A stretch of DNA of 60,742 bases from an uncultured Flavobacteriales bacterium (GTDB taxonomy: Bacteria; Bacteroidota; Bacteroidia; Flavobacteriales_D; Crocinitomicaceae). The stretch lies in the NCBI GenBank assembly GCA_913051935.1, contig CAJXCU010000007.1:1-60742 (forward strand). Reading direction: 5' to 3'. This document shows positions 1-60,742 of this stretch, in pieces. Position 1 is the stretch's first letter. Every line of letters begins with the position of its first letter. Under the pieces are notes generated by a model, which did not search any database, was not told the origin of the DNA, and saw nothing but the letters and a program-made list of their open reading frames with translations. Made by a program: the position numbers and the translations under genes.

Positions 1-2551
1 GACGGTCAATGTAAATGCGGTTCCAGTATTTAATAGCTCCTTATTGAATGATCCTACCTTCTGTTCAGCAAGTGATGGCGCGATTCTCATTGATGGTTTG
101 AATGCATTGAGTTCATATGATGTATCCTACAATGACGGTCTTTCTAACATTGGTCCTTTTTCGATTACCACTGATGCTTCGGGAACGGCCATACTTACAA
201 GTTTATCTGCAGGCGCTTATTCCAACTTTATGATTTCAGATGGTAGCTGCAGTTACTCTGTTGCTAGTTCAGTGAACCTCACAGATCCATTGGCACCAGA
301 TTTTGCAGCGAGTGGTTTTACGAACCCTTCGAGTTGCCAAGGCAATGACGGTGAAATTATCCTTACGGGACTTCTTTCCAATACACCTTATTTGTTAAGC
401 TATGTTGATGATGGTGTGAGTGTTGGACCATTGAATATTTCATCGGATGTGAGTGGGAAAATACAAATCAGTAACCTTGATGCAGGTGTATACTCGACTT
501 TTGTTTTAGACCTTGCAGGTTGTTCGGGAAGCACACCAAGCTCAATCACATTGGTTGATCCTTCAGTACCGGTATTGCAAATCACAGACCCACTTGCGGT
601 ATGTACTCCGGGAACCGTTGACCTCTCATTGGCGGGTATAACAGCGGGAAGTACTGGTGGAGATACATTAAGCTATTGGATAGATACTGCAGCGACAATA
701 CCGCTTGTTGACCCATCAGTGGTAGCAAATTCCGGAACGTACTACATCCAAAGTACGAGCAATGGATGTACAGATATTGAAGCCGTAAACGTAGTGGTGA
801 ATCAAACACCCGATGTTCAAATCACAGATCCCCTTGCGGTATGTACTCCGGGAACCGTTGACCTTTCATCGGTAGATGTAACAGCAGGAAGTACCGGTGG
901 TGGACTATTAAGTTATTGGACAGATGCTTCAGCGACAACACCGCTTGTTGACCCATCAGCGGTTACAGGCTCAGGCACATACTACATCCAAAGTGAAAGC
1001 AATGGATGTACAGATATTGAAGCCGTGAATGTGGTGATCAATCAAACACCTTCCTTTTCTGTTTCGGGAACAGACCCTAGTGTTTGTAATGCTTCAGATG
1101 GCCTCATTACTTTGATGGGCTTAAATCCTTCTACAGCGTATACCTTGAGCTATGACTCACTGGCAATGTCTGCGCAAACGATAAGCATCACATCCGATGC
1201 CTCGGGGAACTATTTGCTGCAAGGATTAATGGCAGGCTTGTATGATGCATTCTCTATCACCTTAAATGGTTGTGCATTCACTGCTACAGAAAATATAGAC
1301 CTCAACAATCCTTCGGCCCCTTCTGTAGACCTTCAATTGGATACTACGGTATGTGACACCTACACACTTGAAGTGATTACAGGGAGTAATCTTTCAGGCA
1401 ATGAGGCTTATTATTCGCAAAGCAACGGCGCAGGAGTCGCGTTGAGTCCTGGGGATGTAATTACAACATCACAAACGGTATATGTTTACGATAATATTGG
1501 GGCGTGTAATGATGAAGTATCATTTGTACTTACAGTGAATGCTACTCCACAAATTACAAACCTTCCAACACAAGAGGCATGTGTGGACTACAGCTTTCCC
1601 GTAATTGAAGGAATCAACTTATCTGGAAATGAAAATTACTTTACCGATGCACAAGCAAATGGTGGGGTACCCATCACCAATCCTATCACTACCTCACAGC
1701 AGGTGTTCATCTATGATGCCAGTGGAGCATGTAGTGATGAGGTATCATTTGAGGTAATGATCTATGACCTTCCGGAGGTGCTTTCCTTCTCGGGCGAAGG
1801 GACGTATTGCCAAGGAGCTGTTATTGAGCCCCTGAATGTAACCCTTAGTGGTATGGGACAATTGACGCTAGAGTATTCCCTTGATGGCGTCAGTAGCTCA
1901 GCAACAAGCGATGCAACAAGTATCGTACTTGGAAATGCTCCAGGAGTATATGTGCTCACACAAATTACGGATGCACATTGTAGCAACACCACAGACCTCA
2001 CGCAAACCATTACCGTAAATGCAACACCATCCATACCAAGTACTTCTGGAGATGCAAGCTATTGCACCAGTGAAGTACCACAAGCCATCGAGGCACAAGG
2101 AAGTACAGGTAGCTATACCTGGTATGCAGACCAAGACCTTACTGATGTAATTGGTGATGAGGCACAATATACACCCGAGAATATCTTGGGAAGTAGCAGC
2201 TATTATGTCGCAGCAACAGAAAATGGATGTGAAGGGCTATCACAAATGATTACCATAACCTTCCAAGAGTGTGGCATCATCATCCCAACAGCATTTACAC
2301 CAGATGGGGACCAAACAAATGATACATGGAAACTTGAAAACATTGATGCTATTTACCCAAATAATGTCGTTAGCATATACAACAGGCTCGGAAACAAGGT
2401 ATTTGAAGCACAACAAGGAAGCTACAACCAAATGCCTTGGGATGGAACATTTAATGGACAAGAATTACCGGTTGGTTCTTACTATTATATTATTGAATAC
2501 AACGACAATACAACTGAAAAAACTAACGGAATTGTTACGATTATAAAATAA
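1..2551 (+). CDS. T9SS type B secreted repeat protein, 5' end cut by window
   Basis: The frame is open from the first bases, so the N terminus and signal peptide lie outside the window; a TTG at 44 is not a convincing start. The visible part (about 850 residues) is a mosaic of three repeat families. Three ~75-residue units carry C-x-x-x-DG near their start and an AG(V/L/A)Y turn. Two near-identical 80-residue units are encoded at 578-810 and 818-1050. Two ~90-residue units contain LSGNE and ACxDEVSF. The last ~90 residues (IPTAFTPDGDQTNDTW, IYNRLGNKVF, WDGTFNGQELPVGSYYY, then a C-terminal IIK) match the gliding-motility-associated C-terminal domain that acts as a T9SS type B sorting signal. 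The protein is therefore probably exported by T9SS and displayed on or released from the surface, plausibly as an adhesin. PorP/SprF follows after 6 nt, which fits a cargo-plus-accessory operon. The ligand is unknown. Confidence 0.9.
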   Translation, partial: TVNVNAVPVFNSSLLNDPTFCSASDGAILIDGLNALSSYDVSYNDGLSNIGPFSITTDASGTAILTSLSAGAYSNFMISDGSCSYSVASSVNLTDPLAPDFAASGFTNPSSCQGNDGEIILTGLLSNTPYLLSYVDDGVSVGPLNISSDVSGKIQISNLDAGVYSTFVLDLAGCSGSTPSSITLVDPSVPVLQITDPLAVCTPGTVDLSLAGITAGSTGGDTLSYWIDTAATIPLVDPSVVANSGTYYIQSTSNGCTDIEAVNVVVNQTPDVQITDPLAVCTPGTVDLSSVDVTAGSTGGGLLSYWTDASATTPLVDPSAVTGSGTYYIQSESNGCTDIEAVNVVINQTPSFSVSGTDPSVCNASDGLITLMGLNPSTAYTLSYDSLAMSAQTISITSDASGNYLLQGLMAGLYDAFSITLNGCAFTATENIDLNNPSAPSVDLQLDTTVCDTYTLEVITGSNLSGNEAYYSQSNGAGVALSPGDVITTSQTVYVYDNIGACNDEVSFVLTVNATPQITNLPTQEACVDYSFPVIEGINLSGNENYFTDAQANGGVPITNPITTSQQVFIYDASGACSDEVSFEVMIYDLPEVLSFSGEGTYCQGAVIEPLNVTLSGMGQLTLEYSLDGVSSSATSDATSIVLGNAPGVYVLTQITDAHCSNTTDLTQTITVNATPSIPSTSGDASYCTSEVPQAIEAQGSTGSYTWYADQDLTDVIGDEAQYTPENILGSSSYYVAATENGCEGLSQMITITFQECGIIIPTAFTPDGDQTNDTWKLENIDAIYPNNVVSIYNRLGNKVFEAQQGSYNQMPWDGTFNGQELPVGSYYYIIEYNDNTTEKTNGIVTIIK

Positions 2552-2557
2552 CGATCT

Positions 2558-3544
2558 ATGAAAAACTCAATTACAATACTAGGTTTATTTATGAGCACCT
2601 TAATTTGTGCTCAACAGACACCTCAGTACTCTCAATATCAGAGAAACCAATTTATGGTTAATCCCGCAGCGGCAGGGGTTTATGACTTTGTCGACCTCAC
2701 ACTTTCCGGAAGATGGCAATGGTTAGGTGTACAGGATGCACCTCGAACATCTTATTTTGCTTTTTCTGTTCCAGTCAGGTTTAAGCCAAAGTTTTATAAT
2801 CCAGGAATACGTACAAGCTCTGGAGTCGTTGAAAATCCTGAAATTCATACAGGAAAGCTTAAACATACTTTTGGTGGGCAACTTTTGGCTGATCAGTATG
2901 GTGCATTTCGAAAAATGTCCTTTTCAGGTACGTACGCGATACATATTCCAATGACAAAAAAAGTAAACCTGTCTTTCGGCTTAAAAGCTGGTCTATCTAA
3001 CAATACATTTTTTGCCCATCAAGCACAAGTTTTGAACGTTATGGAACCAGGGCAAAATCCTTATATCGACAACACCTATGATAATTTCATACAAAATCAG
3101 TCTAATAAATTTTTAATGGATATGGGTGCTGGGTTGTATATGTATTCTCAAAAGTTCTTTCTTGGACTTTCAGCCGAACAATTGACGCGTGACCTTGTGC
3201 AGTTTGGTCAAGGAACTGCCAATTTCAACCCTCAGATTCATTTCAATTTAATTGGTGGGTATAAAATACCCATTGGAGAAAATCTTTCAATTACTCCAGG
3301 TTTTCTCCTAAAGTATATGAGTCCGGCTCCTTTGTCGGTCGATGGGAACGTCCAGTTTGAATATAAGAAGTGGGTCTGGTTGACGCTAGGGTACCGTCAT
3401 ACTGACGCTATGATTGTAATGGCAGGTATGAATATTAGTGAGCGATTCAAAGTGGGTTATTCCTACGATTATTCTTTGTCTCGATTTAATAATTTTTCTT
3501 CTGGAGGCCATGAGCTTACATTAGGTTTAATGCTAGGGAGGTAA
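2558..3544 (+). CDS. PorP/SprF family T9SS outer-membrane protein
   Basis: 328 residues with a signal peptide (MKNSITILGLFMSTLICAQ) followed by QTPQYSQYQRNQFMVNPAAAG, the hallmark start of the PorP/SprF family. The rest is a beta-rich barrel with regular aromatic strands ending in LGLMLGR. Family members sit in the outer membrane and work with T9SS; in Flavobacterium, SprF is needed to deliver the type B cargo SprB. The position directly behind a type B cargo and 4 nt before an OmpA/PD40 protein reproduces the common cargo-PorP/SprF-OmpA arrangement. I infer that this copy serves the upstream cargo rather than being the core PorP, because paralogues of this family are usually numerous in such genomes. 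Confidence 0.93.
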   Translation: MKNSITILGLFMSTLICAQQTPQYSQYQRNQFMVNPAAAGVYDFVDLTLSGRWQWLGVQDAPRTSYFAFSVPVRFKPKFYNPGIRTSSGVVENPEIHTGKLKHTFGGQLLADQYGAFRKMSFSGTYAIHIPMTKKVNLSFGLKAGLSNNTFFAHQAQVLNVMEPGQNPYIDNTYDNFIQNQSNKFLMDMGAGLYMYSQKFFLGLSAEQLTRDLVQFGQGTANFNPQIHFNLIGGYKIPIGENLSITPGFLLKYMSPAPLSVDGNVQFEYKKWVWLTLGYRHTDAMIVMAGMNISERFKVGYSYDYSLSRFNNFSSGGHELTLGLMLGR

Positions 3545-3548
3545 TAAT

Positions 3549-5051
3549 ATGAAAAACATGCGTTTTTATTTTTTGATAAGTGCTCTTTTAATTGGTTTCA
3601 CCAATAGGGCTCAGTATATGGATATTGAAGAACCACATAGATTAGGAAGCGAGGTTAATTCCGAGGCAGATGAACTCTTTCCAATTTTCTCGAAAGAAAA
3701 CTCTAGGCTCTACTATACAAGAGTGAACCATCCTGAGTCAATAGGTGGTATTTATGACCAAGATATTTGGCAGAGCGAATGGAATGGGAAAGAAAATTAT
3801 ACCAAAGGAGAAGACTTCAAGGACTTAAACAATAAGTACAATAATACAATCGTTGGTTTCAATAATGATGAGACAATTGTTTACTTACTAAATTCATATG
3901 ATGGCAGGAAGGACATGAAAAAAGGGATTTCTTACGCAAAGAAAAAAGGAGATACTTGGGGTTCTCCGAAAGAGATTTCTATTCCTGGTTTGGATATTGA
4001 AGGAGATTTTTATGGCTTTCATGTAAATAGGACAGGTGATGTGATTATCATTTCCTATGCAGGTCCAGAGTCCATAGGTCAGGAGGATCTTTACGTCAGT
4101 ATTAAAGAAAACGAAAAATGGTCCAGGCCACTGCACTTGGGTTCTAAGGTCAATTCCTCTGGTTTTGAAATTTCTCCATTTTTGTCAAAGGAGAACGATA
4201 CATTGTTTTTTTCCACCAATGGTCAAGGTGGTCAGGGTGATGCAGATATTTTTTATGCGGTTCGTAATTCAACTTCTTGGACTGATTGGTCCTCTCCGGT
4301 TAATATAGGGCCGCAAATCAATTCCTCTAAATTTGATGCCTACTTTACAATGTCTGATGGATTTTTCTATTGGTCAAGTAACAGGGACAGTGAAAGAAGC
4401 GATATCTATTATTCTACTTTCTTGCCACCACCTGCTCTTATGGCATCTGCTGTGGGATTCGATGTGTCCATTTTTAATGGCACTGACGGTTCAATTGATT
4501 TAACACCTCAGGGTGGAGTTCCTCCATACACCTATATATGGTCTAATGGCTTCAGAGAAGAAGACCCCAAAGAATTGATCAAAGGAATTTATGAGGTTCA
4601 GGTTAAAGATGCTATTGGGCAAATTGCTAAAGTAATCGTTGAAATTAATCAACCAGATGAAATTGTTGCTCCGGTAATTGAGCCCATCATTGAATCTGTC
4701 GCCGAGATTTCCATTCCACAAACGATTATATATTTTGATTTAAATTCTAGCTATCATAACCCAGAAAATAAGAATGATATGATTTCATTTTGTAACGGAA
4801 TTCAAAATAAACATGAGAAGAAGGTTTTAATAGAATCTCATTGTGATAAAAGAGCCAGTGAAAGTTACAATATATGGTTGTCTAAAAAAAGGATGGCTAG
4901 AACAAGAGACTTTCTCATTTCACAAGGATTTAAATTTGATAATATATCTGGAACTTATAAAGGCGAGTCTGATCTGGAGATTAAATGTGATGAATGCACA
5001 GAGGAAAACCATGCCATAAATCGGAGAACAGTGATCAAAATTGTGAAATAA
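3549..5051 (+). CDS. OmpA family protein with PD40 repeats and one SprB-type repeat
   Basis: 500 residues. The N-terminal signal (MKNMRFYFLISALLIGFTNRAQ) has no lipobox Cys that I can see. Residues ~30-290 hold WD40-like PD40 repeats (LFPIFSKENSRLYYTR, ISPFLSKENDTLFFSTNG, SDGFFYWSSNRD). Residues ~305-370 form a SprB-type repeat (NGTDGSIDLTPQGGVPPYTY, then a short turn and GIYEVQVKDAIGQ). Residues ~390-500 are an OmpA-like peptidoglycan-binding domain (IYFDLNS, ESHCDKRASESYN, NRRTVIKIVK). Such proteins accompany PorP/SprF in T9SS cassettes and probably anchor the outer-membrane complex to the peptidoglycan. The gene is 4 nt downstream of PorP/SprF and closes the operon. The function is family-level only. 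Confidence 0.88.
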   Translation: MKNMRFYFLISALLIGFTNRAQYMDIEEPHRLGSEVNSEADELFPIFSKENSRLYYTRVNHPESIGGIYDQDIWQSEWNGKENYTKGEDFKDLNNKYNNTIVGFNNDETIVYLLNSYDGRKDMKKGISYAKKKGDTWGSPKEISIPGLDIEGDFYGFHVNRTGDVIIISYAGPESIGQEDLYVSIKENEKWSRPLHLGSKVNSSGFEISPFLSKENDTLFFSTNGQGGQGDADIFYAVRNSTSWTDWSSPVNIGPQINSSKFDAYFTMSDGFFYWSSNRDSERSDIYYSTFLPPPALMASAVGFDVSIFNGTDGSIDLTPQGGVPPYTYIWSNGFREEDPKELIKGIYEVQVKDAIGQIAKVIVEINQPDEIVAPVIEPIIESVAEISIPQTIIYFDLNSSYHNPENKNDMISFCNGIQNKHEKKVLIESHCDKRASESYNIWLSKKRMARTRDFLISQGFKFDNISGTYKGESDLEIKCDECTEENHAINRRTVIKIVK

Positions 5052-5155
5052 TAAGAGATTTTCGCTCACCATTCATTATCGTGGTGTAATATTTCATATA
5101 ACGTTATAAGTGCTACCTTTACATAGGCAATAATAGTTGTTTATCATAAGCACAC

Positions 5156-5782
5156 ATGGATATTTTAAAACTTACGTTTCAATTAGGAGTTTTCTTTGCG
5201 ATTTACAGCTTTATTTGGTTTTTTATTGAATTTGGATTTAAAATAATGACCTCAGGTCTTGTAACAGGTATTCTACACAACTATTTAATCAAAGCAATCA
5301 AATATCTTTTTTTGGTAAATGTTATTTTTCTTTTCGCTACGGGCGAAAACGAAACTACCGTAATTGATAAAAAATCATTAATCCCCGTATTTTTTATTTT
5401 ACTCCTCTATTTCTTAGGGAAGTTTCAAAAGAATCAAAACACCAATGCTTTGTTTTCACGAATGGGCGTTCAGTCACCAAAAGTCCAATTCAATGCCCGT
5501 TATGAGGTGATATTGATTTCACTATCCTTTTTGGCATTTGGCTTTTTAGTTTTTGAGCCAAATGTTGCCAATAATGCCATTGCAAGGTGGTTTAAAGAGA
5601 GTATTATTGATATTGAGTCAACAGCGATTATTGGTTTTATATTTAAAGTGATAGGCTTCTTCTTTCTTCTCAATATTTTAACCAAGACAATTAATTCCTT
5701 TCAATACATAATTAGTAAGCTGACTTCAGTTAAATCTGGTCATAGTCAGGATCAATTTGATGATTTTGAAGAGGTAGAATAA
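5156..5782 (+). CDS. Conserved multi-pass membrane protein, unknown function
   Basis: 208 residues with about five hydrophobic segments (near residues 5-30, 44-62, 75-90, 118-136 and 155-182) and an acidic, polar C-terminal tail (DQFDDFEEVE). I do not recognise a characterised family. It lies just upstream of rnpA, 27 nt from the chosen rnpA start, so the two may be cotranscribed. The ATG at 5156 directly precedes the first hydrophobic segment and no earlier in-frame start looks better. The 104-nt gap upstream contains a perfect 10-bp palindrome (ATAACGTTAT at 5098-5107) and TACCTTTA at about 5114, which resembles a weak -7 box. Confidence 0.75.
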   Translation: MDILKLTFQLGVFFAIYSFIWFFIEFGFKIMTSGLVTGILHNYLIKAIKYLFLVNVIFLFATGENETTVIDKKSLIPVFFILLLYFLGKFQKNQNTNALFSRMGVQSPKVQFNARYEVILISLSFLAFGFLVFEPNVANNAIARWFKESIIDIESTAIIGFIFKVIGFFFLLNILTKTINSFQYIISKLTSVKSGHSQDQFDDFEEVE

Positions 5783-5809
5783 TTTAACAATTTGAGGATT
5801 ATTAATTTG

Positions 5810-6172
5810 ATGGACCATTCATTTCCAAAGGAACTTAGACTAACCCATAAAAGAGATATTGATATCTTATTCTCAAAAGGAAAGAGAATAAAGTCGCATC
5901 CTTTTATTGTCCTTTATCATCAGACTGAAATGCCTAAGTCGGTACCCTTTAAATTACTAATATCTGTGCCTAAGAAAAATTTCAAAAGAGCAGTGGACCG
6001 TAATTATTTAAAAAGGTGTATTCGGGAAATAGTTAGAAAGAATAAAGAAAGTCTTTCGAGCAACAATAAGGGGACTTCCCTTTGTGTCGCAATTTTATAT
6101 AGTTTTAGAACAATACTGCCGTTTAAGGAACTTGAGCATAGTTTGTTAGAGGCGCTTAAAAAAATTCAATAA
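5810..6172 (+). CDS. rnpA: Ribonuclease P protein component
   Basis: 120 residues from the ATG at 5810. A TTG 18 nt upstream would add six residues but is less likely. RnpA binds the RNase P RNA and helps mature tRNA 5' ends. The sequence shows the family's N-terminal LTHKRDIDILFSKGKR segment and the RNA-binding RNR helix in KRAVDRNYLKRCIREIVRK. The length is typical. It is followed after 5 nt by an S41 peptidase, an arrangement common in Bacteroidota. rpmH and yidC, which often flank rnpA elsewhere, are not adjacent here. Confidence 0.95.
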   Translation: MDHSFPKELRLTHKRDIDILFSKGKRIKSHPFIVLYHQTEMPKSVPFKLLISVPKKNFKRAVDRNYLKRCIREIVRKNKESLSSNNKGTSLCVAILYSFRTILPFKELEHSLLEALKKIQ

Positions 6173-6177
6173 TAAAC

Positions 6178-7815
6178 ATGAGTTGCAGAATAGTTTTATG
6201 TCTTTCATTGCTGTATTTGATCCCCTTAACTTCCGTAGCACAATCAAGAAGGTTTGAAATATTAAAAAATCTTGAATTAATGGATCAAGTGCATGAATAC
6301 CTTGATCTGTATTATGTTGATGAACCGGCAACAGGATATATTTCAAAAGTTGCAATTGACGAAATGCTTAAGAAACTTGATCCCTACACTGTTTTTTACC
6401 ACGAATCCAATATGGAAGATTACCGTTTAATGGCAACAGGTCAATATGGAGGAATCGGAGCTTTAATTCGTAAAATGAAAGATTACACGTGTATTGTTCA
6501 GCCTTATGAAAATAGTCCAGCCTTTAAATCTGGCCTCAAAGCAGGGGATAAGATATTGACTATTGATGGTGTATCGATGGTTGGAAAGTCATCTGACGAT
6601 GTTTCTTCTTTTTTAAAAGGTCCACGTGGAACAACAATTGAAGTTGAAATTGATCGACCTATTGCGGGACTTAAAAAATTTAAGGTTACAAGAGAGGAAA
6701 TAAAACTTCCTGATCTTCCATACACGGGAATGCTCTCCAATAAAATTGGTTATGTTAAGCTTTCAAGTTTTTCTCAAACCGCATTCAACAGTGTAAAACA
6801 AGCTTTTGACGAACTTAAAGGTAAAGGAATGGAAACCGCCATTCTCGATCTTCGAGATAATGGAGGAGGTTTGCTTATGGAAGCCATCAGAATCGTTAAT
6901 CTCTTTGTTCCTAAAGGACAGCTAATTGTTTCAACAAAAGGGCGTTTGAAAGAGGAGAATAGAGCCTACAAAACTAGAGAGAAGCCTGCTTTTCCGGAAA
7001 TGAGATTAGTTGTTTTAATTAATGAAAGAAGTGCCTCAGCTAGCGAAATTGTTGCAGGGAGCCTACAAGATTTGGATCGTGCAATTGTTGTTGGTAGTCA
7101 AAGTTATGGTAAAGGATTGGTGCAAAGAACTTATGACTTGAAATACGGATCTAAGCTAAAACTAACGATATCTAAATATTATACACCATCGGGCAGATGC
7201 GTTCAAAGACTAGAATATTATGAAAAAGGTGCTAAAGATAAACCATCCGAAATATCAGATACCCTGCTCACCACATTCAAAACTAAGAATGGAAGGGATG
7301 TTATTGATGGAAGAGGTATTTTTCCTGACATTGAGGTGAAACAAGAAAAGTTAGGAAGACTAAGCTCTTTGTTACTGATGGAGGATATGGTTTTCGATTT
7401 TGCAACAGATTTCGCAAATACCCATGACTCGATTTCAGGCCCAGGATTGTTTACATTGAAGGATGAGGATTACCGAGCTTTTATTGAATTTGTCCTAGAA
7501 AATGAAAAGTTCACCTTCGAAACAGCCTCTGAAATTAAATTGAAAGAGCTTAAGAAGATTACTGATTTAGAGGGGTATTCAGAGGCAATTGCTTCGGCAT
7601 ATAAAGAGATTTCAGAATTAGTATCGGCAGATTTAGAAAAAGAACTCACATCAATTCAACCTGAAATTTCTAGATGGATTGAGAGTGAAATAATTTCAAG
7701 ATATTATTTTCAGAGCGGGGCAAGCATACATGGTTTTAGATTTGATTTAGACGTCATTAAAGCAAAAGAGCTTCTACTTGACATAGATACTTACAATAAT
7801 ATACTTAAGCTGTAG
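6178..7815 (+). CDS. C-terminal processing peptidase, S41 family (CtpA/Prc-like)
   Basis: 545 residues. A signal peptide (MSCRIVLCLSLLYLIPLTSVAQ) sends it to the periplasm. A PDZ domain spans about residues 85-160 (GGIGALIRKM, GLKAGDKILTIDG). The S41 peptidase core spans about 170-360, with the catalytic motif SASASEIVAG; by alignment with plant CtpA I assign Ser287 as nucleophile and Lys312 (QSYGKG) as general base, 25 residues apart as in the family. A long C-terminal extension of ~180 residues follows, as in Bacteroidota members. The family cleaves periplasmic proteins at C-terminal tails. It starts 5 nt after rnpA, so cotranscription is likely. The substrate is unknown. Confidence 0.94.
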   Translation: MSCRIVLCLSLLYLIPLTSVAQSRRFEILKNLELMDQVHEYLDLYYVDEPATGYISKVAIDEMLKKLDPYTVFYHESNMEDYRLMATGQYGGIGALIRKMKDYTCIVQPYENSPAFKSGLKAGDKILTIDGVSMVGKSSDDVSSFLKGPRGTTIEVEIDRPIAGLKKFKVTREEIKLPDLPYTGMLSNKIGYVKLSSFSQTAFNSVKQAFDELKGKGMETAILDLRDNGGGLLMEAIRIVNLFVPKGQLIVSTKGRLKEENRAYKTREKPAFPEMRLVVLINERSASASEIVAGSLQDLDRAIVVGSQSYGKGLVQRTYDLKYGSKLKLTISKYYTPSGRCVQRLEYYEKGAKDKPSEISDTLLTTFKTKNGRDVIDGRGIFPDIEVKQEKLGRLSSLLLMEDMVFDFATDFANTHDSISGPGLFTLKDEDYRAFIEFVLENEKFTFETASEIKLKELKKITDLEGYSEAIASAYKEISELVSADLEKELTSIQPEISRWIESEIISRYYFQSGASIHGFRFDLDVIKAKELLLDIDTYNNILKL

Positions 7816-7826
7816 TTATTGAGTAA

Positions 7827-9278
7827 ATGAAAAGAATTTCCTCATCATTAATCCATTACTATGTGCACTTATTCATTTTGTGCCTTTTTGTTGTGGGCAT
7901 CGTTTGTAGTAAGTTTTTAATGTCAATGGGTATTTTATTGGGGCTTCTCCACTTGATTATTGAGGGTCACTATAAAGAGTATTACACAAACCTAAAGAAC
8001 AATTGTTTTTTTATTGCAGCATTAATTTTTTATGTTTTGCATGTGATAGGGATGCTCTGGTCAGATGATTTTGTTTATGGCATGAATGACCTCAAAAGTA
8101 AAGCAACCCTTGTCGCAGTGCCCCTTATTGTGATTGCCCGTCCTTTGGTTTTAAGGAAAAGCTATAAGCTCTTAATTGGTCTATTCATTCTTACTGTTTT
8201 GATCACAAGTAGCATTAATTATGTAGTATATCATTTTTATGGCAATGAATTTAACTTCACTGATGCAAGAGAGATGTCGCTGTTCAACTCTCATATTCGT
8301 TATGCGATTATGGTTGTTTTTTCAATTCCCTTACTTTATGATTTAAGTTTGGATAATAAGCGGCTAAGATTATTTTTTTTGTTTATCTCATTATGGCTTG
8401 TATTTTACACCTTCTCAAGTCAAGTTTTAACGGGAATTATATGCTTCGTCGCGATGATTTTGGCTGTTATCATTTATCCTTTATTGTCCCACAGAAAGTA
8501 CCTTTCTTTGACCTTCCTATTGGCTTCCGGAATATTGGTTTGCTCTCTTGTTTACTTCGGATTAAAATCCAACGTAACGAGTGAAAGTTTACCAGTTGTG
8601 AATGTAACCGGAGTGGAGGAGGCGTGGGAAAAGAGATCCAAAATTGACTACGATGGAAAAGACCGCAGAAATCAAGATTTAAAGTATACCTTAGCTCGTT
8701 TCTTACTATCAAAAAAGTACCCAAATAATGCTGCTGGCATCGATAGTTTGAGCATTCAAGAAGTATTGGCCATTGAAAAAGGGATGGCACACTACACAGA
8801 AATGAAAGGTGGGATTTTTGGTCGTATCGAGGGGCTTCGATATCAACTAAGTCATATGTCTGACCCAAATGGGCATTCATTATTACAACGATTTGAGGCC
8901 TGGAAGGTAGGGTTTTCTATTTTCAAAAAGGCACCTCTTATTGGGGTAGGCACCGGAGATTTGAAAAGGGTTTTTACTCAAGAATACAAAGCTCTAGAGA
9001 CGAAACTTTCAAAGAAAAATCAAATTCGTGCGCACAATACTTTTTTAACTAGCGCTATTACCTTTGGTGTCCTTGGGTTATTGATTTTTTTGTATTTGGT
9101 TTTTGTCTCAGGCCGAATTCAAGTTCAAAATTATAACTTGAGTGGTTTTATTTTTTGGATAATGATGATTGTAAGCTTTCTCTTCGAAGATACGCTTGAA
9201 ACCCAAACCGGAATAACTATGTTTGCCTTCTTTATGGCCTTATTCTCGCTTACTATTCCTCGCCCTTCAATGGATTAA
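7827..9278 (+). CDS. O-antigen ligase/polymerase-like membrane protein (Wzy_C-like)
   Basis: 483 residues with about 10-12 hydrophobic segments and a large soluble loop (about residues 250-365). The C-terminal part contains GVGTGDLKRVF followed by the RAHNTFLTSAITFGVLGLL block, which matches the O-antigen ligase/polymerase (Wzy_C) superfamily, where a conserved His in this position contributes to activity. Such enzymes transfer or polymerise lipid-linked glycans at the periplasmic face of the inner membrane. It begins 11 nt after the S41 protease gene. No other LPS genes are nearby, so the glycan substrate cannot be deduced. Ligase versus polymerase is not resolvable here. Confidence 0.8.
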   Translation: MKRISSSLIHYYVHLFILCLFVVGIVCSKFLMSMGILLGLLHLIIEGHYKEYYTNLKNNCFFIAALIFYVLHVIGMLWSDDFVYGMNDLKSKATLVAVPLIVIARPLVLRKSYKLLIGLFILTVLITSSINYVVYHFYGNEFNFTDAREMSLFNSHIRYAIMVVFSIPLLYDLSLDNKRLRLFFLFISLWLVFYTFSSQVLTGIICFVAMILAVIIYPLLSHRKYLSLTFLLASGILVCSLVYFGLKSNVTSESLPVVNVTGVEEAWEKRSKIDYDGKDRRNQDLKYTLARFLLSKKYPNNAAGIDSLSIQEVLAIEKGMAHYTEMKGGIFGRIEGLRYQLSHMSDPNGHSLLQRFEAWKVGFSIFKKAPLIGVGTGDLKRVFTQEYKALETKLSKKNQIRAHNTFLTSAITFGVLGLLIFLYLVFVSGRIQVQNYNLSGFIFWIMMIVSFLFEDTLETQTGITMFAFFMALFSLTIPRPSMD

Positions 9279-9288
9279 TAAAAATCAT

Positions 9289-9296
9289 TAATTTCG
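9289..9296 (+). promoter_or_regulatory. Putative -7 box for gldA
   Basis: TAATTTCG fits the Bacteroidota -7 consensus TAnnTTTG with one change. It lies only 7 nt before the gldA ATG, which would give a very short or absent leader. I see no clear TTG at the usual -33 distance. Confidence 0.35.
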
Positions 9297-9303
9297 CTTA
9301 CTC

Positions 9304-10200
9304 ATGTCTATTGAAGTCAAAAACGTATTTAAATATTATGGGGATCAGGCTGCGGTTAAAGGGATCAGCTTCTCTGTGAAATCTGGAGAAATTGTCGGAT
9401 TTTTAGGCCCCAACGGTGCAGGCAAAAGTACGACCATGAAGATGATAACAGGATATATCCCTCCGAGTTCCGGTGAAATTAATATTTCAGGTATGCCTGT
9501 AGGCACAGATCAACTGAATCCCAAAAAGAAAATAGGGTATCTTCCAGAGAATAATCCTTTATATCTGGACATGTATGTTCGAGAATATTTAGATTTCGTT
9601 GCCCGAATTTACAAAGTATCTAATAGGAATGACAGGGTAAAGGAAATGATTCATTCCGTGGGTCTAGAATTAGAGCAAAACAAGCAAATAGGTGCCTTAT
9701 CCAAGGGGTACAGACAGCGGGTAGGCTTAGCTCAAGCAATGATTCATGATCCAGAGGTTTTAATTTTAGATGAACCAACATCAGGCCTAGATCCCAATCA
9801 GCTTATTGAAATCAGAGAGCTCATCAAGCGTATTGGAAAGGAAAAAACATTGATGCTGTCTACCCATATAATGCAGGAGGCCGAGGCCATATGTGACAGA
9901 GTCGTTATTTTATCAAAAGGTGAAATAGTTGCTGATACGCCAACAAATAGACTAAATGAGAAATCAGGTCTAAAATCTGTTTTTGTTGAGTTTCAAGGGC
10001 CTGTAACTAAATCTCAGCTTTCAAAAATTAAATATGTCACAAAAGTAGCGGCTAGGGCAGAGGGTTGGCTTTTATACTCAGAAACAGAAGATTTAAGGCC
10101 TCATGTTTCTATGTTCAGTCAAGAAAATAACCTTGTAATTCTCACCCTACAACTGGAGCAAAAATCACTTTCTTCAGTCTTTAAAGATTTAACAAAATAA
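9304..10200 (+). CDS. gldA: Gliding motility ABC transporter ATP-binding protein GldA
   Basis: 298 residues. Walker A GPNGAGKST, an ABC-signature-like segment (LSKGYRQRVGLAQAM), Walker B VLILDEPTSGLDP and the switch histidine STHIMQEAEA are all present. The N terminus (SIEVKNVFKYYGDQAAVKGI), overall length and LPENNPLY segment match GldA, the ATPase that works with the membrane proteins GldF and GldG in gliding bacteria. gldFG are not in this window, as is usual when gldA stands apart. tyrS follows after 1 nt (stop at 10198-10200, ATG at 10202), so the pair is probably cotranscribed. A general ABC-2 export ATPase is the alternative. Confidence 0.85.
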   Translation: MSIEVKNVFKYYGDQAAVKGISFSVKSGEIVGFLGPNGAGKSTTMKMITGYIPPSSGEINISGMPVGTDQLNPKKKIGYLPENNPLYLDMYVREYLDFVARIYKVSNRNDRVKEMIHSVGLELEQNKQIGALSKGYRQRVGLAQAMIHDPEVLILDEPTSGLDPNQLIEIRELIKRIGKEKTLMLSTHIMQEAEAICDRVVILSKGEIVADTPTNRLNEKSGLKSVFVEFQGPVTKSQLSKIKYVTKVAARAEGWLLYSETEDLRPHVSMFSQENNLVILTLQLEQKSLSSVFKDLTK

Positions 10201-10201
10201 T

Positions 10202-11473
10202 ATGAATTTTATCCAAGAGCTTAAGTGGAGAGGTATGATTCACGACATTATGCCAGGAACTGAGGAAGCCTTACTAAAAGGACCAGCATCTGGTTATATT
10301 GGTTTTGATCCAACCTCAGACTCCCTTCATATCGGAAGTTTAGTTCAGATCATGACATTGGTTCATTTTCAGCGTGCAGGTCATTCTCCTATTGCCCTTA
10401 TTGGTGGTGCTACAGGAATGGTGGGTGATCCTTCTGGGAAATCTCAAGAAAGAAACCTTTTAGATGAGCAAACGATCTCAGAAAACATCAAAGGTGTAAA
10501 AAGACAGCTGGAGAAATTTTTAAGTTTTGAGGGAGCTAATTCTGCAGAAATCGTAAATAATTATGATTGGTTTAAATCCATGAATTTTTTAGAGTTTATA
10601 CGGGATGTTGGAAAGCACATTCCTGTAAATTACATGATGGCTAAGGATTCAGTCAAATCTAGATTAGAGACAGGAATGTCTTTTACAGAGTTTACCTATC
10701 AGTTGGTGCAAGGCTATGATTTTTATCACCTAAATCAGTACAAAAACTGTATTGTTCAGCTAGGTGGTTCAGACCAATGGGGAAATATTGTTACTGGAAC
10801 AGAGCTTATAAGAAGGAAGTCGGGTGGTACCGCTTTTGCCGTTACCACACCATTAATTAAAAAAGCGGATGGAACAAAGTTCGGTAAAACTGAAAGTGGA
10901 AATGTTTGGCTCGATCGCGAGAAGACCTCTCCCTATGCATTTTATCAGTATTGGTTAAATACTTCAGATGCGGATGCTAAAAACTTCATTAAAATATTTA
11001 CACTATTTACCCATGAGGAAATTAATCAGATGCAAGATGAGCATGATGCAGCACCTCATATGAGAAATCTTCAAAAGTTATTGGCAGAGGACATTACCAA
11101 ACGTGTTCACGGAAATGAAGCTTATGAGCAGGCATTGAACGCATCTAAAATTCTTTTTGGAAAATCAACCCAAGAAGATTTATTGAGTTTGACATCTGAA
11201 GCGTTTTTAGAAATTTTTGAGGGCGTTCCTCAAGCACACTTGTCTAGGGAAGAACTTATAGAAGGTCTTCCTATTGTTGATGTTTTGGCATCAAAAACCG
11301 GCTTTCTTTCTTCCAATGGGGAGGCTAGAAGAGCGCTTAAGGCAAATTCTATTTCTGTGAATAAGGAAAAAGTCACGGAGTCCTTTGAGCTCGATGAAAC
11401 AAACCTAATCAATGGTAAATACCTTCTTTTAGGAAAGGGTAAAAAATCTAATTTTATCGTTGTGATAGATTAG
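10202..11473 (+). CDS. tyrS: Tyrosine-tRNA ligase
   Basis: 423 residues, normal for bacterial TyrRS. Class I signatures are visible: LHIGS at residues 42-46 (the HIGH motif), the tyrosine-binding GGSDQWGNI, and KFGKTESG as the KMSKS equivalent. A C-terminal S4 RNA-binding domain holds NGEARRALKANSISVN. The enzyme attaches tyrosine to tRNA(Tyr) in the cytoplasm. It is translationally close to gldA and converges on queA with a 21-nt gap. Confidence 0.98.
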   Translation: MNFIQELKWRGMIHDIMPGTEEALLKGPASGYIGFDPTSDSLHIGSLVQIMTLVHFQRAGHSPIALIGGATGMVGDPSGKSQERNLLDEQTISENIKGVKRQLEKFLSFEGANSAEIVNNYDWFKSMNFLEFIRDVGKHIPVNYMMAKDSVKSRLETGMSFTEFTYQLVQGYDFYHLNQYKNCIVQLGGSDQWGNIVTGTELIRRKSGGTAFAVTTPLIKKADGTKFGKTESGNVWLDREKTSPYAFYQYWLNTSDADAKNFIKIFTLFTHEEINQMQDEHDAAPHMRNLQKLLAEDITKRVHGNEAYEQALNASKILFGKSTQEDLLSLTSEAFLEIFEGVPQAHLSREELIEGLPIVDVLASKTGFLSSNGEARRALKANSISVNKEKVTESFELDETNLINGKYLLLGKGKKSNFIVVID

Positions 11474-11494
11474 AAATTAGAAAAGGGGCTATCA

Positions 11495-12553
11495 TTAGAT
11501 GATGAGCATTGCATCGCCATATGAGTAGAATCTGTACTTCTCTTTGATTGCTTCAGCATAGGTTTTCTGCATTAATTCATGTCCGCAAAAGGCTGATATC
11601 ATCATCAATAAAGTAGACAATGGCGTATGGAAATTGGTGATTAGGCAGTTTGCAATGCTAAATTCGTAAGGAGGGAAAATAAATTTATTCGTCCACCCTT
11701 CGTACGGTTTAAGATAACCGTCTGTTGTCACAGCTGTCTCTATTGTACGCATTGAGGTTGTTCCAACAGCACATACTTTTCGTTTTGCCCTTTTTGCCGT
11801 GTTTACAATTTCCGATGCCTTTTCAGTAATGATTGCCTGCTCAGAGTCCATCTTATGCTTGGTTAAATCCTCAACCTCAACAGGTCTAAAGGTTCCGAGT
11901 CCAACATGAAGCGTTATTTCAGAAAATTCAATTCCTTTGAGCTCTAATCTCTTAAGTAGTTGTCTTGAAAAATGAAGTCCTGCGGTAGGTGCAGCAACAG
12001 CTCCCTCTTCTTTCGCAAAAATTGTTTGGTATCTTTCTTCGTCTGAAGGCTCCACATCTCTTTTAATGTATTTTGGAAGTGGCGTTTCACCAAGCTCGGT
12101 AATTTTTGCTTTAAAGTCTTCATAAGGGCCATCAAATAGAAACCTTAAGGTTCTTCCTCTGGAGGTCGTGTTATCGATTACTTCAGCAACAAGGGAGTCG
12201 TCTTCTCCAAAGTATAATTTGTTTCCAATTCTGATCTTTCTTGCTGGGTCAACAAGGACATCCCAAAGCAGACTGTCTCTATTGAGCTCTCTAAGCAAGA
12301 AAACTTCAATCTTGGCACCAGTTTTTTCCTTATTACCATACATCCTTGCTGGAAATACTCGGGTATTGTTCATCACTATGACATCACCTTCATCAAAATA
12401 ATCGATAATGTCTTTAAACTGTTTGTGCTCAATTTCCCCTGTGTCTTTATGTACAACCATTAATCGAGATTCATCCCTATTTTCACTCGGGTATTTTGCA
12501 ATTAATTCTTCTGGAAGATCGAATTTAAACTCCGATAATTTCATCTTGCTCAT
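11495..12553 (-). CDS. queA: S-adenosylmethionine:tRNA ribosyltransferase-isomerase
   Basis: 352 residues. QueA transfers the ribosyl group of SAM to 7-aminomethyl-7-deazaguanine in tRNA to make epoxyqueuosine. Visible family blocks are [58 protein letters not shown] and [14 protein letters not shown]. The start at 12553 has an alternative ATG three codons later; both leave all conserved motifs intact. It has its own promoter-like sequence upstream and is a single-gene unit facing tyrS. Confidence 0.97.
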
Positions 12554-12587
12554 AACTGGGGATTTAGCATTATTTGGTTAAAGACAG

Positions 12588-12619
12588 CGAAGATACAACA
12601 TGAAACCCACGTTTGTCAA
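12588..12619 (-). promoter_or_regulatory. Promoter of queA
   Basis: On the - strand, TTG (12619-12617) is followed after 21 nt by TATCTTCG (12595-12588). This fits the Bacteroidota -33/-7 pattern with one change in the -7 box, and lies 34 nt before the queA ATG. Confidence 0.5.
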
Positions 12620-12624
12620 GTAAA

Positions 12625-12667
12625 AAGCCGTTTTTATTCTTTAAAATTGAAAATATACAAACGGCTT
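12625..12667 (-). terminator. Possible terminator overlapping the MBOAT gene end
   Basis: A 9-bp inverted repeat (AAGCCGTTT / AAACGGCTT) with a 25-nt AT-rich loop ends in a short T run on the - strand. It spans the MBOAT stop codon. The long loop makes this a weak call. Confidence 0.35.
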
Positions 12668-14302
12668 GAAGGTATCTGAGAAGGCTTGGTATACGATAAC
12701 GAGGATAATGGCTACAACAATCGATTGGAGGTACATAGGTAATTTAGTGAAAACTTTTTCTCCAAAAAGTTTCGTCTTTCCAGGAAGCCAATGTAAAATA
12801 TAACCAATAAGCATAATCAGCAGGGCAGTGTCAAAACCATCTAATAAAATCGATATTGATTGCTTATTGAGTTCGAAATTATGCCATATTTGACCAAGCA
12901 TTTCCGCCGGGGCTCCATCTTTCTCCAATCTAAACCAAATTCTTGTAAAGGTTATGAAATTAAAGGTCAGGAAGATCCTCCAAATGCGTACAGCCCATTT
13001 TTGTGATGTTTCATAGGGGCTAATTTTTTTCCAATGGTTGTATAAAATTAAAGCAATACCATTCATGGCTCCCCAAATGACAAAGTTTTCACTCGCCCCA
13101 TGCCATAATCCACCTAAAACCATGGTAATTAATAAATTTAAATCCCGATGGATATATTTTTTAAAGTTGACGAAAAGTAGTGAACAAAGAAGGTAAAGTA
13201 GCATCAATCCCAAGTAAATAAATACAAGCCAATACCATTGCGTAATGAAAACTAGAAAAACCAAGATGACAAGTGTAGAAATATAAGTGCCTACTCCACC
13301 TCCTCTATTTCCACCCAAAGGTATATAAAGGTAATCCCTAAGCCAGGACCCCAATGATTTATGCCAGCGTCTCCAAAAATCAGCAACGCTAACGGCCTTG
13401 TATGGGGAATTAAAATTCTCCAACAGCTTAAAGCCCATTAGACGTGATACACCTATTGCAATGTCTGTATATCCAGAGAAGTCACCATAAATTTGTAGAG
13501 AGTACCCCCACATTGCCAATATGCTGATGAAACCTGGAAAAGCTTCGGGTGCATCAACCACCTTATCAATAAAATGAATGGCAATGTAGTCTGCAAGGAT
13601 TACCTTCTTTAAAATACCTTTCACAATTTGAATGATTGCCCAACTAAAATCGTTGTGATTCAACTGAAAAGGTTGTCTTATTTGTGGTATAAAATCTCTT
13701 GCTCTTACAATTGGACCTGCCACGAGTTGAGGGAAAAAGCTCACAAAAAAGGCGTAATCAAAAAAGTTGTTCACGGGGCCAACTTCTTTCCTGTAGATGT
13801 CTACTACATAGCTTATGCTCTGGAATGTGAAAAACGATACCCCAACAGGTAGGACAATATTATCGGCAAATGAACCAGCTCCCATAAATGAGTTTGCCAT
13901 TTGTGCAAAAACATTGAAGACTTCATAATTGGTATGGAACATCTCATTGAACGAATCGGTAAAGAAGTAAGCATATTTAAAATAGCCCAGCGTTAGCAAG
14001 TTAAATAGTACAGAAAGTGTTACGTAAACTTTTTTCTTATTCGCTGAATTTGTAATTCCAAGTCCGCGACCAATGAAATAATTTATGATGATACTTGCGC
14101 CCAAAAGAAAAACAAGAAGGCCAGAGGTCTTAAAATAGAAAAATAGACTGACAACAAATAGAAAGATACTTCTTGTGAGCTTGTACTTATGTATGAAACT
14201 GAAAATGGACATGACAATTAAAAAGAACACCCAAAAATCCAGTTGCGTAAAAATCAGGGGTTGGGCCTCATTGAAAGAAAATAGTTGTAGCAGCCTTTCC
14301 AT
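12641..14302 (-). CDS. MBOAT family O-acyltransferase (AlgI/DltB-like)
   Basis: 553 residues with roughly 11-13 membrane segments. Family signatures are NFNSPYKAVSVADFWRRWHK, LRDYLYIPLGGNRGG and the GGLWHGASENFVIWG block, whose His is the catalytic residue of MBOAT enzymes. AlgI and DltB relatives move acyl groups across the inner membrane to modify periplasmic or surface polymers. Two SGNH-hydrolase-like genes lie directly upstream in the same operon (1-nt gap, then an 8-nt overlap), matching AlgI with AlgJ/AlgX-type partners. I infer surface glycan O-acylation, probably acetylation. The acceptor is not identifiable. Confidence 0.9.
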   Translation of the reverse strand: MERLLQLFSFNEAQPLIFTQLDFWVFFLIVMSIFSFIHKYKLTRSIFLFVVSLFFYFKTSGLLVFLLGASIIINYFIGRGLGITNSANKKKVYVTLSVLFNLLTLGYFKYAYFFTDSFNEMFHTNYEVFNVFAQMANSFMGAGSFADNIVLPVGVSFFTFQSISYVVDIYRKEVGPVNNFFDYAFFVSFFPQLVAGPIVRARDFIPQIRQPFQLNHNDFSWAIIQIVKGILKKVILADYIAIHFIDKVVDAPEAFPGFISILAMWGYSLQIYGDFSGYTDIAIGVSRLMGFKLLENFNSPYKAVSVADFWRRWHKSLGSWLRDYLYIPLGGNRGGGVGTYISTLVILVFLVFITQWYWLVFIYLGLMLLYLLCSLLFVNFKKYIHRDLNLLITMVLGGLWHGASENFVIWGAMNGIALILYNHWKKISPYETSQKWAVRIWRIFLTFNFITFTRIWFRLEKDGAPAEMLGQIWHNFELNKQSISILLDGFDTALLIMLIGYILHWLPGKTKLFGEKVFTKLPMYLQSIVVAIILVIVYQAFSDTFKPFVYFQF

Positions 14303-14303
14303 T

Positions 14304-15608
14304 TTAAAAATTTACATTTTGTAACTCACATTCTTTTTGGTTCAAGTACTTCAAAAAAGCGTCAATGTACAACTCTCCCTTGAGGTGATAACCCTCTTTT
14401 GTAAAGTGAATTAAATCACCACGCATGAGGTTCGCATTTTTCCATGTATACGAGGATCCTAAACCTCCCATGAAACCATAAAAATCCCATACACCGGTAT
14501 TGTACTTTCTGGCCAGCTCATTAATCACTTTTCTTTGTCTTTCTGTATTTTTATTTGGATAACGTCTTTTATAATAACAGTCGTTTGGAACAGTAAGTAA
14601 AATTGCGCAATTGGGATTTGCTTCCAGAACAATTTTGACCATCGCTTCGAGGTTCTTTTTGTAGATGTTGGGGTCAAATTTTTCAAAGGGCATGAACCCA
14701 TCATTTGTTCCTACAGAGAAAGCAAAGAAATCGGGAGGGGTTTGCTTTAAATCTCTTAAGAAAAATTCATTGTCTAAATAGGTGTATAAGCCTGCACCAT
14801 TAATTCCAATTGAGTTATAGGATATTCCGGGAAGGGTATTCATCAACTCAAATCCATAAAGATCGAGGCGATATGGTGTTTTACTCGTTCTGACAAATTG
14901 AATATCAAGTGAATCAATAGGGTCCGTAAATTGAATTTCGGTATAACCCAGCTCTGCACAACGTCTTACCGATTCAATTAGGATTTCATTTGTTCCAAAA
15001 TTGAATTCAAAGGGGATGACCCCACTATTGTGGTAAATTCTTAATGCCGCAATAGGCGGACTCACTCGTGTTTTTCGATATATAAAATTTAAATCAATTA
15101 AGGAGTCTGAGCATGAAATTGCGGCACCAGTTATTCCGTAGTGAAGGAATTTCGGTCTATGAATGACACTTCGATAACCACTCCAGTTGTTTGAAGATGT
15201 AAAGCGGTAATTACTCGGATTATTTGTATTTGCGAGATTAAATGGAAAAACCAATCCGCGATGCCCTGTCAAACCCGGCCAATTCTTCTGCAGAAAGCTT
15301 CTGAAATCGTGTGTGTAAATATCTGCTTGAATATGGGACCCTCCAATGTGATAGAAATTCAACTTTCTATCCTTGAATTCAATCATAGAGTCAAGACTTT
15401 CATATAGTTGATCCCAGTTTTTATTCTGAGCCGAAGGAAATTCAAATACGTTTTTATCAAATTGAATAAACGGAAACTGATTTACCGCATTAGAGTCAAT
15501 ACTTACCGTTTGAATAAGTGAAATGGCGGAAGAATCAATTGGTTCCTGTGACCGAAACATGAATGAGACGGATGCACACATATAAACATTTAGCAACCAT
15601 TTATTCAT
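14304..15608 (-). CDS. Secreted SGNH/GDSL-like hydrolase or acyltransferase (partner 1)
   Basis: 434 residues. A short hydrophobic N terminus (LLNVYMCASVSFMF) suggests export or membrane tethering. SGNH blocks are visible: YHIGGSHIQAD with candidate nucleophile Ser91 (GGSH replacing GDSL), FSVGTNDGF as the Asn block, and DLIHFTKEGYH with the Asp-x-x-His pair near the C terminus. The gene overlaps the upstream SGNH gene by 8 nt and precedes the MBOAT gene by 1 nt. It could finish the acyl transfer started by the MBOAT protein or act as an esterase. Confidence 0.82.
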   Translation of the reverse strand: MNKWLLNVYMCASVSFMFRSQEPIDSSAISLIQTVSIDSNAVNQFPFIQFDKNVFEFPSAQNKNWDQLYESLDSMIEFKDRKLNFYHIGGSHIQADIYTHDFRSFLQKNWPGLTGHRGLVFPFNLANTNNPSNYRFTSSNNWSGYRSVIHRPKFLHYGITGAAISCSDSLIDLNFIYRKTRVSPPIAALRIYHNSGVIPFEFNFGTNEILIESVRRCAELGYTEIQFTDPIDSLDIQFVRTSKTPYRLDLYGFELMNTLPGISYNSIGINGAGLYTYLDNEFFLRDLKQTPPDFFAFSVGTNDGFMPFEKFDPNIYKKNLEAMVKIVLEANPNCAILLTVPNDCYYKRRYPNKNTERQRKVINELARKYNTGVWDFYGFMGGLGSSYTWKNANLMRGDLIHFTKEGYHLKGELYIDAFLKYLNQKECELQNVNF

Positions 15609-17091
15609 TTGTAATAGATGTATCTTGTTTCGTTTTTATTTGTTGATTCCAAGTGTTGTACGCATCAATAAGTGCATCGTAAAACATTTGAGATGCTTTT
15701 TTCGCGCCTTTTGTTGTAAAATGCACATAGTCTTGTCCTGCAAGTTTGTTTTCTACCCATGCGTACATTGAATCTTTTCCGCCCATCGCATTGTATAAAT
15801 CCCAATATGAACCACCTGCGGAAAGTGTTTCTTTGCGCATTTGTTCGATGCAATAAGGTATGAAATGAAAAGTTTCATAGATGCCCTCTTGTAGTTGCGC
15901 CATGTCACTCGGTCCAATAACGATTATTGCAGCATTTGGGGTACACTTTTTCATGAATTTGATTTGTCTTTTTAGTCTTCTCGCATATGACCTCACGGCA
16001 CTGCTATCCTTAAAAAATGGAATTGAGTTGCCCCCAAATTGTAAAATCACCAATTTCGTATTTAGCTCCTTATGCATATAAGACATACTTTCGTAGTCTA
16101 CGGAAGAGAATTGGGTTCCTGAGGAACCTCTCATGGCAACATTATTCATTTGTACACCTACATCACCTTCTAACGAAATCCCGTTGATCGTCGGGCTTAT
16201 CTTAGAATTAAAAACCAACTTCAGTCTCTCAGGTGTTTTATCAAACTTTATCGAAAGCTTGTGTGTCTTGCCGTCGGTAAGTAGAGAGTCCTGTTGAAGA
16301 AGTATATCATTTTCATAAATATCCAAGGTACACGTATCGATACAATCGGTATAATATAAGTTCACATTAGAGAAGGCTTTGCAACGAGCGTAACCTTTTG
16401 TTGATGGGGTTAGTTCAATCCACGCTTGAGTTGGCTTTCCATTTTTATGCGCTGCACTATCTATTTCAAAGGTAGCTGCAGACAGCATCGCTCCATATTT
16501 TTTTGTACTCAACTTTTCTTTGCCAAAGATGATTTTTCGTTCGAAGTTTTCTGAATGTTCTTGTCCAAAAGAGATGGTACTGTATACGTTTAGTGCTGGA
16601 ATTAATCCAGGTCCAGCGCCGCCAAATTGACTTTGTAGTCTTTGGCGTATAAACGCAGTCATTCGATCCCCTTCAATTTGAGAATCTCCGTAGTGGAAAA
16701 CTGAAATTTTTTGTTTTTTTTGGGTTGTATTTTTGAGCTCAGAAAAAAATGAGTTTAGATTTTTATTGGCTTCCTGATTTTGTTCGAGATGTGTTTGACT
16801 TGCCACTGCAAGAACCGTGCTTTTTGTTGGAAGCCCTAGTTCTGTTTGTGCTGAATCAAGTTGTGTATCAAATGGCTCATCATTAATGTCAGAAACCACT
16901 ACCTCTTCCAAAAAATTGAGGTCTAGTTTTTCTTGTTCTTTTGGTGCAAGTAGTTTTTCCCATGTCAAAAACTTTAAACGTTGGCCGAAAATTAAGTAGC
17001 CATCACTTGGCGCAAAATAGACGAGAGGAAGTAGGATTATACAAGACAATAAAAGAAAAAAAAGTACATTTATTGGTCTGTATTCCTTCAT
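15601..17091 (-). CDS. Membrane-anchored SGNH/GDSL-like protein (partner 2)
   Basis: 496 residues. One N-terminal transmembrane helix (about residues 8-27) anchors a periplasmic domain. A ~90-residue low-complexity linker follows, then the SGNH fold: FHYGDSQIEGDRM (nucleophile Ser137), LQFGGNSIPFF (Asn block) and GQDYVHFTTKGA (Asp/His block). It is paralogous in architecture to the next gene but differs at the first block (GDSQ versus GGSH). It is the first gene of the three-gene acylation operon and has a -7-like box 19 nt upstream. Confidence 0.82.
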   Translation of the reverse strand: MKEYRPINVLFFLLLSCIILLPLVYFAPSDGYLIFGQRLKFLTWEKLLAPKEQEKLDLNFLEEVVVSDINDEPFDTQLDSAQTELGLPTKSTVLAVASQTHLEQNQEANKNLNSFFSELKNTTQKKQKISVFHYGDSQIEGDRMTAFIRQRLQSQFGGAGPGLIPALNVYSTISFGQEHSENFERKIIFGKEKLSTKKYGAMLSAATFEIDSAAHKNGKPTQAWIELTPSTKGYARCKAFSNVNLYYTDCIDTCTLDIYENDILLQQDSLLTDGKTHKLSIKFDKTPERLKLVFNSKISPTINGISLEGDVGVQMNNVAMRGSSGTQFSSVDYESMSYMHKELNTKLVILQFGGNSIPFFKDSSAVRSYARRLKRQIKFMKKCTPNAAIIVIGPSDMAQLQEGIYETFHFIPYCIEQMRKETLSAGGSYWDLYNAMGGKDSMYAWVENKLAGQDYVHFTTKGAKKASQMFYDALIDAYNTWNQQIKTKQDTSITNE

Positions 17092-17109
17092 TCAAAAACC
17101 TTTGGTAAA

Positions 17110-17117
17110 CAAATATA
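17110..17117 (-). promoter_or_regulatory. Putative -7 box of the SGNH-SGNH-MBOAT operon
   Basis: TATATTTG on the - strand is an exact TAnnTTTG match, 18 nt before the ATG at 17091. No TTG is seen at the usual spacing. Confidence 0.4.
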
Positions 17118-17138
17118 GTTTTTATACAAACATCATCG

Positions 17139-19136
17139 ATGAAAGTCAATAAACTAGGAGACGAAACTTCATTATACCTTTTGCAGCACGCGCAAAACCC
17201 CGTGCATTGGCAGCCTTGGGGTGATGAGGTTTTTGGTTATGCTCAATCTTTAAATAAATTGGTGATTGTGAGTATTGGTTATTCCTCATGTCACTGGTGT
17301 CATGTTATGGAAAAGGAGAGTTTTGAAAGTGAGCATATCGCCCGATTTATGAATGCCAACTTTGTAAATATTAAGGTAGACCGAGAAGAGCGACCTGATG
17401 TAGACCAGTTATACATGTCTGCATTGCATCTAATGGGTGTGCAAGGAGGTTGGCCACTAAATTGTATTTTACTTCCTGATGGACGGCCAATTTATGGCGG
17501 AACGTATTTTAATCAGCACAAATGGTTGAAGGTTTTAAAAGCGATAGTGGAAACCTATAAAAGTGAACCCAAACGTGTAAGGGAGTTTGCCCAAGAAATG
17601 CAACAGAACCTTGAGGAAAACTACTATGAACGGTCGGATGCACAGTCTAGCATTAAAGAAGAACGTATGGAGGGGTGGATAACGAGCTTGAAGGCGACAT
17701 TAGACAATAGCTTTGGTGGGTACAAGTATGTGCCTAAATTTCCACTACCGAACCATCTTGACTTTATGTTAAGTTATGGAAATAGCATGAACGATGTTGT
17801 CTTAAAAAACCATGTTAGAAAAACCCTTTTATGTATGGCCAATGGGGGTATATATGACCATATTGAAGGAGGGTTTGCCCGGTATTCGACGGATGCCTAT
17901 TGGAAAGTTCCTCATTTTGAGAAAATGCTATATGACAACGCGCAGCTCATTGCATTGTTTAGTAATGCCGCAAGAAACACCTCTGATGCAAGTGAGTACA
18001 TATTTTATCAAGCTATTGTTTCTGAGACTTTTGGGTATTTATTTGATAATCTAAGAACTCCTTCAGGTTCTTATTTGTGCGCGCAAGATGCAGATAGTGG
18101 AGGCTCGGAAGGTGGTTATTATTGTTGGACAGAATCGGAACTCAAGAAGCTTCTTAAAACTGATTTTTCTTGGTTCAAAGACCTCTACAACATACGTCCC
18201 GAAACGTGTTGGGAAAATGACTTATTTATTCTTCAGAAATCAGAATCTCTGGTTGACTTTGCATGTAAACAAAATTGGAAGGAGGACGAAGCGTATTTGA
18301 ATATTAATCGTGTGAAGTTGATTTTATCAGCAAGTAGAGCAAAGCGAATAAAGCCAAGCATTGATACCAAGTCATTGACCTCCTGGAATGCATTATTATT
18401 GGATGGACTCTGTCACTCCTATATTGCTTTCAATAGCCAAGAAATGTTAGATGAGGCGCGCTCAATTGCAGACTGGATAGCTCTTAAAATGATAGGTGGG
18501 GATGGGCTACTTGCGCGTAACTTTGTAAACAACAAGGCAAATATCAGCGGTTTTTTAGACGATTATGCGCTAACGATTCAAGCTTTTATAAAGCTTTATC
18601 AGGTCAATGGGGAGCTTACACATTTAAAGTTTGCTAAAAACCTTTGTGAAAAAGTAATTAGAGAATTTTACAGTGAAAAACAGAAGCTTTTTTATTTTAC
18701 AAAAAGCAATTCTGAGTTGATTGCAAGAAAAATCGATATTGATGACGATGTTATTCCATCTTCAAATTCCATTATGGCGCATAATCTAAATAATCTTGGG
18801 ATTTATTACCGAAAAGAGGATTGGATTAATAAATGCAAACTGATGCTCGATCAGGTTGAGGGCTTTATTGATAAATACCCGAGTAGCTATGTAAATTGGA
18901 TGTCTATTTATGATCTGATCCTTCGAGGAAGTAAAAAAATTACTGTGCTTTTATCTAAACCTCTGGTCCATTCGGAACTTTCAAATATTTTTCAAAAAAA
19001 TCATGTAATCAGCTACCATACTGAACTGCCAATGTCCAATGAAATTAAAGGGAATGGTATTTACCTATGCCAAAATCAGCACTGTCTTCCGAAAATGACT
19101 TCTGTAGATGAGCTATTAGATGCTTTAAATGCTTAA
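17139..19136 (+). CDS. DUF255 thioredoxin-domain protein (YyaL/SPATA20-like)
   Basis: 665 residues, the usual length of this family. The N-terminal thioredoxin-like domain starts with [21 protein letters not shown] and has the redox motif [14 protein letters not shown] (Cys51, Cys54), followed by [14 protein letters not shown] and [13 protein letters not shown]. The rest resembles an alpha/alpha-toroid similar to N-acylglucosamine epimerase folds ([49 protein letters not shown]). It is predicted cytoplasmic. The biological role of the family is poorly known. Its stop shares a TTAA with the stop of the convergent transketolase gene. Confidence 0.93.
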
Positions 19137-20089
19137 GCCTTTCTTTGAATCGCTTTGCGCGCAGCGGCATGAATATGCGGAGCACCCAGGCCATATTTCT
19201 CCATCAAATCCATAGGCTTTCCGCTCTCTCCAAATGAATCATTCACAGCAATAAATTCTTGTGGATATGGTGTATTTGATACCAATACTCTGGCGACAGC
19301 TTCTCCAAGTCCGCCATTGGCCATATGCTCCTCTGCAGTTACAACACATTTGGTTTTTGCAACAGATTTAAGTATTGCTTCTTCGTCTAACGGTTTTATA
19401 GTATGCATATTTATGAGCTCGACAGAGATACCTTCTGCTGATAGAAGCTGAGCCGCTTCTATTGACTTCCATACCATATGTCCGCATGCGATGATGGTGA
19501 CATCTGTTCCCTCTTGAATTAGGTCTGCTTTTCCAATTTGAAAAATAGCGTCTGGTTTTATAAAAATTGGCATTACAGGTCTTCCAAACCTTAAATAAAC
19601 TGCGCCTTCATGATCTGCGATTGCTTTCGTTGCCTGTTTTGTCTGGTTGAAATCTGCAGGAACGACAACAGTAATATTCGGGAGCATTCTCATCATACCA
19701 ATGTCTTCAAGAATTTGATGAGTCGCACCATCTTCTCCTAGTGTCAATCCAGCATGCGAAGCACAGATTTTTACATTTTTTTGAGAATATGCGATCGATT
19801 GTCTGATTTGATCATATACCCTCCCCGTTGAGAAATTAGCAAAAGTTCCAGTGAAAGGAATTTTACCACCAATGGTCATTCCCGCTGCCATTCCCATCAT
19901 ATTTGCTTCGGCAATTCCCACTTGAAAAAATCGCTCGGGAAAAGCATTTTGAAAGGCATTCATTTTCAAGGATCCTGTCAGGTCAGCACAAAGGGCAACA
20001 ACATTTTCATTTTCAGCCCCTAGCTCGGCAAGACCCTCACCAAAGCCAGAACGTGTATCCTTATTTCCTAATATTTCAATACTTTCCAT
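19133..20089 (-). CDS. Transketolase, C-terminal subunit (split enzyme)
   Basis: 318 residues covering the pyrimidine-binding and C-terminal domains of transketolase ([81 protein letters not shown]). It needs the N-terminal subunit, encoded at 21441-22283, to form the active thiamine-diphosphate enzyme of the pentose phosphate pathway. Split transketolases are common in Bacteroidota, usually with the two genes adjacent. Here a VWA gene sits between them, 2 nt upstream of this gene, so all three are still likely one operon. Confidence 0.93.
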
Positions 20090-20091
20090 AG

Positions 20092-21441
20092 TTATAATTT
20101 TAAATAATTGGTATTTAATGTTGTAATCCTGAATGTTTTTTCATTTGTATATGCGCTGCTGAATTGCTCTTTTTCTCGAAAAACAATTTTATATTCGCCC
20201 GGCTGAAGCTGCCATTTTTGAGCCCGTAACTTTGGATTTAAGTTACATACCCACTCATAATTATTGTTGTTTCGCTTTACAAAAATTTGGCCTACATAAA
20301 GCTTTGCTGATTTGAGGTCCAATGTTCCTGGTGCAGGGATATCAACAGTGTTGGTTTTATATTCTTTTATTTCAATTGTTTTATAAGTTCTTGGCAGGGT
20401 AAAAATCTCTAGATCATATTTTCCTATCAAATATTTTTGAGTGCTCCCTAAATCTTGATGATTGATCGTATTTTCTTCATCTTTCTTTGAAATACGCAAT
20501 TGATACTTTGTATTGTATTTACTTCTTGAACTGATAAACTTTAAATATCCTTGAGCGGCGTCTACTTCAATTGTATTATGAGTATGTTCTTTAATCTCTA
20601 TGTTTGTTTTCTTTATTTGGGGTAAGGTAGAAATCGTTAAATCATATTTTATTTTAGGATTTAATACCAAAGTATCAGGGTTTTTATACCTGTTAAGTGT
20701 GTGGGTATAAGTATAGAGTAGTTCTTGGCTACCGGCCCGGTAGAAAGACATAGTTACATCTGTTTCTTTGGGTCTGAGCGAGAGGTCATTTAGGTTTACC
20801 TGAACTGTGGTGTTAAGGAGTGCTTTATCAATAATATTTGTCAGCACTGATTTGAAGGTTTTCTTGTTTTCAGCTTCCGTGAAGGATCCAATACAATTGA
20901 ATTTTTCTAGATAAGAAAGATCAAGCCCGATTCCAATTACAAATGGGGTTACATTTACTTCTTTTTCTTTAAGTTTTTTGGCAATAATACATGGGTCATT
21001 GTCGCATGATTCCAATCCATCAGTGATCAAGATGATAAAGTTGCGCGCCTCACTTGTTGGAAAATCACCCGCTGCTGCCTCTAAGGATCTTGCTATTGGT
21101 GTTGCGCCTTTTGCATTCAAATATTTTACCTTTTTTTTAATTTCATCGATGGTATTTTTACCAAAGGGCACCTCTAGTTTTGTATCGTTACAATCTTGAA
21201 ATGTATTGTTTACTATCGACAGGTGTCCATAAACCCTAAGTGCAATTTCGAGGTCAGGGATACCTCGTAAATTTTCAATAGATTCATTTAATATTTCTTT
21301 AGCAGATTCCATTCTCGTTTGATGATCCCACTTTAGATTCATACTATTTGATGCATCTAGAATGAATAGAATCCTTGTTTTCGTTTGGCCGTAAGTTGCC
21401 AATGAAGCTAGAATGAATAGGATGCTTAAAAATCTATACAC
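20092..21441 (-). CDS. Secreted von Willebrand factor A domain protein
   Basis: 449 residues with a GTG start that shares its first G with the TAG stop of the transketolase N-subunit gene. This start is chosen because it supplies the signal peptide [19 protein letters not shown]. The VWA domain (about residues 22-200) has an intact MIDAS motif DASNS (Asp29, Ser31, Ser33) and LITDGLES. The remainder (about 210-449) is beta-rich with two or three related segments ([10 protein letters not shown]...IEIKEH and [10 protein letters not shown]...IEIKEY), resembling repeated PEGA or carboxypeptidase-regulatory-like modules. It is predicted periplasmic or surface-exposed. Its place between two halves of a cytoplasmic enzyme is odd and gives no clear functional hint. 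Confidence 0.85.
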
Positions 21442-22283
21442 TAATAATCGCCTAATGTTTCTTTGAGTTGGCTTAAGGCACTACTTAATTGTTCATCATT
21501 TGGAGCAACACCATGCCATTTGTGAGTCCCCATCATAAAGTCAACTCCCATTCCCATTTCAGTCGCCATGATGATTACGACGGGCTTACCACGGCCTAAT
21601 TTATTCTTGGCCTCTGTCATGGTGCTATGAATATTTTCAAAGTTGTGTCCGTCCATTTCCAATACCTCCCATCCAAAAGCTTGCCATTTTTCAGATAGTG
21701 ACCCTAAAGAGAGTACATTTTCCACATCTCCATCAATTTGTCGGCCATTAAAATCGATAGTTGCAATCAAATTATCCACCTTATTCGCGGCGGCATACAT
21801 TGCTGCTTCCCAAATCTGTCCTTCTTGTAGTTCACCATCGCCATGAAGCGTGTAAACGATGGATTTATCCTTATTTAATTTTTTTGTCTGTGCTGTTCCG
21901 AGAGCAACCGATAGTCCTTGTCCCAATGAACCAGATGCCATTCTTATGCCTTCTAAGTTTTTATCTGTAGAGGGGTGGCCTTGCAATCTTGAGGATATTT
22001 TTCGAAAAGTAGCCAATTCCGATACAGGAAAATAACCTTTACGAGCCAAAACACTATACCATACAGGTGAAATGTGTCCATTTGATAGAAAAAAAACATC
22101 CTCATTCAATGCATCCATTGTGAAATTTGATGCATTATGATTCATCGCCTCAAAGTACAAATAAGTCAGGAGATCTGCACAGCCCAATGAGCCTCCTGGA
22201 TGCCCTGATTTAACGGCAGAAACCATTCGTACGATATCCCGCCTTACTTGCGACGAAATTGCTTTTAAGTCCTCTTTATTCAT
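21441..22283 (-). CDS. Transketolase, N-terminal subunit (split enzyme)
   Basis: 280 residues covering the ThDP pyrophosphate-binding domain: SGHPGGSLGCADLLTYLYF, LSNGHISPVWYSVLA, GSLGQGLSVALGTA, and the Mg/ThDP motif GDGELQEGQIWEA followed by ATIDFNGRQIDG. This half binds the diphosphate of thiamine diphosphate and pairs with the product of 19133-20089. It is the first gene of the operon. The stop codon overlaps the GTG of the VWA gene by one base, so those two are likely translationally coupled. Confidence 0.94.
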   Translation of the reverse strand: MNKEDLKAISSQVRRDIVRMVSAVKSGHPGGSLGCADLLTYLYFEAMNHNASNFTMDALNEDVFFLSNGHISPVWYSVLARKGYFPVSELATFRKISSRLQGHPSTDKNLEGIRMASGSLGQGLSVALGTAQTKKLNKDKSIVYTLHGDGELQEGQIWEAAMYAAANKVDNLIATIDFNGRQIDGDVENVLSLGSLSEKWQAFGWEVLEMDGHNFENIHSTMTEAKNKLGRGKPVVIIMATEMGMGVDFMMGTHKWHGVAPNDEQLSSALSQLKETLGDY

Positions 22284-22417
22284 GGTTTTATATATTGGAT
22301 AGTATTGCTAACTTTACAAAACTAATTTTAATTGTCATGTGACTTAAATAATTCTTTGAACAAAAGGAGCAACTTTTCAACGATTTAAAGGTCTATTATG
22401 ATGAAAACAACACGTTT

Positions 22418-22789
22418 ATGAAATTATTTCTCTCTTTCACTTTATTTCTATGTCTCTGTTTTCACGTTTCTTCTCAGGTAAATAACAGCAAGCTACTATT
22501 GAGTTATAGCCAGGAAGAATTGAATGAGATAAAACAAGCAGACGAAGATCAATTCCAAATTTTACAGTATGCGCTAGACCATGCTATGTACACCTCTGAT
22601 TATGACGAAACGAAGCATTCCGGATTAGCAATTGTTTCATTAGACAAAAAAGTGATCAGTCCATCGTTCACTGATTTTGGATTTAAAATCAAAGACGAAA
22701 ACCAATATTTTTACTGGAAAGAAGAAGGTAAACTACTCATTGTTAAATCTTTTTGGGTTTTGAACAATGAAAAACATTCCAAATTATGA
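22418..22789 (+). CDS. Small secreted protein, unknown function
   Basis: 123 residues. A clear signal peptide (KLFLSFTLFLCLCFHVSSQ) precedes a short polar domain (LSYSQEELNEIKQADEDQFQ ... YFYWKEEGKLLIVKSFWVL). I do not recognise a family. The stop (TGA) overlaps the ATG of the next gene as ATGA, so it is probably translationally coupled to the CUB/P-domain cargo and may assist it, or simply share expression. The start at 22418 is chosen because it gives the complete signal peptide. Confidence 0.7.
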   Translation: MKLFLSFTLFLCLCFHVSSQVNNSKLLLSYSQEELNEIKQADEDQFQILQYALDHAMYTSDYDETKHSGLAIVSLDKKVISPSFTDFGFKIKDENQYFYWKEEGKLLIVKSFWVLNNEKHSKL

Positions 22790-25689
22790 TGCGCATTTAT
22801 TTTGCGCTGATCGTCAGCCTCACGTTTTTAATTCAGAGCCACGCACAAACAGTCACAATGGGCGATGATGGTTTCCCGGAGGGCAATCCTATGGATTGTA
22901 ATAATTTTGGTCTTGTTGGAACTAATTTTGAAGATCCAGGTGGCGGAGGAAACTATCCTGCCAATTTTAATGACACCACTGTTTTTTGCCCTGATCTGAA
23001 CCTTGGAACGAAGGCCACAATCACTTTTGCTATAAATGCTGGGTTTGAATTTGATGTCGATGGCTCGGACTTTATTTGGGTTTACGATGGGCCAAATACG
23101 AATGCCCCTCTTCTTGGAATACATAATTCTGTAACTGATCCAACAGGCTTTGCTTATCAAGCAAGTTGGAATAATCCTTCTGGATGCTTAACTGTTGTTT
23201 TTATTTCTGATGGTGCCGGTGAAGGGACAGGTTGGTTGGCGAATGCATCTTGTGGAAACCAATTTCAACCCTTCGAAGCCCATATGGAGGCCTTCGTTAA
23301 TGGCATTGGTCCAGATGCTTTAAACCCAGCAGATACTGGTTTTGTTGATATTTGTTTTGGAGATAGTATTTTGTTTGTAGCCAAACCTATCTTCCCAAAT
23401 TCTCTTGACTCTACCGGTTTTGGTTATTCCCAAAACATTGACTTGGATATTGATTTTGAGTGGAATATAACAGACGGTAATAGCTATCCAAGTAATGATT
23501 CGATCTGGTTCACACCGCCCGCACGGGCAGGTTATTTAGTGGACCTTAAAATTGAAGATCAATTTCCTTTAAACGAACGGGTGAGGAGTAAGGTTCGGGT
23601 TTCATTGCTACCGAGTTTTGCAGGTACTGGTCCGCTGCAAGACTCAGTTTGTCTTGGTGCAAGCACAACCCTAATTGGTGGTGTGACAGAGCAAGATACC
23701 GTTGGTGTTGAGATTCCCCCAGGCTCATTTGAACTAGGCGGTAATTTTGCAGGCCTCACATATTTACCGGATGGCTCTGGCCAGCAATATCAAGCACCGA
23801 TTACCATCAATGGATTCCCTGGAGGCTCAACAATCACGAATGAGCAAGACCTAAACCAAGTTTGTATTACGATGGAACATTCTTATCTAGGAGATTTAGA
23901 AATTTGGTTACAATGCCCCAATGGTACCACAGTGCCGTTGGTCAATTCATACAGCCCTGGTTTTTTGCCGGGTGGAAACAGTGGAGGAGGAACTTTCTTA
24001 GGAGATCCAATTAACGATAGTGGAGGTGGTGGACCTGGTGAAGGTTGGGAATATTGTTTCAGCTCTGTTTTTAATGATCTTGGCCCTTTGACTCAAAATC
24101 TTGGAAATACGATTCCCGCACCGAATTTTGGAATGAATGGTGCTTCAATTAATCCTAACGATGTATATGCCCCTGAAAATTCTTTCAACTCGCTTGTTGG
24201 CTGCCCTGTAAATGGCAATTGGACAATATTTGTACAGGATAATCTTGGAATCGATGACGGGTATATTTTTGAATGGGGATTGTTTTTTGATGCCTCCTAT
24301 TTTCCTGGATTAGGTTCCTATCAAACTTTTGCAGATACTAGCTGGTGGAACAATGACCCTACGATTATTTCCGGACAAAATGATACCTCTATTGTTGTTC
24401 AACCAGAGTCAACAGGAACCTATAGCTATGTTTTTAACGTTGAGGATGATTTCGGCTGTGCATATGATACAACTGTTTCGTTTACGGTAACCGCAGGTCC
24501 TGAAATATTTCCCGATACTATTGCCTGCGACTTGGCTTTTCAAGTTTCGGGAACCGAAGCTTTTAGCGGCGGAGTGTGGTCAACCCTCGATACAGCGCTC
24601 ACAATCAGCAATAGTTCATTAGATAATCCCTTGATTACTTCATCATCAGGAGGGTATTTTGATGTTTCCTTTACGGACAATGAATGTAATGTCACGGTGA
24701 CCTCTCAAATTCATTATCCCCCTTATTTATATATTGAAATGCCAGACACAACTGTCTGCGAAGGTTCTAACTTTGAAATCGTTCCTATTGTTTCTGCGCA
24801 AGATTTGGACTCAGGATATGTCCCGTATATTGAATACAGTTGGAATAATGGTTCGACTGATTCCACGCTGATAGTTAATGACGCGGGTGTTTATGAATTT
24901 AACGTATCAAATGAGTGTTACCTTGTTTCAGATGATTTCACATTATTGGCGTTGCCTAGTCTTCAAAATGATACTACAGTATGCGATTATGCCTTTCAGA
25001 TTACAGGTACTATTGCTCCTAATGGTGGTTTTTGGTCGTCGACAAGCACGGAAATAGATCTGTCTGGAGATGTTTTAAATCCCGACGTAAGTACAAGCTT
25101 AGCAGGTTTATACGGCCTAACCTTTACTGATCCAGTTTGTGAAAATGATCAAACTGTTTTTGTATCCTTTCCGCCAAATTATAATGTTGTGGCAATAGAT
25201 ACCGCTGTGTGTTTCGGATCGACGGTTAGCCTTGGAGCAATTCCAATTCCAGATGCAGTTCAGTCAGGATACCCGCTTGATTATACACTGAATTGGAGTA
25301 ATGGTGATACAGGGCCTATCATTTCTGTAAACGAAGAAGGAATTTATACTGTAACCCTTAACCACCAGTGTGGATTGGCAACAGCTGATTCTGAATTAGA
25401 ATTTTATGGTTGCGATCTACAGGTGCCAAATGTTCTTGTTTTATCATCAGAGGTAGGGAATGATGAATTTTTTGTCAACTATAACGGCATCGTTGATTTT
25501 AATTGTCTCATTTTAAATAGATGGGGGAATGTCATTTTTCAATATACGGATCCTACCGGGAGCTGGGATGGTACGAACCAAAAATCTGGAAAGTTGGCAA
25601 CAGAAGGGACATACTTCTATAAAATAGATGCGACCTTTGAAGGCGGAGAGCCTGTACAAAAACATGGATTCGTTGTGCTAAAATACTGA
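22786..25689 (+). CDS. T9SS type B secreted protein with CUB-like and P-domain-like modules
   Basis: 967 residues. Signal peptide MMRIYFALIVSLTFLIQSHAQ. Residues ~22-155 look like a CUB domain (FIWVYDGPNTNAPLLG, CLTVVFISDGAGEGTGW). Residues ~330-510 resemble a proprotein-convertase P domain (VCITMEHSYLGDLEIWLQCP, GNWTIFVQDNLGIDDGYIFE). Residues ~570-880 hold two ~150-residue repeats, each with a Cys-containing DT..C(D) start and a (S/N)WSNG(S/D) segment. The last ~90 residues (VPNVLVLSSEVGNDEFFV, LNRWGNVIFQY, SWDGTNQKSGKLATEGTYFY, HGFVVLKY) are a type B T9SS sorting domain with a variant start. I infer a surface or released adhesive protein. No PorP/SprF partner is adjacent. Confidence 0.88.
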   Translation: MMRIYFALIVSLTFLIQSHAQTVTMGDDGFPEGNPMDCNNFGLVGTNFEDPGGGGNYPANFNDTTVFCPDLNLGTKATITFAINAGFEFDVDGSDFIWVYDGPNTNAPLLGIHNSVTDPTGFAYQASWNNPSGCLTVVFISDGAGEGTGWLANASCGNQFQPFEAHMEAFVNGIGPDALNPADTGFVDICFGDSILFVAKPIFPNSLDSTGFGYSQNIDLDIDFEWNITDGNSYPSNDSIWFTPPARAGYLVDLKIEDQFPLNERVRSKVRVSLLPSFAGTGPLQDSVCLGASTTLIGGVTEQDTVGVEIPPGSFELGGNFAGLTYLPDGSGQQYQAPITINGFPGGSTITNEQDLNQVCITMEHSYLGDLEIWLQCPNGTTVPLVNSYSPGFLPGGNSGGGTFLGDPINDSGGGGPGEGWEYCFSSVFNDLGPLTQNLGNTIPAPNFGMNGASINPNDVYAPENSFNSLVGCPVNGNWTIFVQDNLGIDDGYIFEWGLFFDASYFPGLGSYQTFADTSWWNNDPTIISGQNDTSIVVQPESTGTYSYVFNVEDDFGCAYDTTVSFTVTAGPEIFPDTIACDLAFQVSGTEAFSGGVWSTLDTALTISNSSLDNPLITSSSGGYFDVSFTDNECNVTVTSQIHYPPYLYIEMPDTTVCEGSNFEIVPIVSAQDLDSGYVPYIEYSWNNGSTDSTLIVNDAGVYEFNVSNECYLVSDDFTLLALPSLQNDTTVCDYAFQITGTIAPNGGFWSSTSTEIDLSGDVLNPDVSTSLAGLYGLTFTDPVCENDQTVFVSFPPNYNVVAIDTAVCFGSTVSLGAIPIPDAVQSGYPLDYTLNWSNGDTGPIISVNEEGIYTVTLNHQCGLATADSELEFYGCDLQVPNVLVLSSEVGNDEFFVNYNGIVDFNCLILNRWGNVIFQYTDPTGSWDGTNQKSGKLATEGTYFYKIDATFEGGEPVQKHGFVVLKY

Positions 25690-25697
25690 GAAACCTC

Positions 25698-25705
25698 TAA
25701 CTTTG
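25698..25705 (+). promoter_or_regulatory. Putative -7 box for the hutU operon
   Basis: TAACTTTG is an exact TAnnTTTG match, 22 nt before the hutU ATG. A TTG lies 22 nt upstream inside the end of the previous gene, slightly longer than the usual spacing. Confidence 0.45.
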
Positions 25706-25727
25706 TATTTCTAATAAACCAAGAAAT

Positions 25728-27734
25728 ATGAAGCCATTTGCTGAAGAAATTTTAGAAGGAATACCTACCCGAATTCCCGAGCAAAAGCCGATTGAACCAG
25801 CTATCAATCATGCGCCTAAAAGAAAAGATATTCTCAATAGCGAAGAAAAAAAACTTGCGCTAAGGAATGCACTGCGTTATTTCCCTAAGCATCAGCATGC
25901 GGAATTGATGATTGAATTCATGAACGAATTAAAGACTTACGGTCGAATCTATATGCATCGGTATCGTCCTAATCATGAGATTATCGCACGCCCTATTTCC
26001 GAATATCCCGGTAAATGTATGGAGGCAAAAGCGATCATGCTAATGATTCAAAATAATCTGAGCTTGGCTGTTGCACAGCACCCTCATGAGCTTATTACCT
26101 ATGGCGGAAATGGTTCCGTATTTCAGAATTGGATTCAATACCGCTTGACGATGAAGTACCTTTCGGAAATGACAGAGGAGCAGACTCTGGTCATGAATTC
26201 AGGTCACCCTCAAGGTTTGTTTCCGTCTCATAGAAATGCTCCACGGGTAGTTGTTTCAAATGGAATGATGATACCGAACTATTCAAAACCAGATGATTGG
26301 GAGAAGTTTAATGCATTAGGTGTCACTCAATATGGCCAAATGACAGCTGGTTCATATATGTATATTGGTCCGCAAGGTATTGTTCATGGAACAACCTTAA
26401 CTGTCCTAAACGCCATTCGGAAAATGACAAAACTAAATGCATCAACGAATGGTAAGCTTTTCGTAACAGCTGGTTTAGGTGGTATGTCTGGAGCGCAGCC
26501 AAAAGCAGGAAATATTGCAGGTGTTATTTCTGTTACTGCAGAGATTAACCCGAAGGCAGCTAAAACAAGACATGATCAAGGATGGGTTGATGAGGTAATA
26601 GAAGATTTAGAGTTACTCTGTGAACGGGTAAAAAGGGCAAAATCTGATGCGGAGATAGTGTCAATTGCTTACTTGGGAAATATAGTTGATGTTTGGGAAA
26701 AGTTCAATTCAGAAAACATTCATATTGATTTGGGTTCAGACCAAACATCCTTGCACAACCCCTGGGCAGGAGGCTACTACCCTGTCGGGCAGAGTTTCGA
26801 GGACTCAAATAAAATGATGGCCTCAAATCCTGATTTATTTAAGAAAAAAGTACAAGAAAGCCTCGTTCGTCATGCTGCAGCAATTCAAATGAGCACAGAT
26901 AAAGGCACCTATTTCTTTGATTACGGAAATGCATTTTTATTGGAGGCGACTAGGGCAGGTGCAGCATTGAGAGCCGAAAATGGAGATGATTTTATTTATC
27001 CCTCCTACATTCAGGATATTTTAGGACCTATGTGCTTCGATTTTGGCTTTGGCCCATTCCGTTGGGTATGCGCATCAGGTGCACAAAGTGATTTGGATAA
27101 AACCGATGAAATAGCCTGTGCTGTTTTAGAGGAAATGATGCGCAAAAGTCCTCCAGAAATTAAACAACAGATGGCCGATAATATACAATGGATAAAAGGA
27201 GCACGTGAAAATCAATTGGTTGTTGGATCAAAAGCGCGAATTTTATATGCCGATGCCGAAGGTCGAATGAAAATAGCTGAGGCATTTAATCAGGCAATTA
27301 GAGAAAATAAAATTGGTCCTGTCATTCTTGGACGTGACCATCATGATGTTTCAGGAACAGATTCGCCGTATAGAGAAACCTCAAATATTTACGATGGCTC
27401 AAGATATACTGCCGACATGGCTATTCAAAATGTGATTGGCGACAGTTTTAGAGGCGCCACTTGGGTATCTATTCATAATGGTGGTGGTGTCGGCTGGGGT
27501 GAAGTCATCAATGGTGGTTTTGGAATGCTCATCGATGGAAGTGAAAGGTCATCTCAACATATCAAGCAAATGTTACATTGGGACGTTAACAATGGTATTG
27601 CAAGAAGAAGCTGGGCTCGAAATGAAAATGCGAATTTTGCAATTGAGAGAGCCATGGAAAAAGAGCCTCTTTTAAAGGTTACGATGCCACAAAAAGTAGA
27701 GGATGATTTGCTTTCAAAAATCGATTTTTCTTAA
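25728..27734 (+). CDS. hutU: Urocanate hydratase
   Basis: 668 residues, the long form seen in Bacteroidota (classical enzymes are ~555). It hydrates urocanate to imidazolonepropionate in histidine breakdown, using tightly bound NAD+. Visible blocks: ELITYGGNGSVFQNWIQYRL, SGHPQGLFPSHRNAPR, the NAD-binding GLGGMSGAQPKAGNIAG, DQTSLHNPWAGGYYPVG, FGPFRWVCASGAQSDL with Cys448 at the position of the conserved active-site Cys, and WVSIHNGGGVGWGEVINGGF. hutH, hutI and hutG are not in the window. The stop shares a base with the next ATG (TAATG), coupling it to an unrelated membrane protein. Confidence 0.96.
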   Translation: MKPFAEEILEGIPTRIPEQKPIEPAINHAPKRKDILNSEEKKLALRNALRYFPKHQHAELMIEFMNELKTYGRIYMHRYRPNHEIIARPISEYPGKCMEAKAIMLMIQNNLSLAVAQHPHELITYGGNGSVFQNWIQYRLTMKYLSEMTEEQTLVMNSGHPQGLFPSHRNAPRVVVSNGMMIPNYSKPDDWEKFNALGVTQYGQMTAGSYMYIGPQGIVHGTTLTVLNAIRKMTKLNASTNGKLFVTAGLGGMSGAQPKAGNIAGVISVTAEINPKAAKTRHDQGWVDEVIEDLELLCERVKRAKSDAEIVSIAYLGNIVDVWEKFNSENIHIDLGSDQTSLHNPWAGGYYPVGQSFEDSNKMMASNPDLFKKKVQESLVRHAAAIQMSTDKGTYFFDYGNAFLLEATRAGAALRAENGDDFIYPSYIQDILGPMCFDFGFGPFRWVCASGAQSDLDKTDEIACAVLEEMMRKSPPEIKQQMADNIQWIKGARENQLVVGSKARILYADAEGRMKIAEAFNQAIRENKIGPVILGRDHHDVSGTDSPYRETSNIYDGSRYTADMAIQNVIGDSFRGATWVSIHNGGGVGWGEVINGGFGMLIDGSERSSQHIKQMLHWDVNNGIARRSWARNENANFAIERAMEKEPLLKVTMPQKVEDDLLSKIDFS

Positions 27735-29293
27735 TGAATCCTGAAAGGTTTCATGGGTATTATTGGTTGGTTTTACTGTCGCTTATTTTATATGTTCCGC
27801 TTATTCTCCTAGGAGGATTTGGAACTTCAGACGATTTGTCTCTTGTTGCTCACATTGGTTCAGATTATTGGAAAGATTTGGAGTATAGTCTTTCCCGTTC
27901 TGGTCATATTTCTCGTCCTATCTACGGTATTATACAAACGACCTTACTTCATTTGTTTGGAAAAAGCTTTCTGTTGTATAATATTTGTCGTTTGGCGCTT
28001 TGGGCAGTGCTTATATATGCAGCCCACATTGTATTTAAAAAATCCGTAGGAAGGAGAAATGGCTTGTTGTTTTTGTTTTTTTTATCCTTTCCCATCTTCG
28101 CTTCTTCTCAGCTATTTAATGCGATGCAAACGGGATATTTATTGTCTATTATCTTTTTTCTTTTAGCACTTAGATCAATACAAAAAGAAAATGTAAAGTG
28201 GGCATTTCGTTTTTATTTCATTTATTTTTTTTGGTCTCTATTGGCCTTACTTGCTTGTGAAATAGTTTTTCCATTATTCCTTTTTCCTCTTTTGCAGTTA
28301 TGGAGTAATTCCGATAGACGATTCAGAAATATATTATTCTCAACAGGCTTGGTTTTTGGCCTTGTACTCATTTTAAAGTTTGTTATTGGTCCCAACTATC
28401 AGATTGGCAATGCCATTTACGGTTTTTCTTTTTCGATGCACTCTTTTTTACAAGGTGTTTATTATTTCTTCACTCTGTCCATAGAGTTGCCTTTACTTTT
28501 GTTTGAGGTTATACCTTTTTACTTTTCTGAACCCTTGCTATGGCTTAGTCTTTTGGTCATACCTTTGGTTTATTGGTCAAAATCAGGATCTAGTAAAAGG
28601 CTTGGCAGGAGTACTTTTATAAATACACTGATTACAATCTTCGCATGTTCTGTCATTTTCATCCTCTCTAATTATCCTGCTGTAACATACGGCCTATATA
28701 ATAAAATGCTTCTTCCAAGTCATTTATTTGTTTGCCTTGCTCTGGCTATTATTTGTGCCTGGCTTTTACACAGTAGGCTCTATGTAATACCCTATGTTGT
28801 CGCCGTCTTATGGTTTGCTTCAATGGAAATGCAGGTGATAAATTCCATTCGTTCTTGGAATAAAAGAACAGAGGTATATGCGGATTTAGTACCATTGTTA
28901 GATGACAATACAGTAGATTATGTATTTGTCGAGGTTCCATATTTCTTAAATTCCAATTATAATAATGAACCAGTCTTCTCGCTTATTGAGGATTTTCAGG
29001 GAGGTCTTATTCTAAACGGGTATCAAGGAATGGAGGAAAATATCTTTCCATTTACAGCTCGAATGAAAGAGGATTCATTGTATTGGCCTAATCATAATAT
29101 TGTAAATGTGATTCGAACAAAAAAAATTGATAATTTCTTCTGTGTTTCTGCTTCAAAGAAGGCACCTCATTACTTCGATACTAAGCTGAGGAATACCAAT
29201 GCTTCTGAATTTATAGTCTCAGATGATTTTTCAAGTCAAAAGGAGTGTCTTCGAGAGCAGTTGCGTTCATATATTTCTAAAATATTTAAATAA
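27734..29293 (+). CDS. GT-C-like multi-pass membrane protein, unknown function
   Basis: 519 residues. About 10-11 hydrophobic helices cover residues 10-385, followed by a soluble C-terminal part (about 390-519). An acidic TSDD motif sits right after the first helix, the location of the catalytic Asp motif in GT-C glycosyltransferases; that is my only hint of function. The start overlaps the hutU stop (TAATG) and the stop overlaps the next start (TAATG), so the three genes are tightly coupled. I do not recognise a named family. Confidence 0.8.
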   Translation: MNPERFHGYYWLVLLSLILYVPLILLGGFGTSDDLSLVAHIGSDYWKDLEYSLSRSGHISRPIYGIIQTTLLHLFGKSFLLYNICRLALWAVLIYAAHIVFKKSVGRRNGLLFLFFLSFPIFASSQLFNAMQTGYLLSIIFFLLALRSIQKENVKWAFRFYFIYFFWSLLALLACEIVFPLFLFPLLQLWSNSDRRFRNILFSTGLVFGLVLILKFVIGPNYQIGNAIYGFSFSMHSFLQGVYYFFTLSIELPLLLFEVIPFYFSEPLLWLSLLVIPLVYWSKSGSSKRLGRSTFINTLITIFACSVIFILSNYPAVTYGLYNKMLLPSHLFVCLALAIICAWLLHSRLYVIPYVVAVLWFASMEMQVINSIRSWNKRTEVYADLVPLLDDNTVDYVFVEVPYFLNSNYNNEPVFSLIEDFQGGLILNGYQGMEENIFPFTARMKEDSLYWPNHNIVNVIRTKKIDNFFCVSASKKAPHYFDTKLRNTNASEFIVSDDFSSQKECLREQLRSYISKIFK

Positions 29294-30366
29294 TGAAGGT
29301 TTTGATTTATTCTTGTTTGGTTTTCTGCGGAAGCTTTTCTTTTACGCAATTGCCAATTGATACTACACCACTCAATCAAATTAGAATTTTAGCCTCACAC
29401 AATAGTTACAAAAAGAAGCCCCATCATAAGGTTTTACGTTTCTTGAAAAAGTTTCAAGATAAGCTTGGAGAACAAAACAATCCTGATTATATCGATTATG
29501 GGCACTTACCTTTTTCAGAACAATTTAATGACTACGGTATTCGGGGGATCGAGCTTGATGTAAATTATGATCCAAATGGAGGACAGTACAAACGAAGGCG
29601 GGTCAATTTGTTCTTACTAGGGCAACGACAACGTCTGAAAGGGGGTGAGTTGAAGAAACCAGGTTTCAAAATATTACATATTTCCGATGTAGACTTTGAA
29701 ACCAATTATTTGACGCTTAAATCCGCCTTAAAAGAGTTGAGGTATTGGAGTGAGGCGCATCCTGGTCACCTTCCAATTTATATCAACATTGAGGCCAAAG
29801 GATCGCATCCTGCTGACCAATCTAAATCACTAAAACGTCTCGGATTTAAGACTTGTATCCCATTTGATTCCATGGCATATGTGAATTTAGAGGATGAAAT
29901 CAAAATAGGGTTAAATCCAAATCAAATATATACCCCTAAGCATTTTAAAGATACATGTTTAAGCTTGAGGTCAAGAATTAACAACATAGGCTGGCCAATG
30001 CTAAAAGAAGTAAGGGGAAAGTTTATATTTATTTTGGAAGGGAGTAATCAACATTTATATAAATATTTTAATGACCCTATTATGTTTTATTATGGGGATA
30101 TTAACGATGACAACACTGTATTTTTATTGAGAAATGACGCCTCAGCGGGAAGAGACGAGATTTACGACTTGGCCTCAGATTTCATTATCCGAACTAGGTC
30201 AGATTCTGGTACCCGGGAGTCTAGAGATAATAATTATCGGACCTGGGATAGTGCTTTAAAAAGTAATGCTCAGATTATCTCTACCGATTATTATAAAGCG
30301 GATTCTCGATTTAGTTCCTATAAAGTAGGTTTCCCCAACGGTTTATTCGGACTAATTGTTCCTTAG
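29293..30366 (+). CDS. Ca2+-dependent phosphoinositide phospholipase C-like protein
   Basis: 357 residues. A signal peptide (MKVLIYSCLVFCGSFSFTQ) indicates export. The catalytic half of a PI-PLC TIM barrel is recognisable: LNQIRILASHNSYKKK (His36 candidate), NDYGIRGIELDVNYDP (Glu/Asp metal ligands), and FKILHISDVDFETNYLTL. Later, IYINIEAKG and GKFIFILEGS fit barrel strands, and FIIRTRSDSGTRE is near the C terminus. Family members cleave phosphodiester bonds of phosphoinositides or related lipids; the natural substrate in Bacteroidota is unclear. The stop abuts the stop of the convergent PpiD/SurA-like gene with no gap. Confidence 0.82.
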   Translation: MKVLIYSCLVFCGSFSFTQLPIDTTPLNQIRILASHNSYKKKPHHKVLRFLKKFQDKLGEQNNPDYIDYGHLPFSEQFNDYGIRGIELDVNYDPNGGQYKRRRVNLFLLGQRQRLKGGELKKPGFKILHISDVDFETNYLTLKSALKELRYWSEAHPGHLPIYINIEAKGSHPADQSKSLKRLGFKTCIPFDSMAYVNLEDEIKIGLNPNQIYTPKHFKDTCLSLRSRINNIGWPMLKEVRGKFIFILEGSNQHLYKYFNDPIMFYYGDINDDNTVFLLRNDASAGRDEIYDLASDFIIRTRSDSGTRESRDNNYRTWDSALKSNAQIISTDYYKADSRFSSYKVGFPNGLFGLIVP

Positions 30367-32616
30367 TTAATTTCTAACATTAAGCTGTAAAAGCTTTCGG
30401 TTGTCGATAATGTTTGCTTTTTTGTAGAGTCCGTTAATCAAGAAGCTTTCTTCGGAAGGCTTTCTATTTTGATTGTAATTGATTGGAGATTTCACCATTT
30501 TGGCGATGAACTGTTTATTCATTTGCTCTTTTTCAACCTTTAGACTTTTCTTTTCAGCTGGCACATTCGCTGACTTTATAAATATTTTATAAACGCCATT
30601 TTCACCGGTCATTGCCTCGAGTGAAATATTTTCTTTATTATTCTTTTCTGCAAATAAAGCCCCCCCCACCTTAGCATCAATATTATTTAGGCTTTTCAAT
30701 GTGACTGATGGAGATTGTACTTGTAAATTCTGTTCTTTTACAAGGTCTTGAATAGATTTTCCTTCGAAATCCTTTACAATCATTTGGGCTTTGAGTTCTC
30801 GAATGTAATTCTTTCGAATTTCGTCCTCAACTTCTTCAAAGCTCGGTGAACCTTTCGACCGTGTTGAATAAACCATACCGATAACGTAAGTATTTTTGTC
30901 TCGTATAGGTCGTCCTACAAGAGTTCCAACCTGCGCCCCCTCCTTATATGCTGCTCTTATCAACCGATCTCCGGCACTAGGGCTGTTCAGGTAGTTTTCA
31001 GGAACAGCTGGACTATTGTCCGTTAACTTAACGGCTCTCGGTTTATATGAATTCGCGCGAACCACTGAATCAAAAAAGGCTCTGATTTCTTTTTGTGATT
31101 TCCGCTGATTGATTCCTTGGTATAATGTACTCAGCATATTGTCTGACTCTTTTTCCTTCAGATTCATCGTTTCTTCGGAAGGCTTAAACTCCTTAAATAT
31201 CGTCGCCAACTTAGGAAGGTTATTGTCCTCTTTTTCCAGTACTTCGACGATGTGCGTTCCTAGTTTCGATTGAACAATACCAATTGATCCTACAGGATTA
31301 TTGGTGCAAAATTCAGAAATCTCATTCCCATAAAATTTAGTTCTGTTTTGTTCAGGGTAATTTAAAGTGAGCTCTAATAAATTATCAAATTCGATACCAG
31401 CATCAGCAGAGTTAGTTCTTGCCAAAGTTTCGAACAAGAGATTTCTCTCTTTTACTTTTTGAAGCTGAGTGAGTAGAGATTTTGATAAGGCAACAATGGC
31501 TGCTGAGTCTTTCTCCGCACTTACTTGCAAGAGGATGTGTCTTGCTTTGATTCGTGAAGGTGTTTTTCCGAGGACTTTTGATATTGCATAGTAGTTTAAA
31601 CCATTTGTCTTTGTCTTCATCTTTGGACCACATGCATAGGGCCCTACAATAGTTCCGATAGAACTATTGCTAAAGGTACTGTCCATATTCTTTGGGTAAG
31701 TAAACAATTCTTCAGCTTTAAAATGTCCTTCAGGAACAAAGGTTGATCTAGAATTGAAGAATGAGAGCTTAATATCACTTTTCGAATTTGTATAGATGGT
31801 ATCGTTTTTCGCATTTTGAAGTCCTTCTTTCAGCGATGCATACATGGTATTGAAATTAACCGTATCCTTGGCTGAAGGAGATTCATCAATACTAAAGAAC
31901 TTGACTACCTTATATGCTTCGTCACTTTGGTATTTTGCATCCCACTTATGTTCAGAAAAATAAGCTGAAAGCGCTGCTTCTTTGACTTCTATATTTTCAT
32001 TCGGGATACTGTTTGTATTCTTTAGAACATAGTCAATGCTCTTTCTTGAATTCTTTGCAGCGTAGTCGTCTTCTGCTTCTAGCGTCGAAACATAAATTCC
32101 TTGAGAAACAACATCCATATACTTTTGTCTCATTCTCTGGTTGGCGTAGTAACGTTTAATTTCTTTCCATTGCTTTTTATCTTTCTTGATCTCACTGAGC
32201 TGCTTTTTTAACTTGACACGACCGTCAATTTTAGATTGCTCTGTAATCTGACCTGTAATGGAATCTGTAAAAAAAGATCTAATATTTTGGTCAGGGCATA
32301 TATCAAAACCATCAGTTGCCATGAGGTAACTATTTAGCTCTTTGTCTGATACGGAGATACCTAATCCGATGTATTCTCTTGTCATTACAAGAGAGTCAAC
32401 TAAAATTGGCCAAGCAGATTCTTGGTATTTTGATCTAAGATATTCATAGCGGTTGATGTCTACTTTTTCACCAAATACATGACCAACTCCATATTTTCCT
32501 TCTACTCCACCACCTCGTGTGCTGAAATAATCGCCCGCAATAAACGCGAGTAATGCAAGTCCAATGATGATTACAAGAAGAACCGACTTCTCTCTTATTT
32601 TGCCAATTAATGCCAT
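30367..32616 (-). CDS. PpiD/SurA-like peptidylprolyl isomerase chaperone
   Basis: 749 residues. One N-terminal transmembrane helix (about residues 12-30) anchors a periplasmic chaperone. A SurA_N-like helical region is followed by a parvulin (PPIC) domain beginning SRIKARHILLQVSAEKDSAA and ending VGSIGIVQSKLGTHIVEVLEKE. A long helical C-terminal region follows (about 480-749). Such proteins help outer-membrane and secreted proteins fold after crossing the inner membrane, which suits a genome with many T9SS substrates. A -7-like box (TATGTTTG) lies 22 nt upstream of the ATG. Confidence 0.88.
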   Translation of the reverse strand: MALIGKIREKSVLLVIIIGLALLAFIAGDYFSTRGGGVEGKYGVGHVFGEKVDINRYEYLRSKYQESAWPILVDSLVMTREYIGLGISVSDKELNSYLMATDGFDICPDQNIRSFFTDSITGQITEQSKIDGRVKLKKQLSEIKKDKKQWKEIKRYYANQRMRQKYMDVVSQGIYVSTLEAEDDYAAKNSRKSIDYVLKNTNSIPNENIEVKEAALSAYFSEHKWDAKYQSDEAYKVVKFFSIDESPSAKDTVNFNTMYASLKEGLQNAKNDTIYTNSKSDIKLSFFNSRSTFVPEGHFKAEELFTYPKNMDSTFSNSSIGTIVGPYACGPKMKTKTNGLNYYAISKVLGKTPSRIKARHILLQVSAEKDSAAIVALSKSLLTQLQKVKERNLLFETLARTNSADAGIEFDNLLELTLNYPEQNRTKFYGNEISEFCTNNPVGSIGIVQSKLGTHIVEVLEKEDNNLPKLATIFKEFKPSEETMNLKEKESDNMLSTLYQGINQRKSQKEIRAFFDSVVRANSYKPRAVKLTDNSPAVPENYLNSPSAGDRLIRAAYKEGAQVGTLVGRPIRDKNTYVIGMVYSTRSKGSPSFEEVEDEIRKNYIRELKAQMIVKDFEGKSIQDLVKEQNLQVQSPSVTLKSLNNIDAKVGGALFAEKNNKENISLEAMTGENGVYKIFIKSANVPAEKKSLKVEKEQMNKQFIAKMVKSPINYNQNRKPSEESFLINGLYKKANIIDNRKLLQLNVRN

Positions 32617-32638
32617 AGCTTTTAATAATTTTAGTCTG

Positions 32639-32646
32639 CAAACATA
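32639..32646 (-). promoter_or_regulatory. Putative -7 box for the PpiD/SurA-like gene
   Basis: TATGTTTG on the - strand is an exact TAnnTTTG match, 22 nt before the start codon. No clear -33 TTG. Confidence 0.4.
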
Positions 32647-32680
32647 CTAAGATTTAATGAAAAAGCGTAGTAAAACCAAT

Positions 32681-32702
32681 AAAAAAGGCCTATCGGCCTT
32701 TT
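32681..32702 (-). terminator. Rho-independent terminator embedding a stop codon
   Basis: On the - strand an 8-bp stem (AAAAGGCC / GGCCTTTT) with loop GATA is followed by further T residues, giving a T6 run. The TAG stop of the 1232-residue protein (32692-32690) lies at the loop and 3' arm. Confidence 0.75.
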
Positions 32703-35700
32703 CCTTTTTCGGTATTTTTGAGCGGAGTTTTGGGTGGTGCAGGAACCTCTTTTTCCTTTTTGGATTTTTCTTTATTCCCAGAACTCGTATTTGATTTCGG
32801 CTGACCCCCTGTTGGCCTTTGTTTTGTGGTGCTTTTCTTTACGTTGTTACTTTCTTTCTTTTCGGCGCTAGCTTTTGGGTTCTTATTTTTAGAGCCTGAA
32901 TTACGGTTACTTGGTATATTTCCTTTATTGCTATTAATAGTCTTTCCATTGTTTATCTTCTCAATGTTCCCGCCATTATTACCCGGGTTTTGAGGAGCCT
33001 CAATGGTTGGATTGTAAATAACGGTGATATTAGAATTTGCCACACCACATGTGTTTTGAATTCTGATCGCAAAGACGTTATTTCCCGGGATTAAATTAAC
33101 AGTAGCACTTAGCAGTTCTGTATTGCTATTGTAGCTGAAGGGTATTTCTGCACCATTGAAGGCAAGCCGTATATTTGATTCTTCAAGTGCATTATTTGCC
33201 ATTGCTTGAAGCGTAAAGCTTTCTGATGTTACTACAGTATTTACAAGTGCTGGATTGATCCAATTTACTGATGGATTCTTGCATCTTAAAATTGAAATCG
33301 TCTCTGCATCCGAGCCACAAGGACTTACCGCATAAATGGATATGGTATTCATTCCGTTGGCTAGGGGAATATTGGCAGTTACCGTACCGTTTGTCATTTG
33401 AAAATAGGAGTTTGCAATGCTATGACCGTTAACCGAAATTGTCATAGTTGTACCCGCGGCGTAATTATTAATCATGGCAGTCAAAGGAACTGAGGATGTC
33501 ATTATTACAGAAGGAATTGAGCTAGGGTCCAATGAAATTTCAGGGACTAGACAAGGCTCATAATTGATTGAAATATTTTCGGTATCCTCTCCACACGGGT
33601 TTTTCGCGTTTATGACAATAGTATTCATACCGTCTATAAGAATAACTAGGGTCTTAATAATTCCGTTATTAAATGCAAAAGGGATAGACAAGCCATTATT
33701 TAAGACGGTAATTTGCCCTGCATCATTTATATTCGAGAGTTTAGCAATGATCTGAACCTTTTGTGAGTTGCTTTCAGTCGCATTGTTATTTGGAACTTTA
33801 AGGGTTATGGTAGGTGGTTCACAATCGTCATAAACAATAGTTAAATTCTGACTTGTTTCCCCACATGGTGTATTTACAATAATATTGAAGCTGTTTAATC
33901 CTGGACGAAGTAAGACATTGCTTGATACTTTGCCCTTGTCAAATGAAAAATTAATGTTATTTCCATTGTGCTTTATAGATATTTCATTGGCTAGATTGAC
34001 ATTACTCAAGTTTGCCATTATTGTATATAAAGAGTTACTAACAGTAATATCAGTTGCTCCGTTGGAAGATCCAGGACTTGTGATTGAAACTACAGGGTCT
34101 TTACAGTCGTTGTATATTACATGGAGTGTTTCTATCGCTGTTCCGCAATCGTTTGAGGCATTTATGGTAAAGTAGTTGTCACCCGGTGCGAGCGTTATAT
34201 TACCTGACAAAGTATTGTTTTGGGTATTGAATGCCATTCCCGTAATGCCCTGTCCATTTAACATGTACGAAATATTTTGTGCTCCTAATATTTCATTTAT
34301 TGTAATGTTTAAACCTAAACTCTGTTGGGCTGTAATCAGTCCTGTTTGAGCCCCATTAAATATGATGGAAGGAGCGTTACAATTTTCCAGATTAATTGTA
34401 AATTCCTCTGAATCGGAACCACAATCATTTTGTACTTGGACTGAAAAATTATTGATACCTGGGGATAGCGAAACGGAAAAGCTTAACAACTGATTTAAGA
34501 AGGATGCTGCTGAGATTTCCATCAATTTTCCATTTAGCTTTATTTTGATATTGTTTTTGGAAATGTCTGTTCCTGTTATTTGAATGTCAATATTTTGGCT
34601 TTGGTTGTTGGTTGTTGCTCCTGACGCTGAAGGATGAATCAACTCAATAAATGGTGTTTCGCATTGATTGTAGAAGATCGTGTTGGTAATTGTTCCTTGA
34701 CCACAGTCATTGGCAAAGTCTATCCGAATTACATTTTGGCCCGGCTCTAGGGATAAGGTGCTTTGTAAGAGCCCGGTCGTTGCATTAAAATTAAATCCAA
34801 AGACTTGGCTGTTATTTACAAATAGGCGCAACATTGATGGGTCTGAGATTTCAAGTATTCTTGCTTGTATCAAAAAGCTAGATGATTCGACGTTTAAGTT
34901 TGTTGCAGGACTAATGAAAACTCCGGATGGCTGAGTACAATTTGTATATTGGATGTTCAATCGTTCGGTGTCACTGCCACAATTATTAGCACCAGAGATA
35001 AAAAACGTGTTGCTTCCTTCATTCAAAGTAACCGTAGCTGAAAGTACATTTGAATTTGGGTTATAATTAAACAATAACGGAACTTGATTTATGTCTGTGA
35101 AGCTGATTTCAGAGGCACTGTTTATATTTAAAATTTGCGCACTTATGGATAATACTCCTTGATTTACCTCAACATTGCTGGCATTTAAAATATTTACGAC
35201 AGGTGGTGGGCATCCTGTAAAACCTGAAGACGAGCTTGTGGTGTTTTGGATATTTAAACGCTCTATGTCACTACCGCAGTTTGTTGTGGCTTTCAGTATG
35301 AATGTATTGTTCCCAGGTGCCAAGGAAACCGTCGCAGTCAGATTATTTGTATTCACATCATAATCAAAAGGAAGAGGCATATTGTTTTTATCTGAAAGCT
35401 CTATTTCGCTTACATTATTGACATTCGTCAATTTCGCATTTATTATTAAAGTACCTTGACTTGAAGTAGTGTTATTGGCGTTTAGAATATCAATAATAGG
35501 TGTTGGGCAGCTTGAAAAATCAGCTACAGATGATGGTGGCTTTGGTTTAGGTCGCTGTGGACGTGTGTGATTAGAGTTACCAAGTCTAAATCTTACAAAA
35601 GCTGAGGTATAGTGGTATAAATCATTTTCTAGTCGCGGTACTTCTGATAGGTAACCATCAAATTGATCTCCACGTGTGAAAGTTGTTTTATGCTCCAAAC

Positions 35701-36388
35701 CAATGGATGTATTGCCAAAATCATATGCTAGACCAAAGCCTAAGCTCGGCATGAAGAATTTTTGTTGATCAATAAGGTTTGTTTCAAATTCAAAGTCCAA
35801 ATCATTGTTCAGCATCTGATCCTCAGAGTATATCAAAATATTACCATTTTCATCAAGCGTTGTCAAGTCTCCCATGATTGATTTCCATGAAAAACCTAGC
35901 CCTCCGAAAACATATGGGTCTACGCCTGTTTTTTCGCGCAGCCTATTCAGATGGATAACCAATTCAAAGCTCAAACGATCTAATTTGGTATAATAATTAG
36001 GGATAAGTCCACCGTAAGCACTGTTGTAATCGTCGTAGATTGATTGTGCATCCGTGTTTATGGCGGTAATAGATGAGTCTAGCTCTGTACCTTGCCCATA
36101 CCAGTGGCCGCGAAGGTACCTTCCTCTTAGATCAAAACTCAACACTTTGCCATATTCATAATTATAGGACTTACCTAGAAATAAGCTCCATCCAGATGGG
36201 CTCGTAGACCTTAATGTTTCTAATTGGGGCTCTCTGAGCTCCCATGCATTAGCAATATCGGAACTACTCCATGTTGCTCCGTAGTTAAATCCAATAAACC
36301 ATTTGGATTCATAATTATTTTTATTTTTCTGTCCGTGGATGCTTCCAAGGAAGAATAAGGTGAATATAAGAAGGTATAATTTTTTCAT
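32690..36388 (-). CDS. Outer-membrane barrel-like protein with nine Ig-like repeats and a Lys-rich tail
   Basis: 1232 residues. Signal peptide MKKLYLLIFTLFFLGSIHG. Residues ~25-290 resemble an outer-membrane beta-barrel or porin-like domain (WFIGFNYGATWSSSDIANAW, LSFDLRGRYLRG, YHYTSAFVRFRLGN). Nine tandem ~85-residue repeats follow (about 290-1110). Each starts with a Cys in a (C)xxPxI/V segment, has a PFxxNxxT-like strand and LxPGxNxF, and ends at (N/P)CG(S/E)D. The paired Cys suggest a disulfide per repeat. The last ~110 residues are Asn/Lys/Ser-rich and strongly basic with VPAPPKTPLK. I do not know a characterised homologue. The repeats look like Ig/cadherin-type adhesive modules. No T9SS sorting domain is visible. 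Confidence 0.78.
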   Translation of the reverse strand: MKKLYLLIFTLFFLGSIHGQKNKNNYESKWFIGFNYGATWSSSDIANAWELREPQLETLRSTSPSGWSLFLGKSYNYEYGKVLSFDLRGRYLRGHWYGQGTELDSSITAINTDAQSIYDDYNSAYGGLIPNYYTKLDRLSFELVIHLNRLREKTGVDPYVFGGLGFSWKSIMGDLTTLDENGNILIYSEDQMLNNDLDFEFETNLIDQQKFFMPSLGFGLAYDFGNTSIGLEHKTTFTRGDQFDGYLSEVPRLENDLYHYTSAFVRFRLGNSNHTRPQRPKPKPPSSVADFSSCPTPIIDILNANNTTSSQGTLIINAKLTNVNNVSEIELSDKNNMPLPFDYDVNTNNLTATVSLAPGNNTFILKATTNCGSDIERLNIQNTTSSSSGFTGCPPPVVNILNASNVEVNQGVLSISAQILNINSASEISFTDINQVPLLFNYNPNSNVLSATVTLNEGSNTFFISGANNCGSDTERLNIQYTNCTQPSGVFISPATNLNVESSSFLIQARILEISDPSMLRLFVNNSQVFGFNFNATTGLLQSTLSLEPGQNVIRIDFANDCGQGTITNTIFYNQCETPFIELIHPSASGATTNNQSQNIDIQITGTDISKNNIKIKLNGKLMEISAASFLNQLLSFSVSLSPGINNFSVQVQNDCGSDSEEFTINLENCNAPSIIFNGAQTGLITAQQSLGLNITINEILGAQNISYMLNGQGITGMAFNTQNNTLSGNITLAPGDNYFTINASNDCGTAIETLHVIYNDCKDPVVSITSPGSSNGATDITVSNSLYTIMANLSNVNLANEISIKHNGNNINFSFDKGKVSSNVLLRPGLNSFNIIVNTPCGETSQNLTIVYDDCEPPTITLKVPNNNATESNSQKVQIIAKLSNINDAGQITVLNNGLSIPFAFNNGIIKTLVILIDGMNTIVINAKNPCGEDTENISINYEPCLVPEISLDPSSIPSVIMTSSVPLTAMINNYAAGTTMTISVNGHSIANSYFQMTNGTVTANIPLANGMNTISIYAVSPCGSDAETISILRCKNPSVNWINPALVNTVVTSESFTLQAMANNALEESNIRLAFNGAEIPFSYNSNTELLSATVNLIPGNNVFAIRIQNTCGVANSNITVIYNPTIEAPQNPGNNGGNIEKINNGKTINSNKGNIPSNRNSGSKNKNPKASAEKKESNNVKKSTTKQRPTGGQPKSNTSSGNKEKSKKEKEVPAPPKTPLKNTEKGKGR

Positions 36389-36529
36389 ATCGTTATGGTT
36401 TGACTACCACGGTGTAATTATTGTGCCAAATTAATTAAAAATGGCTCGATTTATATTTTTTTGAAAATAGGATAGCCTGAGAAACAAGCTTTTATTGAGG
36501 TTTGAGACAATTGTTAAAGTTATGTTATT

Positions 36530-37411
36530 TTATATTTTGAAATATTCATAACCAGTGAATCGAATAATTTCCATGAAATTCGTACTTGGATTCCGCCGTA
36601 TTATGGAATAGAGCAATTGAGTTTTAGTATCATAAATGATTTGTAAGTCATTTACTAAAGTGTTCATTTTTTTTTGCAAACGTTCTGTTATATTACCAAA
36701 AGGGTCATAAGCGAAAGTTGTTGTTTCAACCGGTTCAGGATTTTTGTCGTAAAAGGTATCAATCCCTTTTAGATAGCCTTTTTCATCGTATTTATATTTC
36801 TTTATTGAGACTGTTCCGCTTCTTTTTAGCTTATCTTGTGAGGACAGCAGGTAGCCATCTTCATCAAAAGTATTGAATGAAATCAGGTAGGGGAGGCCGT
36901 ACGAATTATATGTTATTTTTTTTATTCCATTGTAGCTGTAGGTTTCCTCGTTTATTTCCGTTTTATTAATTGTGTTTCCATTTTTATCAAGAATTACGCG
37001 AAAATTCACGATCTTGATTATCCTATCAAGACTATCATAGTGCATCTCTTTTTCGGTAATACCTCCAAACTCGCTTTCTTTGATATTTATCAATATACCA
37101 TCTTTATTGTAGCTGTAGTAATACACTAGTGTATCCAGTTTCTTTCCGTTCCATTTTAAATCTATGATGGAAATAAGTTTTCCTTGTTCATCGAAGCTAT
37201 AGCTATAGTGTCCTGGAGTTTCTCTTATGCGGTCTCCATTTTTTTTAAAAGAGTAAGTTCCGCTTACTTTTTTTATGCTATTTTTTTTAATGAATTGTTC
37301 ATTGAAGAATTGAGGTTTGCTGAAAGCCTGACCACTTTGATTGAGAATCATTTGGCCTTGCATGGGAAGGTGAGAGAGAAAAAACGTAAAATAAAAAATA
37401 TAATTCTTCAA
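36530..37411 (-). CDS. Secreted YD-repeat-like protein, unknown function
   Basis: 293 residues from a TTG at 37411. It is chosen because it gives a hydrophobic export signal (KNYIFYFTFFLSHLPMQGQ) and no ATG or GTG occurs between the glyQS stop and this codon. The mature part carries several 20-25-residue YD/RHS-like motifs (YYSYNKDGILINIKES, MHYDSLDRIIKIVNF, KKYKYDEKGYLKGID, FAYDPFGNITERL). These repeats form beta strands and are common in secreted proteins of Bacteroidota; no toxin or nuclease domain is seen. The gene is in the same reading frame as glyQS, one codon after its TAG. Confidence 0.7.
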   Translation of the reverse strand: MKNYIFYFTFFLSHLPMQGQMILNQSGQAFSKPQFFNEQFIKKNSIKKVSGTYSFKKNGDRIRETPGHYSYSFDEQGKLISIIDLKWNGKKLDTLVYYYSYNKDGILINIKESEFGGITEKEMHYDSLDRIIKIVNFRVILDKNGNTINKTEINEETYSYNGIKKITYNSYGLPYLISFNTFDEDGYLLSSQDKLKRSGTVSIKKYKYDEKGYLKGIDTFYDKNPEPVETTTFAYDPFGNITERLQKKMNTLVNDLQIIYDTKTQLLYSIIRRNPSTNFMEIIRFTGYEYFKI

Positions 37412-37414
37412 AAT

Positions 37415-38959
37415 CTATGCTAAATTAAGAAGAAGTTTTTTCCACCCAAGTTCATTCTTGAGGATGCCTTCAACCGCCGATATTTTAATTCTTTCTTGCT
37501 TCATGGAGTCTCTAAATCTAATTGTAATAGTCTGGTCCTCCTTAGTTTGATGGTCAATTGTTATACAAATTGGTGTGCCAATGGCATCTTGTCTTCGGTA
37601 TCTCTTACCAATAGAATCTTTTAGGTCAATTTGAAAGTTGTAATCAAATTTCAATGTATTGGCCAATTCATTGGCAATCTCAGGTAGGCCATCTTTTTTC
37701 ACCAAGGGCAAAATTGCTACCTTGATTGGCGCCAATGCTGCAGGTAGTTTTAGGACGATGCGTTGCGCATTGCCTTCCAAAATTTCCTTTTTAAAAGCTG
37801 CGCTTAAAATAGCGAGAAACATTCGGTCTAAACCAATAGAGGTTTCGATTACGCTCGGGACATAACTTTTATTTAATTCAGCATCAAAATAGCTAAGTTT
37901 TTTGCCGGAATATTGCTCATGCTGCTTTAAATCAAAATCCGTCCGCGAATGTATTCCTTCTAGCTCTTTAAAACCCATGGGGAAATCAAATTCTATATCG
38001 CATGCTGCATTTGCGTAATGCGCAAGCTTTATGTGGTCATGAAATCTGTGTAAATCCTCGCCCAAATTCAGGTTTTTATGCCATTTTTCTCTTTGCGTTT
38101 TCCAATATTCGTACCATTTTAGCTCCTCTCCCGGGGGAACAAAAAACTGCATTTCCATTTGCTCGAATTCGCGCATTCTAAAAATAAACTGTCTTGCGAT
38201 AATTTCGTTGCGAAAGGCTTTTCCGATTTGTGCGATGCCAAATGGAATTTTCATGCGTCCAGATTTTTGAACATTCAAAAAATTAACAAATATTCCCTGT
38301 GCAGTCTCCGGTCGTAGGTATATTGTTGAGGCATCTCCTGCTACTGAACCCATCTCGGTTGAAAACATTAAATTGAATTGACGTACCTCTGTCCAGTTCT
38401 TAGATCCGGATATTGGGCAGGATATTTCTAGATCGATAATAAGATCCCTTAGTGATTCGAGGTCATTTTCATTCAGTGATTTTTTCATAGAGGCCTCAAT
38501 ATCATCTATTTTTTTTTGGTTGCGAAGGACATTTGGGTTTGTCTTTCTGAACTCCGTTTCGTCAAAGGTCTCCCCAAATCTTTTTTTCCCCTTGGTGAGT
38601 TCCTTGATAATTTTTTTATTGATTTTTTCCATGTGCTCTTCTAAGAGAACATCTGCTCGGTATCTTTTTTTGGAATCCTTATTATCAATTAGTGGATCGT
38701 TAAATGCATCGACATGTCCTGAGGCTTTCCAGGTCTTAGGGTGCATAAATATGGCGCTATCAAGCCCCACGATATTTTGGTGCATTTGGGTCATCGATTT
38801 CCACCAGTATTGCTTAATATTATTTTTAAGCTCTGCACCAAGCTGTCCGTAATCATATGTTGCCGCAAGTCCATCATATATTTCCGAGGAAGGAAAAACG
38901 AACCCATATTCTTTTGCATGCGAAATGATTTCTTTTAGCTTATCTTGTTTTTGTTCCAT
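37415..38959 (-). CDS. glyQS: Glycine-tRNA ligase (dimeric alpha2 type)
   Basis: 514 residues. It has the N terminus typical of the dimeric enzyme (ISHAKEYGFVFPSSEIYDGL). Class II motifs follow: the motif 2 region RNEIIARQFIFRMREFEQME, motif 3 near SVIETSIGLDRMFLAIL, and TIYLRPETAQGIFVNF between them. The C-terminal anticodon-binding HGTP domain is LAPIKVAILPLVKKDGLPE to the end. It charges tRNA(Gly) in the cytoplasm. An exact -7 box sits 4 nt upstream of the ATG, so the transcript may be nearly leaderless. Confidence 0.97.
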   Translation of the reverse strand: MEQKQDKLKEIISHAKEYGFVFPSSEIYDGLAATYDYGQLGAELKNNIKQYWWKSMTQMHQNIVGLDSAIFMHPKTWKASGHVDAFNDPLIDNKDSKKRYRADVLLEEHMEKINKKIIKELTKGKKRFGETFDETEFRKTNPNVLRNQKKIDDIEASMKKSLNENDLESLRDLIIDLEISCPISGSKNWTEVRQFNLMFSTEMGSVAGDASTIYLRPETAQGIFVNFLNVQKSGRMKIPFGIAQIGKAFRNEIIARQFIFRMREFEQMEMQFFVPPGEELKWYEYWKTQREKWHKNLNLGEDLHRFHDHIKLAHYANAACDIEFDFPMGFKELEGIHSRTDFDLKQHEQYSGKKLSYFDAELNKSYVPSVIETSIGLDRMFLAILSAAFKKEILEGNAQRIVLKLPAALAPIKVAILPLVKKDGLPEIANELANTLKFDYNFQIDLKDSIGKRYRRQDAIGTPICITIDHQTKEDQTITIRFRDSMKQERIKISAVEGILKNELGWKKLLLNLA

Positions 38960-38963
38960 AAAA

Positions 38964-38971
38964 CAAAGATA
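38964..38971 (-). promoter_or_regulatory. Putative -7 box for glyQS
   Basis: TATCTTTG on the - strand is an exact TAnnTTTG match. It ends 4 nt before the ATG, so transcription would begin at or next to the start codon. TTC, not TTG, is found at the -33 distance. Confidence 0.45.
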
Positions 38972-39039
38972 GTGCAGTTCTCTACTTTTTGAAGAATATT
39001 GAGATAAATAATAAGGGAATAAAATATTACATTTGGTTC

Positions 39040-39789
39040 ATGATTTTAAAGCTGAACCAAAGGGAATTTATCGACACTTCAAAACCAATAGATTTGTCTA
39101 TAGAACTTAAAGCGCAGGAACATAGCCTCAAGGCCTGGGGACAAGGTGATCCGAAGATAGAACCGGTTCGGGATGATGATTTTGTAGGAAGTGTTGCAGA
39201 GGGAGGGGTTGTTAACTTTAAAAATATTTTCTTTAACCCGCATGCTCACTTAACACATACGGAGTGTTGTGGGCATATTACAAAAGAATTTTATTCCGTA
39301 AATGACAGTTTGAGCAGGTACTTTTTTAATGCTCAACTCGTTAGTATTGAGCCTGAAAAAATTAATAATGATTCAGTTATAACTTTAGAACAAGTTCGTA
39401 ACCTAGACATTGATGTAAATACTGAGGCAATCATAATAAGAACTCTACCAAACAGTTCATCCAAAAAGACGTTTACTTACACTGGAACAAATCCACCCTA
39501 TATTGATGGAAATGTTGCACAATATCTCATTGATCAAGGTGTCGATCATATTTTAGTAGACCTTCCGTCTGTTGATAAGGAGCAAGATAACGGTATACTT
39601 GCTTTTCATCATGCTTTCTGGAATGTTCCTTTAAATCCAAATACGACGAGAACAATTACCGAATTTATTTTCATTTCGTCAGATATCGAGGATGGAACCT
39701 ATATTCTTAATTTACAAATGGGCGCCTTTTGTAACGATGCTAGTCCAAGTAGACCTGTATTGTATGCAAGGGAAGAAAAAAACATTTGA
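39040..39789 (+). CDS. Cyclase family (kynurenine-formamidase-like) hydrolase
   Basis: 249 residues from the ATG at 39040; an upstream TTG at 38989 would add 17 residues that overlap the glyQS promoter region and look non-coding. The start IDTSKPIDLSIEL and the metal-site region FFNPHAHLTHTECCGHI fit the cyclase/formamidase fold, where HxxxHxDxxxH ligates zinc; here the spacing is HxHLTHTExxGH, with Glu in place of the usual Asp. Later blocks AIIIRTLP, QYLIDQGVDHILVDLPSVD and LAFHHAFW fit the same fold. It is predicted cytoplasmic; the substrate is unknown, so a kynurenine role should not be assumed. The 3' end is next to the structured RNA region. Confidence 0.8.
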   Translation: MILKLNQREFIDTSKPIDLSIELKAQEHSLKAWGQGDPKIEPVRDDDFVGSVAEGGVVNFKNIFFNPHAHLTHTECCGHITKEFYSVNDSLSRYFFNAQLVSIEPEKINNDSVITLEQVRNLDIDVNTEAIIIRTLPNSSSKKTFTYTGTNPPYIDGNVAQYLIDQGVDHILVDLPSVDKEQDNGILAFHHAFWNVPLNPNTTRTITEFIFISSDIEDGTYILNLQMGAFCNDASPSRPVLYAREEKNI

Positions 39790-39806
39790 GCCAACCGGTT
39801 GGATAG

Positions 39807-39950
39807 TAAGGACAGGGCTTCTCACACAGATTGTCCGTAATGGACGTTTGCTAAAACTATTAAACTCTTATCATTAGATGATACAAATCAAGCTTCTCCA
39901 AGCAAGATTTGAAAAGTATTGCGTGAGAAGGGACCTGTTTATCCTTAATT
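39807..39950 (-). ncRNA. Structured RNA copy A (6S-like candidate)
   Basis: About 140 nt. Pairings in + strand coordinates: TAAGG 39807-39811 with CCTTA 39943-39947; ACAGG 39812-39816 with CCTGT 39934-39938; CTTCTCAC 39818-39825 with GTGAGAAG 39923-39930. Inside are two hairpins: GTCC/GGAC (39833-39836, 39842-39845), and a double stem, CAAATC/GATTTG plus GCTT/AAGC (39884-39911), closed by a CTCC loop (GGAG on the - strand). A 23-nt block at 39851-39873 is identical to copy B although the stems differ. The - strand is preferred because a TTG-N20-TATCTTTG promoter lies just upstream on that strand. A long closing stem, an internal bubble with a small 3' hairpin and a conserved AT-rich strand resemble 6S RNA. 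Strand and identity are inferences; the structure is directly visible. Confidence 0.72.
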
Positions 39951-39951
39951 A

Positions 39952-39982
39952 CAAAGATATGAAAAAAGCTTAAAACGCACAA
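39952..39982 (-). promoter_or_regulatory. Promoter of structured RNA copy A
   Basis: On the - strand TTG (39982-39980), 20 nt, then TATCTTTG (39959-39952): an exact Bacteroidota -33/-7 pair. The -7 box ends 2 nt before the first bases of RNA copy A (AATTAAGG). Confidence 0.6.
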
Positions 39983-39995
39983 TCTAATATAGATA
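39982..39995. promoter_or_regulatory. Palindromic element shared by both RNA copies (upstream of A)
   Basis: ATCTAATATAGATA, containing the inverted repeat ATCTA-ATA-TAGAT, overlaps the -33 region of copy A. The same 14 bases recur at 40247-40260 by copy B. It could be an operator or part of the promoters. Confidence 0.45.
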
Positions 39996-40047
39996 AAGGT
40001 GAATTCGGACAATGATTATACCCTCAATTGTGAGAAGTTATAGATAC

Positions 40048-40071
40048 AAAAAAAAGGCCTCGAAAGGCCTT
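40048..40071 (-). terminator. Rho-independent terminator between the two RNA copies
   Basis: Stem AAGGCCT / AGGCCTT with loop CGAA (TTCG on the - strand), followed on the - strand by a run of eight T residues (two of them in the stem). It lies 34 nt beyond the 3' end of copy B and could end copy B, or transcripts from the maeB-sprA-GNAT unit, before the copy A promoter. Confidence 0.75.
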
Positions 40072-40104
40072 CATATTGATTATTTGTGTTACTGCAAGTT
40101 TATT

Positions 40105-40243
40105 AATAAGGTACAGGAACTTCTCATGCAATGACCCTGGCGGGTCGACTAAAACTATTAAACTCTTATCAAACTAGAAATAAAACTGCTTCTCCAAGCA
40201 GTTCACTTTTCGCATAAGAAGTTGCCTGTGTCTCTCCTTATTT
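40105..40243 (-). ncRNA. Structured RNA copy B (6S-like candidate)
   Basis: About 139 nt, same architecture as copy A. AATAAGG 40105-40111 pairs with CCTTATT 40236-40242; ACAGG 40113-40117 with CCTGT 40225-40229; CTTCTCATGC 40120-40129 with GCATAAGAAG 40212-40221 (one mismatch). Internal hairpins are GACCC/GGGTC (40133-40137, 40142-40146, loop TGGC) and AACTGCTT/AAGCAGTT (40184-40203) with the same CTCC loop. Relative to copy A, several stems changed sequence but kept pairing. The 23-nt block at 40149-40171 is identical in both. On the - strand it is followed by a strong terminator at 40048-40071. Its own promoter is not clear: the equivalent -7 position reads TAGATACG and no TTG is seen at -33. 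Confidence 0.7.
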
Positions 40244-40246
40244 CGT

Positions 40247-40260
40247 ATCTAATATAGATA
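40247..40260. promoter_or_regulatory. Palindromic element shared by both RNA copies (next to B)
   Basis: The same 14 bases as at 39982-39995. Here the palindrome extends to 15 bases (TATCTA-ATA-TAGATA, 40246-40260) and lies 4 nt from the 5' end of copy B on the - strand. Confidence 0.45.
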
Positions 40261-40331
40261 GTTAGTGAGATTTCTTTGCGGTGTAATGAATATACAATAG
40301 TGAGGGTTGAAGATAATATCAGTTTGACTTA

Positions 40332-40790
40332 TTATTTGACATTATAGTCAAACTCAAGGCGTCCATTTAACCATGTCTTATTGAGTTGGGCATCTAGTTT
40401 TAAATAGAAGTCTATTGCAGGTTGATTCCAGTCATAGACTTGCCACTCCATTCTTCTTACTTTTTTTAATTGGGCAACTTCAGCTACTCTTTGGAACAAC
40501 TTTTTACCAACTCCTGATCGTCTCAATTCTGCTTTTACATATAAATCTTCGAGATAAAGGCACTTTCCTTTCCAAGTTGAGTAGGAGGTATAGTACAAGG
40601 CAAACCCGATAACTTGTTCGTTGTCAACGGCCACAATAGCCTCACATATTTGCTCAATGAATAAATGTGACCTAAGCTCTTCTGTTGTAATTTCAACGGC
40701 ATCAGGTTCTTTTTCATAAACTGCGAGCTCTTTTATTAATAAAAGAATATCTTTTTCATCCCCAAGAGTAGCCTTTCTAATTAAAATCAT
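40332..40790 (-). CDS. GNAT family N-acetyltransferase
   Basis: 152 residues. It starts with ILIRKATLGDEKDILLLIKEL and has the acetyl-CoA-binding segment LEDLYVKAELRRSGVGKKLF, then WQVYDWNQPAIDFYLKLDA, a pattern seen in the diamine/spermidine-like (SAT) subgroup of GNAT enzymes. It is predicted cytoplasmic. The ATG overlaps the sprA stop as ATGA, so the gene is probably translationally coupled to sprA. The substrate cannot be read from sequence. It is the last gene before the structured RNA region. Confidence 0.88.
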   Translation of the reverse strand: MILIRKATLGDEKDILLLIKELAVYEKEPDAVEITTEELRSHLFIEQICEAIVAVDNEQVIGFALYYTSYSTWKGKCLYLEDLYVKAELRRSGVGKKLFQRVAEVAQLKKVRRMEWQVYDWNQPAIDFYLKLDAQLNKTWLNGRLEFDYNVK

Positions 40791-43700
40791 TGTACCCCGG
40801 CTAAATTGAACCTTATTTTGAACCCAGTATTGATGTTTCCTGTCGGATAACTCGTTTGAACTTTCGGTGTATTGAGGTTTTGGTCGTAATAGAACATTAA
40901 AGTAAGGTTATTCGTAATGTTGTAATCTGCAGATATTTTGATGGCAATCGTTCTTTGTCCTGCTGTGGCTTGATTCGTATTTTCTACAATTTTTCTAATC
41001 ACTGTGAGATTGTCTCTAAATGAAAAATCAAATTTAATGTTAACATCACTTGACTTTATATTTCTAAATGGCAGCTTGACATCTTTAATCCGAGCAGCTG
41101 TCCCGATTACAATTTCCTCTGATAAGGACTCAGTAACTTGATTGTTACTAAGCGCTAGAGTGGCTTGTCGGTCTTTTTTATATTCAAATCTGGTTTGAAG
41201 GGTATGGCTTCCGATGATCCAGTTCGCGTCAATTCCAATTAATGGTGAGAAGCGTTCGCTGATGACGATATTTTGAATTTGCATTTCCGGAATATAGTTG
41301 TTATCAATATCCTGTGCTGTTAAATTACCTTGAGCATCCGATTCTGAATTCAGGTTGGTTTGCATTCCATTTAATGAAACGGTTGAGCTATATCCATGCC
41401 TCACAATAAATGACTTTAAAAACTTTTTTGTCCATTTATACTTTGTCAAGCCGCTATAGTTTACTGACCAGTTTGGAAGTGGTAAGCTTTGCATTGGATC
41501 AATATTTCGATCATTGATGGACGAATTGTTGAAGGCGGTCATGAAAGATCCCAAGACAACATCTTGCTGACTTCCGGAGTAACCAGAATAGTAGCCCCCG
41601 GGACTTGTAAGCGATGAATTCGAATTTTGACTTCCAATCAGTTGAGAAACTTCCTCTCTATTGTTCAATAAGGCATCAAAAACACTGGATTCATATTGCG
41701 CCCCTTGTTTGATAAATGAGGTCCCTAATGTAATTGTCGAATAGGTGAGGGTAGAGGTTTTAAATTGGCTTTGCCCTTCAAAAGCTTGAGCAGTCTCGTT
41801 CCAGCGATAAAATTCACCTGAATTGTCAGAATAATTTCTATTTAAATTCAAGTCAATATTTACATCTTTGAATGGCTCAAGTGTGGCTCTCATCGTAAGA
41901 TTTGCTGAGTGTGTCGTGGCATATTGCGTATTGAGGTTTTCATTTCGAATCAACCAATTATTTTCTGTTGCTAAATTTGAAATATTATAACCGTTGGACC
42001 TTCCAAAGATATCGTAGCCTTGTTGCCCAAATACAAAACCACTCAATTGTGAAGTTGTGCTATTCATCCCAAGAAACCTTGATTCCTCCCCATATCCCGG
42101 TAATATAGTACCGTCATTCAAGGCATATGTTCCTGAGATATTTCTTACCGTCATGATGATACGTGCAAAGAATCCTATTATTTTTGGGACTTTTCGTTTA
42201 GCCCTTTCTTCCTTTCGCACCTTGCGTTTGTGCGCTCTATTTTTTTTCTTGTAAGCTTTTAATTCCTCTTTATTCATTGAGTCAAGCGGCTGATCAGGTT
42301 CAAGGTCTTCCACGATGATCCATTCCCATTTTTTCTTCTCTTCGGTTTCGGTATTTTGCTCAGTCCCGCCGGAATTTCTACTTCCAGGACCGGATCTTGG
42401 ATTTAGTCTTCCCCGTGAATTTCTTCCATCGGATAGAATCTTTTTAAAGAAAGGAACTTTGTTGTATAGATTTACAAAGTTGGCTTGCGTGGTCATATTT
42501 ATATTTCTACTATTTTGGATCGTATTTCCAAAATCACTCTGTCCCAAAGGTGCTCTTGCCCAATTATATCCTCCGGTATACTTGATATTTGCATTGACCC
42601 AATTCGTTAAAGGGAATTTATTGAATGGTATTTTATAATTGATAGTGAAGTTTTGATTGTATTGCATTGTTTTTCCCAGAGTCGACATCTGTGAGCGAAT
42701 CGTGTCCAAAAACTCTTGGTATCCTTCAGGGTTTTCGTTCCTATCCACGCTATTGTTCCCTTCCTCAAAAATTGATTGATTGCGCGCACTAAATGTTGTT
42801 TTCAGGTTTCGTGTAATATCGTATCCTATTTCATATTTCCTGTTCCAGTCAAAACGTTTCAAGAAGATAGGATCAAACTCATAGTCAGGAACGAGGTTAT
42901 TTCTCACTTGACGTTCGTTATATATTCTAGAGTAGTCATTTGTGAAGGACATATTTTTCGGCATCAAAAACAGGTTGAAATCTTTGATTAGCTTTAGGTA
43001 TTTTGATTTTTGGACGGGTTTCCATTTTCTAAATGGTTGAAACGGTTTTCCTTTAAATGTGTAGTTATAATTTAGCGCACCGGTCCATGTTTTTGTTAGG
43101 TCCTTTTTTGTATTAAAGTCTCGTTGAAGGTTTTCTGCATAGGCGTAGCTCGCAGCCCAATTCGAAAGTCTCCAAAAATGATTTTTACTACCTGCTTTGG
43201 CCTCTTTTCTGACGTTGGTGAAATTAAATGATTTTCTTTCGTTGAAATCTTGACCGAGCTTCATCCTTTGTCGACGTGTTGCGTCATCGTAATCAGCAAG
43301 CTTTATATCCGGATTAAACGGATCATATTCAGGATTTACTACCCCAAGCGAGTAACCATAAAAGAAAGGGAGTGAAATACGTGCTTGCTTACCGAAAAAT
43401 TGTCCGAGTTGAAAGGTAGAATTCAAATCAAATCCAATTTGTTCGTTTCTCTGACGGTCTTGTACCCGGCTATCGACACTTCCCCAATTAATTCCAGAAT
43501 AATTTCCAGAGGCATTGATGTTTGCGAAATCAGCTAGTTTAAGTTGTAATTGACCTACTGCGGCAGAACCTCCTTCACTCACAAAATCTGTGAGCCTCAT
43601 TTCGTTGACCCAAACATTAACGCACTCTGCTTCTCCATCATCTGGTTGCCAAATATTATTCGGATCGTTTTTAAGTGGATTTCTCACTCCAATCATAATT

Positions 43701-46700
43701 GTTCTTAATCCTTGAAGGTTTGGGCTTCCTTTTACTTTAATTCTTCGTTCGTTGTTTTTGGGATCAGTTTTGGAATATTCGACGATATATGATATTCCGC
43801 TTCCGCCTGATTCGACAATTGAATTCCTTTCTTTTTTTAAGTCAATTAGGTCGTCGAAAACAATTTCAATATCATTGGCTGTAGGCCAAGCATCATCGGC
43901 TCCATGGTTGTACCATTCTGAAACATCCATCGGAAGCTCATATTCATAGTAATTATCAACAAAGTCGGTTCCTAGTCTAACAAATAAAGTTAGCTCATGG
44001 TCTTCAAGGGTATTGGGAACTACCTCTTCGGCATGCACAAACATTTTAAGCTTTTTATAGGTACGTACATCAAATTGTACATTTCTATAAGCAGCCCGTG
44101 CATCCCCATCCTGAAGGTTACATATTTCAAGCACAAGCGACTGTTCATTCATCTGTCTTGCGTAGGGCTGAGATGGATCTACCTCTCGTTGAATTCCAGG
44201 AGGAACGCTATAATTGATGGGCTGTCTTTGCTCATTTTCTTGGATATTTACGGCCCCTATATTGAAGGTGGTTAAATTAGGATCTTGTTGAATACTTAAG
44301 CCCGGTTGGGTAAGGTCCTCCAAAAATCTCCTCCATTCTCCCCTTATGAGTTCTAACCTGGCAAAACGTATAACAACCTCCTCATCAAAGTTTTTTAAGA
44401 ACATACGCATGAATCGAATAGATCTGAAATCCTGAATCCCATTGATGCGTTTTTCATAGTCAGTAATCGGAACCTTGAATTGATACCACGTTTCTGTTTT
44501 ATTTCCATTTGTATAAACCTGCTTGTTGGTAATATAATTGCTGCCTTCTTGCATGTCATTTCGTCGAAGACTGACTTTATATTGGAAATAACTTTCTGTT
44601 TCCGAAAGGTTATTGTCTTGATTGATGTCCTCAATATCAGGCATATTTGTCGCTTGCGTAGGATATCCATCTGAATTTAGTGAAGTTGAAAATTCTATGG
44701 TCGGAGAATTTCCCTCCATTCCATTATATTCTTTATATCGTTCCAAAATATCCGCTTCTTCGCTATCGAAATTATCATCCAAATAATAGTTGTAATTGTC
44801 TCCGGAGGGATCGCCAATCATTTCGCCTTTCGTCCCTGGGGTCATGGTCGGGTGATTATTCACCCAAGAAAGATAATTCTGAAAAGCTATGGCTTCCTCG
44901 GTATCATCCCATCCATCTAATCCAACATCTTGATTAAGACGTGAAGCCGGGTCATTGTCAAATGCATTTACGACTACTTGTTGTGTCGATACACGAGCCC
45001 AATCTGTCGTATCAATATTATCATCAACAGACACTCCTTGGGGAGGGAGGCCATTTTCAAAACTTTTTCGTGAATCGGGAAGGACGTCCTCTGAGATATT
45101 ACCTAAATTAAAATAGATGTCTCCACCATTATGGAAAGCGTTGGTGTCAACACCTTCTGCGTCTTCATTGAAGGGGTCTAATACCCAAAATTGTATAAAT
45201 TCAATATTTGCAACTTCAAAATCATTGGTGGTTAAGCCACGCATAATTCCTCCCCATCGTTCCTCCGGGTTAACGAATTGACCGATGGAATCAACTGTAT
45301 TGGTTGTATCGTAATTGTACATTCCTCTCTCCTTAGGATAGTAAGCTAAATCTAAAACAGGAATGTTTTGAATTCCTCCATACGGTACATCTACGAGCGG
45401 GAAAATATCATTTTGGTTAACGAGTCTCATCCTACTGTCACTAGTGATTGCACCACCGTTGTCGAGAATATGCTGTGGAGTTAGTGAGGTACCACCACCA
45501 TTTAGAACGGGGTCAATAACATACCACGCAGTTTTTGCACGATTGTATCCTGCGGATAAATCTTTGTTGGTTGCCTCTGGAAAAAGGTCTGGTTGACCTT
45601 GCGGGATGGAGGCTAAGCGCCAAGCATTAATATTTCTGAGGTCAATCGCACTCTGCGCTGCTTCAAAGTCATCAATATAGGAGGTTCCTTCTTTGTCAAT
45701 GGCTTTTGGTTGACCAGGGATTAGATGTGCAAATTCTCCTGTAAAGGAGAGTGTAGACATTTGTTTGGTAGATATGACAGGGAGAAAGTCAACAAGTTTT
45801 GTTAAAAAAGGGACGTCTGTCCTTAGTGCGATATCCGCACCAATCACATTATTTTTAAATGGCTCACTTCCAAAATCAACCTTCTGCGTGACAGGTCGTT
45901 CCATCATTCTTACCCAGGTCGCACCTAATTTCAAACGGTCACTAAACCTGTATTGATATCGGCCCCCAACCATAGATCTTGCCTGGAATCCAAATACGGA
46001 GTTACTCTCAATAGAAATCTTTATGGGTGTATTTGACTCGAGAATTCCGGTATTTAGAATTTTAACTCGACCAAAAGCGTAATCAACAGTGTAATCAACT
46101 CCTTCTACAAGTCTTATTCCTCCTGCTGTAACTGAAACGGATCCTTCAGGGACTGACATTACGTTCAGCGGTATGTCAGAGGTAATAGAGGATTGATATT
46201 CTCCTTTAAAAACAAATCTATTTTTACTTGGAATTTGTTGTGCCGCGGTTTTTGTAGAATCATAAAGCTCATGAAACGCAATTTTATCTACAGTAATCCC
46301 TGGGATTCCTGCTTCAACAAGTTTACTCTCTAATGTCTTTCCGAATGGTTCAACTGTGGAAAAGAAGATGCGTCCATTTTTTTTATTGATGGTTCCACCG
46401 TTATCGATTTTATTTTGAATTTGATTAAATGGCGCAAAATCAAAAACACCATCAGAAAATGGTTGGTTATTTTGGTTGATTTTATCCATATCTATCAGTG
46501 TTACAATCTGCTTTTTATCAACACCGTCTAATGGAATAATTGGAAGTTCTACAGAAGTTTCAGGATTGTTGTATAAAACATCGATTTTGAAACCTAATTG
46601 GTCTACCTGATAAGCACCAATAGAATAAACATTTTTCATCATTAGATCCCAAATCTTATTGTTGGGGTTTGTGATGGTAGGCTTTAGTAATTTGAGAATG

Positions 46701-48142
46701 AGTGCATCTTGACCGGAAGATCCATCTGTCGAAAATTCACCTACTTGATACGTTTCTCCACGATAAGTATATTCATAGGCCACGGACAAAATCTCATCAT
46801 TATTCAAAGGGCTGTTTAGAGAAATATATCCAAGGAGCGCATTGTAGGTAAAATCGCTTGTTTCAAGTCTTCTTGCATTTTCAAGTTTCTCATATTCGAC
46901 GGCTTGCTCAAATGGCCCTGGACTCGAAAATTGAGAGCTTAGTGTGCTTACTGAATTTGCAAAACCTCTTATTGTAGGCTGGTTTGCCGCCCAATTATAC
47001 AAATCGTTGGCCTCATTTCTAGGAATGTCATTGACAGAATATCCACCTGGATTTCCTTGACAATTCTCTTGCTTTGCTTCTCCCAGATCTGAAAATGAAA
47101 TTACGTTTCTTGTGTTCTCAATGCTGTTGTTTCTATTGGTTACCCATACTTCAATACGCGTAATGTACATCGTAGAGCTTACTACAGGCAATGTGGACAT
47201 GGCTTCATCATAGTGTTGTTGATGGTAGAGATTTAGAAAGTAGTGTCTGTTTGCCTCGTAATTATCGGCACTGAGCTCGAATTCCTGAATTTGAGCTTTA
47301 CCACTTACATTGATTTCATTTCTCTGTCCTTTGGAGGAGGCTGCAATAAGATCAACCGTTGCGCGGCCGAATTTCAGCTGAGTCTTGGCACCAAATAAGG
47401 TTTGTGATCCTTGAATAAGAGAAGTGGGTAGGTCAAGAGCAACATTACCAAGTGCAATTTTTTGAAGAATCTGATCTTCATCTCCTGTATGCTCAAGTGT
47501 TGAAATATTTTCAAAATCGAAGGAAGCTTGGGTATTATATTTTGCGCCAATTTTCAATTTCGTACCAATTTGGCCAACAATATCCATATTGATATTTTGT
47601 TGAAAGTCAAATCTTGTAACTCTTCTTTGTCTCAATGGTAGCAATGGGTTGTCATATCTTGAGGAATTAACCCCTAGTGCAAGTTCAATATTTCCCTGTG
47701 GTTTTATCGTTATTTGGTCGGAGCCAAAAAAGTTTTCAAACGCCTTACTACCTATCTTTATTGGCAATTCAAAAGCTCTATTTTCTTCAGTTTCTTCTTC
47801 AATGATTTCCAGCCAATCTTGTGACATGGATTTTTCTCGTTTGAATTCTAAATACTCATCTAAGGTTAAAAACGACGGATTTCTGTAATTCAAGCCATTT
47901 CCCATTGTTTCAGAAAAAATATACGTCCCGGTGAGTGGGTCATATGATATATTTTGATTCAATGATGAGGGATCTCCTAGGTCAAAGCTCTGTGATTCAA
48001 CTTGAAAAGGATTTTGCGCATTATAAATTGGGAAGGGTAGTTGAATCGTATCATCCTGAGCGAAATACGACCAGCTTAAAATGTAAAATAGGAGCGAAAT
48101 GCCCCATTTTACTGATAGTCCATATGTTTTCCAAATGTTCAA
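40787..48142 (-). CDS. sprA: SprA, T9SS outer-membrane translocon / gliding motility protein
   Basis: 2451 residues, in the usual size range of SprA (Sov in Porphyromonas). SprA forms the giant outer-membrane beta-barrel through which T9SS cargo passes. The mature N terminus (PFPIYNAQNPFQVESQSFDL, SFLTLDEYLEFKREKSMSQD) and the region with FDFQQNINMDIVGQIGTKLK and GRVKILNTGIL match the SprA N-terminal domains; a long barrel region follows, ending in NINTGFKIRFNLAGVQ. The start is TTG: no ATG or GTG lies between the upstream in-frame TGA (48157-48155) and the signal peptide (WGISLLFYILSWSYFA), and the next Met would delete it. It lies 1 nt after ruvA. A charged insertion (about residues 1930-1990) is Lys/Glu-rich. 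Confidence 0.96.
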   Translation of the reverse strand: MNIWKTYGLSVKWGISLLFYILSWSYFAQDDTIQLPFPIYNAQNPFQVESQSFDLGDPSSLNQNISYDPLTGTYIFSETMGNGLNYRNPSFLTLDEYLEFKREKSMSQDWLEIIEEETEENRAFELPIKIGSKAFENFFGSDQITIKPQGNIELALGVNSSRYDNPLLPLRQRRVTRFDFQQNINMDIVGQIGTKLKIGAKYNTQASFDFENISTLEHTGDEDQILQKIALGNVALDLPTSLIQGSQTLFGAKTQLKFGRATVDLIAASSKGQRNEINVSGKAQIQEFELSADNYEANRHYFLNLYHQQHYDEAMSTLPVVSSTMYITRIEVWVTNRNNSIENTRNVISFSDLGEAKQENCQGNPGGYSVNDIPRNEANDLYNWAANQPTIRGFANSVSTLSSQFSSPGPFEQAVEYEKLENARRLETSDFTYNALLGYISLNSPLNNDEILSVAYEYTYRGETYQVGEFSTDGSSGQDALILKLLKPTITNPNNKIWDLMMKNVYSIGAYQVDQLGFKIDVLYNNPETSVELPIIPLDGVDKKQIVTLIDMDKINQNNQPFSDGVFDFAPFNQIQNKIDNGGTINKKNGRIFFSTVEPFGKTLESKLVEAGIPGITVDKIAFHELYDSTKTAAQQIPSKNRFVFKGEYQSSITSDIPLNVMSVPEGSVSVTAGGIRLVEGVDYTVDYAFGRVKILNTGILESNTPIKISIESNSVFGFQARSMVGGRYQYRFSDRLKLGATWVRMMERPVTQKVDFGSEPFKNNVIGADIALRTDVPFLTKLVDFLPVISTKQMSTLSFTGEFAHLIPGQPKAIDKEGTSYIDDFEAAQSAIDLRNINAWRLASIPQGQPDLFPEATNKDLSAGYNRAKTAWYVIDPVLNGGGTSLTPQHILDNGGAITSDSRMRLVNQNDIFPLVDVPYGGIQNIPVLDLAYYPKERGMYNYDTTNTVDSIGQFVNPEERWGGIMRGLTTNDFEVANIEFIQFWVLDPFNEDAEGVDTNAFHNGGDIYFNLGNISEDVLPDSRKSFENGLPPQGVSVDDNIDTTDWARVSTQQVVVNAFDNDPASRLNQDVGLDGWDDTEEAIAFQNYLSWVNNHPTMTPGTKGEMIGDPSGDNYNYYLDDNFDSEEADILERYKEYNGMEGNSPTIEFSTSLNSDGYPTQATNMPDIEDINQDNNLSETESYFQYKVSLRRNDMQEGSNYITNKQVYTNGNKTETWYQFKVPITDYEKRINGIQDFRSIRFMRMFLKNFDEEVVIRFARLELIRGEWRRFLEDLTQPGLSIQQDPNLTTFNIGAVNIQENEQRQPINYSVPPGIQREVDPSQPYARQMNEQSLVLEICNLQDGDARAAYRNVQFDVRTYKKLKMFVHAEEVVPNTLEDHELTLFVRLGTDFVDNYYEYELPMDVSEWYNHGADDAWPTANDIEIVFDDLIDLKKERNSIVESGGSGISYIVEYSKTDPKNNERRIKVKGSPNLQGLRTIMIGVRNPLKNDPNNIWQPDDGEAECVNVWVNEMRLTDFVSEGGSAAVGQLQLKLADFANINASGNYSGINWGSVDSRVQDRQRNEQIGFDLNSTFQLGQFFGKQARISLPFFYGYSLGVVNPEYDPFNPDIKLADYDDATRRQRMKLGQDFNERKSFNFTNVRKEAKAGSKNHFWRLSNWAASYAYAENLQRDFNTKKDLTKTWTGALNYNYTFKGKPFQPFRKWKPVQKSKYLKLIKDFNLFLMPKNMSFTNDYSRIYNERQVRNNLVPDYEFDPIFLKRFDWNRKYEIGYDITRNLKTTFSARNQSIFEEGNNSVDRNENPEGYQEFLDTIRSQMSTLGKTMQYNQNFTINYKIPFNKFPLTNWVNANIKYTGGYNWARAPLGQSDFGNTIQNSRNINMTTQANFVNLYNKVPFFKKILSDGRNSRGRLNPRSGPGSRNSGGTEQNTETEEKKKWEWIIVEDLEPDQPLDSMNKEELKAYKKKNRAHKRKVRKEERAKRKVPKIIGFFARIIMTVRNISGTYALNDGTILPGYGEESRFLGMNSTTSQLSGFVFGQQGYDIFGRSNGYNISNLATENNWLIRNENLNTQYATTHSANLTMRATLEPFKDVNIDLNLNRNYSDNSGEFYRWNETAQAFEGQSQFKTSTLTYSTITLGTSFIKQGAQYESSVFDALLNNREEVSQLIGSQNSNSSLTSPGGYYSGYSGSQQDVVLGSFMTAFNNSSINDRNIDPMQSLPLPNWSVNYSGLTKYKWTKKFLKSFIVRHGYSSTVSLNGMQTNLNSESDAQGNLTAQDIDNNYIPEMQIQNIVISERFSPLIGIDANWIIGSHTLQTRFEYKKDRQATLALSNNQVTESLSEEIVIGTAARIKDVKLPFRNIKSSDVNIKFDFSFRDNLTVIRKIVENTNQATAGQRTIAIKISADYNITNNLTLMFYYDQNLNTPKVQTSYPTGNINTGFKIRFNLAGVQ

Positions 48143-48143
48143 T

Positions 48144-48719
48144 TTACAATAGCTTCAGCGCCTCTTTTATGAGTTCTTCAACAGAATTGGCTCCAGAATC
48201 TAACTTGTTTAAAGTTTTTTCTGCAGCTTTTTTGTCGAACCCTAGAGAAACTAAAGCATTTAACGCGTCAAACTTGTTTGTATTGTTTGTTCCGTTAATA
48301 TTTTCCGTATCTGATTCAAATGCCAAAACCTTACCTTTCAAATCAATGATGACTCTCTGCGCAGTTTTGGCCCCAATTCCTTTAACACTTTGAATTGTAG
48401 CGACGTCATCACTCTGAATAGCATGTGCTACTTCTGCAGGTGTGAGAGAAGAAAGCATAATCATTGCAGTATTGGGACCTATTCCTGATACGCCAATCAA
48501 GAGGTTAAACATATCACGCTCCTCTTTGGTGTAAAATCCATACAAAAGTTGAGCATCCTCTCTTACGATTAGTTTGGTGTGCACTCGTGTGAATTCACCA
48601 TCTGGCATGGCGCTGTAGGTATTTAGTGATATTTTTATCTCATATCCAACGCCATTACAGTCTATTAAAAGATCAGTCGGATTTTTTTCAATTAATTTTC
48701 CTTGGATTTGGGCAATCAT
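48144..48719 (-). CDS. ruvA: Holliday junction branch migration protein RuvA
   Basis: 191 residues, standard length. The N-terminal OB-fold starts MIAQIQGKLIEKNPTDLLIDCNGVGYEI. The helix-hairpin-helix regions are LIGVSGIGPNTAMIMLS and IQSVKGIGAKTAQRVIIDLKGK. A C-terminal UBA-like domain III follows (ALVSLGFDKKAAEKTLNKL). RuvA binds four-way junctions and loads RuvB. It starts 2 nt after the maeB stop and lies 1 nt before sprA, the order often seen in Flavobacteriia. Confidence 0.97.
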   Translation of the reverse strand: MIAQIQGKLIEKNPTDLLIDCNGVGYEIKISLNTYSAMPDGEFTRVHTKLIVREDAQLLYGFYTKEERDMFNLLIGVSGIGPNTAMIMLSSLTPAEVAHAIQSDDVATIQSVKGIGAKTAQRVIIDLKGKVLAFESDTENINGTNNTNKFDALNALVSLGFDKKAAEKTLNKLDSGANSVEELIKEALKLL

Positions 48720-48721
48720 AA

Positions 48722-50986
48722 TTATTTGTTTTTTGCATCGATGACAGCAATTTTAACCATATTGATGATTTCTCGAACACTGGCACCAAGTTGAAGAATA
48801 TGAATCGATTTTTTTAGACCAATCAAAATAGGGCCCACAGCATCACCATCCATCATATTTTGCAATAGCTTATATGAAATATTTCCCGCCGAAAGATTTG
48901 GGAATATTAAAGTATTGACATCTCTATTTGCAATTTGTGAGAACGAAAACTTTTCATTCATAAGGTCGGGATCGAGAGCAAAATTTGCTTGAACTTCTCC
49001 ATCCACAATAATATTTGGATGATTTTCATGCAATATTTTCACAGCCTCAGACATTTTTTCTGCATCTGCTCCCGGGGAAGATCCGAAGTTAGAATAGCTG
49101 AGTAGAGCGATTCTCGGATTGACCTGAAATTTTTTAATTGTTTTTGCAACGTTGACGGTAATTTCGGCCAACTCTTCCGCGGTTGGATTCAGATTTATTG
49201 TGGTATCGGCTAAAAAAAGAGGTCCTTTTTTTGTGTTCAATATATACATACCAGAGATGACCTTTACATCTTTTTGCATTCCCACTGAGGATAATGCTGG
49301 TTTTATGCACGATCGGTAACCTCTTGTTACACCAGTAATCATAGCATCAGCATCTCCCTCATTCACCATCATAGATCCAAAGTAATTTCGTTCTCTCATG
49401 ATTTGAATGGCTTCATATTCTGTGAATCCTTTTCTCTTTCTCATTTCGAAGAAAGATTGACCATATAGCTCTCTATGATGTACCTCTTCATCCCCTTTAG
49501 GATCAATAATTTCAACCTCTGGAAGCTCAATGGCATACTCATCCATTAATTCTAAAATCTTTGATTTTCTTCCCAGTAGAACAGGAATTGCAATCCCCTC
49601 TTCGTACGCAATTTGAGCAGCTTTTAGAATTTTGATGTTGTCACCTTCTGTAAAGACTACTTTTTTCGGACTTCGCTGAGCTTTTATTGTAATATCTCTG
49701 AGAAGTTTATTATCAAGACCAAGTCTTTTTTTTAGCTTGTGCTCGTATTTTTCCCAGTCGGTGATCGGCTCTTTCGCTACTTTTGAATCCATGGCCGCTT
49801 TCGCTACAGCAGGGGCGACCTTATAAATTAATCTTGGATCAAGAGGTTTGGGAATAATTTGTTCCTTTCCAAATGAAATAGATTTCTCACCATAGGCTTC
49901 AATAACTTCTTCTGGGATAGTTTCTTTTGCTAATTCGGCAATTGCATGAACCGCGGCGAGTTTCATCTCCTCGTTAATCGTCGTTGCTCGTACGTCTAGT
50001 GCACCTCTAAAAATAAAAGGGAATCCGAGTACATTATTTACTTGGTTGGGGTGGTCGGAACGACCTGTAGCCATTATAATGTCTTTCCTTGTCGCGGTAG
50101 CTTGTTTGTAAGATATTTCGGGCTCTGGATTTGCTAGAGCAAAAACAATAGGGTTTTTTGCCATGCTAGCAATCATCTCCTTAGATACTAAACCTGCTTT
50201 TGATAGACCGAGAAACACGTCAGCTTTTTTAAATGCATTCTGAAAATCTACATTCGATTTATGAACGGCATACGGCGCTTTCATTTTATCTAATCCTTCT
50301 CTTCCCTTCCAAATAAGACCTTTAGAATCGTACATGAATATATTTCCAAGTTTCACACCAAGTGAGCGGTACAATTTTACACATGACAATGCGGAGGCTC
50401 CTGCACCTGAGACAACGACTTTTACTTTGTCTATTTTCTTTTTTGCAATATCCAGTGCGTTCAATAGCGCAGCAGATGAAATGATTGCAGTACCATGCTG
50501 GTCGTCATGCATGATTGGTATATTGAGCTCTTCTTTTAGTCTTGTCTCAATTTCAAAAGCTTCTGGTGCTTTTATATCTTCTAAGTTTATCCCTCCAAAG
50601 GTTGGGGCTATTGCTTTTACCGTTTGAATGAAAAGTTCTGGGTCTTTTGCATCTATCTCAATATCAAAGACATCAATATCTGCGAAAATCTTGAACAACA
50701 AACCTTTTCCTTCCATAACGGGTTTTGAGGCTTCTGGTCCAATATCTCCTAATCCAAGTACAGCTGTTCCGTTAGAGATTACTGCTACTAAATTGGCTTT
50801 ACTTGTATACTTATATACTTCGTCTATGTTTTCCGCTATACGGAGGCATGGTTCGGCCACACCTGGCGAATAGGCAAGTGAGAGGTCTCTCTGGGAGGCA
50901 TGCGGTTTCGTTGGAATGACCTCGATCTTTCCTGGTTTTCCTGATGAATGGTAATCTAGTGCTTCTTGTTTTCTTACTTTGGACAT
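48722..50986 (-). CDS. maeB: NADP-dependent malic enzyme with phosphotransacetylase domain
   Basis: 754 residues. Domain order: malic enzyme N-terminal domain ([32 protein letters not shown]), NAD(P)-binding domain ([50 protein letters not shown]), then a C-terminal phosphate acetyl/butyryltransferase-like domain from ~430 ([35 protein letters not shown]). In this MaeB type the malic part decarboxylates malate to pyruvate and the PTA-like part is thought to be regulatory. It is the first gene of the maeB-ruvA-sprA-GNAT unit. Confidence 0.96.
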
Positions 50987-51005
50987 CTGAGCTTGTTAAG
51001 GGCCC

Positions 51006-51013
51006 CAAATATA
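51006..51013 (-). promoter_or_regulatory. Putative -7 box for the maeB-ruvA-sprA-GNAT unit
   Basis: TATATTTG on the - strand is an exact TAnnTTTG match, 19 nt before the maeB ATG. TTG triplets occur 14 and 23 nt upstream, neither at the ideal distance. Confidence 0.42.
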
Positions 51014-51063
51014 CGAAATACGAGGCGCAAAACACTCAAGAATTTCGGAAGAACGATATTTGT

Positions 51064-52308
51064 TTAGAGACCTAGTAGTATTTCTTTCGGGTCTTTTGAG
51101 CCAAAGATCATTTTGTCCGGATTTTCTAGCATTTCCTTAACCTTTACAAGAAAGCTCACGGATTCCTTTCCATCTATGATTCGATGGTCATAAGAAAGAG
51201 CGAGATACATGATTGGTCTTATCTCAACTTTACCGCCAATGGCTACCGGTCTTTCAACAATATTATGCATTCCAAGTATCGCTGATTGTGGAGGGTTTAT
51301 AATCGGCGTGGATAGCATTGAGCCAAAAACTCCTCCGTTGGTTATCGTGAAAGTTCCTCCAGTCATTTCGTCAGGGGTAATTTTTCCATCTCTGGCTTTT
51401 ATCGCGAGTCTTTTGATTTCTCGCTCTATTTCTGCAAGACTCATACTCTCGGCATTGCGAACAACAGGCACCATTAGTCCTTTCGGAGAGGAGACTGCAA
51501 TTCCAATATCCGCATATTCGTGAAGAATGATTTCCTTTCCATCAATTTGAGCATTCACTGAAGGATAAAGCTGCAATGCTTCAGTTACTGCTTTTGTAAA
51601 AAAGGACATAAACCCAAGATTTACCTCGTGTTTCTTGGCAAAAGCTTCTTTATACTTCTTTCTCAGATCCATGATTGGTTTCATGTCTATTTCGTTAAAA
51701 GTCGTTAGCATTGCTGTTTCATTTTTCACAGAAACCAGGCGTTCTGCAATTTTTCGTCTAAGCATTGAAAGTTTCTCTCGAGATACCACTCTGCTCCCTG
51801 ACCAATACTCAGTTGATGGCATCACCATCCCTTTAGATAAGGCGCTCAAAACATCACTCTTGAGAATTCTTCCATCTTTTCCTGTTCCTGAAATTTGTCC
51901 TGTTTGAATATTGTTTTCTGACATCATTTTAGCTGCGGCTGGACTAGGAACACCTGTGGCATATGTTTCTTTTGCGGACTCGGTTTTCTCTTCTTTTTTC
52001 TCGACAACAGGAGTCTCTATTACTTCCTCTTTTTTAACCTTAGGCGCATTTGACGCCTCAGGTGCTTTTGCCGAAGTATCTATGACACAAACTACCTGAC
52101 CGACTTTAACAACATCTCCTTCTTCAGCTTTGAATTGAATTGTTCCGCTTTCTTCCGCAGGCAATTCAAGTGTGGCTTTATCTGAGTCTACCTCTGCGAT
52201 TGCTTGGTCTTTTTCAACATAATCTCCTTCGCTTACCAGCCAAGCCGCAATTTCAACCTCTGAAATTGACTCACCGGGACTTGGGACTTTCATTTCTAAC
52301 AAACTCAT
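51064..52308 (-). CDS. sucB: 2-oxoglutarate dehydrogenase E2, dihydrolipoyl succinyltransferase
   Basis: 414 residues. N-terminal lipoyl domain with [11 protein letters not shown], lipoyl Lys44. An Ala/Glu/Lys-rich linker follows, then a peripheral subunit-binding domain ([29 protein letters not shown]), and the catalytic domain ending with [15 protein letters not shown], whose His and Asp are the HxxxDG active site. It takes succinyl groups from E1 to CoA in the TCA cycle. It is 6 nt downstream of sucA. E3 (lpd) is not in the window. Confidence 0.96.
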
Positions 52309-52314
52309 TTCTTT

Positions 52315-55047
52315 TTATTTTTTTTGGTGAACTTTTTTCTTGGCAAAAGAAAAGAGCTCTTTGAATAGCTTTGCCAATCTTTTTTCATGTAATTTTTTTG
52401 AGCCTTCGGCTGAAGCTGCAGAGGCGGGCCGCGAAACACCAACAATTGGTAATTTCCTATTTTTCATTGCCACGTATTGCCAAGCGCCCATATTCTCGGG
52501 TTCTTCTTGTGCCCATATAATATGCTTCGCTTTATATTTAGTTAATATTTTATCGACCTGCTTTTGTGGCCAAGGATAAAGCTGTTCTATTCTGATGAAA
52601 ACCATATTTGTAACCCCAAGCTCTTCTGCTTTAATTTTCATTTCGTAGTAAAACTTACCTGTACAAAGCACTAGGGTATCTATGTTTTTCGGTTGAATAT
52701 TTATATCATCCAACACCTCTTGGAATCCTCCTTCAGCAAGCGCTTCCATCGTTGAAGTTGCCATGGGGTGTCTGAGAAGCATTTTCGGTGTAAATATCAC
52801 CAAGGGTTTCCTGAATTCTCTTTTTAGCTGTCTTCTCAATAGGTGGAAATGATTTGCCGGTGTTGAGGTATTTACAATCTGCATATTTTGATCTGCACAT
52901 TGCTGCAGGAATCTTTCCATTCGACCACTCGAGTGCTCTGCTCCTTGACCTTCATAACCATGAGGCAAGAGCATCACTAAACCTGATTGGGTGGCCCACT
53001 TATCTTCACCTGCTGAGATAAATTGATCTACAACAATTTGGGCGCCATTGAAGAAATCTCCAAATTGTGCTTCCCAGATTGTTAAGCCTTGCGGACATGC
53101 TAAAGAGTAGCCATATTCAAACCCTAGAACACCATACTCACTGAGCAAAGAGTTGTAAATTGTAAATCTCGCTTGTGCCGGATCGAGCAGGTTTAAGGTT
53201 TCGACTTCCTCCTCTGTGTCTTCTGTCTTAACAACTGCATGACGGTGAGAAAATGTTCCCCTTTCTACATCTTGTCCCGAAATTCTAATAGGATGACCTT
53301 CAGTAAGTAATGATGCATATGCCAACATTTCCGCACTTCCCCAGTCTAGGGTATCACTACTAAACGCCTTGAGCCGGTCTTTAAATATTTTACCTATTTT
53401 TCTGTAATATTTATTGCCTTCAGGAAGCGTAGAGAGCTTAACTCCTAGCTCCCGTAGCGCCTTAATATTCACCTTCGTTTCAGGAGAGGTGTCAAAGTCT
53501 TTCCCATTACAATGCCGATAATCTTCCCATATTTCACTTAAAAAGTCGTGGACCAATGCTTTCTCAGATTTACTCGCTAAATCGAATTCGGATTCTAAAT
53601 AATCGTTGTACTCTCCTTCAATTTTTTTTGCTTCAGTTTTATCTAAAATGCCATCCGCTTCTAATTGACTAAAGTAAATATCTTTGGGATTTGGATGTTT
53701 TGCAATGAGACTGTATAATTTGGGTTGGGTAAATTTAGGTTCATCACCTTCATTATGACCAAATTTACGATAGCACAAAAGGTCAATAAATATATCTCTA
53801 TGAAATTGTTGGCGGTATTCCATGGCAATTTCAATTGCAGTTAATACCGCTTCGACATCGTCTCCATTCACATGAAATACAGGACTAAGCGTGGTTTTAG
53901 CTATATCAGTACAATAAGTTGAAGATCTACCATCTAAATAATTGGTCGTAAATCCAACCTGGTTGTTGACTACAATATGGATTGTTCCTCCAGTTCTGTA
54001 GCCATTTAACTCCGCCATTTGAATACCTTCATATACGACCCCTTGTCCTGCAATAGCAGCATCCCCATGAATGAGCACTGGACAAACCTTTTTTTCGTCT
54101 TTGTAAATGTGGTCAATTTTAGCCCTTGCAATTCCTTCAACAACTCCATTTACTGCTTCTAGATGGGAAGGGTTGGGTGCAAGTGTTACTCCAACTTTTT
54201 TTCCACTATCTAGGGTGATATTCGAGGTGAACCCTTGGTGGTATTTTACATCTCCGTCAAAGGTTGTTTCAAATTCGAATTCTTTACCTTCAAATTCTGC
54301 AAAAATATCTTTCGGCCTTTTTTTGAAGATATTGGTAAGTGTATTAAGTCTTCCCCGGTGAGCCATTCCCATTATGAAATTTTCAACACCAAGTTCAGAG
54401 CCTTTGGTAATCATTGTCTGAAGTGCAGGGATTAAAGATTCACCGCCTTCAATAGAAAATCTTTTTTGACCAACGAATTTTTTACCTAAAAAAGACTCGA
54501 AGCCATGCGTATGAATCAATGACTCAAAAAGCTTTAGTTTCCTTTCTTTATTAAAGATTGGTCTATTTTTGATTTCAATTTTATTTTTAAACCATTCAGT
54601 TCTAATTGGCCCTCGCATGTACATAAATTCAATACCAATAGACTGACAATATGTTAATTCCAAATGCTCTATAATATCTTTTAGCGTTGCAGGACCAATA
54701 TTCACGTCCTCTCCTGCTTGAAACACAGTACTTAAATCCTGAGCAGATAACCCGAAATTTTCAATAGATAAGTCTGGAGCATATTTTCTTCGCTCGCGAA
54801 CTGGATTTGTTTTTGTGAAAAGGTGGCCTCTGGTTCTGTATCCGTTAATCAAGTTTAAGACTTTGAATTCTTTTTGGAAATTTTCGGGAATTTCGTCGGG
54901 TGACTCAAAATTTGTTTGGGCAAATTCAAAACCTTCAAAGAATTTTTTCCATCCAATGTCGACACTTTCAGGGTCTTTTTGATATTGCTTGTATAAGTAA
55001 TCAATGGCGTTAGGGTCTGCGTTGCCTATATATGACGTTTTGTCCAT
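52315..55047 (-). CDS. sucA: 2-oxoglutarate dehydrogenase E1
   Basis: 910 residues, normal for the E1o type. It has the N-terminal E2-interacting segment (DYLYKQYQKDPESVDIGWKK), MGMAHRGRLNTLTNIF, the ThDP/Mg region (GDAAIAGQGVVYEGIQMAEL, VVNNQVGFTTN), the SGQDVERGTFSHRHAV block and the C-terminal AQEEPENMGAWQYV. It decarboxylates 2-oxoglutarate using ThDP and passes succinyl to SucB. It is the first gene of the sucAB operon with an exact -7 box upstream. Confidence 0.97.
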   Translation of the reverse strand: MDKTSYIGNADPNAIDYLYKQYQKDPESVDIGWKKFFEGFEFAQTNFESPDEIPENFQKEFKVLNLINGYRTRGHLFTKTNPVRERRKYAPDLSIENFGLSAQDLSTVFQAGEDVNIGPATLKDIIEHLELTYCQSIGIEFMYMRGPIRTEWFKNKIEIKNRPIFNKERKLKLFESLIHTHGFESFLGKKFVGQKRFSIEGGESLIPALQTMITKGSELGVENFIMGMAHRGRLNTLTNIFKKRPKDIFAEFEGKEFEFETTFDGDVKYHQGFTSNITLDSGKKVGVTLAPNPSHLEAVNGVVEGIARAKIDHIYKDEKKVCPVLIHGDAAIAGQGVVYEGIQMAELNGYRTGGTIHIVVNNQVGFTTNYLDGRSSTYCTDIAKTTLSPVFHVNGDDVEAVLTAIEIAMEYRQQFHRDIFIDLLCYRKFGHNEGDEPKFTQPKLYSLIAKHPNPKDIYFSQLEADGILDKTEAKKIEGEYNDYLESEFDLASKSEKALVHDFLSEIWEDYRHCNGKDFDTSPETKVNIKALRELGVKLSTLPEGNKYYRKIGKIFKDRLKAFSSDTLDWGSAEMLAYASLLTEGHPIRISGQDVERGTFSHRHAVVKTEDTEEEVETLNLLDPAQARFTIYNSLLSEYGVLGFEYGYSLACPQGLTIWEAQFGDFFNGAQIVVDQFISAGEDKWATQSGLVMLLPHGYEGQGAEHSSGRMERFLQQCADQNMQIVNTSTPANHFHLLRRQLKREFRKPLVIFTPKMLLRHPMATSTMEALAEGGFQEVLDDINIQPKNIDTLVLCTGKFYYEMKIKAEELGVTNMVFIRIEQLYPWPQKQVDKILTKYKAKHIIWAQEEPENMGAWQYVAMKNRKLPIVGVSRPASAASAEGSKKLHEKRLAKLFKELFSFAKKKVHQKK

Positions 55048-55072
55048 GAAAATCAGAATGTTTACTGCTGAG

Positions 55073-55080
55073 CAAAGTTA
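55073..55080 (-). promoter_or_regulatory. Putative -7 box for sucAB
   Basis: TAACTTTG on the - strand is an exact TAnnTTTG match, 25 nt before the sucA ATG. No clear -33 TTG. Confidence 0.42.
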
Positions 55081-55153
55081 TGAATTTCCTCATTCTGAGC
55101 ATAATGAAGTAGAAATAAATTGCATTTCGAAAGTAAAACCAAATATTAAGCAT

Positions 55154-55178
55154 AAAAAAAAGGGCCCGCAGGCCCTTT
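55154..55178 (-). terminator. Rho-independent terminator of the protease gene
   Basis: 8-bp stem AAAGGGCC / GGCCCTTT with loop CGCA (TGCG on the - strand), then a run of eight T residues on the - strand. It begins 21 nt after the protease stop codon. Confidence 0.85.
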
Positions 55179-55198
55179 AATGTTGATGTAAACGTCGT

Positions 55199-57307
55199 TT
55201 ATTTTTTAATGAATTGCTTCACTACAGATCCAAAAGACGATGACATATGCACATGATAAATCCCACCAGCGTAATCTCCAAGGTCAATAGAAACTATTTT
55301 GTTTGTATTCAACACTGTTTCAAAAATAACCTTACCTGTAATGTCTGTAATTTTAATCTGCTCAAAATTATTTGAGGTATTGGAGGCATCAATTGTAATT
55401 GCGGTGCTGGCCGGATTTGGATAGATTTTTACGTCATTTATCCCATGTAGATCAACGCCACTGGTTCCTCCTCCGGTGTTTTCTACACCTATACCTTCAC
55501 TTCCTCCGAAATCTGCAGCACTGATTGTATAAATTGTTGTATTTCCATTATTTTTTAGCTGTAAATTACCATCTGTTCCTCCCCACTGTGATGCACCCAA
55601 TCCATCACCATAATAGTCGTAAACGGTGAAAGTGTAACAGTCGGAACTGGGTAAATTGACGTCCCAGTTATATTGAGTGAGGTTATCTAATGCGTTTGTG
55701 GGATCGGCCGTTACATTTTCATCTCCTGTTGCAAAATTCCCTGCAACATTTTCATTACCCTCATACCATATTAATGTACCATCGCTGTTTGTTATTTCCA
55801 TATAGGTCTCAGGAGCGTAATTATCCGTTAGTAGCGAAACTTTCAAGGTATTATTGGTCTGAAGGTCACAGTCTGATGGTGTTGGGCCAGGTCCCGTTCC
55901 GGAGCATGGGTCATATGAACCATTTAAGGTGGTTACATTTGAATTTGTAGGGTCTAACCAAGGCTTTAACCTTTCGTTATTTGCTGAACCATTTGAGGTC
56001 CAGTGGTAGGACATCTTACCATACAAATCTGGAGAAGTTGGGGTATTACAATAAGAACTACCACCAGTAAGCGTTCCAACGATCAAACCACTATTGTTAA
56101 ATAATGGTGACCCTGAAGATCCCCCTTCTGTTACACCATGTCCATTTGGGTTAGATGACCATGATAGTCTCCAATGAGAACCACTCGCAGAACCCCACGC
56201 GGTACTTTGTGTAGTACCATTGAAGGTAGAAATCTTTTTTATGTCTCCAGCAGGATGGTGAATTCCTGCTCCACCTTGTGTTGACGAAGAAGCGGCTTTC
56301 CAGCCGTTCCAATACCCACTAAAACTAGACGACTTCAGTGTGTTCACTACAGAAGTTTCATTGTTGTTATTTCCGAGTTTAACCAATAAAAAGTCAGAAC
56401 CTGAATTCCCTCCTCCATCATCAGAGTCAGCAATTCTTGTACATCCTGTGATGTAATAGTTGTCTAAGGAACCCGCCGAGTTTGGATTATTACAATTCGG
56501 TGATTCATAACGGAAATAAAATCTCCAGCTATTCATGTTGTTTGCGCTCGTATTTACACCGCAGTGCAATGCAGTCAGAAAGTAAGGTTTACAATCTTGC
56601 GCTGTGTTGTTGACCAGTGATCCTGTACACCATCCGGCACTGTTTCCTTCAACAATATATATTCTTGCAACACCATCTTTTTCATCTTGCCAAGAATCTC
56701 CAACTGGTGAGCAGTTAACATTCACTTCGCATGGATCAGATTCATTGATTTTTGTCGCATTAGGGTTTCCTGTAGATCGGTAATTATACATTACTCGGTC
56801 AATTTCTATTTGACTTTCCTGGGCGTTTGCTGGTTCTTTCAAAATAAGTATTAGGTCATCACCAAAACATAAAGCCGCGTTTTGCATCTTGTGGGATAAT
56901 ACTTCCTTATTTGTCATAGGCTTGTGCACTAGATAGCCATCCGTATTTCGAATTTCTAAAGTTGATTGACCAAACAGCTCAAACTTTGAAAATAAAAAAC
57001 TTAGTGCTTCAGCTCCGTTTGCTTGAATACGTAGCATCCATATTCTTGAACCATCGCTGTTGATCTTCCAATCTCCATAAAGACCAGGATGAATATTTGT
57101 TGTAATAGCAGTTCCAATTCGATAAAGTGCTCCATTTTTTTCTCTTTCTTCGTCCTCCAAATGAATTTGTGACAGATTTGGAGTTTGAAGCGTTAAAGCA
57201 GGAATGGTTTTTAGGTTTTCAAAAGGTTGTGAAATAAGGTACTTTCGTTGTGCACTTAAATTGATTGATACAAAGGCACACAAAAGCAGTGTAAAAAAGT
57301 TTTTCAT
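55199..57307 (-). CDS. Secreted trypsin-fold protease (lysyl-endopeptidase-like), T9SS type A
   Basis: 702 residues. Signal peptide MKNFFTLLLCAFVSINLSAQ, then a ~170-residue propeptide-like region. The S1-type catalytic domain spans about residues 185-470 with His248 (FLTALHCG), Asp305 (GSDFLLVKL) and Ser398 (GGSSGSPLF), and many Cys, resembling Achromobacter-type lysyl endopeptidases. A beta-sandwich region (about 475-610, with NWDVNLPSSDCYTFTVYDYY) follows. The last ~80 residues (INDVKIYPNPASTAITIDAS, ITDITGKVIFE, GGIYHVHM, KQFIKK) are a T9SS type A sorting domain. The enzyme is therefore probably exported through SprA and anchored or released at the surface. Substrate specificity is not proven by the sequence. 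Confidence 0.93.
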   Translation of the reverse strand: MKNFFTLLLCAFVSINLSAQRKYLISQPFENLKTIPALTLQTPNLSQIHLEDEEREKNGALYRIGTAITTNIHPGLYGDWKINSDGSRIWMLRIQANGAEALSFLFSKFELFGQSTLEIRNTDGYLVHKPMTNKEVLSHKMQNAALCFGDDLILILKEPANAQESQIEIDRVMYNYRSTGNPNATKINESDPCEVNVNCSPVGDSWQDEKDGVARIYIVEGNSAGWCTGSLVNNTAQDCKPYFLTALHCGVNTSANNMNSWRFYFRYESPNCNNPNSAGSLDNYYITGCTRIADSDDGGGNSGSDFLLVKLGNNNNETSVVNTLKSSSFSGYWNGWKAASSSTQGGAGIHHPAGDIKKISTFNGTTQSTAWGSASGSHWRLSWSSNPNGHGVTEGGSSGSPLFNNSGLIVGTLTGGSSYCNTPTSPDLYGKMSYHWTSNGSANNERLKPWLDPTNSNVTTLNGSYDPCSGTGPGPTPSDCDLQTNNTLKVSLLTDNYAPETYMEITNSDGTLIWYEGNENVAGNFATGDENVTADPTNALDNLTQYNWDVNLPSSDCYTFTVYDYYGDGLGASQWGGTDGNLQLKNNGNTTIYTISAADFGGSEGIGVENTGGGTSGVDLHGINDVKIYPNPASTAITIDASNTSNNFEQIKITDITGKVIFETVLNTNKIVSIDLGDYAGGIYHVHMSSSFGSVVKQFIKK

Positions 57308-57381
57308 AGGTTTGTTTTTGGTTTAGACGTCGAAGCTTTAGGAATTCCTTTTCTCGACATAGTTTTGTTAATTTTACCAAA

Positions 57382-57389
57382 CAAATATA
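57382..57389 (-). promoter_or_regulatory. Putative -7 box for the protease gene
   Basis: TATATTTG on the - strand is an exact TAnnTTTG match, giving a leader of about 70 nt before the ATG at 57307. The -33 region is T-rich but lacks TTG at the right distance. Confidence 0.42.
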
Positions 57390-57412
57390 AGTTTTGTAAA
57401 CCAATATTAAAA

Positions 57413-58099
57413 ATGATTAAAATTTGCCTTGTTGAGGATGAAGAAAGTTTGGTTGAATTGATAAAATTTAATCTTGACCTTGAGGGTTATCAAGTTGAGG
57501 TGTATAAAAATGGACGAAAAGCAATTTCAAATGTCCAGAGAATCATCAAAAGCGATCTTGTTGTTTTGGACGTTATGCTTCCTGAGAATAGTGGCTTTGA
57601 CGTCTGTAAGGAAATCAGACGTTTTAGTGAGGTGCCCATTTTATTCCTTTCAGCGAAAGGAATTGCTGCTGACCGAATTCATGGTTTACGTTTGGGCGCA
57701 AATGATTATCTCCCAAAGCCTTTTGATTTGGAAGAGCTCATATTGAGAATTCAAAATCTATTGCCTTCGGATATGTCAGCTAAAGAGGGGAACGAGACTA
57801 TTATTATTGGTTCTAAATCTGTTAACTTTTCGAGCTATGAGTTATCTGATATAACAACTGGCGAACAGCATGTTTTTTCAAAAAGGGAGATAGAATTGCT
57901 CAAGCTTTTTATAGAATCTGAGGGTGTGGTTGTATCAAGAGATGAAATCTTAGATAAACTTTGGGGAAAAGAAAACTTTCCTACTTCAAGAACGATTGAC
58001 AATTACATATTGACCTTTCGGAAAATATTTGAGCCAAACCCTAAGGCTCCAATATATTTTCATTCGATACGCGGGGTCGGCTATAAATTCACACTCTAG
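57413..58099 (+). CDS. OmpR-family response regulator without adjacent kinase
   Basis: 228 residues from the ATG at 57413; a TTG at 57365 would add 16 non-conserved residues. The receiver domain has the acidic pair Glu8-Asp9, phosphoacceptor Asp53 (VLDVMLPENSGFDV), Ser80 and Lys102 (LPKPFD). The C-terminal winged helix is FSKREIELLKLFIES ... RTIDNYILTFRKIF ... IRGVGYKF. It should bind DNA when phosphorylated. No histidine kinase gene lies next to it; the TonB receptor gene starts 6 nt downstream and may be a target or operon partner. Confidence 0.92.
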   Translation: MIKICLVEDEESLVELIKFNLDLEGYQVEVYKNGRKAISNVQRIIKSDLVVLDVMLPENSGFDVCKEIRRFSEVPILFLSAKGIAADRIHGLRLGANDYLPKPFDLEELILRIQNLLPSDMSAKEGNETIIIGSKSVNFSSYELSDITTGEQHVFSKREIELLKLFIESEGVVVSRDEILDKLWGKENFPTSRTIDNYILTFRKIFEPNPKAPIYFHSIRGVGYKFTL

Positions 58100-58105
58100 C
58101 TGTAT

Positions 58106-60328
58106 ATGAAATTACTCTATTTGTTTATTTTTCTTCCCACCTTCACATTTTGTCAAGTTACGGGTTTAATTCAAGGTCAAAATGGCAAGCAATTAAAACC
58201 ACTTTACGGAGCGAAAGTTAAGCTCGTGGGCTCAAATGATGGTGTGATTACGGATGACGATGGGCAGTTTGAATTAATCTTACCTAGGGTACTGCCTGAT
58301 ACACTGATCATTAGTGCAAGAGGTTATTTTTCAGATACAATTCCCGTTACCAAGAACGATAGATTTACGGCTTTTAATATTGTTTTATTTTCTGAACAGC
58401 TACTGCCTGAAGTCATTGTGGGCTATCGAAAAAACACTTCTTCCATATCTCGCCTTAAAGTACTTCATGTTGAAGAACTTACCTCGAGTGAATTACGCAA
58501 AGCAGCTTGTTGTAATTTGGGTGAATCTTTTGAAACCAATGCATCAGTTGATGTGAACATGACTGACGCAGTCTCGGGCGCAAAGAAAATTCGAATGATG
58601 GGATTAGAGGGCATTTACACACAGATTCAGCTTGAGAATATGCCATTCTTGCGAGGTATTGAAAGCTCTTTTGGACTCGAAACTATTCCTGGTTCTTGGA
58701 TTGAATCCATTCAAATTACCAAAGGCGCCGGAAATGTCGTGAACGGTTATGAAAGCATGGCAGGTTTGATCAATTTGGAAATAGCGAAGCCTGAGACGAT
58801 GGATCGATTTTATTTCAATACCTACCAGAACCGGATGGGTAAATCTGAAATTAATTTAATGTCTGGCATTGAGCTAAACGAAAAATGGTCGACAGGAATT
58901 TTTGCTTACCTGAGCTCTCAATGGGGTCAATTGGATGAAAATTCAGATGAATTTATGGACATGCCTATGGGTTCTTATGCCGCCTTTCTAGGAAGATTAG
59001 ATTATGAAGGCGAAAAGATGGAGGCCAAGCTGGGAATGAACATTCATCTGGACACCAAGCTGGGAGGTCAAATAGGCAGTGTTGATAAACCCAATGCTTT
59101 TGGATGGAACAATGACTGGGATACTGACCCGTCAAAATTTGGTTTACAAATTAATAGCAATCATATTAATGTATTTTCGAAGACAGGATTTTTTGGCAAA
59201 CACCCTTCGCAATCCATAGGGATCATTACAAAGTGGAAATATGAAATGATCGACGGTAATTTTGGCAATCGATTTTTTGCTGGAGAAGAAAAAAGAGCCT
59301 ATGTCAATATTATTTATGACGACATTATTAAAACTTCGGATCATAAAATTAAAACAGGTTTGAGCTACAACTATATTGATATACGTCAGTCTACTTCAGA
59401 TAGTCTCACCAGTGATCGAATTGAAAATGTACCAGGTTCATTTTTTGAGTATACCTATACTGGCCCGAGACTTACTTCCGTAATAGGGGCTCGGTATGAT
59501 TATCATTTGATTTTTGGAGAACAGTTTGTTCCTCGCGCACATCTCAAATATAAATTGACGGAACGCACAGATCTTCGGTTTACCTCTGGTAAAGGTTGGC
59601 GAATTCCAAACTATATTATCGATAATGTATCTTTGCTTGCAAATTCTTTTGCTTGGATTTCGCCTGACGAGATTCGTCCCGAAGTTTCATGGAATGTGGG
59701 TGGTTCGGTATTTCAAGAGTTTAAAATGAAACACAGTCCAGCCACATTAACTGTAGACTTTTACAGAACCTGGTTTGAAAATCAGTTGGTGGTTGACAGA
59801 GAAAACAATCAGGTACGGTTTTTTAATCTTGAAAACCAATCTGTTTCCAACAGTTTTCAGGCGGAGCTTTCAATTGAACCTTTAAGAAGATTTGTCATTC
59901 GAGCAGCGTATAAATATTTGGATGTTCGTTCTCTTTTTGGAGATTCGCTACAAGCAAAAGTGATGATTCCAAAGCATAGAGGATTTTTGAATTTGGCCTA
60001 TTCTACCAGAAATAAACGATGGGATTATGACTTGACCTTATCGGTATTTGGTAAATCTAGATTGGCTGCTAATTTGCAGTCAAGCGACGGTTTTAGTGCT
60101 ATTTTCCCTCGTCTCAATGCGCAGATAACCTACAAACTAAAGAGGTGGGACCTGTATATCGGAGGGGAGAATTTAACCAACTACACGCAGCAAAATCCAA
60201 TTGTTGAACCCGAAAATCCATTCGGTCCAAATTTCGATGCGACTCGGGTTTGGGGACCAATTATTGGCTATAATGTGTATTTTGGTATCCGATTTGCAAT
60301 ACCTAAACCAAAAGAAGAAAATGACTAG
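58106..60328 (+). CDS. TonB-dependent receptor, probably metal (copper) related
   Basis: 740 residues. Signal peptide MKLLYLFIFLPTFTFCQ. A carboxypeptidase-regulatory-like beta-sandwich spans residues ~18-95 (GAKVKLVGSNDGVITDDDGQ). The plug follows, with KAACCNLGESFETNASVDVN, AVSGAKKIRMMGLEGIYTQI and SIQITKGAGNVVNGYESMAG. The 22-stranded barrel continues to YFGIRFAIPKP. The Cys-Cys in the plug and the overlapping gene for a heavy-metal-associated protein suggest a metal or metal-chelate substrate, plausibly copper; this is inference. The response regulator lies 6 nt upstream, so the three genes probably form one unit. Confidence 0.9.
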   Translation: MKLLYLFIFLPTFTFCQVTGLIQGQNGKQLKPLYGAKVKLVGSNDGVITDDDGQFELILPRVLPDTLIISARGYFSDTIPVTKNDRFTAFNIVLFSEQLLPEVIVGYRKNTSSISRLKVLHVEELTSSELRKAACCNLGESFETNASVDVNMTDAVSGAKKIRMMGLEGIYTQIQLENMPFLRGIESSFGLETIPGSWIESIQITKGAGNVVNGYESMAGLINLEIAKPETMDRFYFNTYQNRMGKSEINLMSGIELNEKWSTGIFAYLSSQWGQLDENSDEFMDMPMGSYAAFLGRLDYEGEKMEAKLGMNIHLDTKLGGQIGSVDKPNAFGWNNDWDTDPSKFGLQINSNHINVFSKTGFFGKHPSQSIGIITKWKYEMIDGNFGNRFFAGEEKRAYVNIIYDDIIKTSDHKIKTGLSYNYIDIRQSTSDSLTSDRIENVPGSFFEYTYTGPRLTSVIGARYDYHLIFGEQFVPRAHLKYKLTERTDLRFTSGKGWRIPNYIIDNVSLLANSFAWISPDEIRPEVSWNVGGSVFQEFKMKHSPATLTVDFYRTWFENQLVVDRENNQVRFFNLENQSVSNSFQAELSIEPLRRFVIRAAYKYLDVRSLFGDSLQAKVMIPKHRGFLNLAYSTRNKRWDYDLTLSVFGKSRLAANLQSSDGFSAIFPRLNAQITYKLKRWDLYIGGENLTNYTQQNPIVEPENPFGPNFDATRVWGPIIGYNVYFGIRFAIPKPKEEND

Positions 60329-60674
60329 TAAAGTAAAATCCATTTTAGTATTCATCCTCATGATGACGTTGTGTGCATTTTCAAACAAAATGAATGCTCA
60401 AAAGTCCAATACGATAGAATTTCATACCTCTGCGCAATGCGGAATGTGTAAAGAAAAGATTGAGGGAGCCATGAACTATGAGCGTGGTATTCAATTTGTC
60501 GAGCTAAATATGGAGAATATGTTTCTTACGGTTAAGTATAAAACAAAGGTTCATACTGAATTAACGATTAAAAATATAGTTGCTAAACTAGGTTATTCAG
60601 CGGGAGAGGTAAAGGCAAATGAGAAGGCAATGAATGAATTGCCTAAATGCTGTCAGCCAGGATCACACCTTTAG
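60321..60674 (+). CDS. Exported heavy-metal-associated (HMA) domain protein
   Basis: 117 residues from the ATG at 60321, which overlaps the TonB receptor stop by 8 nt. Earlier in-frame codons lie inside the receptor gene in another frame and are not needed. A signal peptide (SILVFILMMTLCAFSNKMNAQ) precedes an HMA fold with the metal-binding motif CGMC (Cys40, Cys43) and a C-terminal CC pair (Cys110, Cys111). HMA domains bind Cu(I) and similar ions. Coupling to the receptor suggests handing metal across the periplasm. Metal identity is inferred from the family only. Confidence 0.85.
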   Translation: MTSKVKSILVFILMMTLCAFSNKMNAQKSNTIEFHTSAQCGMCKEKIEGAMNYERGIQFVELNMENMFLTVKYKTKVHTELTIKNIVAKLGYSAGEVKANEKAMNELPKCCQPGSHL

Positions 60675-60706
60675 TTTTTTTTCATTTCTTTCCGATTAAA
60701 AATGTT

Positions 60707-60714
60707 TACCTTCG
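60707..60714 (+). promoter_or_regulatory. Putative -7 box before the next gene
   Basis: TACCTTCG fits TAnnTTTG with one change and lies 17 nt before an ATG at 60732. The region upstream is T-rich without a clear TTG. Confidence 0.35.
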
Positions 60715-60731
60715 CCACCTAGTTAAAAGCA

Positions 60732-60742
60732 ATGAGTGATTC
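60732..60742 (+). CDS. Possible start of the next gene, truncated
   Basis: An ATG followed by codons for Ser and Asp runs off the window end. Only the promoter-like box upstream supports it; the product cannot be identified. Confidence 0.2.

What the first reader, a model, noticed from the sequence alone, without database searches (positions are those of the whole stretch)
39807..40243. Two tandem, covarying structured RNAs in the only long gene-free stretch
Two ~140-nt segments 155 nt apart fold the same way: a three-part closing helix (TAAGG/CCTTA, ACAGG/CCTGT, CTTCTC-containing stem), a small hairpin, an identical 23-nt unpaired block (39851-39873 and 40149-40171) and a second hairpin with an identical CTCC (- strand GGAG) loop. 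Stems changed but pairing is kept: GTCC/GGAC versus GACCC/GGGTC; CAAATC+GCTT/AAGC+GATTTG versus AACTGCTT/AAGCAGTT; CTTCTCAC/GTGAGAAG versus CTTCTCATGC/GCATAAGAAG. That is compensatory evolution of an RNA, not a decaying repeat. The - strand carries an exact promoter before copy A and a strong terminator after copy B, so each copy could be its own gene. Architecture (long closing stem, bubble with a small 3' hairpin, terminal hairpin) is 6S-like; on the - strand the conserved block contains TAGTTTTAG, close to the -7 consensus TAnnTTTG, as a promoter mimic might. A 6S-like family has been described in Bacteroidota (6S-Flavo); I cannot tell whether these belong to it or are new.
Basis: partly seen in the sequence, partly recalled or inferred. 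Interest (0 to 1): 0.85.

Follow-up and report, generated by a model that had tools for sequence, protein, structure and literature searches.

The report
Sensor-linked regulatory RNA in aquatic bacteria
The two folded segments are copies of a small regulatory RNA, not listed in the RNA family library, that nearly every genome of this bacterial genus carries; in related genera it usually sits right behind a sensor-regulator gene pair that probably switches it on, so it looks like the RNA output of a sensing system.

Summary
Copies B (40244-40105, - strand) and A (39951-39806) are paralogues of a small-RNA family, absent from Rfam, widespread in Crocinitomicaceae (Flavobacteriales). Covariance models find it in 80 of 86 genomes of the window's genus and in seven other genera, all of one family. 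Pairing is kept through compensatory changes. The RNA has its own promoter elements and an intrinsic terminator (106 of 113 copies), about 210-285 nt. Of 57 long-type copies (the form of the other genera) 51 lie directly behind a LytTR response regulator, mostly about 95 nt away and preceded by a TPR histidine kinase. Upstream of most main-type copies are TATTCATT-like repeats 21 bp apart, the spacing of LytTR sites. In the window's genus the kinase-regulator pair is intact but elsewhere (G000:C14); B keeps degenerate sites. Copy A lacks the sites and part of the invariant block, but has a consensus -7 element. Best reading: a two-component system drives a regulatory RNA presenting an invariant GGAG hairpin and a roughly 20-nt unpaired block, logically like agr/RNAIII but with no detected relation. 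mRNA targets were sought in a limited way and not found. A 6S role is not supported; a CsrA sponge is very unlikely.

The parts
40105..40244 (-). RNA copy B (main type), structured domain from GAAATAAGGAG to CCTTATT
   Evidence: R1 bits 126.9, E 9e-29; R2 E 8e-15; fold z -6.1. B is itself a row of both models' alignments.
40046..40104 (-). 3' tail of B with intrinsic terminator (stem 40072-40053, then T run)
   Evidence: terminators in 106 of 113 copies
40186..40201 (-). P5 hairpin of B, CTGCTT-GGAG-AAGCAG
   Evidence: outer four pairs invariant in 47 of 47 aligned sequences
40166..40185 (-). Unpaired block of B (TTTTATTTCTAGTTTGATAA), the family's invariant region
40149..40171 (-). 23-nt block shared exactly with copy A
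40249..40256 (-). -7 promoter element of B, TATATTAG (5 of 6 defined letters of TAnnTTTG)
   Evidence: 114 of 122 main-type copies score 5 or 6 of 6 against 33 of 122 shuffled
40285..40292 (-). Proximal putative LytTR site of B, TATTCATT
40306..40313 (-). Second putative LytTR site of B, TCTTCAAC, 21 bp upstream of the first (degenerate)
40327..40334 (-). Possible third, weak site 21 bp further upstream (TAATAAGT), overlapping the end of the GNAT gene
   Evidence: the period is also visible in the profile
39806..39951 (-). RNA copy A (diverged tandem paralogue)
   Evidence: R1 bits 56.9, E 7.1e-11; fold z -5.3. A was not used to build R1.
39952..39959 (-). -7 promoter element of A, TATCTTTG (6 of 6)
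39869..39883 (-). In A part of the invariant block is replaced by a self-complementary TATCATCTAATGATA
39892..39903 (-). P5 hairpin of A, GCTT-GGAG-AAGC
38989..39789 (+). Convergent putative cyclase gene (PF04199), conserved next to the RNA
   Evidence: Pfam; nearest downstream gene, convergent, in 90 of 125 sites
40332..40790 (-). GNAT acetyltransferase gene upstream of B
   Evidence: Pfam; upstream neighbour in 28 of 125 sites

Best explanation
A and B are two copies of a regulatory small RNA widespread in Crocinitomicaceae. A TPR-containing histidine kinase and its LytTR response regulator control it: the regulator binds two or three direct repeats 21 bp apart (about -48, -69, -90 from the RNA start) and activates a promoter with an imperfect -7 element. 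The 210-285 nt transcript ends at its own intrinsic terminator and folds into a covarying rod that holds out a hairpin with a GGAG loop and a roughly 20-nt invariant unpaired block. The exposed block probably regulates other genes by pairing with mRNAs. In the window's genus the RNA is separate from the kinase-regulator operon but has kept the sites; in part of the genus it was multiplied, and the last copy of the tandem (A) has neither the sites nor part of the block. Shown here: the family, its structure, its likely gene boundaries, the linkage and the repeats. Inferred: transcription, regulator binding, activation, and action by pairing.
For: Family: 80 of 86 genus genomes; 60 of 249 in the order, all hits in one family, 29 of them outside the genus in seven genera; 10 of 395 in the class, again only that family. 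Named records: most of the 80 printed rows are labelled Crocinitomicaceae, Fluviicola or Flavobacteriales. Structure. Own gene: -7 element 114 of 122 against 33 of 122 shuffled, terminator 106 of 113 against 1.8% of shuffles, stops in all three forward frames of the core in 112 of 113. Linkage: LytTR regulator directly upstream on the same strand in 56 of 125 sites, being 51 of 57 long-type, 0 of 57 short-type (8 of these with no upstream gene on the contig) and 5 of 11 without a recognised 5' end; its stop is 93-99 nt from the RNA start in 46 of the 51. Repeats: TATTCATT-like site in 96 of 100 (10.6% shuffled), partner exactly 21 bp away in 89 of 100; pair score at least 12 of 16 in 118 of 122 main-type copies, 4 of 122 shuffled, 0 of 8 A-type copies. 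Copies away from the regulator (window genus; Taishania-type L088; L167; L211) keep the repeats. The pair survives unlinked in the own genome. LytTR spacing: PMC6193735 and PMC4227749 (passages).
Against: No transcript was observed. No target was found: 60 of 79 exact sites of the 13-mer complement of the block in 86 genomes are the RNA itself, and the other 19 are scattered, against 12 for the reversed pattern (two of the 19 lie in genomes where R1 found nothing and may be missed RNA copies). Start regions of neighbour genes pair at mean z between -1.6 and +0.8. Regulator binding is inferred from spacing and linkage only; the TATTCATT letters differ from the usual LytTR consensus. The window's B repeats are degenerate and not hit by the strict pattern; that pattern hits two other places in the own genome and many scattered ones in relatives, so it is not specific to the RNA. 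In short-type copies, the window's form, the regulator is never adjacent. Under strict filters other genera of the family gave no match (e.g. G011, G014), and 6 of 86 genus genomes had none, two of them good genomes. The GGAG hairpin and the 5' GAAATAAGGAG are as invariant as the block, more than one pairing seed needs.
Confidence: 0.6

Rival explanations
1. The RNA is driven by the LytTR system but works by holding a protein or the ribosome rather than by mRNA pairing, through the invariant GGAG hairpin, the 5' AAGGAG and the unpaired block.
For: Several separate elements are invariant at once (5' GAAATAAGGAG, P5 loop, block), a CTACTA tail motif is common (43 of 51 long, 20 of 43 short tails), and no mRNA target emerged.
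Against: CsrA, the known GGA-loop partner, was found in 0 of 60 family genomes. No other partner is known. Complementarity to the 16S rRNA tail was not tested. The target search was limited.
Confidence: 0.25
2. It is the family's 6S RNA: a long rod that binds RNA polymerase by mimicking an open promoter.
For: Long rod, near-universal presence in the genus; no RF01685 match in 150 family genomes.
Against: No 6S-type Rfam match. The promoter-like letters are not conserved. Linkage to a LytTR operon is unlike a housekeeping 6S. RF01685 itself is insensitive (3 of 120 in the order, 5 of 149 in the class, none over its cut-off; no control rang), so its absence here proves nothing either way.
Confidence: 0.08
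3. It is a cis element: a 3' UTR or attenuator of the operon it follows.
For: In 51 of 57 long-type sites it directly follows the regulator gene.
Against: It has promoter elements and a terminator of its own, the nearest downstream gene is a convergent cyclase in 90 of 125 sites, and in the window's genus and several other contexts it lies behind unrelated genes.
Confidence: 0.05
4. It is a mobile repeat or attachment site.
For: More than one copy in 12 of 86 genus genomes.
Against: One copy in 68 of 80 genus genomes that have it and a conserved neighbour; no exact pattern match in viral contigs, no blastn match in plasmids or phages; compensatory pairing.
Confidence: 0.01

Closest known systems
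agr P3/RNAIII of Staphylococcus (AgrC-AgrA-RNAIII)
   Same: A histidine kinase and a LytTR response regulator, direct repeats upstream of the RNA promoter, and an RNA as output of the system next to it (PMC4227749, passages).
   Different: No Rfam match, so no detected relation; forward frames of the core closed, whereas RNAIII carries a small reading frame; a TPR kinase; RNA behind the regulator on the same strand instead of divergent from the operon; different phylum. Small peptide genes (under 80 aa) near the locus were not looked for.
GacA/UvrY-driven RsmY/CsrB RNAs (recalled, no call)
   Same: A two-component system drives an RNA with a GGA motif in a hairpin loop.
   Different: LytTR regulator; CsrA found in 0 of 60 family genomes.
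6S-Flavo RNA (RF01685)
   Same: Structured, independent RNA of Flavobacteriales.
   Different: No covariance-model match; the 6S-Flavo alignments printed share no evident sequence with it.
Rfp18 of Flavobacterium psychrophilum (PMC9723704, passages)
   Same: Conserved structured sRNA of Flavobacteriales, with predicted mRNA pairing.

Membership tests
6S / 6S-Flavo RNA | Match to the family covariance model | tested here: not met
   window stretch and 10 relatives' loci; RF01685 0 of 150 family genomes with strict filters and no ringing control
6S / 6S-Flavo RNA | Promoter-like unpaired bubble conserved across the family | tested here: not met
   the TAGTTTTAG letters are not conserved
6S / 6S-Flavo RNA | Binding to RNA polymerase and pRNA synthesis | not testable with these tools
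   needs biochemistry
agr/RNAIII-type LytTR-controlled RNA | LytTR response regulator and kinase linked to the RNA gene | tested here: met
   51 of 57 long-type copies; domains by Pfam. Not linked in short-type copies, the window's form.
agr/RNAIII-type LytTR-controlled RNA | Direct repeats about 21 bp apart upstream of the RNA promoter | tested here: met
   89 of 100; 118 of 122 main-type against 0 of 8 A-type; published spacing
agr/RNAIII-type LytTR-controlled RNA | Regulator binds and activates | not testable with these tools
   needs gel shift and mutants
agr/RNAIII-type LytTR-controlled RNA | RNA encodes a peptide | tested here: not met
   stops in all three forward frames of the core in 112 of 113; the tail was not examined
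agr/RNAIII-type LytTR-controlled RNA | Regulates mRNAs by pairing | tested here: inconclusive
   no target found in limited tests
CsrA/RsmA-sponge RNA | GGA in hairpin loop | tested here: met
CsrA/RsmA-sponge RNA | CsrA present in the genome | tested here: not met
   0 of 60 genomes; the search rings in 3 of 14 control genomes
Mobile repeat | Dispersed copies or presence on mobile elements | tested here: not met

The most novel reading that the evidence does not exclude
A dedicated effector RNA of a LytTR two-component system in Bacteroidota, an RNAIII-like arrangement arisen independently, whose several invariant elements act together in a way not yet described (ribosome or protein capture plus pairing), and whose tandem paralogue A has escaped the sensor and taken a new role.
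Probability: 0.28. Interest if true: 0.88.

Novelty: new variant of a known kind. Interest (0 to 1): 0.72.

Why it matters
Regulatory RNAs of Bacteroidota are poorly charted (general knowledge), and so are the outputs of the many LytTR regulators in these genomes. That makes the chain from sensor to regulator to RNA to target directly testable in cultured strains such as Fluviicola chungangensis MAH-3 or Taishania pollutisoli CZZ-1, whose records hold the RNA. The tandem copies offer a natural experiment: similar scaffold, with and without the sites and the invariant block.

Tried and rejected
Rejected or not borne out: Rfam identity (only chance-level matches, best in the window stretch ceN27 at E 0.13). 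6S-Flavo identity. CsrA sponge. Mobile element. Coding RNA, forward frames of the core. Exact mRNA targets of the block (recount: 79 places in 57 of 86 genomes, 60 the RNA itself, 19 others). Neighbour genes as targets (a first version gave almost no data because its pattern was wrong); lowest mean z -1.6 for a small cluster of 8 genes (c11), -1.0 for the YHYH genes, not followed up. An RNA next to the nearest regulator relatives in 10 stretches from other families: none seen by eye in the printed downstream gaps; several of these relatives may be paralogues. First terminator scan (42 of 113) undercounted because stems were extended into the T run; corrected.

Rows dropped and limits: one search used 125 pattern sites (copies, not genomes) from the 119 stretches, of which 80 rows were printed; one contig gave two stretches. 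In one search, 11 of the 125 had no recognised 5' end and are counted apart; two of them (L159 labelled Mycoplasmataceae, L169 Paenibacillus) look like chance matches. Long and short type are my split by the length of the 5' arm; that they stand for other genera and for the window's genus is inferred from the loci of known kinship. One search removed near-identical upstream regions (100 kept); searches removed only exact duplicates. A5 holds 47 chosen representatives; 47 matches gave no recognised 3' end and were not listed there (B was added by hand). The array order was read in 12 hand-picked loci, which one search shows to be 8 different arrays.

Full report
What was checked. The two segments are real and lie between a putative cyclase gene (38989-39789, +) and a GNAT gene (40332-40790, -). 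Both fold far better than shuffles, best on the - strand. Nothing in the window reaches an Rfam gathering score, and with lax settings the local stretch gives only chance-level matches.

A family of RNAs. Copy A as DNA query found copy B and same-genus homologues (46 of 150 family genomes at E 0.1, many of the weak rows being chance). A covariance model from 11 sequences (R1) finds the RNA in 80 of 86 genomes of the window's genus, 48 of 50 good ones, and in 60 of 249 genomes of the order, all in one family, 8 of 64 genera, 29 genomes outside the window's genus. A second model from 47 sequences (R2) rings in 10 of 395 genomes of the class, all in that family. These searches used strict filters that lose weak matches, and other genera of the family gave no hit (e.g. 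G011, G014), so absences are soft; E-values of these models are rough.

Anatomy. Across 47 representatives the invariant or nearly invariant elements are: 5' GAAATAAGGAG; CAGG pairing with CCTG; a hairpin CTGC..TTGGAGAG..GCAG; the block TTTCATTTTCTAGTTTGAT; then AAGAGTATAACAGTTCTT in most long-type copies and AAGAGTTTAATAGTTTT in the window's genus. The rod around them varies while pairing is kept: 106 cells with a change on both sides against 42.5 +/- 4.0 shuffled, 94.9% of cells paired against 41-55% when slid; the genus alignment agrees. In one search the number of changed pairs (9 against 7.5; 25 of 500 shuffles reach it) and of pair types (47 of 500) is only modestly above shuffles. The shuffles do not remove shared ancestry, so none of these is a probability; the slid control is the stronger one, though a structure derived from the same alignment is favoured by it. 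Helices inside the invariant core hardly vary and are not supported by covariation.

Gene boundaries. An intrinsic terminator follows in 106 of 113, shuffles 1.8%; median transcript 210 nt (short type) and 285 nt (long type). The core has stops in all three forward frames in 112 of 113. The tail before the terminator carries CTACTA in 43 of 51 long and 20 of 43 short tails.

Link to a two-component system. Of 125 sites, 56 have a LytTR response regulator immediately upstream on the same strand and 52 a TPR histidine kinase before it (domains). By type: 51 of 57 long-type copies, 0 of 57 short-type (8 of these with no upstream gene on the contig), 5 of 11 without a recognised 5' end. In 46 of the 51 the regulator's stop is 93-99 nt from the RNA start. 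The convergent cyclase is the next gene in 36 of 57 long and 48 of 57 short sites. In the window's genus 35 of 37 genomes searched have a relative of the regulator at E 1e-45 or better (own genome G000:C14:18473-19213, 67% identity), still behind a kinase in the five stretches of that genus inspected, but away from the RNA; in the own genome on another contig.

Repeats upstream. A TATTCATT-like site (7 or more of 8) is present in 96 of 100 non-redundant upstream regions, shuffled 10.6%; the best second site is exactly 21 bp away in 89 of 100, although the script's tie-break favoured 22; the profile shows a third period. Published LytTR repeats are 9-mers separated by 11-13 bp, mostly 12, thus 21 bp start to start in the common case; a Bacteroides thetaiotaomicron row, cut in the passage, holds the letters TATTCA (PMC6193735, passages). 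AgrA binds direct repeats upstream of P2 and P3, centred near -60 (PMC4227749, passages). Copies away from the regulator keep the repeats. A-type copies do not: 0 of 8 reach 12 of 16, against 118 of 122 main-type and 4 of 122 shuffled. In the window B has TATTCATT at 40292-40285 and a degenerate TCTTCAAC 21 bp upstream; the strict pattern misses it and hits two other places of the own genome. That call found the pattern in 75 of 86 genomes, at the RNA in many but also at scattered places; its list was cut.

Multiple copies. 12 of 86 genus genomes have two to four copies. In 7 of 8 different arrays read (duplicates identified), as in the window, the order on the RNA strand is one or two B copies and then A; one (L208) has three B-like hits. 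A keeps the scaffold and hairpin, replaces part of the block by a self-complementary stretch, and has a 6-of-6 -7 element in 6 of 8 copies. B resembles the single copies of other genomes and is taken as the ancestral form; no tree was made.

What it does. The most economical reading is a regulatory RNA driven by the LytTR regulator. Its mode of action is not shown. The complement of the block resembles an A-rich start region, but no recurrent exact target was found (19 non-RNA sites in 86 genomes against 12 for the reversed pattern), neighbours do not stand out as targets, and CsrA was found in 0 of 60 genomes. The paper searches brought up no description of this RNA or of LytTR-controlled RNAs in Bacteroidota (listings only, except passages of PMC2864571, PMC9723704, PMC6193735 and PMC4227749). 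The library lacks most subscription journals, so this is no proof of absence from print.

Against the 6S reading: no model match, no evident shared sequence, non-conserved promoter-like letters. RF01685 was absent from 150 family genomes, but that model is insensitive (3 of 120 in the order, 5 of 149 in the class, none over its cut-off), so whether the family has a separate 6S RNA is open.

Noticed in passing
L129 (CP034120.1), 5381-5554: A record titled Glaciecola amylolytica carries the long-type RNA with kinase and LytTR regulator upstream; its label is probably wrong. Several MAGs labelled Chitinophaga pinensis or Chryseobacterium gleum also match the pattern.
   Followed up: partly
homologous loci, 3' tails: A CTACTA motif is common in the tail between rod and terminator; it is not in the tails of the window's copies as read.
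   Followed up: partly
G127:C1:22012-22148 (L013): A diverged copy has lost the GGAG loop (CTGCA-AAATGA-TGCAG) but keeps part of the block.
   Followed up: no
genus genomes: The repeat-pair pattern also recurs outside the RNA, e.g. the same 29-mer TTTTCACAATTATGCGTAACTTGTTCATT in five genomes; could be coding sequence or another regulated gene.
   Followed up: no
named loci, second gene downstream, cluster c11: Start regions of a small acidic-protein gene (8 tested) pair with the RNA block at mean z -1.6, the lowest of the neighbour genes; weak lead.
   Followed up: no
window 40787-48142, - strand: A 2451-aa gene beside GNAT resembles the gliding/type IX secretion protein SprA (name recalled, not tested).
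   Followed up: no
window 32690-36388, - strand: A 1232-aa protein that, read by eye, holds several similar repeated segments.
   Followed up: no
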